Assembly (NCBI RefSeq): GCF_003026215.1
Contig: NZ_PYOC01000001.1
Location: 1,178,001 to 1,242,000, forward strand
Direction: 5' to 3'
DNA: 64,000 nucleotides
Source of the DNA: Photobacterium indicum
Lineage (GTDB): Bacteria > Pseudomonadota > Gammaproteobacteria > Enterobacterales > Vibrionaceae
Below, in pieces: positions 1 to 64,000 of the stretch. A model generated the notes under the pieces. The model was not told where the DNA came from. It ran no database searches and was given only the letters and a program-made list of their open reading frames with translations. The position numbers and the translations under genes were made by a program. Within the stretch, counting starts at the first letter, position 1; each line of letters opens with the position of its first letter.

Positions 1-3000
1 ATCTGGAATGATGATACTTGTGGTAGCTATGCAAATGCCGATTCAGAATGGGATACTGGCGTTCCTTTTTCTGGGGTTGACGAGACTTATGGCGCATATT
101 GGGTTATCGATTTAAAAGAAGATGCGACTCAGTGTGTCAACTTTATTCCGCGAGATGCTAATCGAGATAAGCCGTTAGGTGAATTTAACGGTAAGTTAGA
201 TTTAGAACAGGTGCATAAAGAAGGTAACTATGTATTTACGCAAGAAGGGATTTCAGCAGTATTCCCTGAATATATTCCACCGTTACCTGAAAAAACCGCT
301 CGCGTATTCCTGAATATGGAAGATGATACGGCGGCATCGAATGTGAAGTTGCATGTGTGGAATGATGATACATGTGCTGCCTATGCAGGAAGTGATACGT
401 CTTGGGATGCAGGTTTACCTATAACTGGAAATAGTGAAACATACGGTGATTATTGGGATATTGCGCTGAAAGATGATGCGAGCAATTGCGTTAACTTTAT
501 TCCTCATGATGGTGATGAAAAGTCGTTATTAGAAAACACGCAGCTCGATCTTGAACAAGCCGCTAAGATTGGCAATGTTGCATTTACCTTTGAAGGATCA
601 TCAACGGTTTATTATCAACCGATGGCTAAATTGCCTTCAGCGACGCTAAGTGGAGCATCTGCACATTGGTTAACGGCTGATATTCTAGCGCTTGAATCAG
701 GTGCTGCTCGTGTTGAATTACTGTATGCATCAAAAGCGGGCATTGAGTACAACAACCAAACGCAGACCTTTTCAGGAGTAGAGAAAACAGTTACATCTAG
801 CAAAACAACGAATGGTTCATGGTCAGAGAAATTCCCACATCTAGAAGCACTAGAAAGTTGGCAGCTCGATTTTGAATCAGTGAAAGCAGATCCTAAAGCA
901 TTATTAAAAGGTCAGTTAATTGCTGTTTCTTACGATTCAGCTGGTAAGGTACTTCTCGCAACTCAAGTTCAGCCTTCTGGTGCACTTGATATGATCTATA
1001 CAGGCAATGCTGGTACGGGTGATAACTTGAGTTACGGTGCAATTATTAGTAGTACTGACGTGCAGTTCACACTGTGGGCACCGACGGCTCAATCTGTCAG
1101 TGTCGTGAAGTACTCTGCGGATAAAAAATCAACGGCTGAACTACCGATGACATTTGATGCCAACAGCGGAGCATGGACGTTAACAACTGATAAACTGCAA
1201 ACTGAAGATTATTACCGCTACCACGTAAAAGTTTACCACCCATTAACGAAAGTGATGATGGATTATGAAGTCACCGACCCATACTCTTTAAGCCTTTCAA
1301 TGAATTCTGAATTCAGCCAAGTAATTGATCTTAATGATGCAGATCTTAAGCCAGCAGGTTGGGATGAGCTGCAACGCCCAATGAAACAAGACAACCCATC
1401 TCAGTTTGTGATTTATGAATCACATGTGCGTGATTTTTCTGCTCAAGATGTATCAACGCCTGCTGACATGCGTGGTAAATTTGATGCGTTTAGCGAGATA
1501 GACTCAGTACCTGTTGAACACCTTAAATCCTTACAAGAAAAGGGTGTGACTCACCTGCAATTACTGCCAATCTTTGATATCGCGACCATTAATGAAGATC
1601 CAAACAAAGTTGCGGATATCGATGAGCTTTTCAGCAAGTTATGCAAAGTAAACTCAGATGTGAAAACGTCATCGTTTAAGAATGACTGTTCATCAGGTTT
1701 AACTATCGCTGAAGTACTTAAGCGTGAGCAGGGTAACGACACAACAGCCAATCCATCTGTTCAAGAACTTAACCGTTTAGTGTCTGCTACTGATAGCTTC
1801 AACTGGGGGTATGATCCACTCCATTATACTGTTCCTGAAGGGTCTTACTCGAGCAACCCTGATGGCACTACACGTATTTTAGAAATGCGTGAAATGGTGA
1901 AGTCGATTAAAACAGATATTGGCATGAACGTTGTTATGGATGTTGTATACAACCACACGAACTCGGCAGGTCCAGAGTCTGCAACATCAGTACTTGATAA
2001 GATTGTACCTTGGTATTACAACCGCTTGAATCCGGTAACAGGGTCTGTTGAAAACTCGACTTGTTGCTCTAATACAGCCCCTGAACGCGCAATGATGGCT
2101 AAGTTAATTAAAGATTCATTAGTTGTTTGGTCTCGTGATTACAAGATTGATTCATTCCGTTTTGATTTAATGGGTCACCATCCTTTAGCGCAAATACAGG
2201 AATCATTGGCCGCTGTACAGAAGGTCGATCCTAATACCTATTTCTACGGTGAAGGTTGGAACTTTGGTGAAGTCGAAAACGATCGACTCTTTGTACAAGC
2301 AACACAACCTAACTTAGGTGGTACGGGCATAGGTAGCTTCTCTGACCGTTTACGTGATGCTGTTCGTGGTGGTGGTCCATTTGATGGAAAAGAGGGATTA
2401 CGTGAAAACCAAGGTTTCGGTAACGGCGCCTTTGTTCAACCGAATGATACGAATAAAACATCAAAAGAAACGGCACTTCACCTTGCTGATTTAACTCGCT
2501 TAGGATTGGCTGGAAACTTAAAAGATTTCATGCTGATTGATTCTAAGGGAAAAATAGTAAGTGGTGAGAAAGTGGATTACAACGGGCAACCTGCGGGTTA
2601 TGCGGTGGATCCATCGGAAGTACAAAACTACGTCTCTAAGCACGATAACCAAACCTTATGGGATAACAATCAATACAAGATTCCGTATGACGTAACATCT
2701 GCTACACGTGTAAGAATGCAAACTGTGTCTCTATCAACGGCTATGCTAGGTCAAGGTGTACCTTTCTTGCATATGGGATCAGAACTTCTACGCTCTAAAT
2801 CAATGCAGCGTGACTCGTACGATTCAGGTGATTGGTTCAACAAGGTCGACTTTACGCTAGAAGATAACAACTGGAATAAAGGCTTGCCGCGTAAAGATAA
2901 AGACGGTGATAACTACGACATTATCACCAAAGTGATTGAAGGCAGCGGCGAAAATGCTAAGCCAACATCACAGGATATGGAAGATATGGTGAGCTTCTAT

Positions 3001-3387
3001 AAAGAACTTGCTAATCTCCGTCAATCTTACCCTTTGATCACGTTAGGTACAGGTAAAGAAGTGAATGCACGTGTTGATTTTCATAACACAGGTGCAGCAC
3101 AAGAGCCGGGTCTGATTGTGATGAGTATCGATAATGGTAAGGATTCTGGTGGAGATTTGGATTCAACGTTAGATGCGATGGTAATTGTGATTAATGCGAC
3201 ACCAAAAGTGCAGACGTTTGATATCAAGCAAACTGGCTTTACGGTTAGTGAGAAGCATACACCAGCGTTAACAGCGGGGGCATCAGTGGCTGAAACCAAG
3301 TTGACAGTACCAGCATGGACGCCAGTTGTGTTTGTGCAAAAACGTAGTGGTGAACGTGGTGCAGGTTTACCTGTCTCAGATAAATAA
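1..3387 (+). CDS. pulA: Type I pullulanase (GH13), 5'-truncated by the window
   Basis: Debranching enzyme cutting alpha-1,6 links in pullulan, starch or glycogen. The frame is open from base 1, so the start lies upstream. Two PUD/CBM41-type starch-binding repeats are visible, each with a WNDDTC core and a later CVNFIP (about bases 1-250 and 355-620). An N-terminal glycosidase beta-domain follows (around 1040-1300), then the GH13 barrel: YESHVRDF near 1420, DVVYNHTN near 1939, FRFDLMGHH with the nucleophile Asp codon at 2164-2166, YGEGW with the acid/base Glu at 2251-2253, and SKHDNQTLWD with the third carboxylate at 2644-2646. The catalytic set is complete. Family members are usually secreted or surface lipoproteins, but the signal region is outside the window. 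A strong terminator follows. The family call is secure. Confidence 0.95.
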   Translation: MWNDDTCGSYANADSEWDTGVPFSGVDETYGAYWVIDLKEDATQCVNFIPRDANRDKPLGEFNGKLDLEQVHKEGNYVFTQEGISAVFPEYIPPLPEKTARVFLNMEDDTAASNVKLHVWNDDTCAAYAGSDTSWDAGLPITGNSETYGDYWDIALKDDASNCVNFIPHDGDEKSLLENTQLDLEQAAKIGNVAFTFEGSSTVYYQPMAKLPSATLSGASAHWLTADILALESGAARVELLYASKAGIEYNNQTQTFSGVEKTVTSSKTTNGSWSEKFPHLEALESWQLDFESVKADPKALLKGQLIAVSYDSAGKVLLATQVQPSGALDMIYTGNAGTGDNLSYGAIISSTDVQFTLWAPTAQSVSVVKYSADKKSTAELPMTFDANSGAWTLTTDKLQTEDYYRYHVKVYHPLTKVMMDYEVTDPYSLSLSMNSEFSQVIDLNDADLKPAGWDELQRPMKQDNPSQFVIYESHVRDFSAQDVSTPADMRGKFDAFSEIDSVPVEHLKSLQEKGVTHLQLLPIFDIATINEDPNKVADIDELFSKLCKVNSDVKTSSFKNDCSSGLTIAEVLKREQGNDTTANPSVQELNRLVSATDSFNWGYDPLHYTVPEGSYSSNPDGTTRILEMREMVKSIKTDIGMNVVMDVVYNHTNSAGPESATSVLDKIVPWYYNRLNPVTGSVENSTCCSNTAPERAMMAKLIKDSLVVWSRDYKIDSFRFDLMGHHPLAQIQESLAAVQKVDPNTYFYGEGWNFGEVENDRLFVQATQPNLGGTGIGSFSDRLRDAVRGGGPFDGKEGLRENQGFGNGAFVQPNDTNKTSKETALHLADLTRLGLAGNLKDFMLIDSKGKIVSGEKVDYNGQPAGYAVDPSEVQNYVSKHDNQTLWDNNQYKIPYDVTSATRVRMQTVSLSTAMLGQGVPFLHMGSELLRSKSMQRDSYDSGDWFNKVDFTLEDNNWNKGLPRKDKDGDNYDIITKVIEGSGENAKPTSQDMEDMVSFYKELANLRQSYPLITLGTGKEVNARVDFHNTGAAQEPGLIVMSIDNGKDSGGDLDSTLDAMVIVINATPKVQTFDIKQTGFTVSEKHTPALTAGASVAETKLTVPAWTPVVFVQKRSGERGAGLPVSDK

Positions 3388-3470
3388 TTACGCGACAACG
3401 ATCTTGCGAGTTACATAATTAAGTGCTGTTATCTTTCTTGGTAACACGGTAGATCTCTACTAAAAACTAT

Positions 3471-3512
3471 CCCTCAGTGAGTAGTAATACATTCACTGAG
3501 GGATTTTTTATT
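3471..3512 (+). terminator. Rho-independent terminator after pullulanase
   Basis: A 10-bp perfect stem (CCCTCAGTGA / TCACTGAGGG) with a 12-base loop is followed by ATTTTTTATTT. It lies between the convergent pullulanase and ATPase genes and is well placed to end the pullulanase transcript. Confidence 0.9.
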
Positions 3513-3544
3513 TACGCCAGAAATGAAGACAAAAGGTAATCAGA

Positions 3545-4711
3545 CTAGTGTTTATCTGGCCAATACCAAGAGGGGACATCAAGCAAGCCCTGATCGGGAA
3601 TGATGGTTTCACCGAGCTGTTTATCTAAATTGATTGCATTACAGGAAGGGTGTTCTTCTAGGGCTGCAATTAGGCGGCTGGCATGTGATACCACCCAGAC
3701 TTGAGTTTGTGCTGAAGCATGTAAAATCAAACGTGCCAATGCTGGTAATAAATCAGGATGCAAGCTGGTTTCAGGTTCATTTAGAACCATCAAACTGGGT
3801 GGGCGTGGTGTTAGTAACGCAGCTACCCAAAGTAAATAACGTAAAGTACCATCAGAGAGTTCTGCGCCGGATAAAGGGCGGAGTAATCCTTCTTGATGAA
3901 ATTCAATTGAGAACCGGCTGTCTTCGTGGCAGACAATACGAATGCGAGCACCTGAAAAAGCATCATCAATAGTTTTATGTAAGGTGACACTGTCACCAAT
4001 TTCAATGATGGTTTGTAGCGCAGCGGCTAAATCGTGTCCATCGTGATGTAATACGGGAGTGCGTGTTCCTAGTTGTGGCTTGCGGGCTGGTGCGTCTTTA
4101 TCTGTACGGAAATGATCATAAAACCGCCAGCTGCGAATGAGCTCGCGCATGTGATAGACTTCGGGTGCACCATTAGGATCTGATATGTGATCGAACATAC
4201 TGTTGAAGTGCTGAATGTGTTGAGAAGCTACTTGCCAACTTCGTCCGTTGCGTACTTTTATCATCGAGCCTTTACGGTCAACCAATGCACTGGCTGGACG
4301 ATAAAACGGACCACTCCATATACATTCACGTTTGATTTCAGGATCGAGTGAAAAGTATGAGTTGGATGGCTCAGGCAAGCCAAGTGCGATTGAATATCCA
4401 AAATCTTCGGTGGCAAACCCTAAACGTAATCGACGTACTTCAGTACGTACACTTCCTTCTACTGGGACATCGCCACGACGCATAGCTGCAGTAATATTTT
4501 CGGGTCCAGCCCAAAAGGTGGAATCCAATCCGCCTTCAGAAGCTAACGTATTTACTACGCCACCATTAGCAGTATCTGCTAATAATTTCAAAGCTTTATA
4601 TAAATTTGATTTCCCGCTGCCATTGGCACCAGTAATAACGTTTAGCGGGCCTAAAGGTAATGTTAATTGTAAAACAGAGCGATAGTTATTGATGGAAAGT
4701 GATGTAATCAT
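3545..4711 (-). CDS. AAA family ATPase of the RecF/SMC type (AAA_21-like)
   Basis: A 388-residue protein that opens with the N-terminal SMC/RecF fold signature (ITSLSINNYRSV) and a Walker A motif GANGSGKSN near residue 29. The ABC-type signature region (LSDGTLRYLLWV) and Walker B (LMVLNEPETSLHP) lie in the last third, followed by a D-loop and the H-switch VVSHASRLI. Walker A and B lie far apart, as in single-chain RecF-like ATPases; there is no obvious coiled coil and no TOPRIM domain, so it is not a full OLD nuclease. Relatives are often of unknown role, some in DNA repair or phage defence. It stands alone, convergent with pullulanase. Function beyond ATPase is not claimed. Confidence 0.8.
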   Translation of the reverse strand: MITSLSINNYRSVLQLTLPLGPLNVITGANGSGKSNLYKALKLLADTANGGVVNTLASEGGLDSTFWAGPENITAAMRRGDVPVEGSVRTEVRRLRLGFATEDFGYSIALGLPEPSNSYFSLDPEIKRECIWSGPFYRPASALVDRKGSMIKVRNGRSWQVASQHIQHFNSMFDHISDPNGAPEVYHMRELIRSWRFYDHFRTDKDAPARKPQLGTRTPVLHHDGHDLAAALQTIIEIGDSVTLHKTIDDAFSGARIRIVCHEDSRFSIEFHQEGLLRPLSGAELSDGTLRYLLWVAALLTPRPPSLMVLNEPETSLHPDLLPALARLILHASAQTQVWVVSHASRLIAALEEHPSCNAINLDKQLGETIIPDQGLLDVPSWYWPDKH

Positions 4712-4938
4712 AAAGCCTGCTGTAATTATCTGAGCATAATGACGTTGAGGTAACTTGCGTTAAATCATACATGAAGCAGTTGCAAAATATTACTTCTGTT
4801 CAAGTTAGATTCATACTCAATAGAGTAATCTAACATAATGGTAAGAGGTCTAATGTGATTTGCTAAGTTGCATTTACTGAGGTAAGTTCACAGCAAGTGA
4901 TGGTTTAGCCCAAATTGAATTATGAAAGAGGCACGATT

Positions 4939-5190
4939 ATGAGAAATATTATTGCTGGTTTTATCGCTATTGTCATTGGTCTATTTACGGTGTCGTTCGC
5001 AGCAATAATGGCATTATTTATCGGTGCGGCGGCATTTATAGCCAAGCCATTTATTCAACGAAAAATGGCATATGCTAACGCTGCTGCTTCGCAAGGATCT
5101 TTTGATGAGTCACCGTTAAATCAAGCAGCACCGTCACATAATGTGATTGATGGTGAGTGTGAAGATGTAACGGTAAAACGTAAACCCTAA
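4939..5190 (+). CDS. Small single-pass membrane protein, unknown
   Basis: An 83-residue protein from the ATG at 4939. I prefer this to the upstream TTG at 4915 because AGAGG sits at the right distance before it. One long hydrophobic stretch of Ile, Val, Ala and Phe spans about residues 3-32, followed by a polar tail containing QRKMAYANAA and an acidic then basic C-terminus. A strong terminator follows. I do not recognise the family; the layout suggests an inner-membrane anchor with a short cytoplasmic tail. Confidence 0.6.
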   Translation: MRNIIAGFIAIVIGLFTVSFAAIMALFIGAAAFIAKPFIQRKMAYANAAASQGSFDESPLNQAAPSHNVIDGECEDVTVKRKP

Positions 5191-5251
5191 TTATGCTAAG
5201 CCGTTACATTAGATCGACAGTGATACGAACGGCTTTGCAGAGAAATAATTC

Positions 5252-5294
5252 AAAACGCCAGCGCAAAGATTAACATCTTGCGCTGGCGTTTTTG
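5252..5294 (+). terminator. Strong Rho-independent terminator
   Basis: The stem AAAACGCCAGCGCAA pairs with TTGCGCTGGCGTTTT, extended by AGAT/ATCT-type closing pairs, and a run of T follows. It sits 62 bases after the small membrane gene and ends its transcript. The A-rich opposite arm makes it likely bidirectional. Confidence 0.9.
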
Positions 5295-5299
5295 TATTT

Positions 5300-5921
5300 A
5301 TAGTGGCATCAAAAAATGGTGTGATTTTGATGAGTACCTGTTTTGGATAACTTACAGAGTGAACTAGTTAATGATTGCTATAAGAATGTTAATTTTAAAT
5401 TGCTGGTGATATGTTTATTTTTATTAACTTAATTTGATATGGTAGTAATTGTTTCTAGGCTTTACTTTTTAATATAGAATATTTGACTTGTAATCTTGAA
5501 TGTTTCATTAAATATTAATGATGTCACATGATCTTACAATATTAATATTATCTACTTTTTAGTGGTAATTAACGAACATAGAATCTATTAAACCGCTCTA
5601 CCAAAGGGATAAAGCTAAAATACAGGAAAAAAATAAAATGGAAAAGTTGCCACTTCCACTGTTTTAAGCGTAATGCGAAGGGATATTGCTCGTTTTTGTG
5701 TTGATTTTAGGGTGAATACCCGCAAACTGAGCTTGTAGAGTGTATTTATACCTGTGTGACACTTAGAGGTATTGAATGTCATCTTGGTTAGTAATAAGTT
5801 TACAAGGGTGTTGCTCACGACAAAATAATAGTCGTTCTAGATCTTATGTGAGAAAAATTGAATGTGGCGTAATTGTCCTACGAACTAAAATTGAGTTTGT
5901 ATTATAAAGAAAGGCATTTGT
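5300..5921. other. AT-rich intergenic stretch without a convincing gene
   Basis: About 620 bases with no reading frame that looks coding on either strand. A 67-codon minus-strand frame at 5615-5818 has no Shine-Dalgarno sequence and low-complexity content. The stretch probably carries the promoter of the gene starting at 5922; I see no clear -35/-10 pair that I would defend. Confidence 0.5.
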
Positions 5922-6653
5922 ATGATTATAAATTGTCCCTACTGTCAAAAAAAAATCTCTAGTTATGATGATAATTGTGTTCATTGTGGAGAAAAAGTTG
6001 CGACTAAAAAGAAAGGTTTTAATTTCATTTTTATTCCAATAGCTATCGCGACCGGCTTTACATTACTGAATGTTTTTTCTGAAGATATAAAAAAGTTTTC
6101 ATCTTCGACTACTGACGTACTCGCTTACAAATATGTTACTGAGAGCCAAAGAGTTGATGCAAAAGCTTATCTTGAAGGAAAAGACCAAAGGCAGGTTATC
6201 TCGCTGGTCCAGACGAAGTTAGGGGTGCATTCAACCGGAATTATTAACAAGAAGACATGCTCGATGGCGATTGCTGAAGGCTATCAGCCTCTCATGAGTT
6301 CTGTTAACTCGGTAGCCTACGGCGGACCGTGTGATTTATACAAAAATGATGCGGATATTATATCTAATCTAAGAAGCTTACATATAAGAAGAAATATGGG
6401 TTCAGAAGCTTTCGAAAAGTGCAATGAGCTCCTTCGTTATTCAAACGCTTTATGTAATTACAAACTTGTTGATTATAAGGTCAGTCCTTTTTCAAAGCTT
6501 GATTCCCCATTTCATCATATTGTAGCCGTTGATTACACGACGAAAAAGGAAGGTGAGGAAAAGAGAAAGAGGTTGGCATCATGCATAACCGGCGATAATT
6601 ATGTAATCATTGATGCGCTAAAAGTTCCTGCAAAAGTATACGGAAATATTTAG
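5922..6653 (+). CDS. Zinc-ribbon membrane protein with a peptidoglycan-binding-like segment, unknown
   Basis: A 243-residue protein. An N-terminal zinc ribbon (CPYCQKK then CVHCGEK, residues 4-24) is followed by a basic segment and one membrane span (about residues 33-50). The C-terminal part would then lie in the periplasm. Residues about 88-115 (ISLVQTKLGVHSTGIIN) resemble the repeat of peptidoglycan-binding domains, where a helix is followed by a turn and a KT-type motif. Cysteines in the outer part (TCSMA, PCDLY, KCNELL, LCNY, SCITG) could form disulfides. No specific family is recognised. AAAGAAAGG lies upstream of the ATG. Confidence 0.6.
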   Translation: MIINCPYCQKKISSYDDNCVHCGEKVATKKKGFNFIFIPIAIATGFTLLNVFSEDIKKFSSSTTDVLAYKYVTESQRVDAKAYLEGKDQRQVISLVQTKLGVHSTGIINKKTCSMAIAEGYQPLMSSVNSVAYGGPCDLYKNDADIISNLRSLHIRRNMGSEAFEKCNELLRYSNALCNYKLVDYKVSPFSKLDSPFHHIVAVDYTTKKEGEEKRKRLASCITGDNYVIIDALKVPAKVYGNI

Positions 6654-6730
6654 TCAAATTTTGAACTCTTAGCTTCTCCCATATGTTCACTGTAATAGGC
6701 TGGGTTTGAAAGTAATACAATACTAAAAAA

Positions 6731-6756
6731 GCGATACGCTGTAACGTATCGCCTTT
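6731..6756 (+). terminator. Rho-independent terminator
   Basis: The stem GCGATACG / CGTATCGC with a six-base loop is preceded by a run of A and followed by CTTTTG. It lies 77 bases past the zinc-ribbon gene and is probably bidirectional with weak tails. Confidence 0.75.
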
Positions 6757-6820
6757 TGTGAGTATATTCAAATTTAATAGACTGCCAGTCTTTTGGCCTA
6801 ATACTTAGCCTAAGTTTAGG

Positions 6821-7005
6821 TTAGATACGAAACTTACTCACCTCACTGCTTAGGTGTTGAGCGATCTCATTCAGTTCTTGTGATGAGGTTTTCTGTCGAC
6901 ATTTGAGCGGATATATCATTCACAGCTTGAATGAACATCTTCTGTTGAACTATGCGTACGTTGTAACAATACACGTAGTTCATCAGCAACAACCGCAAAA
7001 CTCTA
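6821..7005 (-). pseudogene. Remnant of a methyl-accepting chemotaxis protein C-terminus
   Basis: Read on the minus strand in three shifting frames this gives an MCP tail. FAVVADELRVLLQRTHSST (about 6999 downward) matches the conserved FAVVADEVRTLAQRT signalling tip. AVNDISAQMSTE follows in another frame, then SQELNEIAQHLSSEVSKFRI and a stop at 6821-6823, which looks like the normal end of these proteins. At least two frameshifts separate the pieces, and nothing upstream of about 7005 is recognisable, so only the last sixty or so codons survive. It lies just before the eut operon. Confidence 0.75.
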
Positions 7006-7597
7006 TCTTGATATTCATGAATGGTCATATTTAGTGAAAAGCGACATGACATCACTTGCTCTTGGTATGTTTTTTGTTTTCCAAACACCATCAGCTTGAA
7101 AGCAAACAGACTGATGGACTATTTCTAGCATAGAGCCGGTGTATAACTGAGCAGGAAAGCATCATATCCGGAAAATGTCCAATAAGTGGTAATGAGCAAC
7201 ATGCCTGAAAAGTATAATTACTATATTAGATTACAAATAATGAAAGAATGTTTTTCACAGTAAAAGAATAAACAAAGTATTAACAATAAGAGCTGGGGGT
7301 AATTATTTTTTTTGTTGAAATAATTAATTCCGTTCTTGTTAATGTTTGCTTACATTTTATTTATATAAAATGTTGATTGTTTATCTAGTTTTAATTTGTT
7401 CAGGAGCTGTTAATACTTTTATTAATTGAGTATTACTGATTAATTTTGGGGTCAAGATAAATAAAATTGCTTATACCCATATAAGTAATAAGGTGATTAA
7501 GCTCAAAAATTCAGAACGCAATATGATACTTAATGACTAATTACACAAAAACTGTGACACAGGTTGAGTAATAACTCTATATTTAGGTGTAGATTAT
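7006..7597. other. AT-rich region upstream of the eut operon; presumed promoter region
   Basis: No gene is seen. It must hold the eut operon promoter and any regulator site. A CRP-like half site, TGTGA, occurs near 7553, but its partner half is poor. No cobalamin riboswitch elements and no EutV-type tandem stem-loops were recognised. I would not assign a transcription start from sequence alone. Confidence 0.4.
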
Positions 7598-7618
7598 ATG
7601 CAATTCGTATTGTTCTGA
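7598..7618 (+). promoter_or_regulatory. Possible six-codon leader ORF before eutS
   Basis: An ATG at 7598 with AGGTG eight bases upstream opens a frame MQFVLF and then stops, 11 bases before the eutS ATG. The eutS ATG itself has no Shine-Dalgarno sequence, so ribosomes ending the leader could restart on eutS. This is inferred from spacing alone. Confidence 0.35.
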
Positions 7619-7629
7619 ATAATTACCTG

Positions 7630-7980
7630 ATGATAGATATTAATGCTAGTAAAGAGCGGATAATTCAGGAGTTTGTACCGGGTAAGCAAGTCACACTTGC
7701 GCATCTTGTTGCAAATCCAACCGAAGAGTTATGTGAGCGAGTAGGGGTGGAAAGTTTAGGTGCGATAGGAATCCTAACCTTAACACCTGGTGAAACATCC
7801 ATCATTGCTGGTGATATAGCAACCAAAGCTGCCAATGTCAGTATTGGCTTTCTTGACCGATTTTCAGGGGCGCTTGTTATTACAGGCAGTGTTGCTTCTG
7901 TAGAGGAATCATTAAAAACTGTTGTAAGAGTATTAAATGATACGTTGGCTTATAACACCTGCGATTTAACGCGAACATAA
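7630..7980 (+). CDS. eutS: EutS, BMC shell protein (circularly permuted BMC domain)
   Basis: Shell subunit of the ethanolamine microcompartment; the family forms bent hexamers. At 116 residues it has the family length, and [32 protein letters not shown] and [14 protein letters not shown] are the EutS landmarks. I choose the ATG at 7630 rather than a TTG at 7564, because the extra N-terminal residues do not resemble the family, even though this ATG lacks a good ribosome site. First gene of the operon; eutP follows after two bases. Confidence 0.95.
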
Positions 7981-7982
7981 TT

Positions 7983-8453
7983 ATGGAAAATACTCAGTTA
8001 GGAAATATCGCTTTTATTGGTGAGGTTGACGCAGGTAAGTCTGCGCTAATTAATAAATTAATCGATCAGGAAACTAATATTGGTAAAACTCAGTCACCGA
8101 TATTTTATCAGGGGCGTGTTATCGATACTCCTGGAGAGTTTATTGATAATCGTTCGTGGAATGGTGCACTGCTTTCAACGATATCCAGTGTTAAAACAAT
8201 TGTGATTTTGCAGCCTGCTACGACAAAAAGATTAACTGCTCCGAGTGGTTTATTGCGTGTATATCCTAATAAAAATATTGTTGGGGTAATTAGTAAGGTT
8301 GATGCAGAAGGTGCTGATTGTGAGCGAGCGAGTGCTCTGTTCAAACAACACGGTATTCATGGACCATTTTTTTATACGTCCATTTTTGATCAGGCATCAA
8401 TTGATCAGCTCTATGACCATTTACTTTCATTCCAGCCTGTCGTGTTGGAGTGA
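7983..8453 (+). CDS. eutP: EutP, P-loop GTPase-like protein
   Basis: Ethanolamine operon protein with a Ras-like P-loop fold, reported in the family to have nucleotide-linked (acetate kinase-like) activity. Visible motifs are the P-loop GEVDAGKSA near residue 13, the switch region IDTPGEFID with the DTPGE motif, and SKVD (the NKxD-like base-recognition motif). It starts two bases after the eutS stop, and EutQ follows. The 156-residue length is usual for the family. Confidence 0.93.
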   Translation: MENTQLGNIAFIGEVDAGKSALINKLIDQETNIGKTQSPIFYQGRVIDTPGEFIDNRSWNGALLSTISSVKTIVILQPATTKRLTAPSGLLRVYPNKNIVGVISKVDAEGADCERASALFKQHGIHGPFFYTSIFDQASIDQLYDHLLSFQPVVLE

Positions 8454-8482
8454 GTTGTGTGTAACCACCAAGGATTGCAGTA

Positions 8483-9217
8483 ATGAAAACATTAATCTCT
8501 GCTGCGGATGTGCGTAAGGCAAAGTCGGAAAACCGTCTGTACCTAATCGCACCCGTGAAAGATTTTATTATTACACCTGAAGCCCGCGATGTTGCCAAAG
8601 TGGAAGGAATCGAGTTTGTTGATGAAGCGCCTGCTGCGCCGCAACCGCAAATAACCCCTCCAGTGGCAGCACCAGTGTTAACAGCAGAAATACAAGTTCA
8701 GCCAATACAGCCTGCGGTTGTGCCGACCTCATCTATCGCGAAAGATATTCAAGCTGAAGTTGAATCAAAGCTTGCCAATGTTAATGGCGAAAAAAGTGAG
8801 TTAATTCAATCGTTAGTTGCCAAAGCCTTAGCTGATTTTAATATGCAGGCACCAGATTCGCCTCGCCAAATTAATGATGACGGTATTGTACTTGTACGTG
8901 GTAATGCTGTTCAGCTCGGCGCGTTTGATGGTGCTCCGGGTAAGAATATTGGTCTGACAGATGTGATTGGTGCTCAGGAAAATAGCAATATGGGTGTCGG
9001 GTATATGGGGTGGGAGAATGCATTTTTTCCATGGACCCTGTGCTATGACGAAGTCAATGTCGTACTAGAAGGTGAATTCCACGTAAAAACGGCTGCCGGC
9101 ACAACGATTGGTAAGCCTGGTGATGTCATTTTTATCCCGAAGGGAAGTTCGGTTGAGTTTGGTACTCCTACTCATGTGCGATACGTCTACATTACTTATC
9201 CGGTTGAGTGGGCGTAA
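8483..9217 (+). CDS. eutQ: EutQ, cupin-domain protein
   Basis: A 244-residue protein. The N-terminal part (MKTLISAADVRKAKSENRL) and a Pro/Ala-rich linker (about residues 50-75) precede the C-terminal cupin fold, with the conserved GYMGWENAFFPWTLCYDEV, LEGEFHVKT, GDVIFIPKGSSVEFG and YPVEWA end. EutQ is reported in enteric bacteria to have acetate kinase activity and to help compartment assembly. The proline-rich linker may allow interaction with shell or core proteins. The gene sits between eutP and eutT as in Salmonella. Confidence 0.94.
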   Translation: MKTLISAADVRKAKSENRLYLIAPVKDFIITPEARDVAKVEGIEFVDEAPAAPQPQITPPVAAPVLTAEIQVQPIQPAVVPTSSIAKDIQAEVESKLANVNGEKSELIQSLVAKALADFNMQAPDSPRQINDDGIVLVRGNAVQLGAFDGAPGKNIGLTDVIGAQENSNMGVGYMGWENAFFPWTLCYDEVNVVLEGEFHVKTAAGTTIGKPGDVIFIPKGSSVEFGTPTHVRYVYITYPVEWA

Positions 9218-9219
9218 GT

Positions 9220-10056
9220 ATGGATAAGCCTGTCACACCTTCGTTTGTCACCGAAGATTACCTTCGCCAGCATGTTGGGCTGCGTCAGGGAGGGGAGATC
9301 CATCTTCCTCTTGGTACCCGATTTACACCATCTGCACAGCAAATGCTGAGCGAAAAGCAGATCACGGTGCATTGGAGAGATGAAAAAGGTCAGGTATTTG
9401 TTGCTGAAGAAACAGAGCAGGGTCAGGTGCTGGAAAAGGTACACCCGCTCAAGACTAACAATGTACGCCCTGATAATGCCTGCATGCTATGTGGTTCAGA
9501 TGTTGAACAAAAACCTGCGTTGATGACGCATTTAAACGATCACATGCTGGTACCCAAAACGCATCCAAGAATTCAGCTGCGAGGCAAACTCGACAGTTGC
9601 ATTAGTTATTGTGTCTTAGTGCAATGTGCGATGGAACAACAGCCAGATATGCTTCAGGGTTTTATGGCGGACATTCGTTCTTATCTTGGTCAAACCATGC
9701 AATGTGAGGTTACGGAAAACCTGTTACCTGAGCCCACTATGGGTGAGTTTAATGCCGATGTAGTTCATCGCTGGTCGCATACTCCATTGCGTTATCTAGG
9801 CCATGACCATTTGTTGCCAGATGTGAGTTACGGCGGATTAGTCGCTCAATTGAACTACTTACGTGCCTTAGTACGTGAATTAGAGCTGATGGCTAGTCAA
9901 GTCTATATGGATCACAGCATGCAACTGACTCGCAATGACATCGTTGCTGGCTTGAACCGATTATCCAGCGCGGTGTATGTGGTGATGATTTTGGTACTTC
10001 AATGCCAAAACGGTCAATCGTCGATATTAAGAGGTTTGTGCAATGAAATTACTTGA
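9220..10056 (+). CDS. eutT: EutT, corrinoid adenosyltransferase
   Basis: Converts cob(I)alamin and ATP into adenosylcobalamin, the cofactor of EutBC. The metal-binding motif of the family is present: [20 protein letters not shown] (base 9481 onward). The N-terminal [15 protein letters not shown] and later [19 protein letters not shown] also match. The ATG at 9220 starts just after the eutQ stop and is preferred over the overlapping GTG at 9208. The 3' end overlaps eutD by 14 bases, suggesting translational coupling. Confidence 0.94.
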
Positions 10057-11020
10057 GCAATGCCGTGCTCAGTGTTTGAAGAACCCAAAACGTATCGTAT
10101 TTCCTGATGCCAATGATGTTCGTTTACTGCACGCCGCCAATGACATGAAGCTTGCAGGATTAGCTGAGCCAATCTTGTTGGGTAGTCCGTTTCAGTTACG
10201 TGACCTTGCGCACCGTAGTGGTATTGCCGTGCCTTGTCTGACGTTGTTATCGCCAGAATCTGCGGGTTGCTTTGATGAGATGGTGAAGAGTTATATTGCC
10301 AAGCAACGCAAGCCTATTACGGTCGAAGAGGCTACCGATCGTCTTAAAAAGCCCCTTGATTTTGCCATGATGATGGTGGATCAGGGTTACGCCGATATTT
10401 GTATCGGCGGCAATGTGTCAACAACGGGTGATGTTATTCGTGCTGCCATTCGCGGTACAGGCGTTGCGCTGGGTTCTAAAACAGTTTCTAGCTTCTTCTT
10501 GATGCTGTCGCCCGATGGTGAACAGGTTCATGCTTTTTCGGATGCGGGGGTCATTCCGTTGCCGACGGCTGAGCAGTTAGCCGATATTGCGATTGATACC
10601 GCACGTAACTATCAACAGCTAACGGGCAATATTCCGCGCGTGGCGATGTTGTCGTTTTCAACCAAAGGCAGTGCGGATCATCCTGCAGTTAGTAAGGTGA
10701 CGGAAGCGACGGAGATGGTTCGCCAGCGTCAACCTGATCTGATCATCGATGGTGAAGTACAGTTTGATGCTGCAATTGTTCCGGCAGTTGCTGCACAGAA
10801 AATGCCTGATAGCCCACTAGGCGGTCTGGCAAATGTGTTTATCTTTCCATCTTTGAATGCGGGCAATATTGCATACAAAGTTGCCCAACGTTTAGGTGGC
10901 TATATCGCACTGGGCCCGATGCTGCAAGGCTTGGCGTCACCGGTGCATGATTTATCTCGGGGCTGTAGTGCGAACGATATCGTTGATATATCGGTTTTGG
11001 CATCTAGCCTGTGTAAATAA
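10043..11020 (+). CDS. eutD: EutD, phosphotransacetylase
   Basis: Converts acetyl-CoA made by EutE to acetyl phosphate, recycling CoA inside the compartment and allowing ATP formation by acetate kinase. At 325 residues it is the short PTA class lacking the N-terminal regulatory domain of Pta. PTA_PTB landmarks are [62 protein letters not shown] and the end [19 protein letters not shown]. It overlaps eutT. Confidence 0.95.
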
Positions 11021-11057
11021 ACCTATTTAACCAGTAAAGAACTCTAAGGATTTAATA

Positions 11058-11381
11058 ATGGAAGCGCTAGGCATAATTGAAACCAAAGGTCTAACGGCAC
11101 TGATCGAAGCATCTGATGCGATGGTCAAAGCAGCACGCGTACAGTTGGTCGGTTACAAGCAAATCGGTTCGGGCATCGTGTCTGCGATGGTTCGCGGCGA
11201 CGTAGCTGCTTGCAAAGCGGCAACAGATGCAGGCGCGGCTGCTGCGCAACGTCTTGGCGAAGTGGTTGCGGTTCATGTTATCCCTCGTCCACATGGTGAT
11301 TTGGAAGCAATCTTCCCAATTACTATTGAAGAAGAAGAAACAAAAACGGCTGCGGCCAAACCTCGTAATACAACCAAATAA
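11058..11381 (+). CDS. eutM: EutM paralogue 1, BMC shell hexamer with a charged C-terminal tail
   Basis: A single-BMC shell protein forming the flat hexamer faces. The core ([25 protein letters not shown] pore loop, [12 protein letters not shown]) is nearly the enteric EutM sequence. At 107 residues it is about ten longer than usual: after the FPI strand comes an acidic run (EEEETK) and a basic end ([10 protein letters not shown]). AAGGA precedes the ATG. A second eutM follows after 20 bases. Confidence 0.95.
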
Positions 11382-11401
11382 ATCTGAGTGAGGACAAATA
11401 A

Positions 11402-11677
11402 ATGGACGCTTTAGGAATTCTAGAAACAAAAGGGCTAACTGCACTGATTGAAGCATCTGATGCAATGGTGAAAGCCGCGCGTGTTGAGCTCGTTGGTTAT
11501 CAGCAAATTGGTTCTGGCTATGTAACAGCGTTAATCCGCGGTGATGTTGCTTCTTGTAAAGCGGCGACAGATGCGGGTTCTGTTGTTGCACAACGTTTGG
11601 GTGAACTTGTTGCTGTACACGTTATCCCTCGCCCTCATAGCGATTTGGAAAAAGTGTTTCCAATTAAAATTAAATAA
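11402..11677 (+). CDS. eutM: EutM paralogue 2, BMC shell hexamer
   Basis: A second single-BMC protein of 91 residues, clearly a sibling of the preceding one (most positions identical) but with pore loop QQIGSGYVT in place of KQIGSGIVS and a short end (EKVFPIKIK). GAGGA precedes the ATG. Differences at the pore rim (Lys to Gln) would alter the charge of the hexamer pore. Tandem paralogues of one shell hexamer are common in Pdu and glycyl-radical loci; in this Eut operon they probably tune shell composition or form mixed hexamers. Confidence 0.94.
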
Positions 11678-11729
11678 TTCGATTCCCCTTAGCGATAAAT
11701 GAGGAGTATTCGAAAAGGTAGGAGATCGT

Positions 11730-12029
11730 ATGCGAGTTGCACGCGTTATAGGCCATGTGATTGCTACGGTTCGAAGTCAGCACATGCGAATGGACAAGCT
11801 TTGTCTCGTTGAATTTGTTGATAAGAATGGTGGTACATCAGGGGATATTCATATCGCAATGGATCAGCTTGGTGCTGGTGAAGGTGAGTGGGTAATGGTT
11901 GTTTCCGGCAGTTCCGCTCGAGCCGCTTATGGCAGTGTGGAAAACGATTCTCCGGTTGACCTTTGTGTGGTCGGAATTATTGATGAAGTAACAGCAGCTA
12001 GCGAGCAATTGTATAGTAAGCGCGGCTAG
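11730..12029 (+). CDS. eutN: EutN, BMC vertex protein (BMV pentamer)
   Basis: A 99-residue EutN/CcmL fold protein that caps the vertices of the polyhedral shell as a pentamer. MRVARVIGHVIATVR, LVEFVD and the late GEWVMVVSGSSAR segment are the family signature; the GSSAR turn lines the pentamer pore. GTAGGAGAT precedes the start. Located between the shell hexamer genes and eutE, as in enteric operons. Confidence 0.95.
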   Translation: MRVARVIGHVIATVRSQHMRMDKLCLVEFVDKNGGTSGDIHIAMDQLGAGEGEWVMVVSGSSARAAYGSVENDSPVDLCVVGIIDEVTAASEQLYSKRG

Positions 12030-12049
12030 CTGTTTGGAGAAGGTTCCTT

Positions 12050-13459
12050 ATGGATCAGCAGCAAATAGAAGAGATTGTTAGACGTGTCGTCCTGCAGCTT
12101 AATGGCAGCGCGGTAGGCACGCCTTCTGTGAATGAACAAGGGGATTACGGTATTTATCCGACATTGGATGGTGCCGTGGCAGCTGCGAAATCTGCCCAGC
12201 GTGAAATTCGTACCCTTGCCCTGCGTGATGACATTATATTAGCTGTTCGCCGAATGGCGAAAAAACATGCCAAAGAGCTATCCGAGATGGCGGTGGCAGA
12301 AACCGGCTTTGGCCGTGTTGAAGACAAAGTAGCTAAGCATCTTTTGGTAGCACACCGTACTCCTGGTACGGAAATTCTTGTTCCGCAGGCGGTATCGGGT
12401 GATGCCGGTATGAGCCTGATGGAAAATGCCCCGTGGGGGGTGATTGCGTCAGTAACACCAAGCACTAACCCATCATGCACTGTTATTAATAATGCAATTA
12501 GTATGATTGCTGCTGGTAATGCCGTGGTATTTGCCCCGCACCCTGCGGCGAAAAAAGTGTCTCAGTACGCGATTCAGCTGGTCAACAAAGCGTCTGAAAG
12601 CGTTGGTGGACCAGCTAATATCTGTACATCTGTGGCGACGCCTTCGCTAGAAAATGCGCAGGCTCTATTTACTTATCCAGGTATTGGTTTGTTGGTTGTT
12701 ACCGGTGGTGATGCTGTTGTTGATGCTGCCCGTAAAGTGACAGACAAACGTTTGATTGCAGCAGGACCAGGTAACCCACCGGTTGTGGTTGATGAGACCG
12801 CTGACTTAGAGCGTGCTGCAATCTCTATCGTTCAAGGGGCATCATTCGATAACAATATCGTATGCGCTACTGAAAAAGAGATTATCGCTGTTGCTTCTAT
12901 TGCTGATGAACTTAAAGCACAGATGTGCCGCCATGGAGCTTATGAGGTAACACCAGAGCAAGCAGAAGCGATTGCTCGTGTGGTACTGAAAGGTTATCCG
13001 GGTGATAAGCCTACGGCTAATCCAAAATGGGTTGGGCGTGATGCAGCCAAACTAGCGGAAGCAGCAGGAATTGATGTGCCTACAGATACTCGCTTGTTGA
13101 TCTTTGATGCCGATAAATCGCATGTGTTTGCGGTAACTGAACAGATGATGCCGATCCTTCCTTTGATCCGTGCTGCCAATGCTGATCAGGCCATAGATTG
13201 GGCAGTAGAGTTGGAATCAGGCAATCGCCACACTGCAGCAATTCACTCCAAGAATATTGATGTGTTGACTCGTATGGCTTATGAGATGGACTGTAGCCTG
13301 TTGGCTAAAAATGGTCCGGCTATTGCGGCGATTGGTGCGGGTGGCGAAGGCTGGACAACGATGACAATCTCGACGCCAACAGGGGAAGGGGTTACGAACG
13401 CGTTGACCTTTACTCGTAAGCGTCGTTGTACTGCTGTTGATGCATTCAGGATTGTATAA
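12050..13459 (+). CDS. eutE: EutE, CoA-acylating acetaldehyde dehydrogenase
   Basis: Oxidises acetaldehyde with CoA and NAD to acetyl-CoA inside the compartment. A 469-residue aldehyde dehydrogenase fold: SVTPSTNPSCTVINNAIS in the cofactor region, and the catalytic Cys in FDNNIVCATEKE. The first residues MDQQQIEEIVRRVVLQLN form a short amphipathic helix set off by a linker, the usual encapsulation peptide that binds the shell interior. Closely similar helices open EutG and EutC in this operon. Confidence 0.96.
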   Translation: MDQQQIEEIVRRVVLQLNGSAVGTPSVNEQGDYGIYPTLDGAVAAAKSAQREIRTLALRDDIILAVRRMAKKHAKELSEMAVAETGFGRVEDKVAKHLLVAHRTPGTEILVPQAVSGDAGMSLMENAPWGVIASVTPSTNPSCTVINNAISMIAAGNAVVFAPHPAAKKVSQYAIQLVNKASESVGGPANICTSVATPSLENAQALFTYPGIGLLVVTGGDAVVDAARKVTDKRLIAAGPGNPPVVVDETADLERAAISIVQGASFDNNIVCATEKEIIAVASIADELKAQMCRHGAYEVTPEQAEAIARVVLKGYPGDKPTANPKWVGRDAAKLAEAAGIDVPTDTRLLIFDADKSHVFAVTEQMMPILPLIRAANADQAIDWAVELESGNRHTAAIHSKNIDVLTRMAYEMDCSLLAKNGPAIAAIGAGGEGWTTMTISTPTGEGVTNALTFTRKRRCTAVDAFRIV

Positions 13460-13462
13460 GTC

Positions 13463-14299
13463 ATGACGACATACCTCGAACAAGCTAACCAAAATTTGTT
13501 GATTATCGACGAGATAGTCAATGACGAGACAGCGAGTACAGCACCTGATACTTGGTTTATCGGTATTGATTTGGGTACTGCTGATATTCAGACCGTGGTC
13601 ATTGATGGAGAAGGAACGCCTGTTGCGGCGTTCCTTGACTGGGCCGATGTCGTTCGCGATGGGGTTGTTGTTGATTACGTGGGTGCTTGTCGCATTGTTC
13701 GTGCTCAACTGGCAAAAGTTCAGCAGAAATTCGGCATTTTAGTGGAAGAAGCGATTACCTCTTACCCTCCTGGTACCGATCCCCGTATTTCAATCAATGT
13801 TGTTGAATCTGCAGGTATTATTGTAAGTCATGTTATTGATGAACCATGCAGTGTAGCGGCATTACTGCATATTGAGAACGGTGCGGTTGTAGATGTTGGT
13901 GGCGGTACGACAGGTACGGCAATCATTGAGAATGGGCAATTGGTCAGTTCTCTGGATGAGCCATCTGGTGGGCGTCATGTCAGCTTGGCTATCGCGGGTG
14001 GTTTGGGTATTGATATGGAAGAAGCGGAGCAACAAAAACGCCGAAGCCATGAAGACCCATTGATTGCGGCGATGGCGAAGCCAGTCATTGAAAAAATGTC
14101 AGATATTGTCGAAGGCCATATTGCAGAACACCAGCCAGGCATCATTTATCTAACTGGTGGTGGCACCTTGATTGCTGGTTTTGCCCAGACCTTCCGTAAA
14201 ACGTTCCCTGCTCTGGAAGTGGTTGAGCTGACGCGCGCGCTGTACCTGACACCGCTTGCGATTGCTAGTTATGGCCTCACGCTGAAAGGTAAGGAGTAA
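13463..14299 (+). CDS. eutJ: EutJ, Hsp70/actin-fold chaperone-like protein
   Basis: A 278-residue protein with the ASKHA (actin/Hsp70) ATPase fold: phosphate-1 loop IGIDLGTADIQTVVID, DWADVVRDGVVVDY, phosphate-2 loop VVDVGGGTTGTAIIE, adenosine loop YLTGGGTLIAGF. The role of EutJ is unsettled; a chaperone-like function is assumed. It starts three bases after eutE and is followed by eutG after three bases. Confidence 0.93.
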   Translation: MTTYLEQANQNLLIIDEIVNDETASTAPDTWFIGIDLGTADIQTVVIDGEGTPVAAFLDWADVVRDGVVVDYVGACRIVRAQLAKVQQKFGILVEEAITSYPPGTDPRISINVVESAGIIVSHVIDEPCSVAALLHIENGAVVDVGGGTTGTAIIENGQLVSSLDEPSGGRHVSLAIAGGLGIDMEEAEQQKRRSHEDPLIAAMAKPVIEKMSDIVEGHIAEHQPGIIYLTGGGTLIAGFAQTFRKTFPALEVVELTRALYLTPLAIASYGLTLKGKE

Positions 14300-14302
14300 G
14301 TC

Positions 14303-15541
14303 ATGTCGGTATCCAGTAACGAAATAGCCTCTATTGTGCAGCAGACATTGCAGCAATATCGACCTTATCGCGGTTTTACGTTTCGTTCGCCTGCCATTAC
14401 GGTGACAGGGGGGCATTGTGTGAATCAACTGGGTGACATTTTGCTTGAACTCGGTGCGACTCATGTTTTACTCGTCGCTGATAAGATGGTTTATCAATTG
14501 GGGCTTACAACGGGCAGTGAAAATGCCATTCGTTTGGCTGGTTTGAAACTGACGCTGTTCACCGGCGTCGAAGGGGAGCCTGATAGCCGCCTAATTGCTC
14601 GCGGCCAGGCTGTTCTATCGACAAGCAAGGCTGATTTTGTGCTTGGTATTGGTGGCGGTTCTGCTCTGGATGCGGCTAAGGCAATTGCAGTTATTGGTGA
14701 TTATCAAGGTCCATTGACTGCATTTAAAGTCGGTGGTATTGCCTCTCGTCAAGTCGGGCTTGGAGCTATTCCAACAACAGCAGGCACGGGATCGGAAGTG
14801 ACCGATATCACGGTAATTAAAGACGCCGAATTAGATATCAAGGTGCCAGTGAAAGGACCTGCTTTGGTGCCTGATCTGGCGTTGTTGGATCCCGCCTTGA
14901 TGCTGGGTGTTCCGGCTGGTATTACGGCAGCAACAGGGGTTGATACCTTAACTCATGCAGTTGAAGCCTACGTGTCTCGCCAGACAAACCCATTATCAAA
15001 AGCCTATGCCTATCATGCGATTGAAGCGTTGATTAAAGCGCTGCCGGTTGCTGTGGGGTATGGTCAAGATATGGATAAACGTTACGACATGGCAGTGGCG
15101 GCTTATAAAGCCGGGCTGGCATTTAGCAATGCTGGTTTGGGATTAACACATGCTATCGCACACCAAATCGGTGCTCGATACCACCTACCACACGGTGTGG
15201 CTAACGCCATATTATTGCCTTATGTAATGGCCTTCAATGCATTGAGCTGTGAAGCCGATTATGCCGAAATTGCCAATGCACTAGGAGTGAGCCGCGAAGC
15301 TATGACCCAACGTGATCGTTGCCGTGCCGCTATTTTAACGGTGCGTCAGCTAGTCGTGGATTTAGGATTACCGACATCACTGGCCGATGTTGGTATTACC
15401 GAACAGGATTTGGCCTTGTTGGCAGAACAAGCAATGCAAGATATTTGCTTGCAGGGCAACCCTCGCCAGGTAACGCCAGTTCAGATCGTTGAGTTGTTGA
15501 AGCAAGTTATTGCAGGGCAACTACCAGAGGGATATTGCTGA
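14303..15541 (+). CDS. eutG: EutG, iron-type alcohol dehydrogenase
   Basis: Reduces acetaldehyde to ethanol, regenerating NAD for EutE in the compartment. A 412-residue group III (Fe-dependent) ADH: NAD-binding GGGSALDAAKAIA, PTTAGTGSEVTDITVI, metal-ligand histidines in THAVEAYVS, LTHAIAHQIGARYHLPHGVA. The N-terminus SSNEIASIVQQTLQQY resembles an encapsulation peptide. Its TGA overlaps the eutA ATG by one base. Confidence 0.95.
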   Translation: MSVSSNEIASIVQQTLQQYRPYRGFTFRSPAITVTGGHCVNQLGDILLELGATHVLLVADKMVYQLGLTTGSENAIRLAGLKLTLFTGVEGEPDSRLIARGQAVLSTSKADFVLGIGGGSALDAAKAIAVIGDYQGPLTAFKVGGIASRQVGLGAIPTTAGTGSEVTDITVIKDAELDIKVPVKGPALVPDLALLDPALMLGVPAGITAATGVDTLTHAVEAYVSRQTNPLSKAYAYHAIEALIKALPVAVGYGQDMDKRYDMAVAAYKAGLAFSNAGLGLTHAIAHQIGARYHLPHGVANAILLPYVMAFNALSCEADYAEIANALGVSREAMTQRDRCRAAILTVRQLVVDLGLPTSLADVGITEQDLALLAEQAMQDICLQGNPRQVTPVQIVELLKQVIAGQLPEGYC

Positions 15542-16962
15542 TGGATAGGAAAATTGTCCACAGTGTCGGCATTGATATCGGTACTACGACAACCCAAGTG
15601 ATTTTTTCGAATTTGACCGTAGTCAACCGTGCTCCTGCATCGCAAGTACCAGTTTATGAGTTTGTTGATCGCGAAATATCGTATGAAAGTCCGGTGTCTT
15701 TCACCCCGATTAACCATCAGGGCACGATTGATGCGAATCGTCTACGTCAGTTTATTGAGCAGCAGATTGAATTGGCTGGCTTTGCCGCAGAAGGCGTTGA
15801 GACCGGTGCCATTATAATCACGGGTGAAACTGCGAAAGCACACAACGCGCGTGATGCCATTATGGATTTGTCGCAGCAGCTGGGTGATTTCGTAGTGGCA
15901 ACAGCAGGTCCGAACTTGGAGTCGGTGATTGCTGGTCGCGGAAGTGGTGCTCAGGAGTTATCACAACATAATCATCTTAAGGTAATGAATATCGATATCG
16001 GCGGGGGTACCTCGAATTATGTGGTATTTGACTGCGGTCGTGTTGTGTCGACAGCTTGCCTGAATATTGGTGGGCGTTTGGTTGAGTTGAATGAACAGGG
16101 AGATATCACTTTTGTACACAAGCCCGCTATTGCTGTGATGCAAGATCTATTTGGTGAAGCATTAAACCCACGGCAAATTACCGTTGATCACTTGAATAGA
16201 ATTGTCTCACGTATGGCTGATTTGATTGTCGAGGTTATGACGGGGCAACTATCCCCCCTCGCGGTACAGCTTCTACAAACTCCAGCGTTAGATTCTCTGG
16301 CAGGCATTGATGCTGTCTTTTTGAGCGGTGGTGTTGGTGAGTGTTATTACCAGCGAAATAGCGAAGAAAAACAGTTTGGTGATATTGGTCCGCGTTTGGC
16401 TAATGCCTTACTAAGCCATCACGATCTCGCTGATCGACCAGTAAGAAAACCCAACCAGACTGTGCGCGCCACTGTTATCGGTGCTGGTGCGTATTCGCTT
16501 ACGCTATCAGGATCTACGATTTGGTTGAATTCTGATGAGCTACCACTGAAAAACATTCCGGTGGTGCATCCGGCGGTTGATTGGGAAAGTGAAAGCCCTT
16601 CGATTTGCGCTGAAATTGTGATTGCTGCAGAGCGAATGGATTTAGCGTTGGGCTGTGATCGCTATGCAATTGCAATCGATAGTGGCATGCCCGTGCGTTA
16701 TTACGCTGTTCAGCATGTGGCTTGCGAGTTAGCTCGTTTTTATCGTGAGCATGGTAATCACCAGTCACCAGCATTTATCGTCGTGCACAACGATATTGGA
16801 AAAGCGCTCGGCATGGAGTTACAGCCATTACTCCATCCACAACCTGTGAGCGTAATAGATGAAGTGATCACCCATGAAGGTGACTACATCGATATTGGCA
16901 ACAGTTACTTCGGCGGGGAGATCGTTCCTTTGACAGTTAAATCACTCGCCTTCCCGTCTTAA
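15541..16962 (+). CDS. eutA: EutA, ethanolamine ammonia-lyase reactivase
   Basis: ATP-dependent reactivating factor that removes damaged cobalamin from EutBC. An ASKHA-fold protein of 473 residues from the ATG at 15541, which overlaps the eutG stop (a TTG six bases earlier is less likely). Motifs: VGIDIGTTTTQVIFSN, ITGETAKAHNA, MNIDIGGGTSNYVVFDCG, VFLSGGVGECYY. Placed directly before its client eutB, as usual. Confidence 0.95.
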   Translation: MDRKIVHSVGIDIGTTTTQVIFSNLTVVNRAPASQVPVYEFVDREISYESPVSFTPINHQGTIDANRLRQFIEQQIELAGFAAEGVETGAIIITGETAKAHNARDAIMDLSQQLGDFVVATAGPNLESVIAGRGSGAQELSQHNHLKVMNIDIGGGTSNYVVFDCGRVVSTACLNIGGRLVELNEQGDITFVHKPAIAVMQDLFGEALNPRQITVDHLNRIVSRMADLIVEVMTGQLSPLAVQLLQTPALDSLAGIDAVFLSGGVGECYYQRNSEEKQFGDIGPRLANALLSHHDLADRPVRKPNQTVRATVIGAGAYSLTLSGSTIWLNSDELPLKNIPVVHPAVDWESESPSICAEIVIAAERMDLALGCDRYAIAIDSGMPVRYYAVQHVACELARFYREHGNHQSPAFIVVHNDIGKALGMELQPLLHPQPVSVIDEVITHEGDYIDIGNSYFGGEIVPLTVKSLAFPS

Positions 16963-16974
16963 TAGGAGTTATGC

Positions 16975-18339
16975 ATGAAGTTGAAAACCCACCTGTTTGG
17001 TCAAACTTACCAATTCAGGGATGTAAAAGAAGTATTGGCGAAAGCCTCTGACCTACGCTCGGGCGACATCTTAGCGGGTGTTGCTGCTGAAACCGCTCAG
17101 GAGCGTGTTGCTGCTAAGCATGTGCTTTCTGAATTGACCTTGAAAGATTTGCGTGAAAACCCAGTAGTTAGCTACGAAAGCGACATCATTACTCGGATTA
17201 ATCAAGATAGTCTAAACCGTTCGATGTTTGAGAAGATCCAGAATTGGTCTGTGAGTGAGTTGCGTGAGTATTTATTGTCAGACGACATGACGCACGAAGA
17301 CATGCAGCGCGTACGCAAGGGTTTAACGGCTGAGATCGTTTCGGCGGTTGGTAAGGTTTGCTCGAACGGCGACTTGATGTATGGCGCAAAAAAAATGCCG
17401 GTGGTGACTAAGGCCAATGCAACGGTCGGTTTACCTGGCCACTTTAGCTGTCGCTTACAGCCAAACGATACCCGCGACAATGTTAGCTCAATTTTGGCTC
17501 AGACTTTTGAAGGCTTGACCTACGGTTGTGGCGATGCCGTGATTGGTATCAACCCGGTGACAGACAGCGTTGAAAATACGACTCAGATGCTGAATGCGAT
17601 TCAGGATGTGATCAATAAGTGGGATATTCCAACTCAACCTTGCGTGTTGTCACACATTACGACCCAAATGGAAGCGGTTCGCCGCGGCGCACCTGGCGGT
17701 CTCTTATTTCAAAGTATTGCGGGTTCTGAAAAAGGCCTTACTGAGTTTGGTGTCAGTGTCGAGATGCTGGATGAAGCCTACGAAATCGGTAAGCAGTACT
17801 GCAATCTGGCTGGCGAAAACATGATGTATTTCGAGACTGGTCAGGGCTCAGAATTATCAGCAGATGCGCACCATGGTGCTGATCAGATGACGATGGAAGC
17901 TCGTTGTTACGCGCTTGCACAGCGTTATAACCCGCACTTGGTGAATACTGTTGTTGGTTTTATTGGTCCTGAGTACCTTTATAACCATCAACAGATCATT
18001 CGTGCAGGCCTTGAAGATCACTTCATGGGTAAGTTATCTGGTATGCCGATGGGGTGCGATGCTTGCTATACCAACCATGCAGATACAGACCAAAATTCGA
18101 ATGAAAACTTGGTGACATTGTTGGCGGCTGCGGGGGTTAACTTTGTTATCGGGATGCCAATGGGTGACGATATCATGTTGAATTACCAAACCACTTCTTT
18201 CCATGATACGGCCTCGGTTCGTCAGTTGCTGAATCTTCGTCCTGCGCCGGAGTTTGAAGCTTGGATGGAAACTATGGGTCTGATGGAAAATGGACGTCTA
18301 ACGCGTAAAGCAGGCGACCCATCAATCTTCTTCAAGTAA
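16975..18339 (+). CDS. eutB: EutB, ethanolamine ammonia-lyase large subunit
   Basis: Catalytic TIM-barrel subunit that binds ethanolamine and, with EutC, adenosylcobalamin, giving acetaldehyde and ammonia. 454 residues, the family length. Conserved blocks include [82 protein letters not shown], and [25 protein letters not shown] precedes the ATG. Key substrate-binding residues of the family (Arg in CRLQPN, Glu in GQGSELSA) are present, so the enzyme looks intact. Confidence 0.97.
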
Positions 18340-18349
18340 GGGTGTGGCA

Positions 18350-19252
18350 ATGAACGAACAAAAAATTCAAGACATCGTAGCAACAGTGCTCGCCCAACTT
18401 GGCGAAACAAACGTAGCTGCTTCAGATATAACTAAGGTTGTGAATGCAGTAACGCCAGCTGCGGGGGGATATGTACCACAGGTAAGTGCTGAGTCACTGC
18501 CTGACTTGGGGGATATTCAGTTTAAGAAGTGGAACGGTATTCAGAATGCGGTCGACAAAAAAGTGGTTGAAGACCTGATGTCGCAAACTGATGCCCGCGT
18601 AGGAACAGGAAGAACTGGACCACGCCCACGTACTACAGCGTTGCTACGTTTCCTTGCAGATCACTCTCGATCAAAAGATACCGTGATCAAAAACGTTGAA
18701 TCTTCATGGTTGCAGGAACGCAACTTGATGGAAGTTCAATCGTGCGCATCAGATAAAGATGAATACCTAACTCGTCCTGATTTGGGCCGAAAGCTGAATG
18801 ATGCAGGAAAAGCATTGATTCAAAGTAACTGTAAGAAAGCACCTCAGGTGCAGGTTGTTTTGTCTGATGGTCTGAGTCTTGATGCGGTAACCGTGAACCA
18901 CGATGAAATCTTACCACCATTACTAAATGGATTGAAAAATGCTGGCTTAGATGTGGGTACACCTTTCTTCCTTCGTTATGGCCGTGTAAAGGCACAAGAT
19001 GAAATCGGCATGCTGTTGAACGCTGAAGTTAACTTGTTACTGATCGGTGAGCGCCCTGGGTTAGGGCAGTCTGAGTCATTAAGTTGTTACGCTATCTACA
19101 AGCCTACAAGTGAGACAGTAGAATCTGACCGTACCGTGATTTCCAATATTCACGCAGGCGGGACGCCACCAGTTGAAGCGGCTGCTGTGATTGTCGATTT
19201 AGTGAAGAATATGCTTGAAAAGAAAGCCAGTGGCATCAAATTAAAGCGCTGA
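18350..19252 (+). CDS. eutC: EutC, ethanolamine ammonia-lyase small subunit
   Basis: Small subunit completing the adenosylcobalamin site of the lyase. About 300 residues. The N-terminal [19 protein letters not shown] is a typical encapsulation helix, followed by a variable linker and the conserved core ([72 protein letters not shown]). I choose the ATG at 18350 over the GTG at 18344 for its better spacing from GGGTG. Confidence 0.96.
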
Positions 19253-19266
19253 TATAGGGAATAATC

Positions 19267-19923
19267 ATGGCTATTTTAGACAAAATCCAACCAGCAGTTT
19301 TAGCGACGCGAGTGATTGCTTCCGTTGATCCTGTTTATAAAGAAAAAATGGGCTTGAAGCCTCATCACCACAGTATTGGTATTATCACCGCTGATTGTGA
19401 CGATGTAACGTATTGTGCACTGGATGAAGCGACCAAAGCGGCAAATGTAGATGTGGTTTACGCGCGTTCTTTCTATGCGGGTGCCGCACATTCATCGGGT
19501 CCGACATCGGGAGAGGTGATCGGTATCTTGGCTGCGGCATGTCCTGCCGACGTGATTGCCGGATTGGATCGAGCCAAAGCATTCATTGAAGATGAAGCGG
19601 CATTCCAATGTGCAGATGAAAACGGTGACATTGCGTATTTTGCTCATCTTGTATCTTCAACAGGCAGTTATTTGTCTGAAGAAGCTGGTGTCGAACAGGG
19701 CGAAGCTTTGGCTTATGTTATTGCACCGCCATTAGAGGCAATGTTTGCACTTGATGCAGCCTTGAAAGCTGCAGATGTTAAGTTGGTGAACCTGTTCGCA
19801 CCACCATCAGAGACTAACTTTGGTGGTGGGCACTTAACTGGTTCACAGGCTGCTTGTCGTGCCGCATGTGATGCTTTTGAGGCAGCAGTGCTTGAAGTCG
19901 CACGCAACCCAATTGCGAACTAG
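19267..19923 (+). CDS. eutL: EutL, tandem-BMC shell trimer
   Basis: A 218-residue shell protein of two fused, permuted BMC domains. Trimers of the family have a gated central pore and bind ethanolamine. Landmarks: HHHSIGIITADCDDVTYCAL, VVYARSFYAGAAHSSGPTSG, and the pore-region FAPPSETNFGGGHLTGSQAA. It follows eutC after 14 bases. In enteric operons eutK and eutR come next; here they are replaced by PduS-like and PduT-like genes. Confidence 0.96.
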   Translation: MAILDKIQPAVLATRVIASVDPVYKEKMGLKPHHHSIGIITADCDDVTYCALDEATKAANVDVVYARSFYAGAAHSSGPTSGEVIGILAAACPADVIAGLDRAKAFIEDEAAFQCADENGDIAYFAHLVSSTGSYLSEEAGVEQGEALAYVIAPPLEAMFALDAALKAADVKLVNLFAPPSETNFGGGHLTGSQAACRAACDAFEAAVLEVARNPIAN

Positions 19924-19937
19924 GTAGGAGTGCAGTT

Positions 19938-21269
19938 GTGAATCCGTTATTACAACAGATTCAGCATGGCGGCGTGATTGGCGCAGGTGGGGCAGGCTTT
20001 CCCACCTACGTTAAGCTCGACTGCCAGGTCGAATTGGTTTTGGCTAATGGCGCTGAATGTGAGCCGCTGTTGTACAAAGATCAGGTGCTCATGCAGCGTT
20101 GGGGCAAAGAGCTTTGTGGCGGGATGTTGATTGCCATGAAGCAGGTTGGTGCCGCGCGGGGCGTGATTGGTATTAAGAAAAAAAATGCCGACACCATTGC
20201 TTGTTTACAAGCGCAGTTACCGTCCGGTATTGAATTGCTGCTAATGGAAGATGTTTATCCTGCTGGAGACGAAGTTGAACTGGTTTATCAGGCAACGGGG
20301 AAGCGGATACCTTCGGGTGGTTTACCCAAAGAAATTGGCGTGATGGTGAACAATATCGAATCGTTCATTAACGTCTTCCATGCGGCGCAGGGAATTCCGG
20401 TAACGGAAACCATGATCACTGTGCATGGCGAGGTTCGTCAACCATATACTGCCTGGCTGCCTATTGGCTTGTCCTACCGTGAGGCAATTGAATTAGCTGG
20501 TGATATAACTAGTCGTGATTTCATTGTGGTCGAAGGTGGACCAATGATGGGCTCAGTGACGGATAATCTTGATAAGCCGATTACAAAAATTTCCAGTGGA
20601 TTACTGGTGTTGCCACGTAGTTCGCGGATCGCCACGATAAAAATGCGCAGTGAGCAAAACCTTCGTCGGATCGGCAAGGCTGCCTGTGATCAATGCAGTA
20701 TGTGTACGTCAATGTGTCCGCGTAATTTGTTGGGTTACCCGGTGAAGCCTCACTTGGCTATGCGTTCACTACAGGTTTCTGGTGCCAATAATCTGAGTTA
20801 TGCATTGGCTGCTCAGGCGTGTTGTGAGTGTAACTTATGCACCATGTGGTCATGCCCCGAAGGGTTAGACCCAAGCCGAGTATGTGCGACCACTAAGCGG
20901 GCATTGCGTGATGAGCAGAAATTATTATCACCGGCGCAGTTGCAAGCGAATACCACCGAGGTTCACCCGTTACGAGATTACCGAGGTGTGCCGACAAAGC
21001 GTTTGGTACGTCGTCTTGAGTTAGCCGATTATGCGCAGACAAAAGCTGAATTTCGTGAGTGTGAACTGAGAGTTAATCGCCTTTATATTCCGCTTTCTCA
21101 ACATATTGGTCGACCTGCCGTTGCTGTAGTAAAGGTCGGTGATCGGGTTAGCAAAGGACAACTCATAGGCCAGCCTGCACCAGATGCATTGAGCGTTGCT
21201 GTGCATGCTAGCCGTGATGGAATTGTTGTAGAAGTAGGCGAGAGTATCGTTATTGATTGCCAGCACTAA
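19938..21269 (+). CDS. PduS/RnfC-like flavo-iron-sulfur electron-transfer protein (cobalamin reductase type)
   Basis: A 443-residue homologue of PduS, the FMN/[4Fe-4S] protein that reduces corrinoid in propanediol compartments, and of RnfC. The N-terminal GVIGAGGAGFPTYVKL and NGAECEPLLYKDQ are the NADH/FMN-binding signature. Two cluster motifs follow: CDQCSMCTSMCP and CCECNLCTMWSCP. An SLBB-type region lies between (VHGEVRQPYTAWLPIGLS), and a short biotinyl-lipoyl-like end (VKVGDRVSKGQLIGQP) closes it. The GTG start at 19938 follows AGGAGTG. With the PduT-like neighbour it could move electrons across the shell for EutT-dependent cobalamin reduction. Confidence 0.9.
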   Translation: MNPLLQQIQHGGVIGAGGAGFPTYVKLDCQVELVLANGAECEPLLYKDQVLMQRWGKELCGGMLIAMKQVGAARGVIGIKKKNADTIACLQAQLPSGIELLLMEDVYPAGDEVELVYQATGKRIPSGGLPKEIGVMVNNIESFINVFHAAQGIPVTETMITVHGEVRQPYTAWLPIGLSYREAIELAGDITSRDFIVVEGGPMMGSVTDNLDKPITKISSGLLVLPRSSRIATIKMRSEQNLRRIGKAACDQCSMCTSMCPRNLLGYPVKPHLAMRSLQVSGANNLSYALAAQACCECNLCTMWSCPEGLDPSRVCATTKRALRDEQKLLSPAQLQANTTEVHPLRDYRGVPTKRLVRRLELADYAQTKAEFRECELRVNRLYIPLSQHIGRPAVAVVKVGDRVSKGQLIGQPAPDALSVAVHASRDGIVVEVGESIVIDCQH

Positions 21270-21336
21270 CAGTGCAGATGTGCTATCAAAATGAATTGAA
21301 CCCCAAACAGCAATAGAACAATAAAAAGAGCAAGTA

Positions 21337-21885
21337 ATGGTAAATGCGATAGGTTGTATTGAGCTAAATTCGATTGCCCGTGGTTATTTGGTGGCTGATG
21401 CCATGTTAAAAGCGGCCAATGTCGAGATTCTATTTAATAGAACGATTTGTCCTGGCAAATTTATGGTCATGGTAGGTGGTGATGTTGCGGCAATTAATGC
21501 AGCAGTAGAAACTGGCCTTCGTGTTGGTGGAGGAGAAGTAGTGGATGATTTGGTGATTGCTAATGTTCATCCCGATGTTTTCCCAGCAATAGCAGGAACA
21601 CGAGTTGTCGAGCAGACTTCTGCATTGGGTATTGTTGAAACATTTTCGGTGGCTGCGATTGTAGAAGCTGCCGATGCAGCTGTAAAAGCAGCCAATATTG
21701 AATTGCTGGAAGTGCATATGGCGATGGCAATTGGCGGTAAGGGATTCGTCACAATGACCGGAGATGTTGCAGCAGTACAGGCTGCAGTTGATGCTGCAGT
21801 AGAAAGAATTCGCACTAAGGGTGTACTGGTCGACAAAGTTGTAATTGCGCAACCAAGAAAAGAAATTTTGGAAGGTAAAGTTTAG
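21337..21885 (+). CDS. PduT-like tandem-BMC shell protein with an Fe-S cysteine
   Basis: A 182-residue protein of two BMC domains in tandem (roughly 1-90 and 91-180), each opening with an AIGxIE-type strand (IGCIELNSIARGYLVADAML; LGIVETFSVAAIVEAADAAV). In PduT a trimer binds one [4Fe-4S] cluster through the Cys of ICPGKF, and the same motif RTICPGKFMVMVGGDVAA is here. Supported as PduT rather than EutL or EutK by length and by this cysteine. Placed after the PduS-like gene as in pdu loci. Confidence 0.92.
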   Translation: MVNAIGCIELNSIARGYLVADAMLKAANVEILFNRTICPGKFMVMVGGDVAAINAAVETGLRVGGGEVVDDLVIANVHPDVFPAIAGTRVVEQTSALGIVETFSVAAIVEAADAAVKAANIELLEVHMAMAIGGKGFVTMTGDVAAVQAAVDAAVERIRTKGVLVDKVVIAQPRKEILEGKV

Positions 21886-21906
21886 GATAATTATTGTCAA
21901 TGTGAT

Positions 21907-21936
21907 GGAGTTCGGTGAGTTAAATCCCCGAACTCC
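21907..21936 (+). promoter_or_regulatory. Hairpin between the pduT-like gene and eutH
   Basis: A 9-bp perfect inverted repeat (GGAGTTCGG / CCGAACTCC) with a 12-base loop, 22 bases past the pduT-like stop. No T tract follows directly, so it may be an attenuating or mRNA-stabilising structure that separates the expression of eutH from the enzymes. Confidence 0.55.
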
Positions 21937-22113
21937 GGTGCAATAACAGTAATTAATTTTATTATTGCTTATTAGCGGTAGTTAACAGTTCGCGTTATTG
22001 AAATTTAATTTTAGCCATATGTGGTCGCATAGGGCAGGGCTTGTTCGTCCTAAATTTAGGTGGACCTTCTGAACTTGCGATTATTGATGAATTATCAGGA
22101 AGGTAGAAACATC

Positions 22114-23232
22114 ATGAATGACATTATTTTATATATTATGGTGGGCTTTATGGTACTCGGTGCGATTGATAAAGTACTGGGTAATCGTTGGGGCTATGGA
22201 GAGCAATTTGACGAAGGTTTCATGGCTATGGGGGCATTAGCACTCGCAATGGTTGGTGTTGTTAGTTTGGCACCTGTATTGGCTAATTTGTTAAGCCCTA
22301 TTGTAGTTCCTATTTATACTGCGCTTGGTGCCGATCCTTCTATGTTTGCAGGTACGTTATTGGCTAACGATATGGGAGCTTATCCTCTGGCACAGAGCAT
22401 GGCTAATACACAAGAAGCAGGGATATTTTCCGGCTTGATTCTTGGTGCAATGATGGGGCCAACGTTGGTATTTACCATTCCAGTTGCGCTGGGAATTATT
22501 GAAAAGGAAGACACTAAATACCTTGCTCGTGGTGTATTGATTGGTCTTACGACAATTCCTGTTGGCTGTCTTGTTGGTGGTTTGGTTGCTGGTTTTGAGT
22601 TCACTATGATTCTGAGTAACCTTGTTCCGATTGTTATCGTTGCTGCGCTGATTGCCGTCGGCCTATGGCTCAAACCAGATGCAATGATCCGCGGTTTCGA
22701 AGTGTTCGGCAAAGGTGTTATTGCGGTAATTACGTTAGCACTGGCTGCTATTGTGGTTGAAACGCTAACGGGTGTGGTTCTAATTCCAGGTATGGCACCA
22801 ATTTCAGATGGTATTGAAATTGTAGGTGCAATCGCAATAGTACTGGCAGGTGCATTCCCAATGGTGCACTTTATTACTAAGCACTTGAACAAACCTCTGA
22901 TCAAGATGGGGAGTGCTATGGGGATGGGTGAAAAAGCCGCAGCTGGTCTTGTTGCCACAATGGCAAACAATATTGCGATGTTTAACATCTTTAAAGAAAT
23001 GGATAATCGCGGCAAAGTGATAAACGTGGCATTTGCTGTGTGTGGTTCTTTTGTGTTTGGTGATCACCTAGGCTTCACTGCTGCGGTTAATAGCGATATG
23101 ATTTCAGCGGTTGTCGCGGGTAAATTAGTCGGTGGGTTCAGCGCATTGATTCTAGCGGTATACGTTACTCGTAATATGTCATTTGATGAGCCAGAAGTAG
23201 AAGAAGAGCATACAGAAGCATCTGCTCACTAA
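22114..23232 (+). CDS. eutH: EutH, ethanolamine transporter
   Basis: An inner-membrane protein of about 372 residues with about ten hydrophobic segments, imports ethanolamine. Conserved: GNRWGYGEQFDEGFMAMGAL, TLLANDMGAYPLAQ, GAMMGPTLVFTIPVALG, FGDHLGFTAA. The ATG at 22114 after AGGAAGGT is chosen; the 18 extra upstream residues do not look like the family. It ends the operon and is separated from the pduT-like gene by about 230 bases, so it could also have its own promoter. Confidence 0.95.
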   Translation: MNDIILYIMVGFMVLGAIDKVLGNRWGYGEQFDEGFMAMGALALAMVGVVSLAPVLANLLSPIVVPIYTALGADPSMFAGTLLANDMGAYPLAQSMANTQEAGIFSGLILGAMMGPTLVFTIPVALGIIEKEDTKYLARGVLIGLTTIPVGCLVGGLVAGFEFTMILSNLVPIVIVAALIAVGLWLKPDAMIRGFEVFGKGVIAVITLALAAIVVETLTGVVLIPGMAPISDGIEIVGAIAIVLAGAFPMVHFITKHLNKPLIKMGSAMGMGEKAAAGLVATMANNIAMFNIFKEMDNRGKVINVAFAVCGSFVFGDHLGFTAAVNSDMISAVVAGKLVGGFSALILAVYVTRNMSFDEPEVEEEHTEASAH

Positions 23233-23260
23233 ATGCTTGTTGCTTTATATAATGATGAAT

Positions 23261-23290
23261 AAGCCCGCGGTTGCGGGCTTATTTTGTTTC
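23261..23290. terminator. Bidirectional terminator between eutH and dcuC
   Basis: AAGCCCGC / GCGGGCTT stem with a four-base loop, flanked by AAT on the left and ATTTTGTTT on the right. It sits between two convergent genes and fits both. Confidence 0.9.
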
Positions 23291-23311
23291 TAAGCTATGT
23301 TGCTAATACCC

Positions 23312-24691
23312 TTACGAGTATTTGATAACAGCTAATACTAATACGACAAACATACTGCTCAGCATAGGTACTGATGTACGTTTAATAACGTCTATTGGTG
23401 TAATGTTAGCCATGCCAGATACTGTAATAATAACTCCAGCAACTGGAGATATTGTACGTCCTATACCTGCAGCAAACAGAATAGGGACTAGTGGTAATAA
23501 TGGGTTAACCCCAAAATTAGTCGCGATCTGAGGAACAATCGGAATGAACGCCATAACAGGTGCATTACCAGAGCCGGTAATAAATGCTGTTAGAAGAATA
23601 AAACCAGAGAATACGATTACAATGCCACTTGGTCCAAGGTCGAATGATTTAGCCGTATCGATGAGTGCTGTAATAGCACCAACATTAGTTAAACCCGCCG
23701 AGAAAAATTCAGCTGCGATCATCAATGTTAATACGCTGGCAAAGATCATCCCCGTACCTTTTAGCCATGCTTCAAAGTTGTCAAAAGCACGTTGAATTGA
23801 ACGAAAACGGATCGCTTCAATGACAATACAAATCGTAATGGTAGACATCATTGCAATTGGAATTGTCATAGTGATAGATTCCATCACCATGCTTGAGAAA
23901 CCAAATAAAAACACAAAAGGCAGTACTGGCAATAATGCATAGAAGCCCGGTACTGTGTCATTTTTGTCGTGTTTTTCTTCTAGTGTTTTAAGGTACTTAC
24001 CGCGATCTTGGGCTGGGTCATAGCCTTCTTTCTTGTCGCAATAACGTTGCCAAGCAATATTTACAAACGGGATCGTAGCAAGTAATAGCACTTGGAATAT
24101 AGTTTGGTGGTTAACCACAAAATCCATGATTTCAACGTTAATTGCGTTGGCACCGATAACTGCGTTTATTTGTCCCGGACCGTACTCCCACGCTGTTGGA
24201 ATAACAATAGTAGCCACGGCTGTTTTGGCACTAACTCCAGCATTACGAAGAACGGGGTACAATGTGCCCATCAGCAATAATGAGAGTGATGTCGCACCAG
24301 TAATGAATACATACATAATGGAAACAAAAATGAGCACCAGTGCCAATAATACATAGGGGCTTTTCACTGCCATGACAGGTCGAGATGTTGACTTAACAAG
24401 CGCTTGAGAGGCACCAATGTGATTTAGGTAGGTTGATACACCTGCAATAGATACAAGCGTTAACCCTACCTTACCCAATCGGCTGTTCGTGATTTCAGCA
24501 AAACGTTGCCACAAATCAAAGAACAACGCACCTTGTGTTTTACCGTCAGAAAGAACAGGCGAAATATCATAGAGCTGGGCGAATGCCAATAACAATAAAC
24601 CGGCTGTAATAAGTGTTGCTTGTGGATTGAATTTTTTGAGCATTGAATAGGCGACAAGGCCTACGATGGCAAGTGTAAATAAATATTGCAT
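23312..24691 (-). CDS. dcuC: DcuC-family anaerobic C4-dicarboxylate transporter
   Basis: A 459-residue, very hydrophobic protein with about 12 membrane segments, of the DcuC family (succinate efflux / fumarate antiport during fermentation). Landmarks are the start MQYLFTLAIVGLVAYSMLKK, SIMYVFITGATSLSLLLMGT, and AAGIGRTISPVAGVIITVSG. Convergent with the eut operon and not obviously co-regulated. No FNR box I trust was seen upstream. Other members of the family move other carboxylates, so the exact substrate is inferred. Confidence 0.88.
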   Translation of the reverse strand: MQYLFTLAIVGLVAYSMLKKFNPQATLITAGLLLLAFAQLYDISPVLSDGKTQGALFFDLWQRFAEITNSRLGKVGLTLVSIAGVSTYLNHIGASQALVKSTSRPVMAVKSPYVLLALVLIFVSIMYVFITGATSLSLLLMGTLYPVLRNAGVSAKTAVATIVIPTAWEYGPGQINAVIGANAINVEIMDFVVNHQTIFQVLLLATIPFVNIAWQRYCDKKEGYDPAQDRGKYLKTLEEKHDKNDTVPGFYALLPVLPFVFLFGFSSMVMESITMTIPIAMMSTITICIVIEAIRFRSIQRAFDNFEAWLKGTGMIFASVLTLMIAAEFFSAGLTNVGAITALIDTAKSFDLGPSGIVIVFSGFILLTAFITGSGNAPVMAFIPIVPQIATNFGVNPLLPLVPILFAAGIGRTISPVAGVIITVSGMANITPIDVIKRTSVPMLSSMFVVLVLAVIKYS

Positions 24692-25154
24692 AAATAAAGT
24701 TCGATAAATTAGTAAGTTAAAACATACTGCCTAACTATAAAGTGTTATTTATTGATCTTCGGTCTAAATTCAAAATTAAACACTGCCTATTGGTTTTTAT
24801 TGTGGCTTATATCGCTAAAAATGAATTGATAGATAAAATATTTAAACATTGATATCACATTGTGCGACGTATTTCATATCTATATTTGTAACAAAATATG
24901 AGCGCAGGCCGATACTTAATAAACCAGAACCGATAAGGCAGCATTTACTCGTTGAAAGTAATTGCACTTTGGGTTGATAAAAATTCAGTAAATTATGATT
25001 TAAGTTCTACTTAACAGCAAGTTAAGACTCTTTATAAGGCTTTTGTGTACATGTCGAATCTAGTTTTAGATGTCAAATGCTCAGTGATACTAGCATACTG
25101 CAGTGAAGCCATTTAGTATCAAGCATGAAATGACGAAATATTAGCTAGGGCGAT
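24692..25154. other. Divergent promoter region of dcuC and ogt
   Basis: About 460 AT-rich bases without a coding frame. Two genes diverge from it, so it must contain both promoters. Candidate FNR-like (TTGAT-N4-ATCAA) halves occur (TTGATC near 24752, TTGATA near 24849), but no complete site is present. Confidence 0.4.
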
Positions 25155-25652
25155 ATGAATAACACACGTACGTATTTTCATTTTTATGACTCACCGTTAG
25201 GTAAAATTCGCCTATTAGCAACAGATGAAGGCTTAATTTCTTTGACGATACCAAGCCAACGAATAGATGATCTTGTTGATTCCAGCTGGATTGATGATGC
25301 TGGTGTTTTTCTAACGTGTTGCCAACAGCTTGATGCTTATTTTTCAGGTGATCTAACAGAGTTTACAGTGCGTTTAGCTGCTACGGGTACGATTTTCCAA
25401 AAACAAGTGTGGGATGCTTTATGTCGTGTTCCTTATGGTGAAACATGCAGTTATAAATCAATAGCTGATAGCATTGGAAACTCTAAAGCAGTACGAGCTG
25501 TTGGTGCGGCAAATGGTAAAAACCCCATAGCGATAATCGTGCCTTGTCACCGTGTTATTGGTGCTAATGGTAAATTAACCGGTTACGCTGGTGGGGTAGA
25601 GCACAAAGCCTTCTTGTTGAAATTAGAAGGCATTATCAATTGTGAGGAATGA
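25155..25652 (+). CDS. ogt: Methylated-DNA--[protein]-cysteine S-methyltransferase (Ogt type)
   Basis: A suicide DNA repair protein of 165 residues that removes methyl groups from O6-methylguanine. The active-site motif IIVPCHRVIGANGKLTGYAG is intact, with the acceptor Cys in PCHR. The helix-turn-helix region VPYGETCSYKSIADSIGNSKAVRA precedes it. It lacks an Ada regulatory domain. It ends 12 bases from a convergent gene. Confidence 0.93.
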   Translation: MNNTRTYFHFYDSPLGKIRLLATDEGLISLTIPSQRIDDLVDSSWIDDAGVFLTCCQQLDAYFSGDLTEFTVRLAATGTIFQKQVWDALCRVPYGETCSYKSIADSIGNSKAVRAVGAANGKNPIAIIVPCHRVIGANGKLTGYAGGVEHKAFLLKLEGIINCEE

Positions 25653-25663
25653 GCAGAAGAAAG

Positions 25664-26182
25664 CTACTTAGTACGTTTTTTCTCGCATGCAAAAAAATCA
25701 TTTAGGTGGGTAGTGTTAGCATTAAATCGATAGTGTTGTTTCGATGCTTCTAATTCAAAGTGTCCTTTGTCTTGTTTGATAAGATTTTTTAAGTCATCAA
25801 AGGCTTGTCGATCGCTGGTGCCTGCTAGCAACATGAGCCGTCCATAAGTAAATTGTTCTTTTTGTTTACGCCAATTCACGCTGAACACTTCGGTGGGTTT
25901 TCCTGCGCGGTTATAGTTGATATTTTCAAATCCCAATGGACGGCTGATGTCTGCTTTCATTGCGACATATCGGTGCTGATAAATATTATCAGTAACAAGA
26001 GATACCCTTAACCCTTCTTTATATTTACCGTCTTGGCCTTTCTCTAGGTGAAAGAAATTCAGTTGGCAACCAGTATCCGTTAGCTTGGTTGAGCTGGTGG
26101 GTAACACTTCCGCACTCAGTAATCCTGGTGCTATAAAAACAGTAATGCCGATTAAACTTTTAAGCTGAGAGAGTAAATCCAT
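25664..26182 (-). CDS. Secreted or periplasmic hypothetical protein
   Basis: 172 residues with an N-terminal hydrophobic segment (about residues 8-24) ending near LLSAEV, which resembles a Sec signal peptide. The mature part is beta-rich and polar, with two cysteines (TGCQLNFFH near residue 39 and FFACEKK near the end) that could form a disulfide. I do not recognise a named family. Convergent with ogt; no operon partner. Confidence 0.6.
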   Translation of the reverse strand: MDLLSQLKSLIGITVFIAPGLLSAEVLPTSSTKLTDTGCQLNFFHLEKGQDGKYKEGLRVSLVTDNIYQHRYVAMKADISRPLGFENINYNRAGKPTEVFSVNWRKQKEQFTYGRLMLLAGTSDRQAFDDLKNLIKQDKGHFELEASKQHYRFNANTTHLNDFFACEKKRTK

Positions 26183-26318
26183 ACGTATTATTCCGCCTCT
26201 AATGCTGATGATATCGAAAATGCTGCATCAATGATTTTGGCATTTTCACTCTAAGCATAGACATAATTATCATAGATATACTTAACGTATGCTTATTAAC
26301 GTTACTCACGAAATAGAA

Positions 26319-27299
26319 TTATTCTGCATTGTAAATTTTAGCTTTTACCATTTTCCGATATTGGCTTGCGGTAATGCTAAATTGTTGTTGAAAACGCGTA
26401 GAGAAGTGATACGCGTCCTTATATCCCACTTGCTCTGCAACATCTTGTACAGACATACTAAAGTCACGTAGCAATTGTTGCGCGGCTTCCATTCGGATTT
26501 TTTGAAGATATTGATGTGGGGATTGACCTACTTGGTCTTTAAATTTTCGATTGAAGGTTCTTAAAGGAAGCTTACATTCTTGTGCAATACGTTGGGCTGT
26601 AATCGGTTGTGCTAGGTGTCGTTTCATCCAGTCTTGCGCAAGCGCAATTGATTCATCAAATTGCACCTGCCCGCCAATTTGATAGAAGGGTTGCTGGCTG
26701 GTTTTCGATATTTCATGCCCATAATGCGTTTCGATAGTATCAGCTATTTTTTGACCATAATTTTCTGCAATTAAGTATAGAATCATCTCTGATTGGGAGT
26801 TGATACTACCTGTACAAAAAAGTCCATTTGCAGCAGTAATCGAAGCTTGGCGGTTAAGTGTTACTCGTGGATAGCGAGATGAAAATTTTTCATAAAAATA
26901 CCAATGTGTTGTCGCAACTTGGTTATCTAATAGCCCTGTTTCTGCTAACCAGCACACACCAGTGCCTGTCGCGACTAATTGCGCGCCATGCTGATATTGT
27001 TTTATTAGCCAAGGAATGATCGAGGGAGATTGGCTTATGGAAGAAAAAGGGTTACCCCACATAGGAGGTAAAACCACAATGTCAAAATTGTCTTCATCTT
27101 CAAAGGTGATATCTGGTTGTAATCGAATACCTGCAGCTAACTTGGGTGGGTTCAAAGAAGGTGCAACCAATTTAATTTCAAAAGGGTATGCACGCTGTGT
27201 TTTTCTATCGCGTAAGCTAGCAGCGCTACTTAGCATTTCAGCGGCTAAAGAAACACCAGTAATTAAAGCGCGGTTATAGAGAACAAATCCGACCTTCAT
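26319..27299 (-). CDS. GATase1/DJ-1-like AraC-family transcriptional regulator (GlxA type)
   Basis: 326 residues. The first ~180 form a DJ-1/PfpI-like domain (MKVGFVLYNRALITG, DIVVLPPMWGNPF, ATGTGVCWLAETGLLD, where the Cys sits at the usual nucleophile elbow). The C-terminal ~100 form an AraC/XylS double helix-turn-helix (LAQPITAQRIAQECKLPLRT, VQDVAEQVGYKDAYHFSTRF). The ATG at 27299 is preceded by GGAGGAAAA, so the longer frame to 27371 is rejected. Members of this group often sense amine or betaine compounds; the ligand here is unknown. Divergent from the ketoacyl synthase gene. Confidence 0.88.
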   Translation of the reverse strand: MKVGFVLYNRALITGVSLAAEMLSSAASLRDRKTQRAYPFEIKLVAPSLNPPKLAAGIRLQPDITFEDEDNFDIVVLPPMWGNPFSSISQSPSIIPWLIKQYQHGAQLVATGTGVCWLAETGLLDNQVATTHWYFYEKFSSRYPRVTLNRQASITAANGLFCTGSINSQSEMILYLIAENYGQKIADTIETHYGHEISKTSQQPFYQIGGQVQFDESIALAQDWMKRHLAQPITAQRIAQECKLPLRTFNRKFKDQVGQSPHQYLQKIRMEAAQQLLRDFSMSVQDVAEQVGYKDAYHFSTRFQQQFSITASQYRKMVKAKIYNAE

Positions 27300-27470
27300 T
27301 TTTTCCTCCAAGCATTTGTTATTTGGTGTTAATTTCACCGTTTTTAAACGTAACTGATACTGCAATGCCACTCTGGCGCTAATGGCAGTGATTTTGGCAT
27401 AAATACAGGGTGATTAACCAGCTCAAGTTGATACTATTCTGTTTAAAACAATGTTTGATATAGGTTCGAA

Positions 27471-29339
27471 ATGACAAAGTTACCTCTTATCGTCGGCTTA
27501 GGCGGTATTAATGCTGCCGGTCGTACTTCTGGTTTTCACAGTTATAAGCGTATGGTTTCTGATGTATTAACCGATGATGAGATGAAAACGACTTGGCAAG
27601 ATTTAGCCCGCCGCATGGGGCTCGTCACGGATGCAGAACCTGTCAACGAAGAGATCATAGAAGCGATTAAAGCAGGCACTTTGGTACGTCGTGTTGAAAC
27701 ATTCGATCCAGATAACGTTTTATACCAATATAAAGCGACACTGAATGTTGAAACGAATACAGAATCGAATGATCAAATCACATTTACGCTGCGTAAATCA
27801 AAGCTACCTAATGTGATTCCAGATAACTGGACTGTTGACTTACAAGGTAGCAAAGCCAAGGTAACCGTTAATGGTAGCCTTGATGCGTTATTAGAAGATC
27901 GTGTCACATTCCCTGTATCAAGTGGCGGTAATATACCTACTGGCTTTGATCCCGGTAAAATGTATAACTCTCGTTTTCATCCTCGTGGTTTAAAACTCAC
28001 TGTTTACGGTGCGTCTGATGCGCTAAATTCGTTAGGTATAGATTGGTCTGAAGTGCTAACACACATTAAACCAGACGAAGTGTCTGTGTATGCTGGTTCT
28101 GGTTTAGCACAAATCGATGACCAATCAATTGCCGGTATGTTAGCTGCGCCATTAACGGGTGGGCGTGTTAGTACTAAAATGATGGCGTTATCATTTGCAG
28201 AAATGCCTGCCGATTTCATTAACGGCTATGTGATTAACAGCATTGGTACAACGGGTACAAATATGGGGGCGTGTGCCACTTTCCTCTATAACCTACGCCA
28301 AGGCATGCATGATATTCAGCAAGGTAAGTCTAAGATTGCTATCGTCGGTAATGCTGAAGCACCAGTCTTGACTGAAATTATGGAAGGCTTCCGCGTAATG
28401 GGTGCGTTAGCTGAAGATGAGCAACTTAAAGCTCTCGATAACAGTGATGAAGTGAATAATCGCCGTGCATGCCGTCCATTCTCATCTAATGCTGGTTTTA
28501 CGATGGCAGAATCGGCACAGTTTGCAGTATTGATGGATGATGAGTTAGCGCTTAAGTTGGGTGTTAATATCTATGGTTCAGTAGCCGATGTATTCATTAA
28601 TGCTGATGCGAATAAGAAATCTATCTCGGCACCGGGTGTAGGTAACTATGTTACCGTTGCTAAAGCGACAGCATTGGCAAAAGCGATTTTAGGTGAAGAC
28701 GGTGTTAAGCAAACATTTGTTCAAGCACATGGTACAGGTACACCTCAAAACCGTGTTACTGAAAGTCATATTTTAAATGAAGTTGCTAAAACATTTGATA
28801 TTGATAATTGGGCTGTAACTGCAATTAAATCGTATGTTGGTCATTCAATGAGTGTTGCTGCTGGTGATCAGTTAATGGCGTCACTCGGCGTGTGGCAATA
28901 CGGTTGGGTTCCGGGTATTACAACCATTGATCATATTGCTGATGACGTGCACCAATCCAATTTGAATATATTGACTGAGCATGCTTTTGCTGGTCAACGC
29001 GGTGAAGATTATAAAGCCGTTATTTTGAATGCAAAAGGTTTTGGTGGTAATAATGCAACAGGGCTTGTTCTATCACCTAGCCAAACTTTATCGATGCTGC
29101 AGTCAAAATATGGTGCAGATGTTATTACCGCTTATCATGAGAAGAACGTAGCAATTCAAGCGAATAGTCTAGAGAATGATCAACAAACATGTTTGGGTAA
29201 TGAAAAAATCCGTTATAAGTTTGGTGAGAATGTGATGGATGAAACGTCGGTTTCTATGACACAAGATGAAATTCGTTTATCTGAATTTGAGCAGGCGATA
29301 CCGTTAGCAATGACGAATCCATATTCAGATTACAGCTAA
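27471..29339 (+). CDS. Beta-ketoacyl synthase, FabY-like
   Basis: A 622-residue condensing enzyme of the thiolase fold. SIGTTGTNMGACATFLYNLR holds the active-site Cys region, QAHGTGTPQNRVTE the first catalytic His, and IKSYVGHSMSVAAGDQLM the second. The long N-terminal part (~200 residues before the synthase core) and the total length fit the FabY group, which starts fatty acid synthesis in Pseudomonas, rather than FabB/FabF (about 410 residues). It stands alone, not in a polyketide or PUFA cluster. The FabY assignment is an inference from size and layout. Confidence 0.8.
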   Translation: MTKLPLIVGLGGINAAGRTSGFHSYKRMVSDVLTDDEMKTTWQDLARRMGLVTDAEPVNEEIIEAIKAGTLVRRVETFDPDNVLYQYKATLNVETNTESNDQITFTLRKSKLPNVIPDNWTVDLQGSKAKVTVNGSLDALLEDRVTFPVSSGGNIPTGFDPGKMYNSRFHPRGLKLTVYGASDALNSLGIDWSEVLTHIKPDEVSVYAGSGLAQIDDQSIAGMLAAPLTGGRVSTKMMALSFAEMPADFINGYVINSIGTTGTNMGACATFLYNLRQGMHDIQQGKSKIAIVGNAEAPVLTEIMEGFRVMGALAEDEQLKALDNSDEVNNRRACRPFSSNAGFTMAESAQFAVLMDDELALKLGVNIYGSVADVFINADANKKSISAPGVGNYVTVAKATALAKAILGEDGVKQTFVQAHGTGTPQNRVTESHILNEVAKTFDIDNWAVTAIKSYVGHSMSVAAGDQLMASLGVWQYGWVPGITTIDHIADDVHQSNLNILTEHAFAGQRGEDYKAVILNAKGFGGNNATGLVLSPSQTLSMLQSKYGADVITAYHEKNVAIQANSLENDQQTCLGNEKIRYKFGENVMDETSVSMTQDEIRLSEFEQAIPLAMTNPYSDYS

Positions 29340-29390
29340 AGCCAACGTTGTATAAACTTAATCAACAGCGGTTAGGTACGTAAAAAGATA

Positions 29391-29450
29391 AAAATGCGAG
29401 TCTTGTTATCAGCTAATTCTTTCTGAATGGTTATAACAGCCTCGCGTTTT
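29391..29450. terminator. Bidirectional terminator between the FabY-like and histidine kinase genes
   Basis: A long hairpin: AAAATGCGAG...TTGTTAT pairs with TATAACA...CTCGCGTTTT across a 25-base loop with one internal mismatch. A run of A on the left and of T on the right serve both convergent transcripts; its right edge abuts the histidine kinase stop. Confidence 0.8.
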
Positions 29451-31303
29451 TATGAGACAGTTTTGTGGGAGTGATTTCGTCCCAACCAATGATGTAGCAC
29501 CTCTAACATTTTCATTTTGTTAATAGGCTTAGTGAGAAAATCATCCATCCCAACAGATAGGCATTGAACTTGGTCTTGTTGGCTAACATTGGCTGTCATC
29601 GCAATGATCGGTATGTCACTTTTATTGTTATGAAGGTCACGTATACAAGTACAAGCTTCAAAACCGTTCATTTCAGGCATTTGCAAATCCATTAAAATGA
29701 GATCGTAGCTTGTGTTCTCCAATGCAGCTACTGCTTCTTTACCATTATTCGCTGTAGCAACATTGAAGCCATTTTTAGCCAATATTGCTTTAGCAATCAT
29801 TTGGTTAGATGGACTATCTTCGACGAGCAAAATAGTCGCTGCTTGGTGTTTGGTATTGTTCAACGTGTGCTCATCGCTTATTTTAAGGGGCGCGGATGTA
29901 GGTTCAAGTTGAAGTGTAAAGCTAAATGTTGAACCTTGGTGTAGTTCGCTGGTAATTTCAAGCTCTCCGCCAATTAAATGGACTAAAGCCTGGCTAATGG
30001 CTAGCCCCATTCCAGCTCCGCCATAGCGTCGGGAAAATGAAGCATCACTCTGAACAAAAGGAGACAGTATCGATTGAATTTTATTGTTGTCGATACCAAT
30101 ACCAGTATCGGTAACAGAAAAAGTAATTGCTTGTTTTCCTTTGTAAATATTTGATTTTAGATTAATGGAAATAGATCCGCTATCTGTGAATTTAATCGCG
30201 TTACCTAGTAAGTTTGTGAGTATTTGGGATGACTTCCCCTCATCACCTAATACATAATTATTTGTAGATAGGGTTGAGTTGAGCTGTAATGTAATGCCCT
30301 TTTGTTGTGCTTGGTCGGCAAATATTGCGATAATTGACTGTGCCATTTGGAATGGTGAAAAGCTGGTGTTATTTAAGATTGCTTTGCCTGAATCTAATTT
30401 TGAATAATCCAAAATATCATTTAGTTGGCTTAATAATATTTTGGCAGCATTATGCGCACTAACCGTGAATTTTTGACCATGTTGGGTTAGGGGTTCTTCT
30501 TCTAAAATTTCAAGCGCCCCTAAAATTACATTTAGAGGTGTGCGGATTTCATGGCTCATTGTGGCAATGAATTCGGCTTTAGATTTATTCGCGGTTTCTG
30601 CATCTAGTCTCGCTTTATTAAGCTGTTGCTCGCGTTCTGCTTGTTGTTTTAATACGTTCTCAAGAGTGTCTACTGATGTGTTCAAGCGATCAAGCTCAGA
30701 TTGTTCAGCGAGTGGTTCCTGTGGCTCTTTGTGGAGGCATTTTAGTGATAATAGTTTGTTATTAATTTTTGTTAGTGGCGATAGTAGTAAATACTGGCAA
30801 ATGAAATAACTAAGCACACCAAGAAGTAATAGTGAAATTGCAGAGAAAAAACGCATTTGCCCAACATGATGATCAATACCCTTAACAAGGTTGTTTCTAC
30901 TTATTGCAATCGACATTGAACCAAAGACTTCGCCTTCTACTGAAATTGTTTTATATATTTGAGAACTTTCTGTACTGTTCTTTAAGGGCTGGACTCCCCA
31001 CGTAGCAAGTACCTTGTCTTGATCATTTTTAATGGCAACATAGCTTAAGTCAGGTATATCTGAAGCAACGTATTCGAGAATGGTGTCAAGATGAGGAATA
31101 TCTTCCGTTAAGACATCCTCAATGGTTGCAGCTGTTAAAACAGTAAAATATTGTTGTAGTTGACGTTCAACTTTTTCTTCAAGGTAATTCTTTTCATAAA
31201 AACGAACAATTTCGCCAGAGATAAGACAAAGGATAAGGGTAATGAATGAAATCATTACCGCATATTTTAGCCACAAAGGTAGTCTACGCAGATTAGAAAT
31301 CAT
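29450..31303 (-). CDS. Hybrid sensor histidine kinase with receiver domain
   Basis: About 617 residues. Two membrane spans (about residues 13-35 and 145-170) enclose a ~110-residue periplasmic region, followed by a coiled linker. HisKA has the phospho-acceptor in MSHEIRTPLNVILGALE. HATPase motifs are ILTNLLGNAIKFTDSG, VTDTGIGID and RRYGGAGMGLAISQ. The C-terminal receiver has ILLVEDSPSN and the phospho-accepting LMDLQMPEMNG. No HPt domain is present, so signal output needs a separate HPt or the internal receiver. The ATG at 31303 has AGGT at better spacing than the one at 31309. Translationally close to the upstream PhnD-like gene. Confidence 0.9.
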   Translation of the reverse strand: MISNLRRLPLWLKYAVMISFITLILCLISGEIVRFYEKNYLEEKVERQLQQYFTVLTAATIEDVLTEDIPHLDTILEYVASDIPDLSYVAIKNDQDKVLATWGVQPLKNSTESSQIYKTISVEGEVFGSMSIAISRNNLVKGIDHHVGQMRFFSAISLLLLGVLSYFICQYLLLSPLTKINNKLLSLKCLHKEPQEPLAEQSELDRLNTSVDTLENVLKQQAEREQQLNKARLDAETANKSKAEFIATMSHEIRTPLNVILGALEILEEEPLTQHGQKFTVSAHNAAKILLSQLNDILDYSKLDSGKAILNNTSFSPFQMAQSIIAIFADQAQQKGITLQLNSTLSTNNYVLGDEGKSSQILTNLLGNAIKFTDSGSISINLKSNIYKGKQAITFSVTDTGIGIDNNKIQSILSPFVQSDASFSRRYGGAGMGLAISQALVHLIGGELEITSELHQGSTFSFTLQLEPTSAPLKISDEHTLNNTKHQAATILLVEDSPSNQMIAKAILAKNGFNVATANNGKEAVAALENTSYDLILMDLQMPEMNGFEACTCIRDLHNNKSDIPIIAMTANVSQQDQVQCLSVGMDDFLTKPINKMKMLEVLHHWLGRNHSHKTVS

Positions 31304-31311
31304 AAGCATAC

Positions 31312-32151
31312 CTATTCATTAAAGAATTGAGTATTAGCCATTGCCATACGGATTTTTTGATAATCGCTATCTGTCGCTAAAAGAAATCCATCTTTTTTGA
31401 TTGCTTTTAAAGCGTCAGGATCGGTGATGCTTAATAACGTTTCTTTCAGGGACGTCGTGATCTTTTCATTGAGAGTTGCACTGGCAATCCAGGGTTTTGT
31501 TACATTTTCAAAATAAGCGATTGCTTTTAATGGTGCGCCTTTTTTAACCAGTTTCTTGAATGTATTTTCTTTTAAGGCGCCGGCATCAAATTGTTCTGTG
31601 GCAACGGCCGTTCCGACTTTATCATGGCGACCAAGATAGCTGTAATGCTCTAATTGTTTTGAGGTAATAGAATGTTGAGCGAGGTAAGCTTGGGAGAGAT
31701 AGCGACCAATGGTTGAATTCTGGTCACCAAAAGCGAAGCTCTTACCTTTTAAGTCACTGACTGATTCAATTATACTGTCACTGTGTACGCAAATTACGCC
31801 ATTAAATGTTTTACTACCATGATTGCTTTCCATTGCTAACAGTGTAATTTTAGGGGCTGCTTCTTTTGCTAAAATGTACGATGCGGGGCCAAATCGAGCA
31901 AAATCAATTTTTCCGTCGACAAGGTCATTTAATCCTTCTTGGTAATTTTTTGAAATTTGCATCCTAATTTGCACAGGTTCTCCTAATTTCACTGTCATTT
32001 TTGATTCAATGACATTAAGCATTGGACGAAACTGCTTAACCATCGCCGTGGCTTTGTCGGAGGTGTAGATACCAAACACCAGTTCAACATCAGCTAAAGC
32101 GGGCTGCTGTACACAAAATGTAAGTAATAATCCTAAGCAATATTTTTTCAT
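31312..32151 (-). CDS. PhnD-like periplasmic substrate-binding protein
   Basis: 279 residues: a signal peptide (MKKYCLGLLLTFCVQQPALA) and a phosphate/phosphonate-type binding fold (VELVFGIYTSDKATAMVKQF, DGKIDFARFGPASYIL, KSFAFGDQNSTIGRYL). No ABC permease or ATPase is next to it. Instead its stop lies a few bases before a hybrid sensor kinase. This resembles binding-protein sensors that hand their ligand signal to a kinase. The ATG at 32151 after GGAGAAAGC is chosen over an upstream one at 32190. Confidence 0.85.
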   Translation of the reverse strand: MKKYCLGLLLTFCVQQPALADVELVFGIYTSDKATAMVKQFRPMLNVIESKMTVKLGEPVQIRMQISKNYQEGLNDLVDGKIDFARFGPASYILAKEAAPKITLLAMESNHGSKTFNGVICVHSDSIIESVSDLKGKSFAFGDQNSTIGRYLSQAYLAQHSITSKQLEHYSYLGRHDKVGTAVATEQFDAGALKENTFKKLVKKGAPLKAIAYFENVTKPWIASATLNEKITTSLKETLLSITDPDALKAIKKDGFLLATDSDYQKIRMAMANTQFFNE

Positions 32152-32349
32152 GATGCTTTCTCCATTACATTGATAGTATAGAAGAAGCAATAACTAGACC
32201 AACATGTATGATATGTTGGACTTTAAGCGTTAAAATTACCGGTTATTTAATCTAAATTGCTGTATCTATTTAGTTTATTTTTATGTGTTTTGTTTATGAG
32301 TACCGTGATACTTGTGAGTACCTAACTGACTTTGGATAATCGAAAATTT

Positions 32350-33186
32350 ATGTCGAATATTTTACTGCTCGCAAACTTAAATTGTGATCGTGTTTTGCAG
32401 CTTGATAAACCATTAGTGATGGGTGGGAGGCATCATTATCAAGACAGTGGAAGACGCCTTGGTGGCGGTGGAGCAAACACCGGACTAGGTTTAGTGTGGG
32501 CTGGGCACCATGTTGCGCTGGTAAGTCAAGTAGGTCGAGATGAAACAGCTGATTGGTTATTGGCTGAAGCGAGTTTACAAGGTTTAGATTGCCACCTGTT
32601 ACAGCGTAACGATGTCGCAACTCCTGAATTATTATTGATTATGACCCCTGACGGTGAAAGAACCATTATTCGACCTCAGAGGCCTATTTTTGAGTTAGGA
32701 GTGCCACCAGTTTTTGCAAAATGGGATGCATTATACATTAACTCATCAGCCGTCGGCGCAGAACGTTGGGCTGAGGTTGCATTAAGCGAAACATTGGTTA
32801 TAGCACAATTAGCGAAAGATGAACGCGTTAGGCCGTGCCATATTTTGATTTCATCTAAGTCTGATATAGCTGGCAGAACATTATTATCTGCGTGGGAATA
32901 TGGACAAAAGATCGCAGGAAACCAATTGCGCTACTTCATTATTACCGACGGTGATAACGGTGCAACGGCTTATACCGCACACGAGCAATTTTATATTCCA
33001 GCGCTGAAAGCAGACGTCGTCGATACAACGGGGGCGGGGGATGCATTCGCCTCGGGTCTAATTAACGGGTTATTGCATAATGCTTTTATCACTGAGGCCA
33101 TGAAGCAGGGTGCACAGTGGGCATCTTTTGCTGTGTCGACGCAGAGTTCGATACCGGGGAAAGCGTTAAAAAATCATTTGGAATAG
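32350..33186 (+). CDS. PfkB-family sugar kinase
   Basis: A ribokinase-fold kinase of about 278 residues. Motif 1 is RRLGGGGANTGLGLVWAGHH; motif 2 is DTTGAGDAFASGLINGLL with the catalytic Asp in GAGDAF. It lacks an obvious signature for fructokinase, adenosine kinase or ribokinase, so the substrate is unknown. The ATG at 32350 is preferred to a TTG at 32332. Monocistronic, ended by a terminator shared with rhlE. Confidence 0.85.
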   Translation: MSNILLLANLNCDRVLQLDKPLVMGGRHHYQDSGRRLGGGGANTGLGLVWAGHHVALVSQVGRDETADWLLAEASLQGLDCHLLQRNDVATPELLLIMTPDGERTIIRPQRPIFELGVPPVFAKWDALYINSSAVGAERWAEVALSETLVIAQLAKDERVRPCHILISSKSDIAGRTLLSAWEYGQKIAGNQLRYFIITDGDNGATAYTAHEQFYIPALKADVVDTTGAGDAFASGLINGLLHNAFITEAMKQGAQWASFAVSTQSSIPGKALKNHLE

Positions 33187-33202
33187 ACTATTAATAAAAT
33201 AT

Positions 33203-33256
33203 AAAAAAGGCGCTGATAACTTTTCGATGACGAGAAAGTTATAACAGCGCCTTTTG
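33203..33256. terminator. Long bidirectional terminator
   Basis: An extended hairpin (AAAAAGGCGCTG, then TAACTTT, pairing across ATGA to AAAGTTA and CAGCGCCTTTT) between the convergent kinase and rhlE genes. Confidence 0.9.
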
Positions 33257-33275
33257 TCATTGGTTGAATGACGAA

Positions 33276-34571
33276 TTACTTTTTAAGTGTCGTGATTTTT
33301 GCTTTGCTTTTGATTGCTTGGCGAAGACGTACACGACGCTCTGATGAACTTTGCTGCTCACTAGGGTTGTTTGTACGACTTTTACGATCCTTAAATGCAG
33401 CTTTGGTGTTCATTTTCTGAACGAAAGCATCACGATTTGTTGGTTCATAGCCAAGAAGCTGCACACGGTGAATACGTTGGCCAATAAGTTGTTCAACTTG
33501 AACCAGTGTCAATTCTTCTTCTTTACTAACGAAAGAGATGGCATGACCTTTCAGACCTGCACGACCAGTACGACCAATACGGTGAACATAATCTTCTGCT
33601 AGGAATGGCATGTCGAAATTGACAACGTGTGGCAGGGCTTGGATATCAAGACCACGAGCCGCAACTTCAGTTGCAACCATTACACGTGCTTTACCTTCTT
33701 TGAATTCATCAAGTGCACGACGACGAGCACTTTGTGCTTTATCACCGTGACAAAGAACAGCTTTGATGCCGTCTTTTTTAAGTTCTTTTACAAGTTCGTT
33801 AGCTGTTTCTTTGTAGTTAACGAAGACAAGTACTTGCTTCCAGTTTTTCTTACCAATGAGTTCAGACAGTAACTCACGCTTACGTTCTTGATCAACAGGG
33901 TAAACAACGTGAGCAACAGTATCAGCCGTTGTATTCTCGCGATCGACCATGATGCGCTTAGGTTTACGAAGAATATCGCTTGCCAGTGCATTCATTTGTT
34001 TAGAAGACGTTGCAGAGAACATCATGATTTGAGGGTTGCTATTCACTTCACCCATTACTTTACGCATGTCAGTAATAAAGCCCATATCTAGCATACGGTC
34101 GGCTTCATCGAAAACAAGGAATTCAATGTTAGTCAGTGATACATTTTTTAGATCAACATGCTCAATCAGGCGGCCTGGTGTAGCAACAAGAATATCAACA
34201 CCTTTCTCTAGCGTTCTTTCTTGAGATGACATCTTAGTGCCGCCGTAAATTGCAGCAGTCTTAAGATCGGTGTATTTCGTGTATTCTGCAATGTTCTGAG
34301 CAATTTGAGCGGCTAATTCACGTGTTGGTGCAAGAATCAGTGCGCGAACATTAAAGCGACCACGTGATTTTGGCTTATCAAGGATTTGTTGAATAATCGG
34401 CAAAGAGAATGCTGCCGTTTTACCAGTACCTGTTTGCGCATTGGCAAGGATATCCGACCCACGACGTGCGTGAGGGATTGCTTGTTGTTGAATCGGAGTT
34501 AATTTCTCGTAACCACACTCAGTAAGTGCGCGTACGATTTCTGGAGAAAAATTTTGTGATGCAAATGACAT
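33276..34571 (-). CDS. rhlE: DEAD-box RNA helicase, RhlE type
   Basis: A 431-residue helicase: Q motif GYEKLTPIQQQAIPHA, Walker A ANAQTGTGKTAA, PTRELAAQ, VFDEADRMLDMG (DEAD), SATS, then the second RecA domain with VATEVAARGLDI and YVHRIGRTGRAG. The C-terminal tail is short, basic and Ser/Arg-rich. RhlE-type proteins remodel RNA and are often important for growth in the cold. The 5' leader holds two hairpins. Confidence 0.92.
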   Translation of the reverse strand: MSFASQNFSPEIVRALTECGYEKLTPIQQQAIPHARRGSDILANAQTGTGKTAAFSLPIIQQILDKPKSRGRFNVRALILAPTRELAAQIAQNIAEYTKYTDLKTAAIYGGTKMSSQERTLEKGVDILVATPGRLIEHVDLKNVSLTNIEFLVFDEADRMLDMGFITDMRKVMGEVNSNPQIMMFSATSSKQMNALASDILRKPKRIMVDRENTTADTVAHVVYPVDQERKRELLSELIGKKNWKQVLVFVNYKETANELVKELKKDGIKAVLCHGDKAQSARRRALDEFKEGKARVMVATEVAARGLDIQALPHVVNFDMPFLAEDYVHRIGRTGRAGLKGHAISFVSKEEELTLVQVEQLIGQRIHRVQLLGYEPTNRDAFVQKMNTKAAFKDRKSRTNNPSEQQSSSERRVRLRQAIKSKAKITTLKK

Positions 34572-34585
34572 TCTTTGTTCCTAAA

Positions 34586-34638
34586 CAGTCGGCTGATGCC
34601 GATTACATTCATAAGCCTTAACGCTTATGAATGTAACC
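34586..34638 (-). promoter_or_regulatory. Structured 5' leader of rhlE (two adjacent hairpins)
   Basis: In the 70 bases before the rhlE ATG, two perfect inverted repeats lie side by side: TTACATTCATAAGC / GCTTATGAATGTAA (14 bp, six-base loop, 34604-34637) and TCGGC-TGAT-GCCGA (34588-34601). Neither is followed by a T run in either direction, so they are unlikely to be terminators. A structured leader that the helicase itself unwinds would allow autoregulation; that is inference. Confidence 0.65.
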
Positions 34639-34639
34639 C

Positions 34640-34975
34640 ATTAGCCAAAAAAAAATTGGTCGCATATTATAGATTATTAATTGTAGCCTGTGGGGACTAA
34701 TTTTCTATCATCGCTGATTATTTAACCTAAATGGCGTCTTTAAAGTATTTAAAGTGTAAGATTCTTGCCAAATATTATGGTTTTTCAAAGATAAAAACAG
34801 TTTTGTTTACTTCTTGCCCTGTGACCAGTAATGAAAGCCTGTATTGTGCGATTAAGAATTATTCTCGTTGATAATTCAATTGAGTATCAGATTGTATTGA
34901 AAAGGGGCTGAATCTTGGAATTTGGGTTTGATGGGATTTGTTGATGTGGCTTAACTCTCAATCTAAATAATAAAG
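34640..34975. other. Intergenic region between rhlE and the antiporter genes
   Basis: No gene is recognised. It contains the presumed rhlE promoter (right-to-left) and AT-rich sequence. A run of nine A (34649-34657) marks the start of the putative leader. Confidence 0.4.
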
Positions 34976-35020
34976 CCGATACCCACCAAATAGGTAAATT
35001 TGGTAGGCATCGGCTTTTTG
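34972..35020. terminator. Bidirectional terminator after the antiporter operon
   Basis: AAAGCCGATACC(C)ACCAAA pairs with TTTGGTAGGCATCGGCTTT, with a loop of TAGGTAA. The plus-strand tail is TTTTTGTTTTATTT, the minus-strand tail TTTATTATTT. It closes the minus-strand pair of small ORF and antiporter. Confidence 0.85.
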
Positions 35021-35022
35021 TT

Positions 35023-35130
35023 TTATTTCGTGCTTTTACCTTGTTTGGATATTCCTAGTAAACCAACGCCGAAAGCGGCTAACAGGCCAATAAAGGCGAT
35101 GATCATATGGTGATGGTGAATCCAGTACAT
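35023..35130 (-). CDS. 35-residue single-span membrane protein downstream of the antiporter
   Basis: From ATG 35130, with AGGAGC at ideal spacing, reads MYWIHHHHMIIAFIGLLAAF and continues with a Gly/Leu-rich span, ending GISKQGKSTK. One transmembrane helix, a His cluster at the N-terminus and a basic C-terminus. It begins ten bases after the antiporter stop and precedes the shared terminator, so both are probably in one transcript. Short membrane proteins often modulate a transporter; that role is only a suggestion. Confidence 0.65.
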   Translation of the reverse strand: MYWIHHHHMIIAFIGLLAAFGVGLLGISKQGKSTK

Positions 35131-35139
35131 ATTTGCTCC

Positions 35140-36423
35140 TTAGTAACCTGTTTTTTCAAGTTCTTTCGCTTTGTGAATCATAGGGGTAATGGTTGAGCCT
35201 TGAACAATAATCGAGAATACAACCACGGCATAAGTCATTAATACGATAATTTCTTTAACATCTATTTCTGGGCTGTACCCTGTTGCAATGCCTGATGGAA
35301 TTGCCATCGCCATCGCTAGTGCTAAACCACCACGTAAGCCACCCCAAGTAAGAATTTTGACAGATTCTGGGTTATACGTGCGGTATCGATTAAAGCCTAG
35401 ATAAGCTATTTTTACACTGAGGTAGCGACTGCACAGCACTAGTGGAATCGCGATAGCGACTGCAACAATATCGATATAATGAAAACTGAATGTCAGCATA
35501 ATTAAACCGATTAACAGGAACAGAATGGCGTTTAGAGTTTCGTCTGCCAGTTCCCATAGGTGATTGAGTTGGTGTGATTCATCTTCAGCTATACTGTTAC
35601 GTGTCCAGTTTCCAATCATGATGCCAGAAACAACCATAGCAAGCGGTGCAGACACCCCTAAGTGCTGACCGACAACATAACCACTTGTTGGAATTAGCAT
35701 GGTGAGGATCAAGCGCATCATTCCGTCGTGTGGATGCTTGATTAAGTAATGAAAAACTAAACCCAGCACTAAGCCGAAAGCGATACCGCCTAATGCTTCA
35801 TGAGTGAAAAGTGCAATTGTGCTAGATACCGTGGGGGCACTTTCCCCAAAAGCGACTTCAAACAAGGTCACAAAAATGACTAAGCCAATACCATCATTAA
35901 ATAGTGATTCGCCTTCGATTTGAGTTGAAATGCGTTGTGGTGCATTCATCTTTTTGACAATGGCTAATACAGCGATTGGGTCGGTAGGTGAAATAAGTGC
36001 ACCAAATAAACAACAATGAATAAAGGCCATGTTGATGCCGACTAACGAGAAGAGTAGCCATAACACCGTACCAATGAAAAATGTTGAAAAAAGGGTACTG
36101 GCAAGTGCAAGAATGGTAATTTCGAATTTTTGATCTTTAAGGTGCGATAACTTTATATTTAATGCACCGCCAAAAAGTAGAAATCCAAGAACACCTTTTA
36201 ACAAGAAGTCATCAAATTGAATGTTTTGAATTATGTTAATCAGCTCGTGTTCTTCATTGAGCGGAATGTAATTCATATTACTTAAAAACAGTAACGCAAG
36301 TGAGATGATGACAGACCAGCCTGTAATAGCGATGGTAGTTTGAAACTTCCCCACACGGTGGTTGAACATCGAGATGAAGACGGCAACTGCAGCGATAATG
36401 CAGATGGTGTCGTAAACTGACAT
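35140..36423 (-). CDS. Na+/H+ antiporter of the CPA1 (NhaP-like) family
   Basis: A 427-residue protein with about 12 membrane spans. Ion-binding motifs of the CPA1 family are present: ALISPTDPIAVLAIVKK and EGESLFNDGIGLVIF (the ND pair), with the Arg-containing GGLRGGLALAMAMAIP. No long cytoplasmic tail. It extrudes sodium (or potassium) in exchange for protons, fitting a marine host. Confidence 0.9.
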   Translation of the reverse strand: MSVYDTICIIAAVAVFISMFNHRVGKFQTTIAITGWSVIISLALLFLSNMNYIPLNEEHELINIIQNIQFDDFLLKGVLGFLLFGGALNIKLSHLKDQKFEITILALASTLFSTFFIGTVLWLLFSLVGINMAFIHCCLFGALISPTDPIAVLAIVKKMNAPQRISTQIEGESLFNDGIGLVIFVTLFEVAFGESAPTVSSTIALFTHEALGGIAFGLVLGLVFHYLIKHPHDGMMRLILTMLIPTSGYVVGQHLGVSAPLAMVVSGIMIGNWTRNSIAEDESHQLNHLWELADETLNAILFLLIGLIMLTFSFHYIDIVAVAIAIPLVLCSRYLSVKIAYLGFNRYRTYNPESVKILTWGGLRGGLALAMAMAIPSGIATGYSPEIDVKEIIVLMTYAVVVFSIIVQGSTITPMIHKAKELEKTGY

Positions 36424-36584
36424 GTATTATGTGCTCCTAATATTCTTAGGCTTTTCGTGAATTATTATTTACCTCAATTGTGGTGAAATATAAGAGCATT
36501 GAGGCGTGGGTGCATATAATAGGCAATTTTGAATAATTCCCATCATTATGATTTTGTAAAGTAATGATGCGGAAATGGGTGTTG

Positions 36585-36620
36585 ATGACGTGCTAGAAGT
36601 AATGTAGAAGCACGTCATTT
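36585..36620 (-). terminator. Hairpin downstream of ugpQ
   Basis: A 10-bp perfect stem (ATGACGTGCT / AGCACGTCAT) with a 14-base loop, 31 bases past the ugpQ stop. It lacks a strong T tract on the minus strand, so it may be a weak terminator or an mRNA 3'-end stabiliser. Confidence 0.5.
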
Positions 36621-36650
36621 ACCCTAAAGTGGTAGGTGTTTTATATTTAG

Positions 36651-37355
36651 CTAAAATACGTTGGGTTTATCTGTGATGATGTTATTAACACCCCATGCTG
36701 TAAACTTGTCGACTTTCTTTGGATCGTTTAACGTCCAAATCATTAATGTTAACCCTGTTTCTTTGATCGATTTAGCTAGTTTTTCATTCAGTATGCGGTG
36801 ATCAATATGAAGGCTATAAAGATCGAGTGGTTTAATCGTATCTAGCATATTGGATGGTTTGTGTTCTGTAATAAAACCGCGACGCACTTCAGGATACAAG
36901 GTTTGGCAGTGCACTAATGCATTTTTCGAGAAACTGGAAAATAGCAACTTTTCGATCGGAAAATTCAGGTGCTTAACCGTTTCCACTACCTTTTCAACCA
37001 AGGGCTTTACTTCATGTTCGTTATGAATTTTTATTTCAAGATTCATATTTAAATTATGTTCTTGGCAAGCTAAAAGGGCTTCTTCCAGTGTTGGTATCGT
37101 TTCACCTTTGAATTCATTTGAAAACCAGCTTCCTGCATCTAACACTTTTAGTTCAGCAAGCGTTAAGTCACCCACGCGACCTTTACCATTAGTGCAACGT
37201 TTCACTGTTTTATCGTGAATAATGACAGGGATTTTATCCGCACTAAGCTGCGTATCTATTTCGATCCACTTAATACCAGATTCGACTGCCTTTTGAATGC
37301 CTGCAAGCGTATTTTCTGGCGCGAGTGCTGCCGCGCCACGGTGACCTGTAATCAT
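36651..37355 (-). CDS. ugpQ: Glycerophosphodiester phosphodiesterase (cytoplasmic UgpQ type)
   Basis: 234 residues. The GDPD signature ITGHRGAAALAPENTLAGI and IEIDTQLSADKIPVIIHD carries the metal and catalytic residues (HRG...ENT; E-I-D). No signal peptide, matching the cytoplasmic UgpQ group rather than periplasmic GlpQ. It hydrolyses deacylated phospholipids to glycerol 3-phosphate and an alcohol. Glycerophosphoethanolamine would give ethanolamine, so a loose metabolic link to the eut genes is possible, but there is no genetic linkage. Confidence 0.9.
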   Translation of the reverse strand: MITGHRGAAALAPENTLAGIQKAVESGIKWIEIDTQLSADKIPVIIHDKTVKRCTNGKGRVGDLTLAELKVLDAGSWFSNEFKGETIPTLEEALLACQEHNLNMNLEIKIHNEHEVKPLVEKVVETVKHLNFPIEKLLFSSFSKNALVHCQTLYPEVRRGFITEHKPSNMLDTIKPLDLYSLHIDHRILNEKLAKSIKETGLTLMIWTLNDPKKVDKFTAWGVNNIITDKPNVF

Positions 37356-37548
37356 AATGCTATCCAGTAAATGTTCATTTAATATTTATACCTAAGTTAC
37401 ATCAAGATAGCTTGGTATAATAACAATTAAGTCTACTCGCTGTTAACTGCTGCTAATTGTGCTATTAAAGGTGTTAATGATTTTAACTTATTCAGAAAGC
37501 TTGGTGATGTTTTTGCCGAATTTGCTTTAAGTATTAGAGGTGTATGAA

Positions 37549-38340
37549 ATGAATTCGGTACAAAACGAATTAACTCCTGACTGGAGTAATGTGGAATGGG
37601 TATTAACCGACGTTGATGACACACTAACATGGCAAGGTAAATTACCGCCAGAAACCTTGATTGCGTTGGCTGAATTACAGCAAGCCGGTATAAAAGTGGT
37701 AGCTGTTACAGGTGCTTGTGCAGGGTGGTGTGATCATATTGCTCAGCTATGGCCTGTTGATGCAATTTTGGGCGAAAATGGTGCTTTCATTATGGAAAAG
37801 CAGGATGGTTATTTAACTCTCCGTGCCGATCGTACAATGAATGAAATAGAGCAACAGCAAACGAAACTAAAGCAGCAAGTTCTCGCGATTTTAACTGACT
37901 ATCCAGATCTTAATTTAACACTCGATCAGTCATACCGTTTATGCGAAGTCGCGATTGATATAGGGCAGAATCGCCCGCGTGTTGATGATACGATTATTGA
38001 AGAAGTGGTTGCTAAAATTCATGCGTTAGGCGCACATGCAACAGCCAGCTCGATTCATATTAATGCGTGGTATGGCGAGCATTCGAAAAAAGCGACGTCG
38101 TTACAATATTTAGCAGAGAAGGGATTATCAAAATACGAGATACTAAACCTGTCTTGTTATGTGGGTGATTCAATGAATGATCAACTTATGTTTGAGGCAT
38201 TGCCTAAAACAGTTGGGGTTGCCAATATACAACATTATTGGGATAAGCTGAGTCATCACCCTTCTACAGTCATGAGCCAACCTGGTGGTTTTGGTTTTGC
38301 CGAGTTTGCCAAGCAGTTACTTGATATGAAACGTCGTTAA
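37549..38340 (+). CDS. HAD-superfamily hydrolase (IIB type, Cof/SPP-like)
   Basis: 263 residues. The catalytic motif LTDVDDTLTWQGKLPPET has the two aspartates (DVDDT); motif II is AVTGACAGW; motif IV is CYVGDSMNDQLMFEAL. The C2 cap and length match HAD-IIB sugar phosphatases. The ATG at 37549 with GAGGT at eight bases is chosen over the GTG at 37540. Confidence 0.85.
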   Translation: MNSVQNELTPDWSNVEWVLTDVDDTLTWQGKLPPETLIALAELQQAGIKVVAVTGACAGWCDHIAQLWPVDAILGENGAFIMEKQDGYLTLRADRTMNEIEQQQTKLKQQVLAILTDYPDLNLTLDQSYRLCEVAIDIGQNRPRVDDTIIEEVVAKIHALGAHATASSIHINAWYGEHSKKATSLQYLAEKGLSKYEILNLSCYVGDSMNDQLMFEALPKTVGVANIQHYWDKLSHHPSTVMSQPGGFGFAEFAKQLLDMKRR

Positions 38341-38370
38341 CCGACAATCGCGCAAATTGTACGAACTATA

Positions 38371-38403
38371 AACGGATAGAAAAATACGCTATCCGTTTTA
38401 TTG
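38371..38403 (+). terminator. Terminator after the HAD hydrolase
   Basis: AACGGATAG / CTATCCGTT stem, then TTATTG. A weak T tail but good stem and position. Confidence 0.65.
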
Positions 38404-38590
38404 CTCTTTGTTATTTAAGTGACCGCTAGCGCTGTATTTCTATGCCAATAGGCTTTGTATATGAAGGCAGATTCCATTAGTATTCCCTTCTTGTTAGCGA
38501 GTTAGATGTTGAATTGTCAGTCTAGCTTTTATTGTCTATTGAGCTCATTTCAATGGCAGCTACGCTTATCTTTGAAACAAGGAACCTTGA

Positions 38591-39169
38591 ATGAAACTCT
38601 CTGTGCTTGAACAACCCCTTTATGACCACCTTTACCGTGACATTCATGAGTTTCGCAGTACTTTCGATTTAGATATTGAATCGCCAGAAACAATGAACGA
38701 CAAAAGCGATACCTTGCACACATCATTGGCCGTTGAAGAGCTAACTGAATTAGCAGAAGCTGATTCATTGGTTGAGCAAGCAGATGCGATTGTTGATTCA
38801 ATCTATGTATTAATGGGGCGTTTAGTTCATCTTGGCGAAAAGAAAGTAGAAGACAATATTGGTATTAGCTACCTTATTGATTTACTTCTTCAAGTTGCAG
38901 AACGTTTAGAGATCGATTTTGTCGCATGTTGGGATGAAGTGCATTCAAGCAACATGAGCAAAGTGTGCCGGAATGAATCTGAATTTACAGATACTCAAAA
39001 ACATTACGCGACGCAAGGTGTAGAGATTACGGGCAGCCAGAAAGGCGCATACATCATTGCTAAATGTGCAAAAGACATTGATTTAAATGGTAAAATCATT
39101 CGTCAGGGTAAAGTGTTAAAATCTGTTTACTATCGCCCAGCGGATCTCGTTAAGTTAGTTGTTCGTTAA
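38591..39169 (+). CDS. MazG/HisE-like (NTP pyrophosphohydrolase fold) protein
   Basis: 192 residues. The region LAVEELTELAEADSLVEQAD followed by DAIVDSIYVLMGRL has the Glu/Asp pattern of all-alpha NTP pyrophosphatases (EExxE...ExxD). After a middle stretch (NIGISYLIDLLLQVAE) the C-terminal half, with NMSKVC and a small beta part (KGKVLKSVYYRPADL), has no name. Often annotated as phosphoribosyl-ATP pyrophosphohydrolase-like; it is not in a his operon, so a house-cleaning role is more likely. Confidence 0.7.
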   Translation: MKLSVLEQPLYDHLYRDIHEFRSTFDLDIESPETMNDKSDTLHTSLAVEELTELAEADSLVEQADAIVDSIYVLMGRLVHLGEKKVEDNIGISYLIDLLLQVAERLEIDFVACWDEVHSSNMSKVCRNESEFTDTQKHYATQGVEITGSQKGAYIIAKCAKDIDLNGKIIRQGKVLKSVYYRPADLVKLVVR

Positions 39170-39196
39170 TTCAACGATTAAATAACGCTGCTATTT

Positions 39197-39243
39197 CCTT
39201 CTACTTACTCATTTTGATGATAAGTAGAAGGCGTTTCTCTTTT
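39197..39243 (+). terminator. Rho-independent terminator
   Basis: CCTTCTACTTA / TAAGTAGAAGG perfect 11-bp stem, then CGTTTCTCTTTT. Ends the MazG-like gene. Confidence 0.8.
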
Positions 39244-39311
39244 ATTTCTTCTTTAGGTATTTCTTCAAACCCCGTAAACTACCCAGCTAATTCTTCCCCA
39301 GTAATAAAACC

Positions 39312-40661
39312 ATGTATTCACAAACGGTATCATCAGCGCCAATCTCTCAGTCTGAACTTGCTCGTCAGCTATTTAAAATGACATGGCCAATGCTATTTGG
39401 CGTACTTTCGTTGTTGAGTTTTCAGCTTGTTGATAGTGCGTTTATCGGTCAGCTCGGTGTACTACCTCTTGCAGCTCAAGGTTTTACCTTACCGATGCAA
39501 ATGGTGATTATTGGTCTTCAAGTCGGTTTAGGTATTGCAACAACTTCACTGATTTCTCGGGTGTTAGGAGCCAATGAACCAGAACGAGCCAAACAACTAG
39601 GTGGGTTAGTTGTGATAACGGGTGGTATTGGTGTATTTGCCATTTGCTGGCTTATTTGGTTACTTCGTGGTCCAGTATTAAGCCTGCTTGATGCCCCTTT
39701 GAATGTTTACCCTGTTATTGATGCTTATTGGCCAGTATGGCTAGGCAGCTCTTGGACTGGGGCGATGCTTTATTTTGCTTACAGCCTGTGCCGTGCTAAT
39801 GGCAATACCATGCTACCTGGCATAATGATGGTGGTAACCAGTATTTTGAATATGCTGCTGGATCCTCTGTTTATATTCACCTTTGATATGGGTTTAGTGG
39901 GGGCTGCATGGGCTACGATTGTTGCATTTGGTATTGGAATGCTAGCCGTTTTCCCCTTAGTCATTAAACGCCATTGGATGAGCTTTCAATTTGAAGGGCT
40001 CGATATTCCCGCATCAATAAAAGAGCTGGGTAATATAATGGCACCTGCAATGTTAAGTCAGCTATTACCACCACTGTCTTCGATGTTTGCGACGAAATTA
40101 GTCGCCAGCTTTGGTGCGGCAACGGTTGCCGCATGGGCTCTAGGCTCGCGGTTAGAGTTCTTTTCCATTGTTGTGGTGTTAGCTCTCACTATGTCGATGC
40201 CCCCAATGGTCGGTCGAATGCTCGGCGAAAAAGACATTCATCGAATTAAAGCGTTGGTTAACATTAGTATTAAGTTTCTATTGGGCTGGCAGTTGGCCGT
40301 TGCAGCGGTATTGTTTATTGCTTCACCTTATTTAGCAGAGCTGCTTACAAGTGAGGAATCAGTGAGAAGTGTGTTGCTCATACATCTGACTTGGGTGCCT
40401 ATCAGCTTAGGCTCATTGGGTATTTGTATGTTGATGGTATCGATTTGTAATGCACTTGCATTGCCAATGCGTGCTTTATTGATATCAGGTTTACGCCTAT
40501 TTGTTTGTTTCTTACCCTTACTGTGGCTTGGAACGCAATTGTTGGGGCTTAATGGCTTATTCATCGGTGCTATGGTGGGCAACTTTGCTGCTGGCATTAT
40601 GGCATGGGTTCTTTACCAACAAGGTATTAATGTCGCTATACGTAAGTACTGTACAGAATAA
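39312..40661 (+). CDS. MATE-family efflux transporter
   Basis: 449 residues with 12 predicted membrane segments and the two-fold MATE repeat (WPMLFGVLSLLSFQLVDSAF in the first half, then NIMAPAMLSQLLPPLSSMFA in the second). Closest in layout to the DinF/NorM-type bacterial branch; expels drugs or toxic cations using Na+ or H+. Substrate not known. Confidence 0.88.
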   Translation: MYSQTVSSAPISQSELARQLFKMTWPMLFGVLSLLSFQLVDSAFIGQLGVLPLAAQGFTLPMQMVIIGLQVGLGIATTSLISRVLGANEPERAKQLGGLVVITGGIGVFAICWLIWLLRGPVLSLLDAPLNVYPVIDAYWPVWLGSSWTGAMLYFAYSLCRANGNTMLPGIMMVVTSILNMLLDPLFIFTFDMGLVGAAWATIVAFGIGMLAVFPLVIKRHWMSFQFEGLDIPASIKELGNIMAPAMLSQLLPPLSSMFATKLVASFGAATVAAWALGSRLEFFSIVVVLALTMSMPPMVGRMLGEKDIHRIKALVNISIKFLLGWQLAVAAVLFIASPYLAELLTSEESVRSVLLIHLTWVPISLGSLGICMLMVSICNALALPMRALLISGLRLFVCFLPLLWLGTQLLGLNGLFIGAMVGNFAAGIMAWVLYQQGINVAIRKYCTE

Positions 40662-40763
40662 TGTTTGAAGATTATTAATTAGAGAACCGATGAGTTTTTT
40701 ACTGTTGAGCTGCTAGTATGTGCTTAAAATAAATAACAAAATGACAAGAAAAAGGATTAGCTA

Positions 40764-41579
40764 ATGAATACGTTCACTATTGACACCCAAACCATGCATT
40801 ATGTGGATATAGGTGAAGGTCCTGTTCTGGTTTTAGGTCATAGTTATTTGTGGGATAACGAAATGTGGGCACCTCAGTTAGAGGTATTGAGCCTGCATTA
40901 TCGTTGCATTGTTCCAGATCTATGGAGCCATGGTCGCTCAGATGCAGCACCACAAAAAACACAAAACTTACAAGATTATGCCCGCGATGTGTTAAGTTTA
41001 CTTGATCACCTTCAGATTGATTCATTTTCAATTATAGGCTTGTCTGTTGGCGGTATGTGGGGGGCAGAATTAGCGCTTATTGCACCAGAGCGTACCAAGT
41101 CATTAGTATTAATGGATACTTTTATTGGTTTTGAGCCAGAAGTGATGCATGCGAAATATTTCGCTATGTTAGATACTATTGCTCAGGTTCAACATGTTCC
41201 AGAACCAATGATCGATGTAATTACGCCAATGTTTTTTGCACGTAATGCTGAACAAGCAAATCCAGCGCTGGTGGCAAAATTCCGTGAGCACTTATCATCA
41301 ATCAAAGGTCAACAGGCTGTTGATGTAACCAATATTGGTCGTATGGTGTTTGGCCGTCGTGATACGTTTGATGATGTTGAGCAATTAACCTTACCAACGC
41401 TTGTTGTGGTTGGTGTACAAGATATGCCACGTCCTCCACTAGAAGCTCAGCTTATGCATGATGCGATTGATGGCAGCCAGTTCTTTGTTGTACAAGATGC
41501 GGGGCATATTTGTAACTTAGAACAGCCAGCTGTTGTTACTGAGAAGCTATTAAGCTTTATGAATGATGTGCATGCCTAG
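40764..41579 (+). CDS. Alpha/beta-fold hydrolase
   Basis: 271 residues. Nucleophile elbow GLSVGGMWG (Ser), a late DAGHICNLEQPAVV (catalytic His) and VVVGVQDMP (Asp turn) define an alpha/beta hydrolase of the peroxidase/esterase/BphD type; oxyanion region GHSYLWDNEMWAPQ. Substrate unknown. AAAAGGA precedes the ATG. A strong terminator follows. Confidence 0.82.
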   Translation: MNTFTIDTQTMHYVDIGEGPVLVLGHSYLWDNEMWAPQLEVLSLHYRCIVPDLWSHGRSDAAPQKTQNLQDYARDVLSLLDHLQIDSFSIIGLSVGGMWGAELALIAPERTKSLVLMDTFIGFEPEVMHAKYFAMLDTIAQVQHVPEPMIDVITPMFFARNAEQANPALVAKFREHLSSIKGQQAVDVTNIGRMVFGRRDTFDDVEQLTLPTLVVVGVQDMPRPPLEAQLMHDAIDGSQFFVVQDAGHICNLEQPAVVTEKLLSFMNDVHA

Positions 41580-41620
41580 TTTTCTGTAAACGTCTAAAGC
41601 ACATATAAGAGATAAGCAAG

Positions 41621-41651
41621 CGCAGCGACTAGTTATCGCTGCGTTTTTATT
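41621..41651 (+). terminator. Rho-independent terminator
   Basis: CGCAGCGA / TCGCTGCG stem with a seven-base loop, then TTTTTAT. Ends the hydrolase transcript. Confidence 0.9.
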
Positions 41652-41680
41652 CTGGTTATGCTGATTGGGTGTGATTAGGC

Positions 41681-42051
41681 TTATTTCGAATCAGAAAGCG
41701 GGATAAAGAAGGCAAAGACCCACGCTGGACCAATTAATAAAAATTGTAAATCTTCGAAAAACGACGGTTTTTTCCCTTCAATTTTGTGCCCAATAAACTG
41801 TAAAATCCACAAAGCAATAAATAGGCCTAAGCTAAGGCTTAATATATTGATGTTCAGCTGGAAAAGTATCTCTATACCGATCACACAAGCAAGAGTAAAC
41901 AAAGACATGATGGTAAATACTTTCCGTGATAATCCGTAGTAGAAGAAAAGAACAGGCATCAGTATTAACCATAGCCACTCAAGGTCTACGCCAGAAAACC
42001 GGAATGACGGTAAGCACCATATTCAGTGAACCATTGTTCAAGTGTTTTCAT
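41681..42051 (-). pseudogene. Mpo1-like (DUF962/YGL010w) protein, disrupted
   Basis: A start at 42051 gives MKTLEQWFTEYGAYRHS and then a stop after about 21 codons. The typical family N-terminus (LEQWFTEYG) is clear. A second frame begins in the region GVDLEWLWLILMPVLFFYYG and continues through LQFIGHKIEGKKPSFFEDLQ to the stop at 41681. The block in between, which in the family carries a His-x-Asn and His-containing first membrane helix, is missing. So an internal deletion with a frameshift has removed the metal site and split the gene. The 92-residue 3' frame alone would lack the catalytic half. Confidence 0.75.
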
Positions 42052-42171
42052 TCATTCCCTATTTAGCAAGCTATTCGCATATAACGAGATTATATACCCA
42101 AGTTATCGAAAGGTGGATGTTTCTGGTTAGTGGTCTTTAATTAGAGGAAGGCTTTTTCTGGGAGAGCGACA

Positions 42172-42672
42172 ATGATACGGGCATTATTTATCACCTTACT
42201 GTTTTTACTACCTTTTACAACGCAAGCGACAACAAGCAGTACTAAGGCTCAAATTGAAAAATGTGAAACGAAATACAAATCAGATACAAAAAAGAAAACT
42301 GATTGTATTAATAGCGTAAAGAAAAAAGCGAAAGAGACCGCAAAAAAAGACGATGTAACCAAACACAAAACGGCTAATAATGATTCAAGGCAAAACACCA
42401 GTACCAAGATGCACGGTAATACTGAAAGCCGCCAATTAGAAGATGCACAGAAAAAAAGTGCAGTAACCAAAAACTTAAAAGCCGTTAATGTTAATTCGGC
42501 ATCTGCGAAAGATCTGGCAGCTTCACTACCCGGCATTGGAGATGCGAAAGCTAAAGCAATTGTTGATTATCGTAAAAATAATGGGAAGTTTAAATCAGCA
42601 AGTGATTTAGCTAAAGTACCTGGGTTAGGTGATAAAAGCGTGGGTAATATGAAGAAATATCTGAAGTACTAA
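42172..42672 (+). CDS. ComEA-like secreted helix-hairpin-helix DNA-binding protein
   Basis: 166 residues. Signal peptide (MIRALFITLLFLLPFTTQA), then a Lys/Thr-rich low-complexity region with two cysteines (IEKCETKY, KTDCINS), then a ComEA-type HhH2 domain (KAVNVNSASAKDLAASLPGI, GDAKAKAIVDYRKNNGKF, DLAKVPGLGDK). The HhH domain binds DNA in natural transformation of Vibrio. This one is longer than ComEA by a ~75-residue charged linker; another periplasmic DNA-binding role is possible. Confidence 0.8.
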   Translation: MIRALFITLLFLLPFTTQATTSSTKAQIEKCETKYKSDTKKKTDCINSVKKKAKETAKKDDVTKHKTANNDSRQNTSTKMHGNTESRQLEDAQKKSAVTKNLKAVNVNSASAKDLAASLPGIGDAKAKAIVDYRKNNGKFKSASDLAKVPGLGDKSVGNMKKYLKY

Positions 42673-42692
42673 TACTTGGGTATAGTAGTTTA

Positions 42693-42738
42693 GAATGAAA
42701 AACGCATCAGATTATAAGTAACCTAATGCGTTTCATTC
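42693..42738. terminator. Hairpin between convergent genes
   Basis: GAATGAAAAACGCAT pairs with ATGCGTTTCATTC (one unpaired A run), giving a long AT-rich stem between the ComEA-like and YgiW-like genes; A/T-rich arms suit bidirectional termination. Confidence 0.6.
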
Positions 42739-42812
42739 AATTAGCTAAGCGGAGCCGTGTTGGGTGCATACGATATTACGTGGCTACCTTTAATTTTCTT
42801 GTATACGTGTTT

Positions 42813-43205
42813 TTATAATACTTGCACACGGTCTACTTCGATTTCAGGGGTATTTCCACCTTCGTATTCACCAAACAATCGTACTTTTGTCGTTGCATCA
42901 ATTACTTGTGGTAAATGAATATCATCATCTAGTTCAACTTGAATTTCTTTCGTGCCATCACTGAAAATGAATGTATCGGCATTGATTTGCTTAATCAACT
43001 TACCTTCAACAACTGCATTTCGCTCTGTAAACATGCTTGTGCTGTCGAGTAGTTCGGCAACTGTTACCGTATCAATCGGGCCTGAGTAAGAAATAACAGC
43101 GCCTTTCTGTTCATTATGATCGCCTGCAAAAGCGAGTGTTGGAACTAAGATCATTGCAGATGCGATTGCGATAACAGTATTTTTTACAGAAATTAATTTA
43201 GTCAT
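42813..43205 (-). CDS. YgiW/YdeI-family stress-tolerance OB-fold periplasmic protein
   Basis: About 130 residues from the ATG at 43205 (preceded by AAGGAGA). A signal peptide (LISVKNTVIAIASAMILVP, cleavage near LAFAG) and a BOF domain (GPIDTVTVAELLDS, EGKLIKQINADTFIFSDGTK, IQVELDDD, VRLFGEYEGG). Family members aid resistance to peroxide, cationic peptides and metals. Confidence 0.88.
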   Translation of the reverse strand: MTKLISVKNTVIAIASAMILVPTLAFAGDHNEQKGAVISYSGPIDTVTVAELLDSTSMFTERNAVVEGKLIKQINADTFIFSDGTKEIQVELDDDIHLPQVIDATTKVRLFGEYEGGNTPEIEVDRVQVL

Positions 43206-43300
43206 GAGTTCGTCTCCTTGTTTTGATGTTGCTATTAAACAACACTTCAACTGAACCATTCGTGAGGCGGTTATTCAGATTTCGTTCATATACTCATTAT

Positions 43301-44143
43301 TTAGATATTATTTGCTAATGGGTAGGTGAAAAATAATAAATGCACCATGTTAAAACCAAAGTGAATAGCAATCGCGTAACTTAACTTTCCTGACCAGTAA
43401 TAGGTCAAACCATAAAGAAGACTGGCTAAACTCGCGACAACAATGAATAGTGGGCCACCTGCGAAATGTGCAGCACCAAATAAGAGGCTTGCGATGCCAA
43501 TACCAACAAGAGGATTGAAACGTTGAGTCAGTAATCGCTGAATGTAGCCACGAAAGAGTGCTTCTTCTGCAACACAAGTGAATAGCAGGTTGTTTAATGC
43601 AAATACCCACCACCAACTAGGCACTGATAATTCAGGTTTTACTAAACTTAATACGAGTGGAACCACTGGCAACAAAATGAAGCTAATAGCTAATATCGAT
43701 ATTTGTTTTGAAGAAAGTATGTTTCGTTTTCCCAACATAGTTGGTACTAACAGTAATAAACCAAAGAAGATCATTGGTTTATCTAAGTTTAAATAAAGCG
43801 TAAATGGAATACTTTCGGGGCCTGTAATCACCTTATCAAGTACTAATAGGTTGTTGAAGCCAGGTATAAGATGTAATACCAAGGCTAGACACCACATAAC
43901 AACCAAGCAGTGGCATGCTACTTTCCATTTTCCCTTAGCTTCTTTTGCTAGTGCAGAAACTATTAAACCAGCGCTAATGGCTAATACACCCACGAAATTT
44001 ACGTTATTGAAATATAAGGCACTGGCAAAAGTGATAACAAGAAGGTGTAGCCAGTATCGAGGTTGAATAAACGCAGTAATAACCGTTGCTCCAAGCAGCA
44101 ACCAAGTTATAGCTTCTGGTAATAAGTTGTTGGGAAAAGTCAT
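43301..44143 (-). CDS. CPBP-family intramembrane metalloprotease (CAAX/Abi type)
   Basis: 280 residues, about eight membrane spans. Motif 1 EEALFRGYIQRLL has the paired Glu and Arg; motif 2 FGAAHFAGG and motif 3 AIAIHFGFNMVHL carry the metal-binding His. Members include Rce1-like and bacteriocin-immunity proteases. The target here is unknown. Confidence 0.85.
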   Translation of the reverse strand: MTFPNNLLPEAITWLLLGATVITAFIQPRYWLHLLVITFASALYFNNVNFVGVLAISAGLIVSALAKEAKGKWKVACHCLVVMWCLALVLHLIPGFNNLLVLDKVITGPESIPFTLYLNLDKPMIFFGLLLLVPTMLGKRNILSSKQISILAISFILLPVVPLVLSLVKPELSVPSWWWVFALNNLLFTCVAEEALFRGYIQRLLTQRFNPLVGIGIASLLFGAAHFAGGPLFIVVASLASLLYGLTYYWSGKLSYAIAIHFGFNMVHLLFFTYPLANNI

Positions 44144-44358
44144 AGTTAATCAATGTGTTAGTGTAAGAATACAAATGATAACAATTTTATGTCTGATGTG
44201 AAGCGTTTAGTGCCGATAAACCGTTGAATTGTTTGAATCAAAATCTCCGCTTTAGAAAAATAGGGTCATTTAATAACGAGGTTCGCTGCTAACAGAGCAT
44301 ACATTTTTGAGCTAAACAGATAATATATTGATGCGTTTAGCAATGAGACAATATACCA

Positions 44359-44937
44359 GTGAGTATTCAAGATAATTTTCAAGGAATAGAACTTATATTA
44401 GGTGGTGCTAGGTCGGGCAAAAGTAGCCTTGCTGAGGCTCTTGCGGAATCATCAGGCCTCACTGTTACTTATGTTGCGACAGCAACTGCGGGTGATGATG
44501 AAATGACGGCTCGAATTGAACAGCATAAAGAGCAGCGCCCTCACCAATGGCCAGTAATAGAAGAGCCATTATATTTGGCTGAGGTTATTCGTACCCACAG
44601 TAAAAAGGGCACATGTTTATTAATCGATTGTTTAACACTCTGGTTAACGAATTGCCTATTTGGCACTGTTGAACAATCTGAGCATAACGATCACCATAAG
44701 AACGCTGGCTGGTCTGATCGAAAGGAAGGCTTTTTAAAGGCACTGATTGAAGCTGAAGGGCGTGTTATTCTGGTCAGTAATGAAGTAGGACAAGGCATAG
44801 TGCCGCTTGGTGAAGTATCAAGGCGCTTTGTCGATGAGAGTGGTTGGTTACATCAAGCCATCGCAAAACAAGTTGATCGTGTTGTATTTGTGACTGCTGG
44901 TTTACCTCAAGTGTTGAAAGGTCCTGCGTTAAATTAG
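44359..44937 (+). CDS. cobU: CobU, adenosylcobinamide kinase / adenosylcobinamide-phosphate guanylyltransferase
   Basis: 192 residues from a GTG at 44359. Kinase P-loop LILGGARSGKSSLAEALAES; further CobU blocks DCLTLWLTN, VSNEVGQGIVPLGEVSRRFV and DRVVFVTAGLP. Acts in cobalamin nucleotide-loop assembly and cobinamide salvage. No cobalamin riboswitch was seen upstream. cobC and a cobQ fragment follow, so this is a small cobalamin gene block. Cobalamin is the cofactor for the eut system in the same window. Confidence 0.93.
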   Translation: MSIQDNFQGIELILGGARSGKSSLAEALAESSGLTVTYVATATAGDDEMTARIEQHKEQRPHQWPVIEEPLYLAEVIRTHSKKGTCLLIDCLTLWLTNCLFGTVEQSEHNDHHKNAGWSDRKEGFLKALIEAEGRVILVSNEVGQGIVPLGEVSRRFVDESGWLHQAIAKQVDRVVFVTAGLPQVLKGPALN

Positions 44938-45008
44938 CTTTCTAGTATTCACAGAGTTTGTGCAGGAATAAGTGCGATGTAGTTATAGTCGTTAAGGAGA
45001 TGTAGAAG

Positions 45009-45629
45009 ATGACAACACAGCAAACACGGATTGATATATTACGTCATGGGTTGCCAGAAGGAGATGGCTGCCTAAGAGGGCATACAGATTTTCCAATTAC
45101 CTCGACAGGTTTAAGTCAAATGGCGACGGCAATCGCTGATCTTGATAGTGTAGATGTGGTCGTTACTTCTTCGTTGCAACGGTGTAGTAATTTTGCTCAA
45201 TTAACGGCCAATCAGCACTCTGTTCCTCTTCATCAGCTCGATTGCTGGAAAGAAATGGATTTTGGTGACTGGGACGGACAATTACAGAAAACGTTATGGC
45301 AAGAACATAAGGAAGTCTTAACTCGCTATTGGCAAAACCCTTGGTTAGAAACCCCACACGGTGGTGAAGCATTAGTGGATTTTGACAAACGGATTCATCA
45401 AGCTTGGTTAGATTTAGTTGAACAGCACAAAGGTAAAAAAATACTGCTGGTATCGCATTCAGGTGTAATGCGACAGCTGATGCGTATTTTATTAGAAATG
45501 CCAGAGAATGCGAGTTATCTACACCGAATACAATTGCCTTATGCTGCACGTTACCGTGTCACTATTTTTCATGATGAACAAGGAAAAGATTGGCCTCAGA
45601 TCCAATGGCCAACACAGCAGCAATTTTAG
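45009..45629 (+). CDS. cobC: CobC, alpha-ribazole-5'-phosphate phosphatase (histidine phosphatase)
   Basis: 206 residues. Phosphohistidine motif ILRHGLPEGDGCLRGHTDFP with RHG, the later GDWDG, ETPHGGEALVDF and the second His motif LLVSHSGVMRQLM. The family removes the phosphate from alpha-ribazole-5'-phosphate or from the adenosylcobalamin phosphate in B12 assembly. Adjacent to cobU and the cobQ fragment. Confidence 0.9.
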   Translation: MTTQQTRIDILRHGLPEGDGCLRGHTDFPITSTGLSQMATAIADLDSVDVVVTSSLQRCSNFAQLTANQHSVPLHQLDCWKEMDFGDWDGQLQKTLWQEHKEVLTRYWQNPWLETPHGGEALVDFDKRIHQAWLDLVEQHKGKKILLVSHSGVMRQLMRILLEMPENASYLHRIQLPYAARYRVTIFHDEQGKDWPQIQWPTQQQF

Positions 45630-45734
45630 ATTTTCAGTATTGTGTACCCATTTACTACTCGTATTAACGAGCGCTTTCATTATATATGCTGAAAATAAAC
45701 CTTAAATATTAAACGAATACATAATGAGAAACAG

Positions 45735-45923
45735 ATGCAACTAACCACGCAAGCTTTAATGGTTCAGGGAACAACATCAGACGCAGGTAAAAGTGTACTT
45801 ACAGCGGGTTTATGCCGTGTACTTGCGCGAAAATGTATAAAGGTAGCGCCATTCAAGTCTCAAAATGTGGCGGCTGTATCTATTGCATTGCATCGAACAC
45901 CATTTAGTTATAATTATTGCTAA
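45735..45923 (+). pseudogene. cobQ: 5' fragment of cobQ/cbiP (cobyric acid synthase), cut by the prophage
   Basis: The first 46 codons are a perfect CbiP-type beginning: [19 protein letters not shown] is the P-loop NTPase motif, then [18 protein letters not shown]. Similarity ends at codon GCG (45870-45872). After that the frame runs into unrelated residues and stops at 45921-45923. The missing ~440 residues (glutaminase and most of the synthetase domain) should lie on the far side of the inserted element, outside the window. CbiP amidates adenosylcobyrinic acid a,c-diamide at four side chains. Confidence 0.9.
45852..45872. other. Candidate attL core at the cobQ-prophage junction
   Basis: Chromosomal cobQ coding similarity ends inside TTCAAGTCTCAAAATGTGGC and prophage DNA begins. 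The crossover core should be in this ~20 bases. The duplicate at the right end (attR) is not in the window, so the exact core cannot be fixed here. Confidence 0.6.
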
Positions 45924-45980
45924 GTTATGCCTTAAATAACAGTGGCTTATGAAATATTTTTTGATTTTATAATGACAGTA

Positions 45981-46046
45981 AGTACCAATTTGTAATACCC
46001 TAAAACAACGAGATTTAAACAAGAAAGTGTACCAAGTGTGTACCAA
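45981..46046. repeat. TACCAA repeats between attL and int (candidate integrase arm sites)
   Basis: GTGTACCAA occurs at 46027-46035 and again at 46038-46046, 11 bases apart, with a related AGTACCAAT at 45981-45989. Short direct repeats in this position are typical of arm-type integrase or Xis sites. A role is inferred from position only. Confidence 0.4.
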
Positions 46047-46071
46047 ATCTTGATGTGTTTTAGGGGTGGCA

Positions 46072-47322
46072 ATGAATATCACAGATGCTTTTTTGAGAAA
46101 TGCTGTAGGTAAACCATATAGCGGTGCACCACAAATTGCGTATGGGAAAGGGCTATCTATTCGCATTAGTCCTAAAGGTAAAATTACTTGGGTTCTTAGA
46201 TATAACTTCAATGGTGCCCCTGCTCGGGTGAAGCTGGGGGAGTATCCAGCCATGAAGATCAAAGAAGCTCAAGACCAACGTGATGAATACAAGGCTTTAG
46301 TTTCTAAAGGCATCGACCCGAGAAGCGATCACATCAAACTTGGTGTTAACTCACCCAAAACCATATCGGCACTTATTGAGTATTATGTCGAACACTCACT
46401 GATGGAAACTAATAAACAATGGCAAAGTATAAATAGTTTGCTACAACGCTCTGTTGTTCCTCATATTGGTGATTACAAGGCTGGTGACATTGAGCTTTCT
46501 GATTATGTGCGTATGTTTCAGATCGAGAGAGAAAGAGCAGGGGCAAAACATGCTACTCGTTTGCTGTACCGCCTAAAGAGTGTTTTGAATTACGGTATTC
46601 GACATGGTTTTCTCAAGCAAAATCACTTAAACCATTTAAAGGGACGTGATGTTGGAGAAATAAGTAAACCAGTGAAGCGTAAACTTACCGAAGTTGAAAT
46701 TGGTGCCATGTGGGTTTGTATTGATACGCTTCCGTATCATGAGACAATGAAAAACTTATTAAAACTCACTATGATTTTTGGTTCTCGAATTAGTGAGCTA
46801 AGACTGTCTGAAAAGTCACATTTCGATTTTGATAAAATGGTTTGGACGGTCCCAGTTATTAATAACAAGATGGGGAGTAAGCTAGAAGCTGAAATAACTC
46901 GTCCTATCCCTAAAATGGCAGAGTCGATCATTAGGCAGCAAATAGATATAGCTCCTGATTTTAAATATATGTTCCCTCGCTATTATATTGTTGCTGATAA
47001 GCCTATTGATCAAAAAACGCCATATAGACCATCATTGGTATTGGGCCAAATGATGTCAGGTTTAGGTTACACAGAAACTCGTAATCATGACATGCGTAGA
47101 ACAGCGAGAAATGCATGGGAACAACTCAGGTTTCCGCCCTACGTAAGTGAAACAATGCTAGGTCATAAAGTCCACAAAGGTGTTATGGCGCATTATGTGG
47201 ATTATGATTATTTAGAAGAACAGCGTGAATGCTATGACATATGGTGTGAATATATCCAAAAGAAAGTAAGTGATTTTTTAAGTAACCAAAGACACATTTC
47301 ACAGCTAGGATCTGCATCATAA
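46072..47322 (+). CDS. int: Tyrosine recombinase / phage integrase (P4-like, DUF4102 N-terminus)
   Basis: 416 residues. N-terminal SAM-like/DUF4102 domain with PYSGAPQIAYGKGLSIRISP and the arm-binding type KLGEYPAMKIKEAQ. Catalytic core: first Arg in FGSRISELRLS, HxxR in NHDMRRTARNAW, LGHK, and the Tyr nucleophile in MAHYVDYDY. The start is the ATG at 46072 with AGGGG five bases upstream. It reads away from attL, and the interval to cobQ holds possible arm sites. It would catalyse insertion and excision in cobQ. Confidence 0.93.
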   Translation: MNITDAFLRNAVGKPYSGAPQIAYGKGLSIRISPKGKITWVLRYNFNGAPARVKLGEYPAMKIKEAQDQRDEYKALVSKGIDPRSDHIKLGVNSPKTISALIEYYVEHSLMETNKQWQSINSLLQRSVVPHIGDYKAGDIELSDYVRMFQIERERAGAKHATRLLYRLKSVLNYGIRHGFLKQNHLNHLKGRDVGEISKPVKRKLTEVEIGAMWVCIDTLPYHETMKNLLKLTMIFGSRISELRLSEKSHFDFDKMVWTVPVINNKMGSKLEAEITRPIPKMAESIIRQQIDIAPDFKYMFPRYYIVADKPIDQKTPYRPSLVLGQMMSGLGYTETRNHDMRRTARNAWEQLRFPPYVSETMLGHKVHKGVMAHYVDYDYLEEQRECYDIWCEYIQKKVSDFLSNQRHISQLGSAS

Positions 47323-47358
47323 CTCTCTAATAAATAGTGAAGCGGATTAATTGAGTTT

Positions 47359-47393
47359 TAACCTGTCAGGGTTTGACTAAACCTGACAGGTTA
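47359..47393. repeat. Perfect 12-bp inverted repeat after int
   Basis: TAACCTGTCAGG and CCTGACAGGTTA with an 11-base spacer, 36 bases after the integrase stop. No T run follows on the plus strand. Could be a terminator-like structure or a protein-binding dyad. Confidence 0.6.
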
Positions 47394-47740
47394 CATGCAC
47401 TCGCACAAACAGGTTTATGCCCCTTTTGAAGTTATCTAGATTTTACTGTTTAGTTAGCCAAATCATCATTTGACCCACTCTCCCTTATAATAAGGTATTT
47501 ATTAGAACGAGAGAGCATCAAATGTTAATTTGCTCTAGTAACAGATAAAACGTTGTCATTATTTGTTTTGATAATATACTTTATCGCATTAATGGTAATT
47601 ATATTATTGATATTTAATACATTTCATCTTATTCGAGAGTGATTTGTTAGATCTTTGTGTATGATTATTGAGACATAAGGTGTTATTCTATCGCGTGTAA
47701 GGATATATGAGCTAATATCTTATGACAGGTATTAATAGAT
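47394..47740. other. AT-rich interval, probable promoter of the cargo genes
   Basis: No reading frame of interest on either strand. Contains TATAAT-like stretches (such as TATAATAAGG near 47487) and likely the promoter for the pair starting at 47741. Confidence 0.4.
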
Positions 47741-48565
47741 ATGACTCACATGAACGATACTAGTGAAAAAGCAACTGATGTAACTGTTCCAGATGAAAAA
47801 AGAAAGTACTCAATTGAAGAAAGTAGAATAAATTTTTTATTTTTCATTTCATTTGTGCTTTTTTTGATTATTTCTCTGCTTTTATTATTTGTGACAAATG
47901 TTTATAAGGAAGAATTTAATAGAAATGTATTTGAGCCAATCGGGGTTTTACTTTTGGGCGTTTCTGTTTGTGGTATGCTTACCATTATGTTTGCAAATTA
48001 TATGAATTCATATGGTCACCTTGAGTCACATGGTGCATATATTAAAGGTGCACTAGCAATGTTCGTTATTTTATTTTTTTCAATTGGTTCATCATATTAC
48101 CTTCTTTCAGAAGATGTAAAAAATACCGAAGAAGAAATAAACAAAAAGGTTAATGAGATTGTTAATGAAAAGATTGATGAGAACCATGAAAAAGTTATAG
48201 GACAGCTCAAGGAGGTCATACCTAATCTAGGAAAGATCGGTAATTTATACTTTGTTACTCAGTGTAGTAAGTTGCCAACTGACAAAATAACATATGAATC
48301 AATTTCATTTGATAATAAGGAGGATGATATTGTCTCGACATCTAAGGGGATTCAAGTGAAAGCTAACACAAAAATTAATAAAGATATTTTAATTAGCGCT
48401 AAATCTTTACTTGATGATGGCTCATTACTTTTTCAGATTATATATAATACTGCTGAAAGCTTGGTTATAATAAAATTCAATGATGTTGAAGAGCTTTTAA
48501 ATATATGTCAAAAACAAAGAGCTACCTCAGGTAAAGTCACGCAAAGTGTAACACCAACCCCTTAA
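47741..48565 (+). CDS. Membrane protein with three hydrophobic spans and a coiled coil, unknown (prophage cargo)
   Basis: 274 residues. Hydrophobic segments at about 30-52, 64-85 and 103-121 (FLFFISFVLFLIISLLLLFV; PIGVLLLGVSVCGMLTIMFA; AMFVILFFSIGSSYYLL). Then a charged region likely to form a coiled coil (NTEEEINKKVNEIVNEKIDE), then a soluble C-terminus of about 110 residues with two Cys. No family is recognised. It is very AT-rich like its neighbour and unlike the phage early genes. Together the pair looks like an acquired module; superinfection exclusion or defence is a possibility, not a claim. Confidence 0.6.
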   Translation: MTHMNDTSEKATDVTVPDEKRKYSIEESRINFLFFISFVLFLIISLLLLFVTNVYKEEFNRNVFEPIGVLLLGVSVCGMLTIMFANYMNSYGHLESHGAYIKGALAMFVILFFSIGSSYYLLSEDVKNTEEEINKKVNEIVNEKIDENHEKVIGQLKEVIPNLGKIGNLYFVTQCSKLPTDKITYESISFDNKEDDIVSTSKGIQVKANTKINKDILISAKSLLDDGSLLFQIIYNTAESLVIIKFNDVEELLNICQKQRATSGKVTQSVTPTP

Positions 48566-48579
48566 AGGTAATAAGTACG

Positions 48580-49761
48580 ATGAATATAATTAAGCAAATA
48601 TTCACGCTGTGTTCTCTAGCTTTGGCTTATAATGTACAAGCTGAAGATGTAATAGATTTATGTTTGTTACCACAAAATATAATTAGATGTGAAGAATTAG
48701 CTAACACTGAGCCTTATGATAAAAATAGCTTTTTAAAAGCGTATAAATTTATAGAACTTGTATCAATAAAAGGGATTGAAAAAATTTCAAGTGAAAATAA
48801 AATAACTGAAAAACATTTGATTAGAGTTATATATATACTGGATGAATATATTAATAATTACCCTGGGCTTATGGATGATGCAAGTAAGATAAGTTTAACA
48901 AACGAATCGAGTAAAAATGAGATAATTGAGAAGATCGATATATATAAGAATGTCATCAATGAAATCCCTTATAGTAGAAGTGCGGTAATTTCTATACTTG
49001 GTGTGGTTTTTTATAATTTATCTTTGTGTGAGTATCAAGAAAGGAAAAATTGTGACTCATATCTTAAGGAGGCTAGGGAGTATTTAAATGAAGTTAATAG
49101 TGTCGATTCTAGTTTGTTAAATAAATCTAAGTTTTCATGGAGATGGTATAATGACATTCTTGTGATGGAGTTTATTTTGAATTTATATTTGAATGATAGT
49201 AATGAGGCGGTTCTAAGTAAGTTAAAAGAATACAGTAATAAGAGTGTGGTTGATTTTTTCCCTACTGCAATTAACTCAGAGGGGTATATTAATGATGATT
49301 ATATCGATCAAATATGGATTGGTACTGTTTTGCCTAGAGGTGGTGTAAATAAAGGATATTATACAAATAATGTCGTTCTTTTTGCTCTTAATGATATAGA
49401 AGAACACCCAAAAAAAGAGAGGCTTGATGTATATAGCAATAAAATAGAAGGTATGGAGAATGATGATCTTACAATAGTTATAAAGAGTTTCAGTACAGAG
49501 CGTGAAGCAAGTATTGAAATGGTAAAAATAAAAGACAAATATAAGGACTATGTTCTATCAAATGTTATATATCCAGAGATGTTTACACTGGAGTTTTATT
49601 TGAATAAGTTAAAAGTTACCCGGCCAGATAAAGGGAGCCATTATGGTGTGGGTTTTGGTTATTTAAGTGAAACTCAAGTTAATATTTTTTATGAAAATTA
49701 TGAAGGATGGGGGTTTAACAATGGTTTTTTTACCATCCGACCTTTAGTTCCAAAGTTTTGA
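48580..49761 (+). CDS. Secreted/periplasmic protein with a possible SPOR-like C-terminal part, unknown (prophage cargo)
   Basis: 393 residues. Sec signal peptide (MNIIKQIFTLCSLALAYNVQ, cleavage before AED). The middle is helical and resembles short TPR-like repeats (ILGVVFYNLSLCEYQERKNC, DSYLKEAREYLNEVNSVDSS). Residues about 300-340 (LTIVIKSFSTEREASIEMVK) have the strand-helix look of a SPOR domain. Sampled 60-base segment 48901-48960 has 16 G+C, much lower than the neighbouring cargo block. It starts 14 bases after the membrane protein gene and is probably co-expressed. Confidence 0.6.
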   Translation: MNIIKQIFTLCSLALAYNVQAEDVIDLCLLPQNIIRCEELANTEPYDKNSFLKAYKFIELVSIKGIEKISSENKITEKHLIRVIYILDEYINNYPGLMDDASKISLTNESSKNEIIEKIDIYKNVINEIPYSRSAVISILGVVFYNLSLCEYQERKNCDSYLKEAREYLNEVNSVDSSLLNKSKFSWRWYNDILVMEFILNLYLNDSNEAVLSKLKEYSNKSVVDFFPTAINSEGYINDDYIDQIWIGTVLPRGGVNKGYYTNNVVLFALNDIEEHPKKERLDVYSNKIEGMENDDLTIVIKSFSTEREASIEMVKIKDKYKDYVLSNVIYPEMFTLEFYLNKLKVTRPDKGSHYGVGFGYLSETQVNIFYENYEGWGFNNGFFTIRPLVPKF

Positions 49762-49853
49762 CTCAGTCTATCACCATAGCATGGTTAATTCAGAGTGAGA
49801 TCACGAACATTTTTGATCTGAGATATCTCTTTAAACGAACCAAAGAGCACTTT

Positions 49854-49991
49854 ATGACACTTAAGTTAAATACAAACACGGAAGGTGAACTGATGGTGGA
49901 AGTGCGCGCGTGGCTATGCCGGGAAAGAGATAATGAAACAGATAAGCCACTTGAAGATTGGGACACACCTATTACTTTTACACTTAAGTAG
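49854..49991 (+). CDS. Possible 45-residue small ORF
   Basis: From ATG 49854 (weak GAGC upstream), a short polar protein that begins MTLKLNTNTEGEL and ends TPITFTLK; it may be real but could be chance. Located after the AT-rich pair, before the second cargo block. Confidence 0.3.
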   Translation: MTLKLNTNTEGELMVEVRAWLCRERDNETDKPLEDWDTPITFTLK

Positions 49992-50461
49992 ATCAACGTC
50001 GAACCTTTGTATATTCACTTTTGTCTAGATTTGTGCCGGCGGCGATGCGACAAAGAAATACCCAAAGTAGCATAAATATGTAGCTTAACGCTTCAAGCCC
50101 CCCCAATTTTACTAATGGTACTACTTCTGTGAGATAGCGCGTAATGTACATTTTGGCATTGCAATTATGCTAGTTTGATTCAGTGCACGAAGATCTGGTG
50201 ATGTGACCGTTGCCTCCAGCCATATTGTCTCCCCATCTACCGATAGACTGTTACTTATCATTACAGTAAGCATATTGTTGTGTATTGGTCGTTCATTATA
50301 TTTATTTGGCATAAGTAAAAAATAAGTTTGCTACTCAATTAAATTTTGACCTACTTTATGAGTGTTGATGCAATCTATTATTTAATGGATAAGATCTTGT
50401 GCCGCCAATAACGGTGGGCAGGATAGTGCTCGATAGGCTTATCTCACTGTGAGGGACGATG
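49992..50461. other. Non-coding interval between the two cargo blocks
   Basis: About 470 bases. A minus-strand frame at 50121-50312 (63 codons) has no ribosome site and no recognisable family. Sequence composition changes here from AT-rich to more GC-rich, marking the border of two acquired segments. Confidence 0.45.
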
Positions 50462-51253
50462 ATGCTGAGAACTAACATGGAAAGGTTGAAGCAGATACAG
50501 CGTAAGTTAATGGTGGAGGCTGACGGTGTCCTCGGCCCACAAACCCTCACCGCGATAGAGAAGAAGCTTGGTCTCTCATTTAAGCCTATTTTGATGGATA
50601 AGGGAGGTGTAGTGAAGTTTGTGTTATCACTCTCCGGTATCGAGCACATCATCCGTTATGAGATCAGTTCGCCTGCATACTATGAGACCAAGCTTAAATC
50701 GCCAACTTGGCCGGGCGGAGACTCCGGGGTCACTATCGGTATTGGGTATGATCTCGGTTATGTCACTCCAGACAAATTCCGTTTTGACTGGCAGACAGAG
50801 CTATCCGCATCCAGTTTAGATAGACTCACCAAAGTCTGTGGTAAGAAAAAAGGCCGAGCGAAGCGTACTCTGTCGCGCCTATCTCACATACAGATCTCTT
50901 ATCACGCTGCCCATAATGTTTTTATCGAAACCTCCATCCCTGCGTATTGCCAAAGAGCACAACGAGCATTTCCCGGCTTAGCGCAGCTGCAACCCGACGC
51001 GCAGGTTGCCCTACTTTCACTGGTATATAACCGCGGGAGCAGCATGAAAGGAGACAGTCGTAGGGAGATGCGTGCTATTCGTGATGCCGTCACAGTGAAA
51101 GACTACGCCACAATCGCAGATCAGATTGAAAAAATGAAGCGCTTATGGGCTGGACGTGGACTTGATGGATTACTGAGCCGTCGTGACCACGAAGCGGAGC
51201 TGGTACGTAACTGTAACCGCGTCTATTCACCTGATGAGCTGGTATGCGTATAG
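50462..51253 (+). CDS. Lysozyme-like muramidase with N-terminal peptidoglycan-binding repeat (prophage cargo)
   Basis: About 263 residues. Residues ~4-36 (KQIQRKLMVEADGVLGPQTL) match a peptidoglycan-binding type 1 repeat. Then a glycoside hydrolase 24-like core: HIIRYEISSPAYY with the candidate catalytic Glu, and GGDSGVTIGIGYDLGY with the Asp/Thr of the family. Later LLSLVYNRGSS resembles the lysozyme substrate-groove region. It is not next to a holin, and lies far left of the late operon, so it is unlikely to be the phage endolysin. GAGGG precedes the start. Composition (35 G+C in the 60 bases 50941-51000) differs from the preceding pair. Confidence 0.65.
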   Translation: MLRTNMERLKQIQRKLMVEADGVLGPQTLTAIEKKLGLSFKPILMDKGGVVKFVLSLSGIEHIIRYEISSPAYYETKLKSPTWPGGDSGVTIGIGYDLGYVTPDKFRFDWQTELSASSLDRLTKVCGKKKGRAKRTLSRLSHIQISYHAAHNVFIETSIPAYCQRAQRAFPGLAQLQPDAQVALLSLVYNRGSSMKGDSRREMRAIRDAVTVKDYATIADQIEKMKRLWAGRGLDGLLSRRDHEAELVRNCNRVYSPDELVCV

Positions 51254-51482
51254 GCTAGGTGTGAGAATTATGCACTTTTCATCTGCCATATTAGTGCCAT
51301 GCAGAAACTCACAATAGACAAGAAGTAAAAATTAGACGCCACATTAGCACAGTGGAACACCGTTTTTTAGGGAGTGTTCAGATAAAATGAATAAGGCTTA
51401 ATAGACTTATATCCACCCCTCTTTGGCAGGTAGTTGACCGGTACCTAGTCAATAAATAGAAGCATAAAGCAAGGAGAGTATT
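51254..51482. other. Interval within the cargo trio
   Basis: About 230 bases with no coding frame recognised. It could hold a promoter for the two genes that follow. Confidence 0.35.
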
Positions 51483-51833
51483 ATGGGACAGTTTAGAATG
51501 GCACTCGATAAAATGGCTGAAGGAATCAAGGATTTATCGTCTTTGGATGTTGTCACTTATGAAGGTCGTGTCACGCTGCAAAGTGGGGAGTCATTAGATA
51601 ATGTTAACTTTGAAACGGTGCTACAAAAAGCCAAGGATAACCCAGATATCGACCTAAAAATCGTTGCCAGTACGCATGTGGAAATCGATGGTGATATAAC
51701 AACCTTCTACGATGAAGATATCAGCGATGAACAAAAACAGGCGCATATTGAGCTCATAGATATTGGGGCAGAGAACCGTAATGCCACCGTTGAAATGATC
51801 ATGGGAGTTATTGGTGATGTATCGACGATATAG
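51483..51833 (+). CDS. Small soluble acidic protein, unknown (prophage cargo)
   Basis: 116 residues, AAGGAGAG at good spacing before the ATG. Acidic, no signal peptide and no membrane span; predicted alpha/beta with the segment DGDITTFYDEDISDEQKQAH near residue 75. It sits between two genes for peptidoglycan-binding proteins. A cytoplasmic partner or regulator is possible; it lacks a signal peptide, so it is not an obvious periplasmic immunity protein. Confidence 0.5.
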   Translation: MGQFRMALDKMAEGIKDLSSLDVVTYEGRVTLQSGESLDNVNFETVLQKAKDNPDIDLKIVASTHVEIDGDITTFYDEDISDEQKQAHIELIDIGAENRNATVEMIMGVIGDVSTI

Positions 51834-51855
51834 CACCTAGTAATAGAGTATTGCG

Positions 51856-53463
51856 ATGAGAAATGAATTTTCACTTGAGGTGCTAGGGGATCAGCTAGAC
51901 GACGCGCTGGCAAAAGGGCAGTTACCTGATCCCAGCGCACCAGTAAAGATCGGCACCCCCAACGAGATGGATTCAGCCGCCTACCGTAAAGTGGTGCGAC
52001 AACGCTTGATATCACTTGGTTATCTAAAGCGCGGATACTTATGTAACAGCTCCAGCTGTAGAGTAGATGAGCACTTTATCATCGCTGTCAAACAGTTCCA
52101 GCGCGAGATAGGTACCCGCTCGGACGGTTGGCTCGGCCCCAAGTCTTGGCGTATGCTGGATAGTTTAGTAAGCTTTGAAAACGAACAAGATCCAGCCTTA
52201 TGGCTACAAAGCTGGCGAGGGACGGTGGTGCCCCCTTCCCATCGGCTCGATATAGCTACTAATAGTGCTGTGCAGCGTGCGACTTATTTACGCCTCTACA
52301 CTATGGGCTTTTTTGATTCCACCCCAAATCGAAAGCATCGGCTAAAGCCAAACACCAAAATCGACCCAAGCAACAATGCAAGCTACCGTAAAGCGCTAAA
52401 AAATTTTGTACTTTTTGCCAAGTCAATAGGGTTAATCCACACATCTCTCCCTAACCAATTAAGTATGCCGCTTTTGCAATTGATCTTTGGTTTTGATGTC
52501 ATTCTCAGCCAACTCGCCATCAAGGAATACTATCGGCGTACGGTACGAGAATACTACCCACAAATGGAAGCCGTTGCCCGTATCGAACTCTGGCTAAGTG
52601 GCTACGACGTGCAACCCATAGCAAACGAGTCAGAAAGACTCACTCATTTAAAATTTAGAGAAATAAAAAGTGCCAACCAGTTAAAACAGGCGATTACTGA
52701 CTTCTGGAGCGATACCAACTCCAGAGAAAATCAACCAAAGGCGAAAAAGAGCATCAGCTTCAAATTATTTACCCAGTTTAATATGTATTTACAACAACCT
52801 AGCGAGGTGATTAATGGGGAGAGTGAGGATGAGATTAAATTTGAGCGCGACGTTGAACGCCTACTGAGAAGCAAGCATGATCAAAATGCGCTCTCTCAGC
52901 AGCTAAAGCGTATCGCCAGTACCATCTGGGATGGGGTAAAACGGGTTGCTCGGTGGCTTTTTCGTATAGTAACGGGAGTCGTCAAGAGGACCATCAACCT
53001 GTTTACCAACTTGGCTCGCTATATTGCAAATAAAGCCCGAGAGGCTTATATCTGTGTTGTGCGCGTCATCGATATTGTTCAGGGAGGATTGCACTATTTG
53101 CAGGGACAGGTAGCCCAGAGTAGCCATATAGGCACAGTGATACTCAGTCAGGAGATAGATTTTGATCAACACTGTATATTCGACCCAAATGCTGCAGCCG
53201 ACATCCTTGCAACGCATATGGCACAGTATCGAACATACTCTAAAGTCTACATTGCTGCGACAAGGATACTTTGTCATTTATTCGCTATTGCCAATAGAGT
53301 ATTCCGAGCAGCCATTTCTCCAATTGGTTGGTTAAGTGCGCTATTAGCTCTCTCTCTACTTGCCAATCACTTTCGAGCAATACAGCAAGAAGTAGATCAG
53401 TTACGTAGTTATAAACTCAACACAGCTCATCCATTGGCAAGCTTTCAACGTGAAGTAACCTAA
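51856..53463 (+). CDS. Large peptidoglycan-binding-domain protein with C-terminal hydrophobic anchor (prophage cargo)
   Basis: 535 residues. Residues about 37-100 hold a peptidoglycan-binding type 1 fold (RQRLISLGYLKRGYLC, VKQFQREIGTRSDGWLGPKS, where the WLGPKSW motif is the family DGxxGxxT-like turn). A second degenerate repeat may follow at ~135-165. The middle is helical and basic; the end has hydrophobic stretches (VFRAAISPIGWLSALLALSL). No clear signal peptide. No family name is offered. It begins 22 bases after the small acidic protein. It may act with the lysozyme-like protein on cell walls. Confidence 0.6.
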   Translation: MRNEFSLEVLGDQLDDALAKGQLPDPSAPVKIGTPNEMDSAAYRKVVRQRLISLGYLKRGYLCNSSSCRVDEHFIIAVKQFQREIGTRSDGWLGPKSWRMLDSLVSFENEQDPALWLQSWRGTVVPPSHRLDIATNSAVQRATYLRLYTMGFFDSTPNRKHRLKPNTKIDPSNNASYRKALKNFVLFAKSIGLIHTSLPNQLSMPLLQLIFGFDVILSQLAIKEYYRRTVREYYPQMEAVARIELWLSGYDVQPIANESERLTHLKFREIKSANQLKQAITDFWSDTNSRENQPKAKKSISFKLFTQFNMYLQQPSEVINGESEDEIKFERDVERLLRSKHDQNALSQQLKRIASTIWDGVKRVARWLFRIVTGVVKRTINLFTNLARYIANKAREAYICVVRVIDIVQGGLHYLQGQVAQSSHIGTVILSQEIDFDQHCIFDPNAAADILATHMAQYRTYSKVYIAATRILCHLFAIANRVFRAAISPIGWLSALLALSLLANHFRAIQQEVDQLRSYKLNTAHPLASFQREVT

Positions 53464-53641
53464 ATTTAGTCTCTGATCATCACTGCTTGTTAAGATACAA
53501 GAGTTTTAGCAACTTAGAGTAAACCTTCCAGTGATAACAAGCTTGGGACGTCTATTTTATATGACGATATATTTTTTACAATTTGTCTGATGTCGTCAAT
53601 TTATAAGAATCAAAGTATCTGAATCGTATATGAGCCAGTAC

Positions 53642-53671
53642 AAGTGAAGGGCTTAAACAAGCCCTTCACTT
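53642..53671. terminator. Terminator hairpin overlapping the end of the AlpA-like gene
   Basis: AAGTGAAGGGCTT / AAGCCCTTCACTT, a 13-bp perfect stem with a four-base loop. A TTTT tail occurs on the plus strand. The last codons and stop of the minus-strand AlpA-like gene (53653-53655) lie in the loop and one arm, so the terminator is built from coding sequence. Confidence 0.75.
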
Positions 53672-53850
53672 TTGCACCATTCATCAAATTGTTTTCTGGA
53701 ATATTTACCTCTCCCTTTTTTCTCTGGGAAGTTTTCTGTTCGATAAATAAAAGCATCTAGAGTTGTTGGTTTCATGCCTAAAACCACGCAAATGTCTGAG
53801 CGGGAAATAAACAGAGGTTTGAAGGTTTCTTGTTCTAATTTGTTAGTCAT
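53653..53850 (-). CDS. AlpA-like / excisionase-type DNA-binding protein
   Basis: 65 residues. A small winged-helix type HTH (FISRSDICVVLGMKPTTLDA, then IYRTENFPEKKGRGKYSRKQ) as in AlpA/Xis directionality factors. It ends the leftward early operon nearest to int, where a recombination directionality factor would be. Its start overlaps the stop of the gene before it by eight bases. It likely helps excision from cobQ or regulates int. Confidence 0.7.
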   Translation of the reverse strand: MTNKLEQETFKPLFISRSDICVVLGMKPTTLDAFIYRTENFPEKKGRGKYSRKQFDEWCKSEGLV

Positions 53851-54088
53851 GATAATTCATCACATCCTTAATTGAGCGTTGCATATTGGAAAGTATTCTT
53901 TCTGATTTATTGGCTCTTTGCCTTTGTTCAAAGAGCTGGGATTTGGTTTCTTCAAGTTCGCGCAAAGTTACCTTTAAAGCTGCACAGCCTTTTAAGATTG
54001 CTTTGCTTGATGACTTCTCATCGGTGATCAGCTTAATATCTTCAATGAGCTTTTCTTCGTAGGGGGTAGGTCTGAGAGTGAGTGCCAT
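53843..54088 (-). CDS. Small coiled-coil protein, unknown
   Basis: 81 residues from ATG 54088 (AGGTG upstream; the frame to 54196 has no support). Lys/Glu-rich helical (KVTLRELEETKSQLFEQRQR), probably a coiled coil. Overlaps the AlpA-like gene, so both are translationally coupled. Confidence 0.6.
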   Translation of the reverse strand: MALTLRPTPYEEKLIEDIKLITDEKSSSKAILKGCAALKVTLRELEETKSQLFEQRQRANKSERILSNMQRSIKDVMNYHD

Positions 54089-54196
54089 ATAACACCTATT
54101 GATTGCAGAAAAGTTTGTACCGGTTACTGCAGGAATGACTGAGTGATAGCAAAATAATTCCCTGGTCGACCTCGAGGGAAGGCAAAGTGATTGCAC

Positions 54197-54325
54197 TTAG
54201 AACGGGATGTAGAAATCATTGCAGTTTGGACACTTGAAACCTTCTACACCAAGGTCGTATACACAGCGGCACTTATCGCAAGTGTGAGAGAGTTCGGGTT
54301 GAGTTTGTATCGATATTATCTTCAT
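54197..54325 (-). CDS. 42-residue zinc-ribbon protein
   Basis: MKIISIQTQPELSHT then a Cys4 motif CDKCRC ... CPNCNDF. Too short for usual gene calling. It overlaps the end of the small membrane ORF before it by 53 bases in another frame. No strong ribosome site; coupling is likely. Confidence 0.5.
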   Translation of the reverse strand: MKIISIQTQPELSHTCDKCRCVYDLGVEGFKCPNCNDFYIPF

Positions 54326-54410
54326 AGTAATTGATCGCCATATAGCTGATTATGGATAGCCAAATTAAGACAGAGATGATTGATAGGGCGGTGACGTATT
54401 TTTTATTCAT
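54273..54410 (-). CDS. 45-residue single-span membrane protein
   Basis: MNKKYVTALSIISVLIWLSI and on to a polar end (TRTLSHLR). One membrane helix. AAGGA lies six bases before the ATG, so it is probably translated. It overlaps the next ORF (zinc ribbon) and the end of the previous one. Confidence 0.55.
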   Translation of the reverse strand: MNKKYVTALSIISVLIWLSIISYMAINYYEDNIDTNSTRTLSHLR

Positions 54411-54570
54411 AGTCCTTCATTTCAATAGCCATGATTCTTTCTTGCAGTTCATTTGAAGAACAACTTCCATCCCACTTTAAATCACAATCTTTGCAGCCAA
54501 TAACATTGCAGGTTTGAGTTATCACTATTCGCCAGCGTTCGCGTAGGTCGTTAAGTTCTTGGTTATCCAT
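54403..54570 (-). CDS. 55-residue Cys-containing small protein
   Basis: Begins MDNQELNDLRERWRIV and has four Cys spaced as CNVIGCKDC then C (CSSNE), possibly metal-binding. It overlaps the stop of the preceding gene (54563) by eight bases and the start of the following by a few. Confidence 0.5.
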   Translation of the reverse strand: MDNQELNDLRERWRIVITQTCNVIGCKDCDLKWDGSCSSNELQERIMAIEMKDYE

Positions 54571-54805
54571 CGTTCACCATTCCTTTATATTGGTTCAGGC
54601 AATATTCGATTTCACCTCTGTATAAGCTATGTTCATTCTTAATGAAGAACGTGGGATTTTTTATTTTTATCAATTCGAGAAGGATGAGGTCAGCACTTTG
54701 CTTGTTGAGTTCCCATGGGAAAGCATCTATGACTTTATTGCGGATAGCGTAGGCTTTTTTCTTTTGCTGTACTCTGTAACCTCTTAGAACTGGAAGCTTT
54801 ACCAT
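54563..54805 (-). CDS. Small phage early protein, unknown
   Basis: 80 residues, basic then mixed (KLPVLRGYRVQQKKKAYAIR; then FPWELNKQSADLILLELIK). No family recognised. Part of a tight leftward operon with the next ORFs overlapping. Confidence 0.55.
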   Translation of the reverse strand: MVKLPVLRGYRVQQKKKAYAIRNKVIDAFPWELNKQSADLILLELIKIKNPTFFIKNEHSLYRGEIEYCLNQYKGMVNDG

Positions 54806-54821
54806 TTATTAGCCTCATGAG

Positions 54822-55157
54822 TTAAAAGGGAACGTTGCTTGTTGAGCACTTAGGACAACACCAATTATGCTCTATCAAACAGAATTCATACATACAATAA
54901 TCACAGATTTGTATGAGTATTTCTTTTTCGGGTTTGTTGGATTTGTAGAACTCAAGAGCTTTGAAATAAAGCCCGAGGGGGATAATCCACAATCCATGTT
55001 TCAATTCAATGAAGTGTGATAATTCAGGGGTTTCTACGTGGTTAATAATATAAGGTTGTTTAGTTGAGCAACTTTTCACAACCTCGTACTTATGAGCTTT
55101 CAAAAACTCAATAAAAGAGCCCCACAAATGAGGCTCCATTCTTAGTTGTATAGTCAT
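54822..55157 (-). CDS. Small phage early protein with C-terminal zinc ribbon
   Basis: 111 residues. The C-terminus CDYCMYEF...CCPKCSTS forms a zinc-ribbon. The rest is alpha/beta with no known family. It follows the Gp157-like gene after eight bases. Confidence 0.6.
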   Translation of the reverse strand: MTIQLRMEPHLWGSFIEFLKAHKYEVVKSCSTKQPYIINHVETPELSHFIELKHGLWIIPLGLYFKALEFYKSNKPEKEILIQICDYCMYEFCLIEHNWCCPKCSTSNVPF

Positions 55158-55165
55158 TAAACACC

Positions 55166-55669
55166 TTACTTTCTGCGGATAGATAGCGACTCAGGGCTGG
55201 TTTCAATCCATGCGCCTTCAACTTTTATATCGTTCTCTAAGTCGGCTTTTATTTGCTGCTTATTGAGCGTTTTAACCGTATCGTAAGTCCAGTATTTATC
55301 GTCAATCTTATCGTTATCGACTTTTACTGACTCTCGTCCTTTTAGCTTTGCAATCGTACCGTGTGGGGCTTTTATGTTTTGCTTGTCGAGCTTGTTAAGC
55401 ATTTCAAGTAATACACCTTTCATTCGCTTTGATTCATTACCGAAAACCTTTGAGCGTTCGTTGAGCGTTTTGGATTCTTCTTTCAAGGCAGATTCTGTCG
55501 CTTCTTTGTTAGCGATTATTTTAAGATAATTATCAACCTTATCTTCGAGTGGTCCCTCAAGCCCCATAAGCGTGTCGGCAATAGTTTGATCATCCCAACC
55601 TTCTTTTTCAGCGTTTAACAAAAATTCCTGAATTTCATTGGTTATCGAGTAGATAGATTCTTTGCTCAT
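55166..55669 (-). CDS. Gp157-like phage protein
   Basis: 167 residues with the layout of the Siphovirus Gp157 family: an N-terminal helical coiled coil (KEATESALKEESKTLNERSK) and a C-terminal beta part (TIAKLKGRESVKVDNDKI). Partners of this family are usually next to recombination genes. The start ATG overlaps the stop of the 813-residue gene before it (ATGA type). Confidence 0.7.
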   Translation of the reverse strand: MSKESIYSITNEIQEFLLNAEKEGWDDQTIADTLMGLEGPLEDKVDNYLKIIANKEATESALKEESKTLNERSKVFGNESKRMKGVLLEMLNKLDKQNIKAPHGTIAKLKGRESVKVDNDKIDDKYWTYDTVKTLNKQQIKADLENDIKVEGAWIETSPESLSIRRK

Positions 55670-58107
55670 GCGACTGATTCCTTTTTGGCGGCTTGCAAGT
55701 TTTCAGAGGCGTTATTGAAGGCAATATCCACATTTTTAATAGCCTTTGATTTCTTTTGTTTTTGTTCGTCAGTACCAGTAGGTAGGGCTGATAATATTGC
55801 CAGTGATTTTTGTTTGAGAATGTTTATCTCAGAAAGATTAAGCGCGGTTTTCATTTCTTCGACAAAACCACCTGCTTGGGTAAGAGCTTTTTGCGTAATT
55901 TCTTGCGTTTGCTCTATCGTGCGAACTTGCTTATCAGCTGCTTGGGCTACTTCTGCGCGGTGTTGTATAGTCGTATCATCGTAAGAGCCAAGATAAACAT
56001 CGGCACATATACCAGTGAGTGACATTGCTTTACCTAAAGCATCCGAGAGTGATTTCTTTTCACATTCATCGTCATGAACAAAATAACCACCTTGCGCCAT
56101 GTAGAGCTTCTTGGTATCGCCATATGAGGTAAGCGTTGCTTTAGCACCTTCGTGCATGTACCAAAATTCAATTTCGCACTTATGAACTTGAGTAAATAAT
56201 TCTGAAATACTGCCATTCATGATTATTGGAGCGCCTTGCACTGTCCATTCACGTATGACTTTGTAACCCCAACCAATACCAACTGGCCCCCATATTTCAG
56301 TCGCTTTCTGTATTCGGTATTGGGTTTTTATTGATAGGCGATTGTTATTATCAAGCTTGGTAAAATTAAGGTCTGTTTTAAAACCTTTTGCCCATAAGCC
56401 CATGTTGGGGTTTTCAATCAGTTCAGGGGAGAGCTCAATAACTGTTGGTTTTTCCGTTTCTGCATTTCTGCTTTCGTTCTCCGCTGGTGGATCTTGTTTA
56501 AGATCTTGCGGTTGTTCGTTTGTATTCTGCGATTTCTCTTGATCAACTTGTTTTTCCTTGGCTGGTGGTAAGCTTTCCGGCTTTTCCACTTTAACCTTAG
56601 GTTGTTCGTTGTCAGGTTTGTCATTTACATTTTTAACCTGATTACCTAAAGGATCTGTTTTCGGTGGCGTTTCCTGTTTTGTATCGTCATTGGAGGCGGG
56701 TTTGTCTGTATCTCCAACGCTTGTGATGCAAAGTGAGTCATGCTTTTTAACTGGCTTTTTAATACATTCATCTTTAACGAATGCGCGGAGCATTCTAAGA
56801 TTAAGCATCGTTTTAACGGCTGTGTTTGCATCGTCCCACTCAGTATCAACAAAAGCTTTTATTGCATATTCAACATCTATGTTTTTATCAAGCTCACCAA
56901 ATACAGCCATTAACTTTTCGCCCATTTCCTCGTATTGCTCTTTTGAGTAATCGGCTTTATCTAATCCAGTTAATATCCCGTAAGCTCTTTCTTCCCAAAT
57001 GGTGGCAGGGGTGTAAGCTGGAGCTTCTTTAAATACCTTTGCAACGCTGTTTACTTTTCGCTGCATTTCTTCTGATATTAACGATCCCGCTTTATCTAAG
57101 TTAATAACAATTTGATGGCTTATATTTGTATCAAAAGTTTCTACAGCATTTCGTTTAAAGAACTTCATGCCTTCTTGCATTTCTTTTAACTCGTAAAGCC
57201 AATTTCCGACCATCCCCATTGCATGGGTAATTGCGTTCTTTCGGGTTGATTTTGCATCTATCGAAAAATCTCTAACGTTGCCTTTATCTTTAGTTCTATC
57301 TTCGGTGTTTTCAAGTTGGTAAGAAAAGAACCATTCATTAGGTTTTTTTTCTATAACAGCTAATTGAGCAGAAAGGGAATCTGTTATTTGCAGTAAGCAA
57401 ACATCAATATCAATTTGTCCTTCAAGTGTTGAGCCTATTTGATCATCAATACTTAGTTGATCTTCGCTTTCATCATCGATTTCAAGTTGGCTGAGTATTT
57501 CCGTTTCAAAGTCGTAACTCATAACCTCGTTGGCAAAAGCTTGATCGCTTTCTGCTCCGTGTTCAGCTTGAAACTCTGCAATGTTATTGATGGTTTCTAC
57601 TGCGGTTTGTAAGGCTTCCTCAATGTTAGGGTATTCACCATTATCATGACTGGTCGGTTTAACTATTGATTGCGGTCCTGACATGTAACGGTATCCGTAA
57701 ACAAAAACATCTTTCTTTGCTTCGAGTGCGGCAATTTCCGCAATGTTATCGTTTAGCGTGAATGATGCTCGAAGTAAGCCTTCTGTTTCTTTCGGATAGA
57801 ATCCAGAGCTATTGACGGTTGGCCACTCTTTATCATCTTCAACTACTTTTTCGTTTTCAGCTTCTAAATCACTCGACTCATCAACGATAGTAAGCTCGTT
57901 ATATTCCTCTTCGGTGATTTTCTTTAGCGCTGGAATTTGGAAGTATTCAGAGTTGCCGTGTTCGTCTGCGGCGGCTAATTCACCCCAAACAATCTGTTTA
58001 CCCTCTGCCATAGTGTTTGCTACGACTGGAATGTTAATAATGATTTCACCATCTGGGTGTTTGGTTTTTTTTGAGCGACAAGATGCGATGAAATGCTTAA
58101 TAGCCAT
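55666..58107 (-). CDS. Large probable single-strand annealing-type recombination protein with long N-terminal extension
   Basis: 813 residues. The C-terminal ~220 residues (GPVGIGWGYKVIREWTVQG; KKSLSDALGKAMSLTGICAD) have the motif pattern of the ERF/Rad52-like annealing proteins: a GWGY core and an ALKKAxSLxG-type helix. The first ~500 residues are of mixed charge and contain an acidic region and a long Pro/Glu/Lys-rich linker (around residues 475-545). The N-terminal block resembles nothing I can name; a RecE-like nuclease role is possible but its catalytic motifs were not identified. Gene order next to a Gp157-like gene supports recombination. Size is far beyond a normal annealing protein (200-350). 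GGAGAAA precedes the ATG. Confidence 0.65.
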   Translation of the reverse strand: MAIKHFIASCRSKKTKHPDGEIIINIPVVANTMAEGKQIVWGELAAADEHGNSEYFQIPALKKITEEEYNELTIVDESSDLEAENEKVVEDDKEWPTVNSSGFYPKETEGLLRASFTLNDNIAEIAALEAKKDVFVYGYRYMSGPQSIVKPTSHDNGEYPNIEEALQTAVETINNIAEFQAEHGAESDQAFANEVMSYDFETEILSQLEIDDESEDQLSIDDQIGSTLEGQIDIDVCLLQITDSLSAQLAVIEKKPNEWFFSYQLENTEDRTKDKGNVRDFSIDAKSTRKNAITHAMGMVGNWLYELKEMQEGMKFFKRNAVETFDTNISHQIVINLDKAGSLISEEMQRKVNSVAKVFKEAPAYTPATIWEERAYGILTGLDKADYSKEQYEEMGEKLMAVFGELDKNIDVEYAIKAFVDTEWDDANTAVKTMLNLRMLRAFVKDECIKKPVKKHDSLCITSVGDTDKPASNDDTKQETPPKTDPLGNQVKNVNDKPDNEQPKVKVEKPESLPPAKEKQVDQEKSQNTNEQPQDLKQDPPAENESRNAETEKPTVIELSPELIENPNMGLWAKGFKTDLNFTKLDNNNRLSIKTQYRIQKATEIWGPVGIGWGYKVIREWTVQGAPIIMNGSISELFTQVHKCEIEFWYMHEGAKATLTSYGDTKKLYMAQGGYFVHDDECEKKSLSDALGKAMSLTGICADVYLGSYDDTTIQHRAEVAQAADKQVRTIEQTQEITQKALTQAGGFVEEMKTALNLSEINILKQKSLAILSALPTGTDEQKQKKSKAIKNVDIAFNNASENLQAAKKESVA

Positions 58108-58129
58108 GTGCGTTTCTCCGTTACTGGAA

Positions 58130-58291
58130 TTAAATTAAGTGACTGCCGTTATCTTCTTTAAGGAGTTTCTTAATGAGAATATGCATTCGGATTTGGCGCT
58201 TTTCCTCGCTGGTTAGTTGTGGTGCGTAACACACGAACTTTCCTTTAGAAAAAACGAGATATAAACCGTTTTGAGTTGGTACGTATTTCAT
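58130..58291 (-). CDS. 53-residue small phage early protein
   Basis: MKYVPTQNGLYLVFSKGKFV and then a basic helix (EEKRQIRMHILIKKLLKED). GAGGG precedes the ATG at 58291. It leads the leftward operon and ends 22 bases before the 813-residue gene. Function unknown. Confidence 0.6.
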   Translation of the reverse strand: MKYVPTQNGLYLVFSKGKFVCYAPQLTSEEKRQIRMHILIKKLLKEDNGSHLI

Positions 58292-58765
58292 GATTTCCCT
58301 CTTTCAAGGCAGTCATTAAGAAGAGCGCAATATTTTGGAGTTAGCGGTGGGGATCGCTTGATGGGGTGTTTGGATAACGCTCTTTAATGACCCCTTAATG
58401 TGGGCACTAGAATTAATAAACGCACTAACCAAACTCTGACTAAGGACTATTGCTAGTAGCACTAACTAATAACAATTAAAGATCAGTGCGCTTATTGATT
58501 GCCTCTAATCCACTAAGATACTGGTGAGGCTACCAGCTCAGTCACCACACCGTAACGGGCGACCGTGTTACTTTCGTTACTACTCTTTACCTTCATTCGG
58601 TAAAGAACTTAGCGCCACGATAGCAGGGCGCATGATTTAAAAATTTTGTCCGTAATGTTAAAGAGCTTTGTCGTGTTGACGAAGCTTAATGTATTCCAAA
58701 TGGAAACCTTGATCAATACTTTGGGTAATAAATATTCCAAAAAGATTTTATACGAGCAAAAAAAA
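58292..58765. other. Region between the leftward operon and the repressor gene (pL-type control region)
   Basis: About 470 bases without a coding frame. A repressor-type site lies at 58693-58706 and the left promoter of the minus-strand early operon should be here. It also contains many short dyads of C/G-rich sequence (58540-58640) that I did not assign. Confidence 0.45.
58693..58706. promoter_or_regulatory. Left operator, ATTCC-N4-GGAAA
   Basis: ATTCCAAATGGAAA matches the two sites in the right control region (TTTCC-N4-GGAAA). It lies in the region of the leftward promoter and would be the OL analogue. A half site (ATTCC) repeats at 58735. Confidence 0.55.
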
Positions 58766-58795
58766 ACACCTCAAAGTGAGGTGTTTTCAACAATT
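58766..58795 (-). terminator. Terminator of the repressor gene
   Basis: On the minus strand, AAAACACCTCACTTTGAGGTG forms a stem (AACACCTC / GAGGTGTT) followed by eight T. It ends the CI-like gene's transcript only a few bases after the stop. Confidence 0.9.
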
Positions 58796-58802
58796 CTTAA
58801 TG

Positions 58803-59159
58803 TTATCTCTTTTCTAAAATAATCTTCATTGCTTCATCAAGAGCTGCTTTCTCAACTCTCAATAGCTCGTCATCATTCAAACCAAGCTTATCAAGCGTGT
58901 CTTCAAGGTGACTTAGCTTTAATAGTTTTACGGTACTCTTTTCTGGTGAGCCAGACCCAGTACTAAGCCAGTTTATATCAACGTTTAAGCACTCCGCCAA
59001 CTCAACAAGCTTGGTTGTGCTCTTTAGAGCGCCGCTTTCTATTTTATTGATAGTAGCTGGTGTTACGCCAATTAATTTGGCTAGAGCTTTTTGTGATAAC
59101 GCAGGATTAACCTGCGTTCTTGCCCATTTTGTACGCTCAGCAAATGTATTTAGGTTCAT
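58803..59159 (-). CDS. CI-like phage repressor (short HTH_XRE protein)
   Basis: 118 residues. N-terminal XRE-type HTH (LSQKALAKLIGVTPATINKI, ESGALKSTTKLVELAECLNV) and a short C-terminal helical segment, with no LexA-like autoprotease domain. So induction would not be by RecA-driven self-cleavage, and an antirepressor is expected. Divergent from a Cro-like gene. Its ribosome site (GAGGA) lies inside an operator. Confidence 0.82.
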   Translation of the reverse strand: MNLNTFAERTKWARTQVNPALSQKALAKLIGVTPATINKIESGALKSTTKLVELAECLNVDINWLSTGSGSPEKSTVKLLKLSHLEDTLDKLGLNDDELLRVEKAALDEAMKIILEKR

Positions 59160-59163
59160 GTGT

Positions 59164-59177
59164 TTTCCTCTTGGAAA
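59164..59177. promoter_or_regulatory. Operator 1 in the CI/Cro region, TTTCC-TCTT-GGAAA
   Basis: A perfect 5+5 bp palindrome four bases upstream of the repressor start codon. It covers the repressor's Shine-Dalgarno sequence, so bound protein would also affect repressor expression. Confidence 0.6.
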
Positions 59178-59178
59178 T

Positions 59179-59231
59179 ACTATACATGGTTAACCATTTA
59201 TCTTGCAATTTCCACTAGGAACATTTAAGTT
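59179..59231. promoter_or_regulatory. Divergent promoters sharing one TTGCAA element
   Basis: TTGCAA at 59203-59208 is its own reverse complement. Leftward it is 18 bases from TATAGT (59184-59179), a good pair for the repressor promoter. Rightward it is 17 bases from the weaker TAAGTT (59226-59231), for the Cro/replication operon. A GGTTAACC dyad (59186-59197) and AAGTTAACTT (59227-59236) lie around. Promoter assignment is tentative. Confidence 0.5.
59209..59222. promoter_or_regulatory. Operator 2 in the CI/Cro region, TTTCC-ACTA-GGAAC
   Basis: Second copy of the motif, positioned between the proposed -35 and -10 of the rightward promoter, so a bound repressor would block lytic transcription. 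Confidence 0.55.
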
Positions 59232-59276
59232 AACTTTAGTTAATTTATTATTGTTTTTGGTTAATTGTGGAAATTT

Positions 59277-59486
59277 ATGGAATTACTAAAAGAACTTGAT
59301 AAGTCAATGAGCCGCCTTGAAATAGCAGAAAAGCTTAATTGTAAGCCAGCGGCTTTGAGTAAGTGGATGAATGGGAAAACCAAACCCAGCTCAAAACACA
59401 TACTTCATTTATCTCAATTGATTGGTGTTAGTGCTGAGGATTTATTGATCGATTTATACCCTGAACAAAGTGAGAGTAAGCAATGA
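59277..59486 (+). CDS. Cro-like HTH protein
   Basis: 69 residues from ATG 59277 (the TTG at 59265 is less likely). HTH: SRLEIAEKLNCKPAALSKWM, NGKTKPSSKHILHLSQL. Divergent from CI, first gene of the rightward operon, as Cro. Its stop overlaps the next start (ATGA). Confidence 0.75.
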   Translation: MELLKELDKSMSRLEIAEKLNCKPAALSKWMNGKTKPSSKHILHLSQLIGVSAEDLLIDLYPEQSESKQ

Positions 59487-59680
59487 AAAAAGGTGAGATC
59501 AATGAGTTTGATTATTCGGTAACGCAGCGTGTCCGGATTACTGCTCCTATTGAAATTGAGGTGAGAGGTGGCGGGAAAATTATGACGCTAGTTATTGCTG
59601 GTCAGCGAGTAGATGTCTTTAAGGGGATGTGCATCCATCTCTTGAAAGCACAAAGAGAATACGAAAAATCCGCCTTTTAG
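59483..59680 (+). CDS. Small phage protein, unknown
   Basis: 65 residues. Beta-strand-rich start (YSVTQRVRITAPIEIEVRGG) and a helical end. Coupled to the Cro-like gene by ATGA. Position is that of CII, but no HTH is seen, so not CII by sequence. Confidence 0.6.
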   Translation: MKKGEINEFDYSVTQRVRITAPIEIEVRGGGKIMTLVIAGQRVDVFKGMCIHLLKAQREYEKSAF

Positions 59681-59747
59681 CAGAAGACGGTTTTGGGGTG
59701 TCGCATCATTTTAAATTGCGCAATTACTTTGCGCGGGAGAATTAACA

Positions 59748-60668
59748 ATGTCAAGAAATCATGACATAAGGAAATTACTTTTTGTTGATAAACCTTTGGT
59801 TGTAAATCCTAGGTTAGCTAGTGAAATCGGTTTGAATGAAGCGATAGTTTTACAGCAAATTAGCTATTGGATTGATCGTGCTCAGTATGAGTATGAAGGT
59901 AAAGCATGGATGCATAAAACTGCTGATGAGTGGGAGGTCGAATTTCCGTTCTGGTCAATCCCTACAATCCGTAGAGTATTAAAGTCACTTGAGAAGTCAA
60001 AATACATAAAGTCAGACAGGTTAAGTTGGAAATTTTTCAGTAATAAAATGGACCAAACAGCTTGGTATTCCTTGTGTAGCCCATGTGATCAAGTTGACAA
60101 CATGCAAGAATCACAACAAGAAATTGCAGGTGATCAACTTGCGCACTTCACATGTGATCAATCTGCGCACTTCACATGTGATCAATCTGCGCACTTCACA
60201 AGTGATCAGATTGATCACTTGTTAACAGAGAATACAACAGAGAATACAACAGAGACTACAGAGCTATTTTCGTCGCAGAATTCTTCTGCCGACAACCTCA
60301 AGCCAAATGCTGTTATTCAAACTCCGTTAGGAAAGAAATGGGGCAGGGCTGATGACCTCACAACGGCTCAGTGGATTCACAAGCGGGTGCTTGAAGTTAA
60401 TCCTGTAGCGCCTGATCCAAATTGGTGTGAATGGGCTAACGATATTCGATTGATGAATCAATCAAAAAAATACTCATATCGAGATATTTGCGATTTATTC
60501 AACTTCGCAAATAAACATCACTTCTGGGCTGAGAATATCCAGTGCCCTAAAAAATTACGTAAGCAGTGGGACACACTTACTGCTCAGATGGGAACGAATA
60601 AACCAGTTCGCCAAGGTGAAATCGATATTTACAGCAAGGATTGGGCTGATAACGGATTAGGGATGTAG
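59748..60668 (+). CDS. O-like replication initiator containing the origin iterons
   Basis: 306 residues. N-terminal winged-helix type (RLASEIGLNEAIVLQQISYW, FPFWSIPTIRRVLKSLEKSK) as in phage replication proteins of the lambda O / DnaD-like class. Middle: an 8-residue repeat of CDQSAHFT type (from ~bases 60130-60220) and an ENTT repeat, which at DNA level are direct repeats. C-terminal domain (YRDICDLFNFANKHHFWAEN) is similar to a DnaD-like or helicase-loader-interaction part. It is followed by a P-like gene, matching O-P layout. Confidence 0.78.
   Translation: MSRNHDIRKLLFVDKPLVVNPRLASEIGLNEAIVLQQISYWIDRAQYEYEGKAWMHKTADEWEVEFPFWSIPTIRRVLKSLEKSKYIKSDRLSWKFFSNKMDQTAWYSLCSPCDQVDNMQESQQEIAGDQLAHFTCDQSAHFTCDQSAHFTSDQIDHLLTENTTENTTETTELFSSQNSSADNLKPNAVIQTPLGKKWGRADDLTTAQWIHKRVLEVNPVAPDPNWCEWANDIRLMNQSKKYSYRDICDLFNFANKHHFWAENIQCPKKLRKQWDTLTAQMGTNKPVRQGEIDIYSKDWADNGLGM
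60130..60220 (+). repeat. 24-bp direct repeats (iterons) inside the O-like gene, candidate phage origin
   Basis: Units at 60130-60153, 60154-60177 and 60178-60201 share GTGATCAAtCTGCGCACTTC with one or two base differences; a fourth, partial unit starts at 60202 with GTGATCAGATTGATCAC. Each carries a TGATCA palindrome, and five GATC sites lie within about 85 bases. Iterons within the O gene mark the lambda-type origin. Confidence 0.7.
60224..60259 (+). repeat. Three 12-bp repeats next to the iterons
   Basis: AACAGAGAATAC twice and AACAGAGACTAC once, in tandem and in frame. Encodes an NTTE-type run. It could be only a flexible protein linker or part of the origin as the melting-prone side (AT-rich). 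Confidence 0.6.
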
Positions 60669-60670
60669 CT

Positions 60671-61357
60671 ATGAAATCAATAAGCGAGCTTACTCAAGAA
60701 AACCCGATTGTTAGAAACTACGGTACACAACATGAGATCGATAGTCGTCATGAGGCAGTCCCTCGAGTAACAAGTTCTGATGCAATAAACCATATCAATT
60801 TTATTTTTGCTGAATTATGCGCGGCTTTTCCTGCGTGGCGTAATACCTTTCACAATCAAACAGAGCTCAATGATGCAAAGCGTTCATGGGTGAAGGGATT
60901 GATTGAGGCTGATGTGACGGATTTGGTACTAATCAAAAGCGGATTGAAGAAAGCGAGGGCCTCAGAATCTGATTTCTTCCCATCTGTAGGTAAATTCATT
61001 TCGTGGTGTCATTCGAATGATGATTTTTTGTTACCTGATGCAGAGTTCGCATTTCGATCATTGCCAATCTACATGGCTGGATTTAGAAATGAGATACCAG
61101 CACCGACCTTAGCTGCATTCGATCAAATTGGTAAACCTGCAATCCGCAAAAAAAACGAGCGTGATGTTTTCAAGCTTTTTAAATACTCATACGAAATCGT
61201 GTGTAAGAAAGTGAAATCAAATAAGCCCATTGATGACCTTCTAATTAAGCCGCTGCCAAAGCCTAAATCTAAAAAGCTATCTCCAAAAATGGTTGAGGCA
61301 AAACGTAGCCGTGTTTTAGACCAGATTAAAGCTCGTAAAAAGGAGTTATGGGGATGA
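60671..61357 (+). CDS. P-like replication protein (helicase loader type)
   Basis: 228 residues. Phage replication protein P layout: N-terminal (INHINFIFAELCAAFPAWRN), middle (FFPSVGKFISWCHSND), helical C-terminus rich in basic residues (KPKSKKLSPKMVEAKRSRVL). In lambda, P binds the host DnaB. It starts two bases after the O-like gene and overlaps the following ORF. Confidence 0.75.
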   Translation: MKSISELTQENPIVRNYGTQHEIDSRHEAVPRVTSSDAINHINFIFAELCAAFPAWRNTFHNQTELNDAKRSWVKGLIEADVTDLVLIKSGLKKARASESDFFPSVGKFISWCHSNDDFLLPDAEFAFRSLPIYMAGFRNEIPAPTLAAFDQIGKPAIRKKNERDVFKLFKYSYEIVCKKVKSNKPIDDLLIKPLPKPKSKKLSPKMVEAKRSRVLDQIKARKKELWG

Positions 61358-61992
61358 CTCAATCAATTCAAAAGCGAACAAAACCCAATGAGATTTTAGC
61401 TGTTATTGGTGGCGGTGGTTTTGTCAGCTATGCAACGAATGAAGATCAGGAACAAGCCAAGAATCTTACTGGTCGTGTCGTGGCGATTAAACCGAAGAGT
61501 AAGGCTAGAAACTTGAAGCATCATCGTAAATTCTTTGCACTGATGAAGCTTGGTTTTATGTATTGGTCTCCGTATATGCGGTTAGTTAGTGAGCCAGAGG
61601 ATTGGATTGCGCGAGAAGTTGCCCGTGAGTTCTGCAAGCAAGCAGGTAAGCCAGAGTTGTTCGATCAGTTCGGTAATGACATAGCTCAGCATGTGATTGA
61701 CCGAATGGCGAGAAAGCGCTCACGTCGTGCTGATCCAGAGGCATATAAGTGTCCTGATAATTATCGCCATAAAATCATGGTTGACGCTGGTTTTTTTGAA
61801 ACGGTCACATTGCCAAATGGTGGTGTGATTAGACGCCCCTGGTCTGTCTCTTTTGAAAATTTGGCTCAGGAAGATTTCAATAAGATTTATAAAGGTTGCT
61901 TTAACGTTGTATGGAGTGAAAGTCTTTTTCAGATTTTTGACGATGAAGCTGAAGCGGAAAATGCTGTAAATCAGCTAATGAGTTTTGTATGA
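61354..61992 (+). CDS. DUF1367-type phage protein
   Basis: About 212 residues, DUF1367 by sequence (KSKARNLKHHRKFFALMKLG, VSFENLAQEDFNKIYKGCFN). Such proteins lie in the nin region of lambdoid phages. The ATG at 61354 overlaps the P-like stop and has AGGAG at better spacing than the ATG at 61348. Confidence 0.8.
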   Translation: MTQSIQKRTKPNEILAVIGGGGFVSYATNEDQEQAKNLTGRVVAIKPKSKARNLKHHRKFFALMKLGFMYWSPYMRLVSEPEDWIAREVAREFCKQAGKPELFDQFGNDIAQHVIDRMARKRSRRADPEAYKCPDNYRHKIMVDAGFFETVTLPNGGVIRRPWSVSFENLAQEDFNKIYKGCFNVVWSESLFQIFDDEAEAENAVNQLMSFV

Positions 61993-62387
61993 AGCAGTCA
62001 AGAAGCTATCAAACAACTCAAGCTGAATTGTACTTCAACCGATTTATACGACTTAGAGATTATGGCGAACCATGCCCTAGTTGCGGCCGTTATTTTCGTT
62101 TTGAAGAAATGGATGCTGGGCATTACCGATCAAAAGGGGCGGCTCCTGAACTCCGATTTAATGAGGATAATGTTCATGCTCAGTGCCGTGATTGTAATAG
62201 TGGCTTTGCATCGGGAAATCGTATTGCGTATCGACTGGCGTTAATTATAAAGATTGGTATAAAGCGAGTAGAAGCACTTGAGTTGTACCAAGGACCAGTG
62301 AAATATGATGTAACTGACTTGTTTGAGATAAGAAAGGAATACGAAAGAAAGTGTAATGAGTTAGAAGGGGAACTGATGTATGCATAA
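61989..62387 (+). CDS. ninG: NinG-like (Rap) recombination protein
   Basis: 132 residues. NinG zinc/HNH-like features: PCPSCGRYF, DAGHYRSKGAAPELRFNEDN, VHAQCRDCNSG (the cluster of Cys and His used for metal). In lambda, NinG promotes recombination. Starts by ATGA overlap. Confidence 0.88.
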   Translation: MKQSRSYQTTQAELYFNRFIRLRDYGEPCPSCGRYFRFEEMDAGHYRSKGAAPELRFNEDNVHAQCRDCNSGFASGNRIAYRLALIIKIGIKRVEALELYQGPVKYDVTDLFEIRKEYERKCNELEGELMYA

Positions 62388-62892
62388 TCAAGTATTAGAG
62401 CGCATTAGCAAAGCTGGAGTTAAAACCGTTAAGTTTGATACTGGAATGGGAGGTGGGACACCGCTATATACATCTTGTGATTATGCGGCTGCGTTGTCTG
62501 GGTTGAGCCGAGATGCCACCGCTTGGATTATTTATGCGTATAGTAATACAACCGATCCAAAATCATTTAATTATTTAGCATTGCAACTGGCGCGAGTCGC
62601 TATGAGCGTGTGTGATAATGTAAGTCATGATTTTTCAGTTCGTATTGCAAAATTAGCCATGGAAGAACATGTTCGTGGTTTTTGCCAATGTAAAGGAAAG
62701 GGGTGTGAAAAATGCCTTGATACAGGTGTTTTGATCTTTAGCGGCAGATTGCGTGCGTCTGTTTTGAGGCTGCCAAAAACAACATATTTCAATAATCGTC
62801 ATGATTATGATTTCATCATCAAGATATTGCACTTAATATTGAGTGGGTATGAACGAGATGCTGTTATTAACATTACAAGGTTTCTTTCATAG
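62380..62892 (+). CDS. Q-like late antiterminator with Cys-rich zinc motif
   Basis: 170 residues. Q-type layout: the end of the nin region, and a Cys-rich element CQCKGKGCEKCLDTGVL in the second half, similar to zinc-binding antiterminators of lambdoid phages. It should bind RNA polymerase at a qut site and allow late transcription. Overlaps NinG by eight bases. GAAGGGG precedes the ATG. Confidence 0.65.
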   Translation: MHNQVLERISKAGVKTVKFDTGMGGGTPLYTSCDYAAALSGLSRDATAWIIYAYSNTTDPKSFNYLALQLARVAMSVCDNVSHDFSVRIAKLAMEEHVRGFCQCKGKGCEKCLDTGVLIFSGRLRASVLRLPKTTYFNNRHDYDFIIKILHLILSGYERDAVINITRFLS

Positions 62893-63070
62893 TCAATGTG
62901 GCAGTGTGTTCCATCATTTCAGCAATAACTTCGCTGCCATATTTTTTCATTGTTTTTTCAATGATGAATTTTCTGATTTCTTGATTGCTAATATTTTTCT
63001 CAATTTTTTTAATTAAAAAAAACAACTCTTTTGCATCATTGTTCATCATGGCGAATTTCTCTGTTTTCAC
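62873..63070 (-). CDS. Possible small antisense ORF
   Basis: 65 residues, helical and charged (ELFFLIKKIEKNISNQEIRK), overlapping the 3' end of the Q-like gene on the other strand. A GTG start with only weak ribosome signals; an internal ATG at 63049 is an alternative. May be a real regulator or a chance frame. Confidence 0.3.
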   Translation of the reverse strand: MKTEKFAMMNNDAKELFFLIKKIEKNISNQEIRKFIIEKTMKKYGSEVIAEMMEHTATLTMKETL

Positions 63071-63158
63071 TTTCGTATATTTTAATCGTTATAGCTTTAA
63101 TATTCCCTAGGGTATTACCCTAGTTTTTCGAATCTTAGCGTATGGGATATTATATATT

Positions 63159-63893
63159 ATGACTGATGATGACTTTATTCGTGCACTTGAATTCCACTAT
63201 TCAACAAAATCGCATCCATGCGGTATAAAAAGTACGTGTGGTATATTTATTTATGGGAATGATAAATTTAAAAAATTAGTAAATATGGTTGGTCGGGACA
63301 TTGCTGGATTGAAGGATTCAGATATGAATTGCCGTACATCTGATTTTGCAAATGAGTATCGAAAGCAGGATATGACTGTGATTGAAACTGGGAACTCTCA
63401 GTTTGTATTGGATGTTAATCATTTTTCACATGGAGATGATGCATACGTTACGCACAAAAAATTAATGACGGGCCCAAGTGGCTATAGCATAGGTGTTGAG
63501 TTTCACATGTGGCATGTTTCAACACTTATGAGCGTATTATCAAAGCCATTGATGAGTGCAATGCTGTCACGAGGTGATAATTCCTACGTCGTTGGCAGTG
63601 ATATGATGATTGTAAAATTGACTAAAAAAATGGAAATGTATTTATATTTAATAATGATAGGCAATTCAAATAAGGAGATTTCGGAAAAAATCAATGTTTC
63701 AATAAAAGCGGTTGAATTTGCAATTTCAAAATTAATTAATTTGTTTGGCGATCTTGGTGCATATAATAGTATCTCACTTCGGGAGGTTTCTTTTAAATAT
63801 GGGTATAGTCGAATGATTCCAAGAATATTATTAAAAAATCATCGTTCACTTATTTTACCTCGCTCGTTTGACAGTTGGGACACTTTACTATAG
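63159..63893 (+). CDS. PAS-LuxR-type transcription regulator in the phage late region
   Basis: 244 residues. The N-terminal ~150 residues look like a PAS-type sensory domain (CGIFIYGNDKFKKLVNMVGR, GLKDSDMNC, SGYSIGVEFHM). The C-terminal HTH is LuxR-like: LIMIGNSNKEISEKINVSIK, AVEFAISKLINLFG. The N-domain lacks the Trp/Tyr/Asp pattern of acyl-homoserine lactone binding that I would expect in LuxR proper. It follows the Q-like gene where lysis genes would begin, so a phage-borne regulator that reads host or environment is suggested. Confidence 0.7.
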   Translation: MTDDDFIRALEFHYSTKSHPCGIKSTCGIFIYGNDKFKKLVNMVGRDIAGLKDSDMNCRTSDFANEYRKQDMTVIETGNSQFVLDVNHFSHGDDAYVTHKKLMTGPSGYSIGVEFHMWHVSTLMSVLSKPLMSAMLSRGDNSYVVGSDMMIVKLTKKMEMYLYLIMIGNSNKEISEKINVSIKAVEFAISKLINLFGDLGAYNSISLREVSFKYGYSRMIPRILLKNHRSLILPRSFDSWDTLL

Positions 63894-63932
63894 TATTTTT
63901 CTAAGCTGGTTATTTTAATATCTAGTTATACA

Positions 63933-63956
63933 AAGTCGCATTCGTGGCTTTTTTTA
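63933..63956 (+). terminator. Terminator after the LuxR-type gene
   Basis: AAGTCGC / GTGGCTT (with two G-U pairs in RNA) around ATTC, followed by a T run. Weak stem but clear T tail. Confidence 0.6.
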
Positions 63957-63971
63957 TGTCTGAGATTTAAC

Positions 63972-64000
63972 ATGTCAAATACAACAAATGTAGTTACGGG
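63972..64000 (+). CDS. Start of a further phage ORF, cut by the window edge
   Basis: An ATG at 63972 opens a frame (MSNTTNVVT) that runs off the end. There is little ribosome-site support (GAG eight bases upstream). Too short to assign. Confidence 0.3.

Follow-up and report, generated by a model that had tools for sequence, protein, structure and literature searches.

A lambdoid prophage inserted in the 5' part of cobQ in Photobacterium indicum, with a predicted replacement gene start at its far junction

The window analyzed here is a 64,000-nucleotide stretch of the Photobacterium indicum genome under study (G000), covering positions 1178001–1242000 of contig C1. On its plus strand lie the host gene cobU (44359..44937; Pfam CobU, 195.9 bits) and a host histidine phosphatase gene (45009..45629; Pfam His_Phos_1), called cobC-like from its position between cobU and cobQ, followed by a reading frame of 62 aa (45735..45923, plus strand). 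The N-terminus of this frame is that of CobQ/CbiP: in a profile search of the genome's contigs it matched positions 1–42 of TIGR00313 (E 9.1e-15), and its residues 1–47 were 94% identical to a 49-aa CobQ start. Family likeness ends near codon 46, and the frame consists of the native start and first codons of cobQ followed by a short phage-coded tail (cobQ' at attL). Adjoining this insertion in the 5' part of the host gene is a tyrosine integrase gene (46066..47322, plus strand; Pfam Arm-DNA-bind_3, Phage_int_M and Phage_integrase; PHROG integrase), preceded by two GTGTACCAA(A/G) repeats (46027..46047, plus strand) that are probable arm-type sites. The TIGR00313 match and the integrase domains confirm what the initial annotation had described, a CbiP N-terminus broken near codon 46 with a tyrosine integrase next to it, and support its proposal of a prophage insertion in the 5' part of the gene.

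Farther into the element, we found a CI-like repressor (58803..59159, minus strand; Pfam HTH_3 and Phage_CI_repr, the latter barely above cut-off) and, opposite it, a small HTH protein that is Cro-like by position (59265..59486, plus strand; Pfam HTH_3). These are followed on the plus strand by an O-like replication protein and a P-like helicase loader (two ORFs, 59748..61357; PHROGs) and by NinB-like and NinG-like genes (two ORFs, 61348..62387; PHROGs), and the prophage also holds a terminase large subunit match. Given the repressor, O-like, P-like, NinB, NinG and terminase matches, the element, which also carries its integrase, is predicted by gene content to be a lambdoid temperate phage. 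Six of 16 proteins had no PHROG match, four of them near the right end and two from locus L003. One IMG/VR record was 100% identical to the prophage in both stretches compared, and a second was 96–98% identical in the matching parts, with the left stretch matching over the first 1.36 kb of 4.2 kb. No cobQ start was found in IMG/VR loci L086 and L087, the far ends of which both stop inside the element.

The prophage's right end falls beyond the window, at C1:1273492 on the same contig. The initial annotation had proposed reading attR beyond 64 kb, and a phage-borne start was indeed found there, with the first codons rebuilt in frame: from a TTG, the frame runs through the rest of cobQ for 490 aa without a stop, so that the element gives the gene a new in-frame 5' end at this other junction. 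The rebuilt cobQ matches positions 1–476 of 477 of TIGR00313 with 517.9 bits (cut-off 309.9; whole-genome search). Two TIGR00313 matches were detected in the genome, the attL fragment and the full-length attR copy; a whole-protein CobQ search returned the same two, and the rebuilt cobQ is the only full-length copy found. Across 117 bp, the phage-borne 5' end is 77% identical to the native one, with which it shares one exact block of 22 bp (45835..45856 at attL, plus strand), which marks the crossover region without fixing the exact point. The two copies of this block are 49,657 bp apart.

A prophage within a coding gene is also the arrangement at comK in Listeria, an example of active lysogeny in which the gene is broken until excision. 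By that account cobQ would stay silent in the lysogen and come on only upon excision, in a switch run by the phage, and the position of the insertion in the 5' part of cobQ, with an integrase adjoining, is what such a switch would look like from the left junction. Both the silenced gene and the switch had been put forward from the left junction. Unlike comK, however, cobQ is rebuilt in the lysogen, and the complete 490-aa frame present at attR with the prophage in place leaves both claims unsupported on the initial annotation's own terms. We therefore rejected the gene-off reading and regard active lysogeny here as very improbable.

A comparison with a relative lacking the prophage, also proposed at the outset, could be made with the close relative G027, whose cobC–cobQ site is uninterrupted, although such empty sites in relatives are not in themselves a sign of excision. 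Since the frame is intact both in the lysogen and in this empty site, the promoter and the N-terminus are what may change. As read from these junctions, the prophage swaps the 5' end of cobQ and parts the gene from cobU–cobC.

The integrase occurs at 76% identity or more in three of 52 same-genus genomes (G000, G102, and G105; next best 35%). All three copies adjoin a cobQ 5' fragment, and all three genomes have a second, full-length cobQ. The integrases at cobQ in G102 and G105 are 76% identical to that of G000 and are accompanied by their own replacement 5' ends; in G105 a single contig holds both the cobQ fragment and the rebuilt cobQ, at a distance of 34.7 kb, and in G102 the two fall on different contigs. 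Among the proteins scanned, 9 of 10 from the G105 element matched enzyme, rhodanese, or permease families (one had no match), and all eight from the sides of the G102 element matched enzyme, peptidase, or transport families; no phage family matched any of these 18 proteins. Judged from this scanned part of their genes, the G102 and G105 elements are probably islands with metabolic and transport genes. In a fourth genome, G014, 8.8 kb separate a cobQ fragment from a full cobQ, and there is no match to the G000 prophage integrase. Directly after its cobQ fragment lie two reverse ORFs (L037:4965-6012) that by eye resemble an IS630-type transposase in pieces, and these pieces may have removed the integrase.

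Across the family, 21 of 329 genomes had at least two matches to the CobQ start; when these and G020 were re-run, cobQ frames shorter than 80 aa were confined to G000, G014, G102, and G105. A 55-aa cobQ frame in G215 was rejected as an insertion, because frame changes are what split cobQ there. Elsewhere in the family, two genomes of a different genus each have two cobQ copies on one contig with frames of ~500 aa, ~109 kb apart in one (G131:C3:225290 and C3:334341) and ~189 kb apart in the other (G312:C2:1166654 and C2:1355350). On a viral contig, L099, an integrase of 56% identity adjoins a cobQ fragment, with no second cobQ start on that record. Taken at sequence level, the cobQ site is used repeatedly: the integrases there are related, and the replacement 5' ends that accompany them match.

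This recurrence, within a single contig in G105 and across two in G102, bears on whether the P. indicum arrangement could be an artefact of assembly or a pseudogene that a dead element left behind. The assembly is a draft of 39 contigs, but both junctions fall inside a single contig of 1.32 Mb, and the integrase and replication genes are open frames, which argues against a dead element. We consider either form of this explanation extremely improbable.

The four elements differ in the longest exact block common to attL and attR, which measures 22 nt in G000, 39 nt in G014, 60 nt in G102, and 17 nt in G105. Those of G000 and G105 span approximately codons 34–46 counted from the native start; relative to the G000 block, that of G105 lies further right and that of G014 further left. 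Because the blocks differ in place between elements, a single core is not fixed. The earlier departure of G014 indicates that its left end may have been altered, and the 60 identical nucleotides in G102 suggest exchange between its two cobQ 5' copies.

We were able to parse 50 of the 52 same-genus cobQ loci, G012 and G029 being dropped because the motif pattern was not matched. Five of the 50 (G000, G014, G020, G102, and G105) have a TTG eight codons upstream of the P-loop motif and no ATG further up; 44 have an ATG at −9 to −14 relative to this motif, and G035 has a TTG at −10. Two to three copies of a TGTACCAAA repeat occur upstream of cobQ in G000, G014, G102, and G105 and in none of the 46 other parsed loci. 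Before the rebuilt cobQ of P. indicum there are three copies of the arm-type repeat (L004:15372-15408). GTACCAA repeats stand directly before the integrase in L099 and in each of the 13 sister loci from outside the genus, so the repeats before the integrases fit arm-type sites, to which the integrase would probably bind. By eye, the Shine-Dalgarno match before the TTG is poor in G000, and GGAG- or GAGG-like sequences are present in G102 and G105. Translation of the rebuilt gene could alternatively start at an ATG, common to the native genes, that precedes the P-loop motif by two codons.

A −10-like TGNTA(A/T)GAT motif is present at −162/−163 in all four elements and at −106 in G020; among the 45 loci without an element-type start it was found in four, at other distances. 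A scan for consensus sigma-70 promoters gave no plus-strand site before the rebuilt cobQ, a result that is in line with active lysogeny, which the rebuilt frame otherwise opposes. It is quite possible, though we place it somewhat below even odds, that the frame is rebuilt and its expression altered, with cobQ removed from cobU–cobC and transcribed at another level or under phage control. In 24 of the 50 parsed loci, those with cobC in view apart from G020, 43–179 nt separate cobC from the cobQ motif, compared with 49.7 kb here, and at dusA expression was lower after integration (PMC8409611). The −10-like motif at the same distance in 4/4 elements fits steady expression equally well.

Most differences are silent, both among the 5' ends carried by elements and in comparisons of these with the native ends that they replaced. 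For seven of eight pairs compared over 75 nt, none of 5000 random-substitution trials gave so few amino-acid changes, and for the closest pair (G105–G102) 14 of 5000 did. Because of this mostly silent divergence, the four element-borne 5' ends look as if they are maintained as cobQ code, which also speaks against active lysogeny. The same pattern is expected of pieces taken from host genes by recombination, and the data support, without proving, selection on the element.

Two further loci look, from their sequence, like scars of a lost element. G020 has the element-type TTG without the TGTACCAAA repeat, and 587 nt from the end of its cobC match to the P-loop motif. In G028, a native ATG is followed by a stretch identical to the G000 phage-borne end at 100 of 105 nt (vs. 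81 of 105 for G027), with all five differences from the G000 end within the first 30 nt. The G028 cobC–cobQ gap (L094:2005-4947) contains one piece of 547 bp that matches window positions 54458–55003 at 94.7% identity and another of 207 bp that matches 56289–56495 at 98.1%. A repeated cobC tail follows these prophage pieces, and one simple loss therefore does not explain the G028 order.

Integrase matches at E 1e-80 or better were found in 16 of 329 family genomes, the three within the genus and 13 outside it at 43–50% identity. The cobQ start motif is absent from all 13 sister loci outside the genus (L132–L144); nine of them have GTGTTGCTT before the integrase and a tenth the variant GTGCTGCTT, and for these reasons the sister integrases use another attachment site, a second and unnamed one. 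Among named phage records, 415 match the integrase (best 47%), and the cobQ start motif is absent around the integrase in three of the four best-matching records. A search of the phage collection with the cobQ start gave six records, named Listeria phage or Bacteriophage sp. and lacking annotation, and a search of the plasmid collection gave 183, of which some among the 20 matches listed are large second chromosomes. In a Vibrio cyclitrophicus phage, a 45% identical integrase is followed by three genes annotated as Lamassu-family (L097:1431-4706).

With respect to the role of cobQ itself, four cobJ/cbiH-like matches were detected in the P. indicum genome. All four fall below the family cut-off, and "cobalamin synthesis" may thus mean salvage in this organism, a suggestion based on a single family and not on a pathway test. 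Loss of riboswitch control was considered as a consequence of the insertion and rejected: in window positions 36000–64000 all Rfam families stayed below their gathering scores, a relaxed scan of 43000–46100 gave one match, other than a cobalamin riboswitch, and the single cobalamin riboswitch detected genome-wide belongs to a different contig.

Overall, we conclude with a probability of about 0.88 that the prophage enters cobQ, that its attachment site supplies a 5' end, and that a complete cobQ is kept. In this rebuilding of cobQ, a 49,657-bp temperate prophage of lambdoid type would enter the gene at approximately native codons 34–46 through its own tyrosine integrase, its attachment site bearing a copy of the cobQ 5' end. 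Integration would reduce the native start to a short, dead frame at attL and fuse the phage-borne start in frame to the remaining cobQ at attR, such that the host keeps a complete gene. Both junctions, the full-length frame and the repeated use of the site with matching 5' ends are read directly from the assemblies. We infer that translation initiates at the TTG, that transcription comes from the element, that the element excises, and that the rebuilt CobQ is active.

Related arrangements have been described at two other genes. According to two reports (PMC4482086; IMEVchUSA3, PMC8409611), dusA-associated integrases of prophages and islands form one family and replace the 5' end of dusA in frame. 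The cobQ elements resemble them in that prophages and cargo islands share an integrase family, enter one host gene at its 5' end and replace that end with in-frame sequence of their own; they differ in their target, and in that dusA excision and expression were bench-tested in those papers, whereas the cobQ case is read from sequence. SXT at prfC likewise supplies a new 5' end to the gene it enters, as described in the same source (PMC8409611), but SXT is conjugative and targets prfC, whereas a lambdoid phage and islands are found here at cobQ. We found no report of cobQ/cbiP as an integration site in the literature searched, a search limited to one library; the cobQ mention in PMC3218068 is a legend naming a CobQ/CobB/MinD/ParA-domain protein. 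By analogy, the mechanism would be one already known at prfC and dusA, and cobQ appears to be a new address for such insertion.

A more speculative proposal, which we think rather unlikely as a whole, is that cobQ has become a permanent docking site through an integrase clade common to metabolic islands and phages, and that the elements take over the gene. The gene would pass from the cobU–cobC unit to a promoter of the element, and integrase sites lying between that promoter and the start would let induction or the amount of integrase tune corrinoid use by the host; recombination between the two 5' copies would leave hybrid or element-derived starts after loss of the element, as in G028 and G020.

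The rebuilt cobQ would add a metabolic gene to the sites at which a mobile element mends the gene it enters. It also warns against taking a truncated N-terminus next to an integrase as a sure sign of gene loss. With filled, empty, and likely scarred sites in one genus, the cobQ locus would allow tests of how gene starts in attachment sites evolve and are exchanged with the host.
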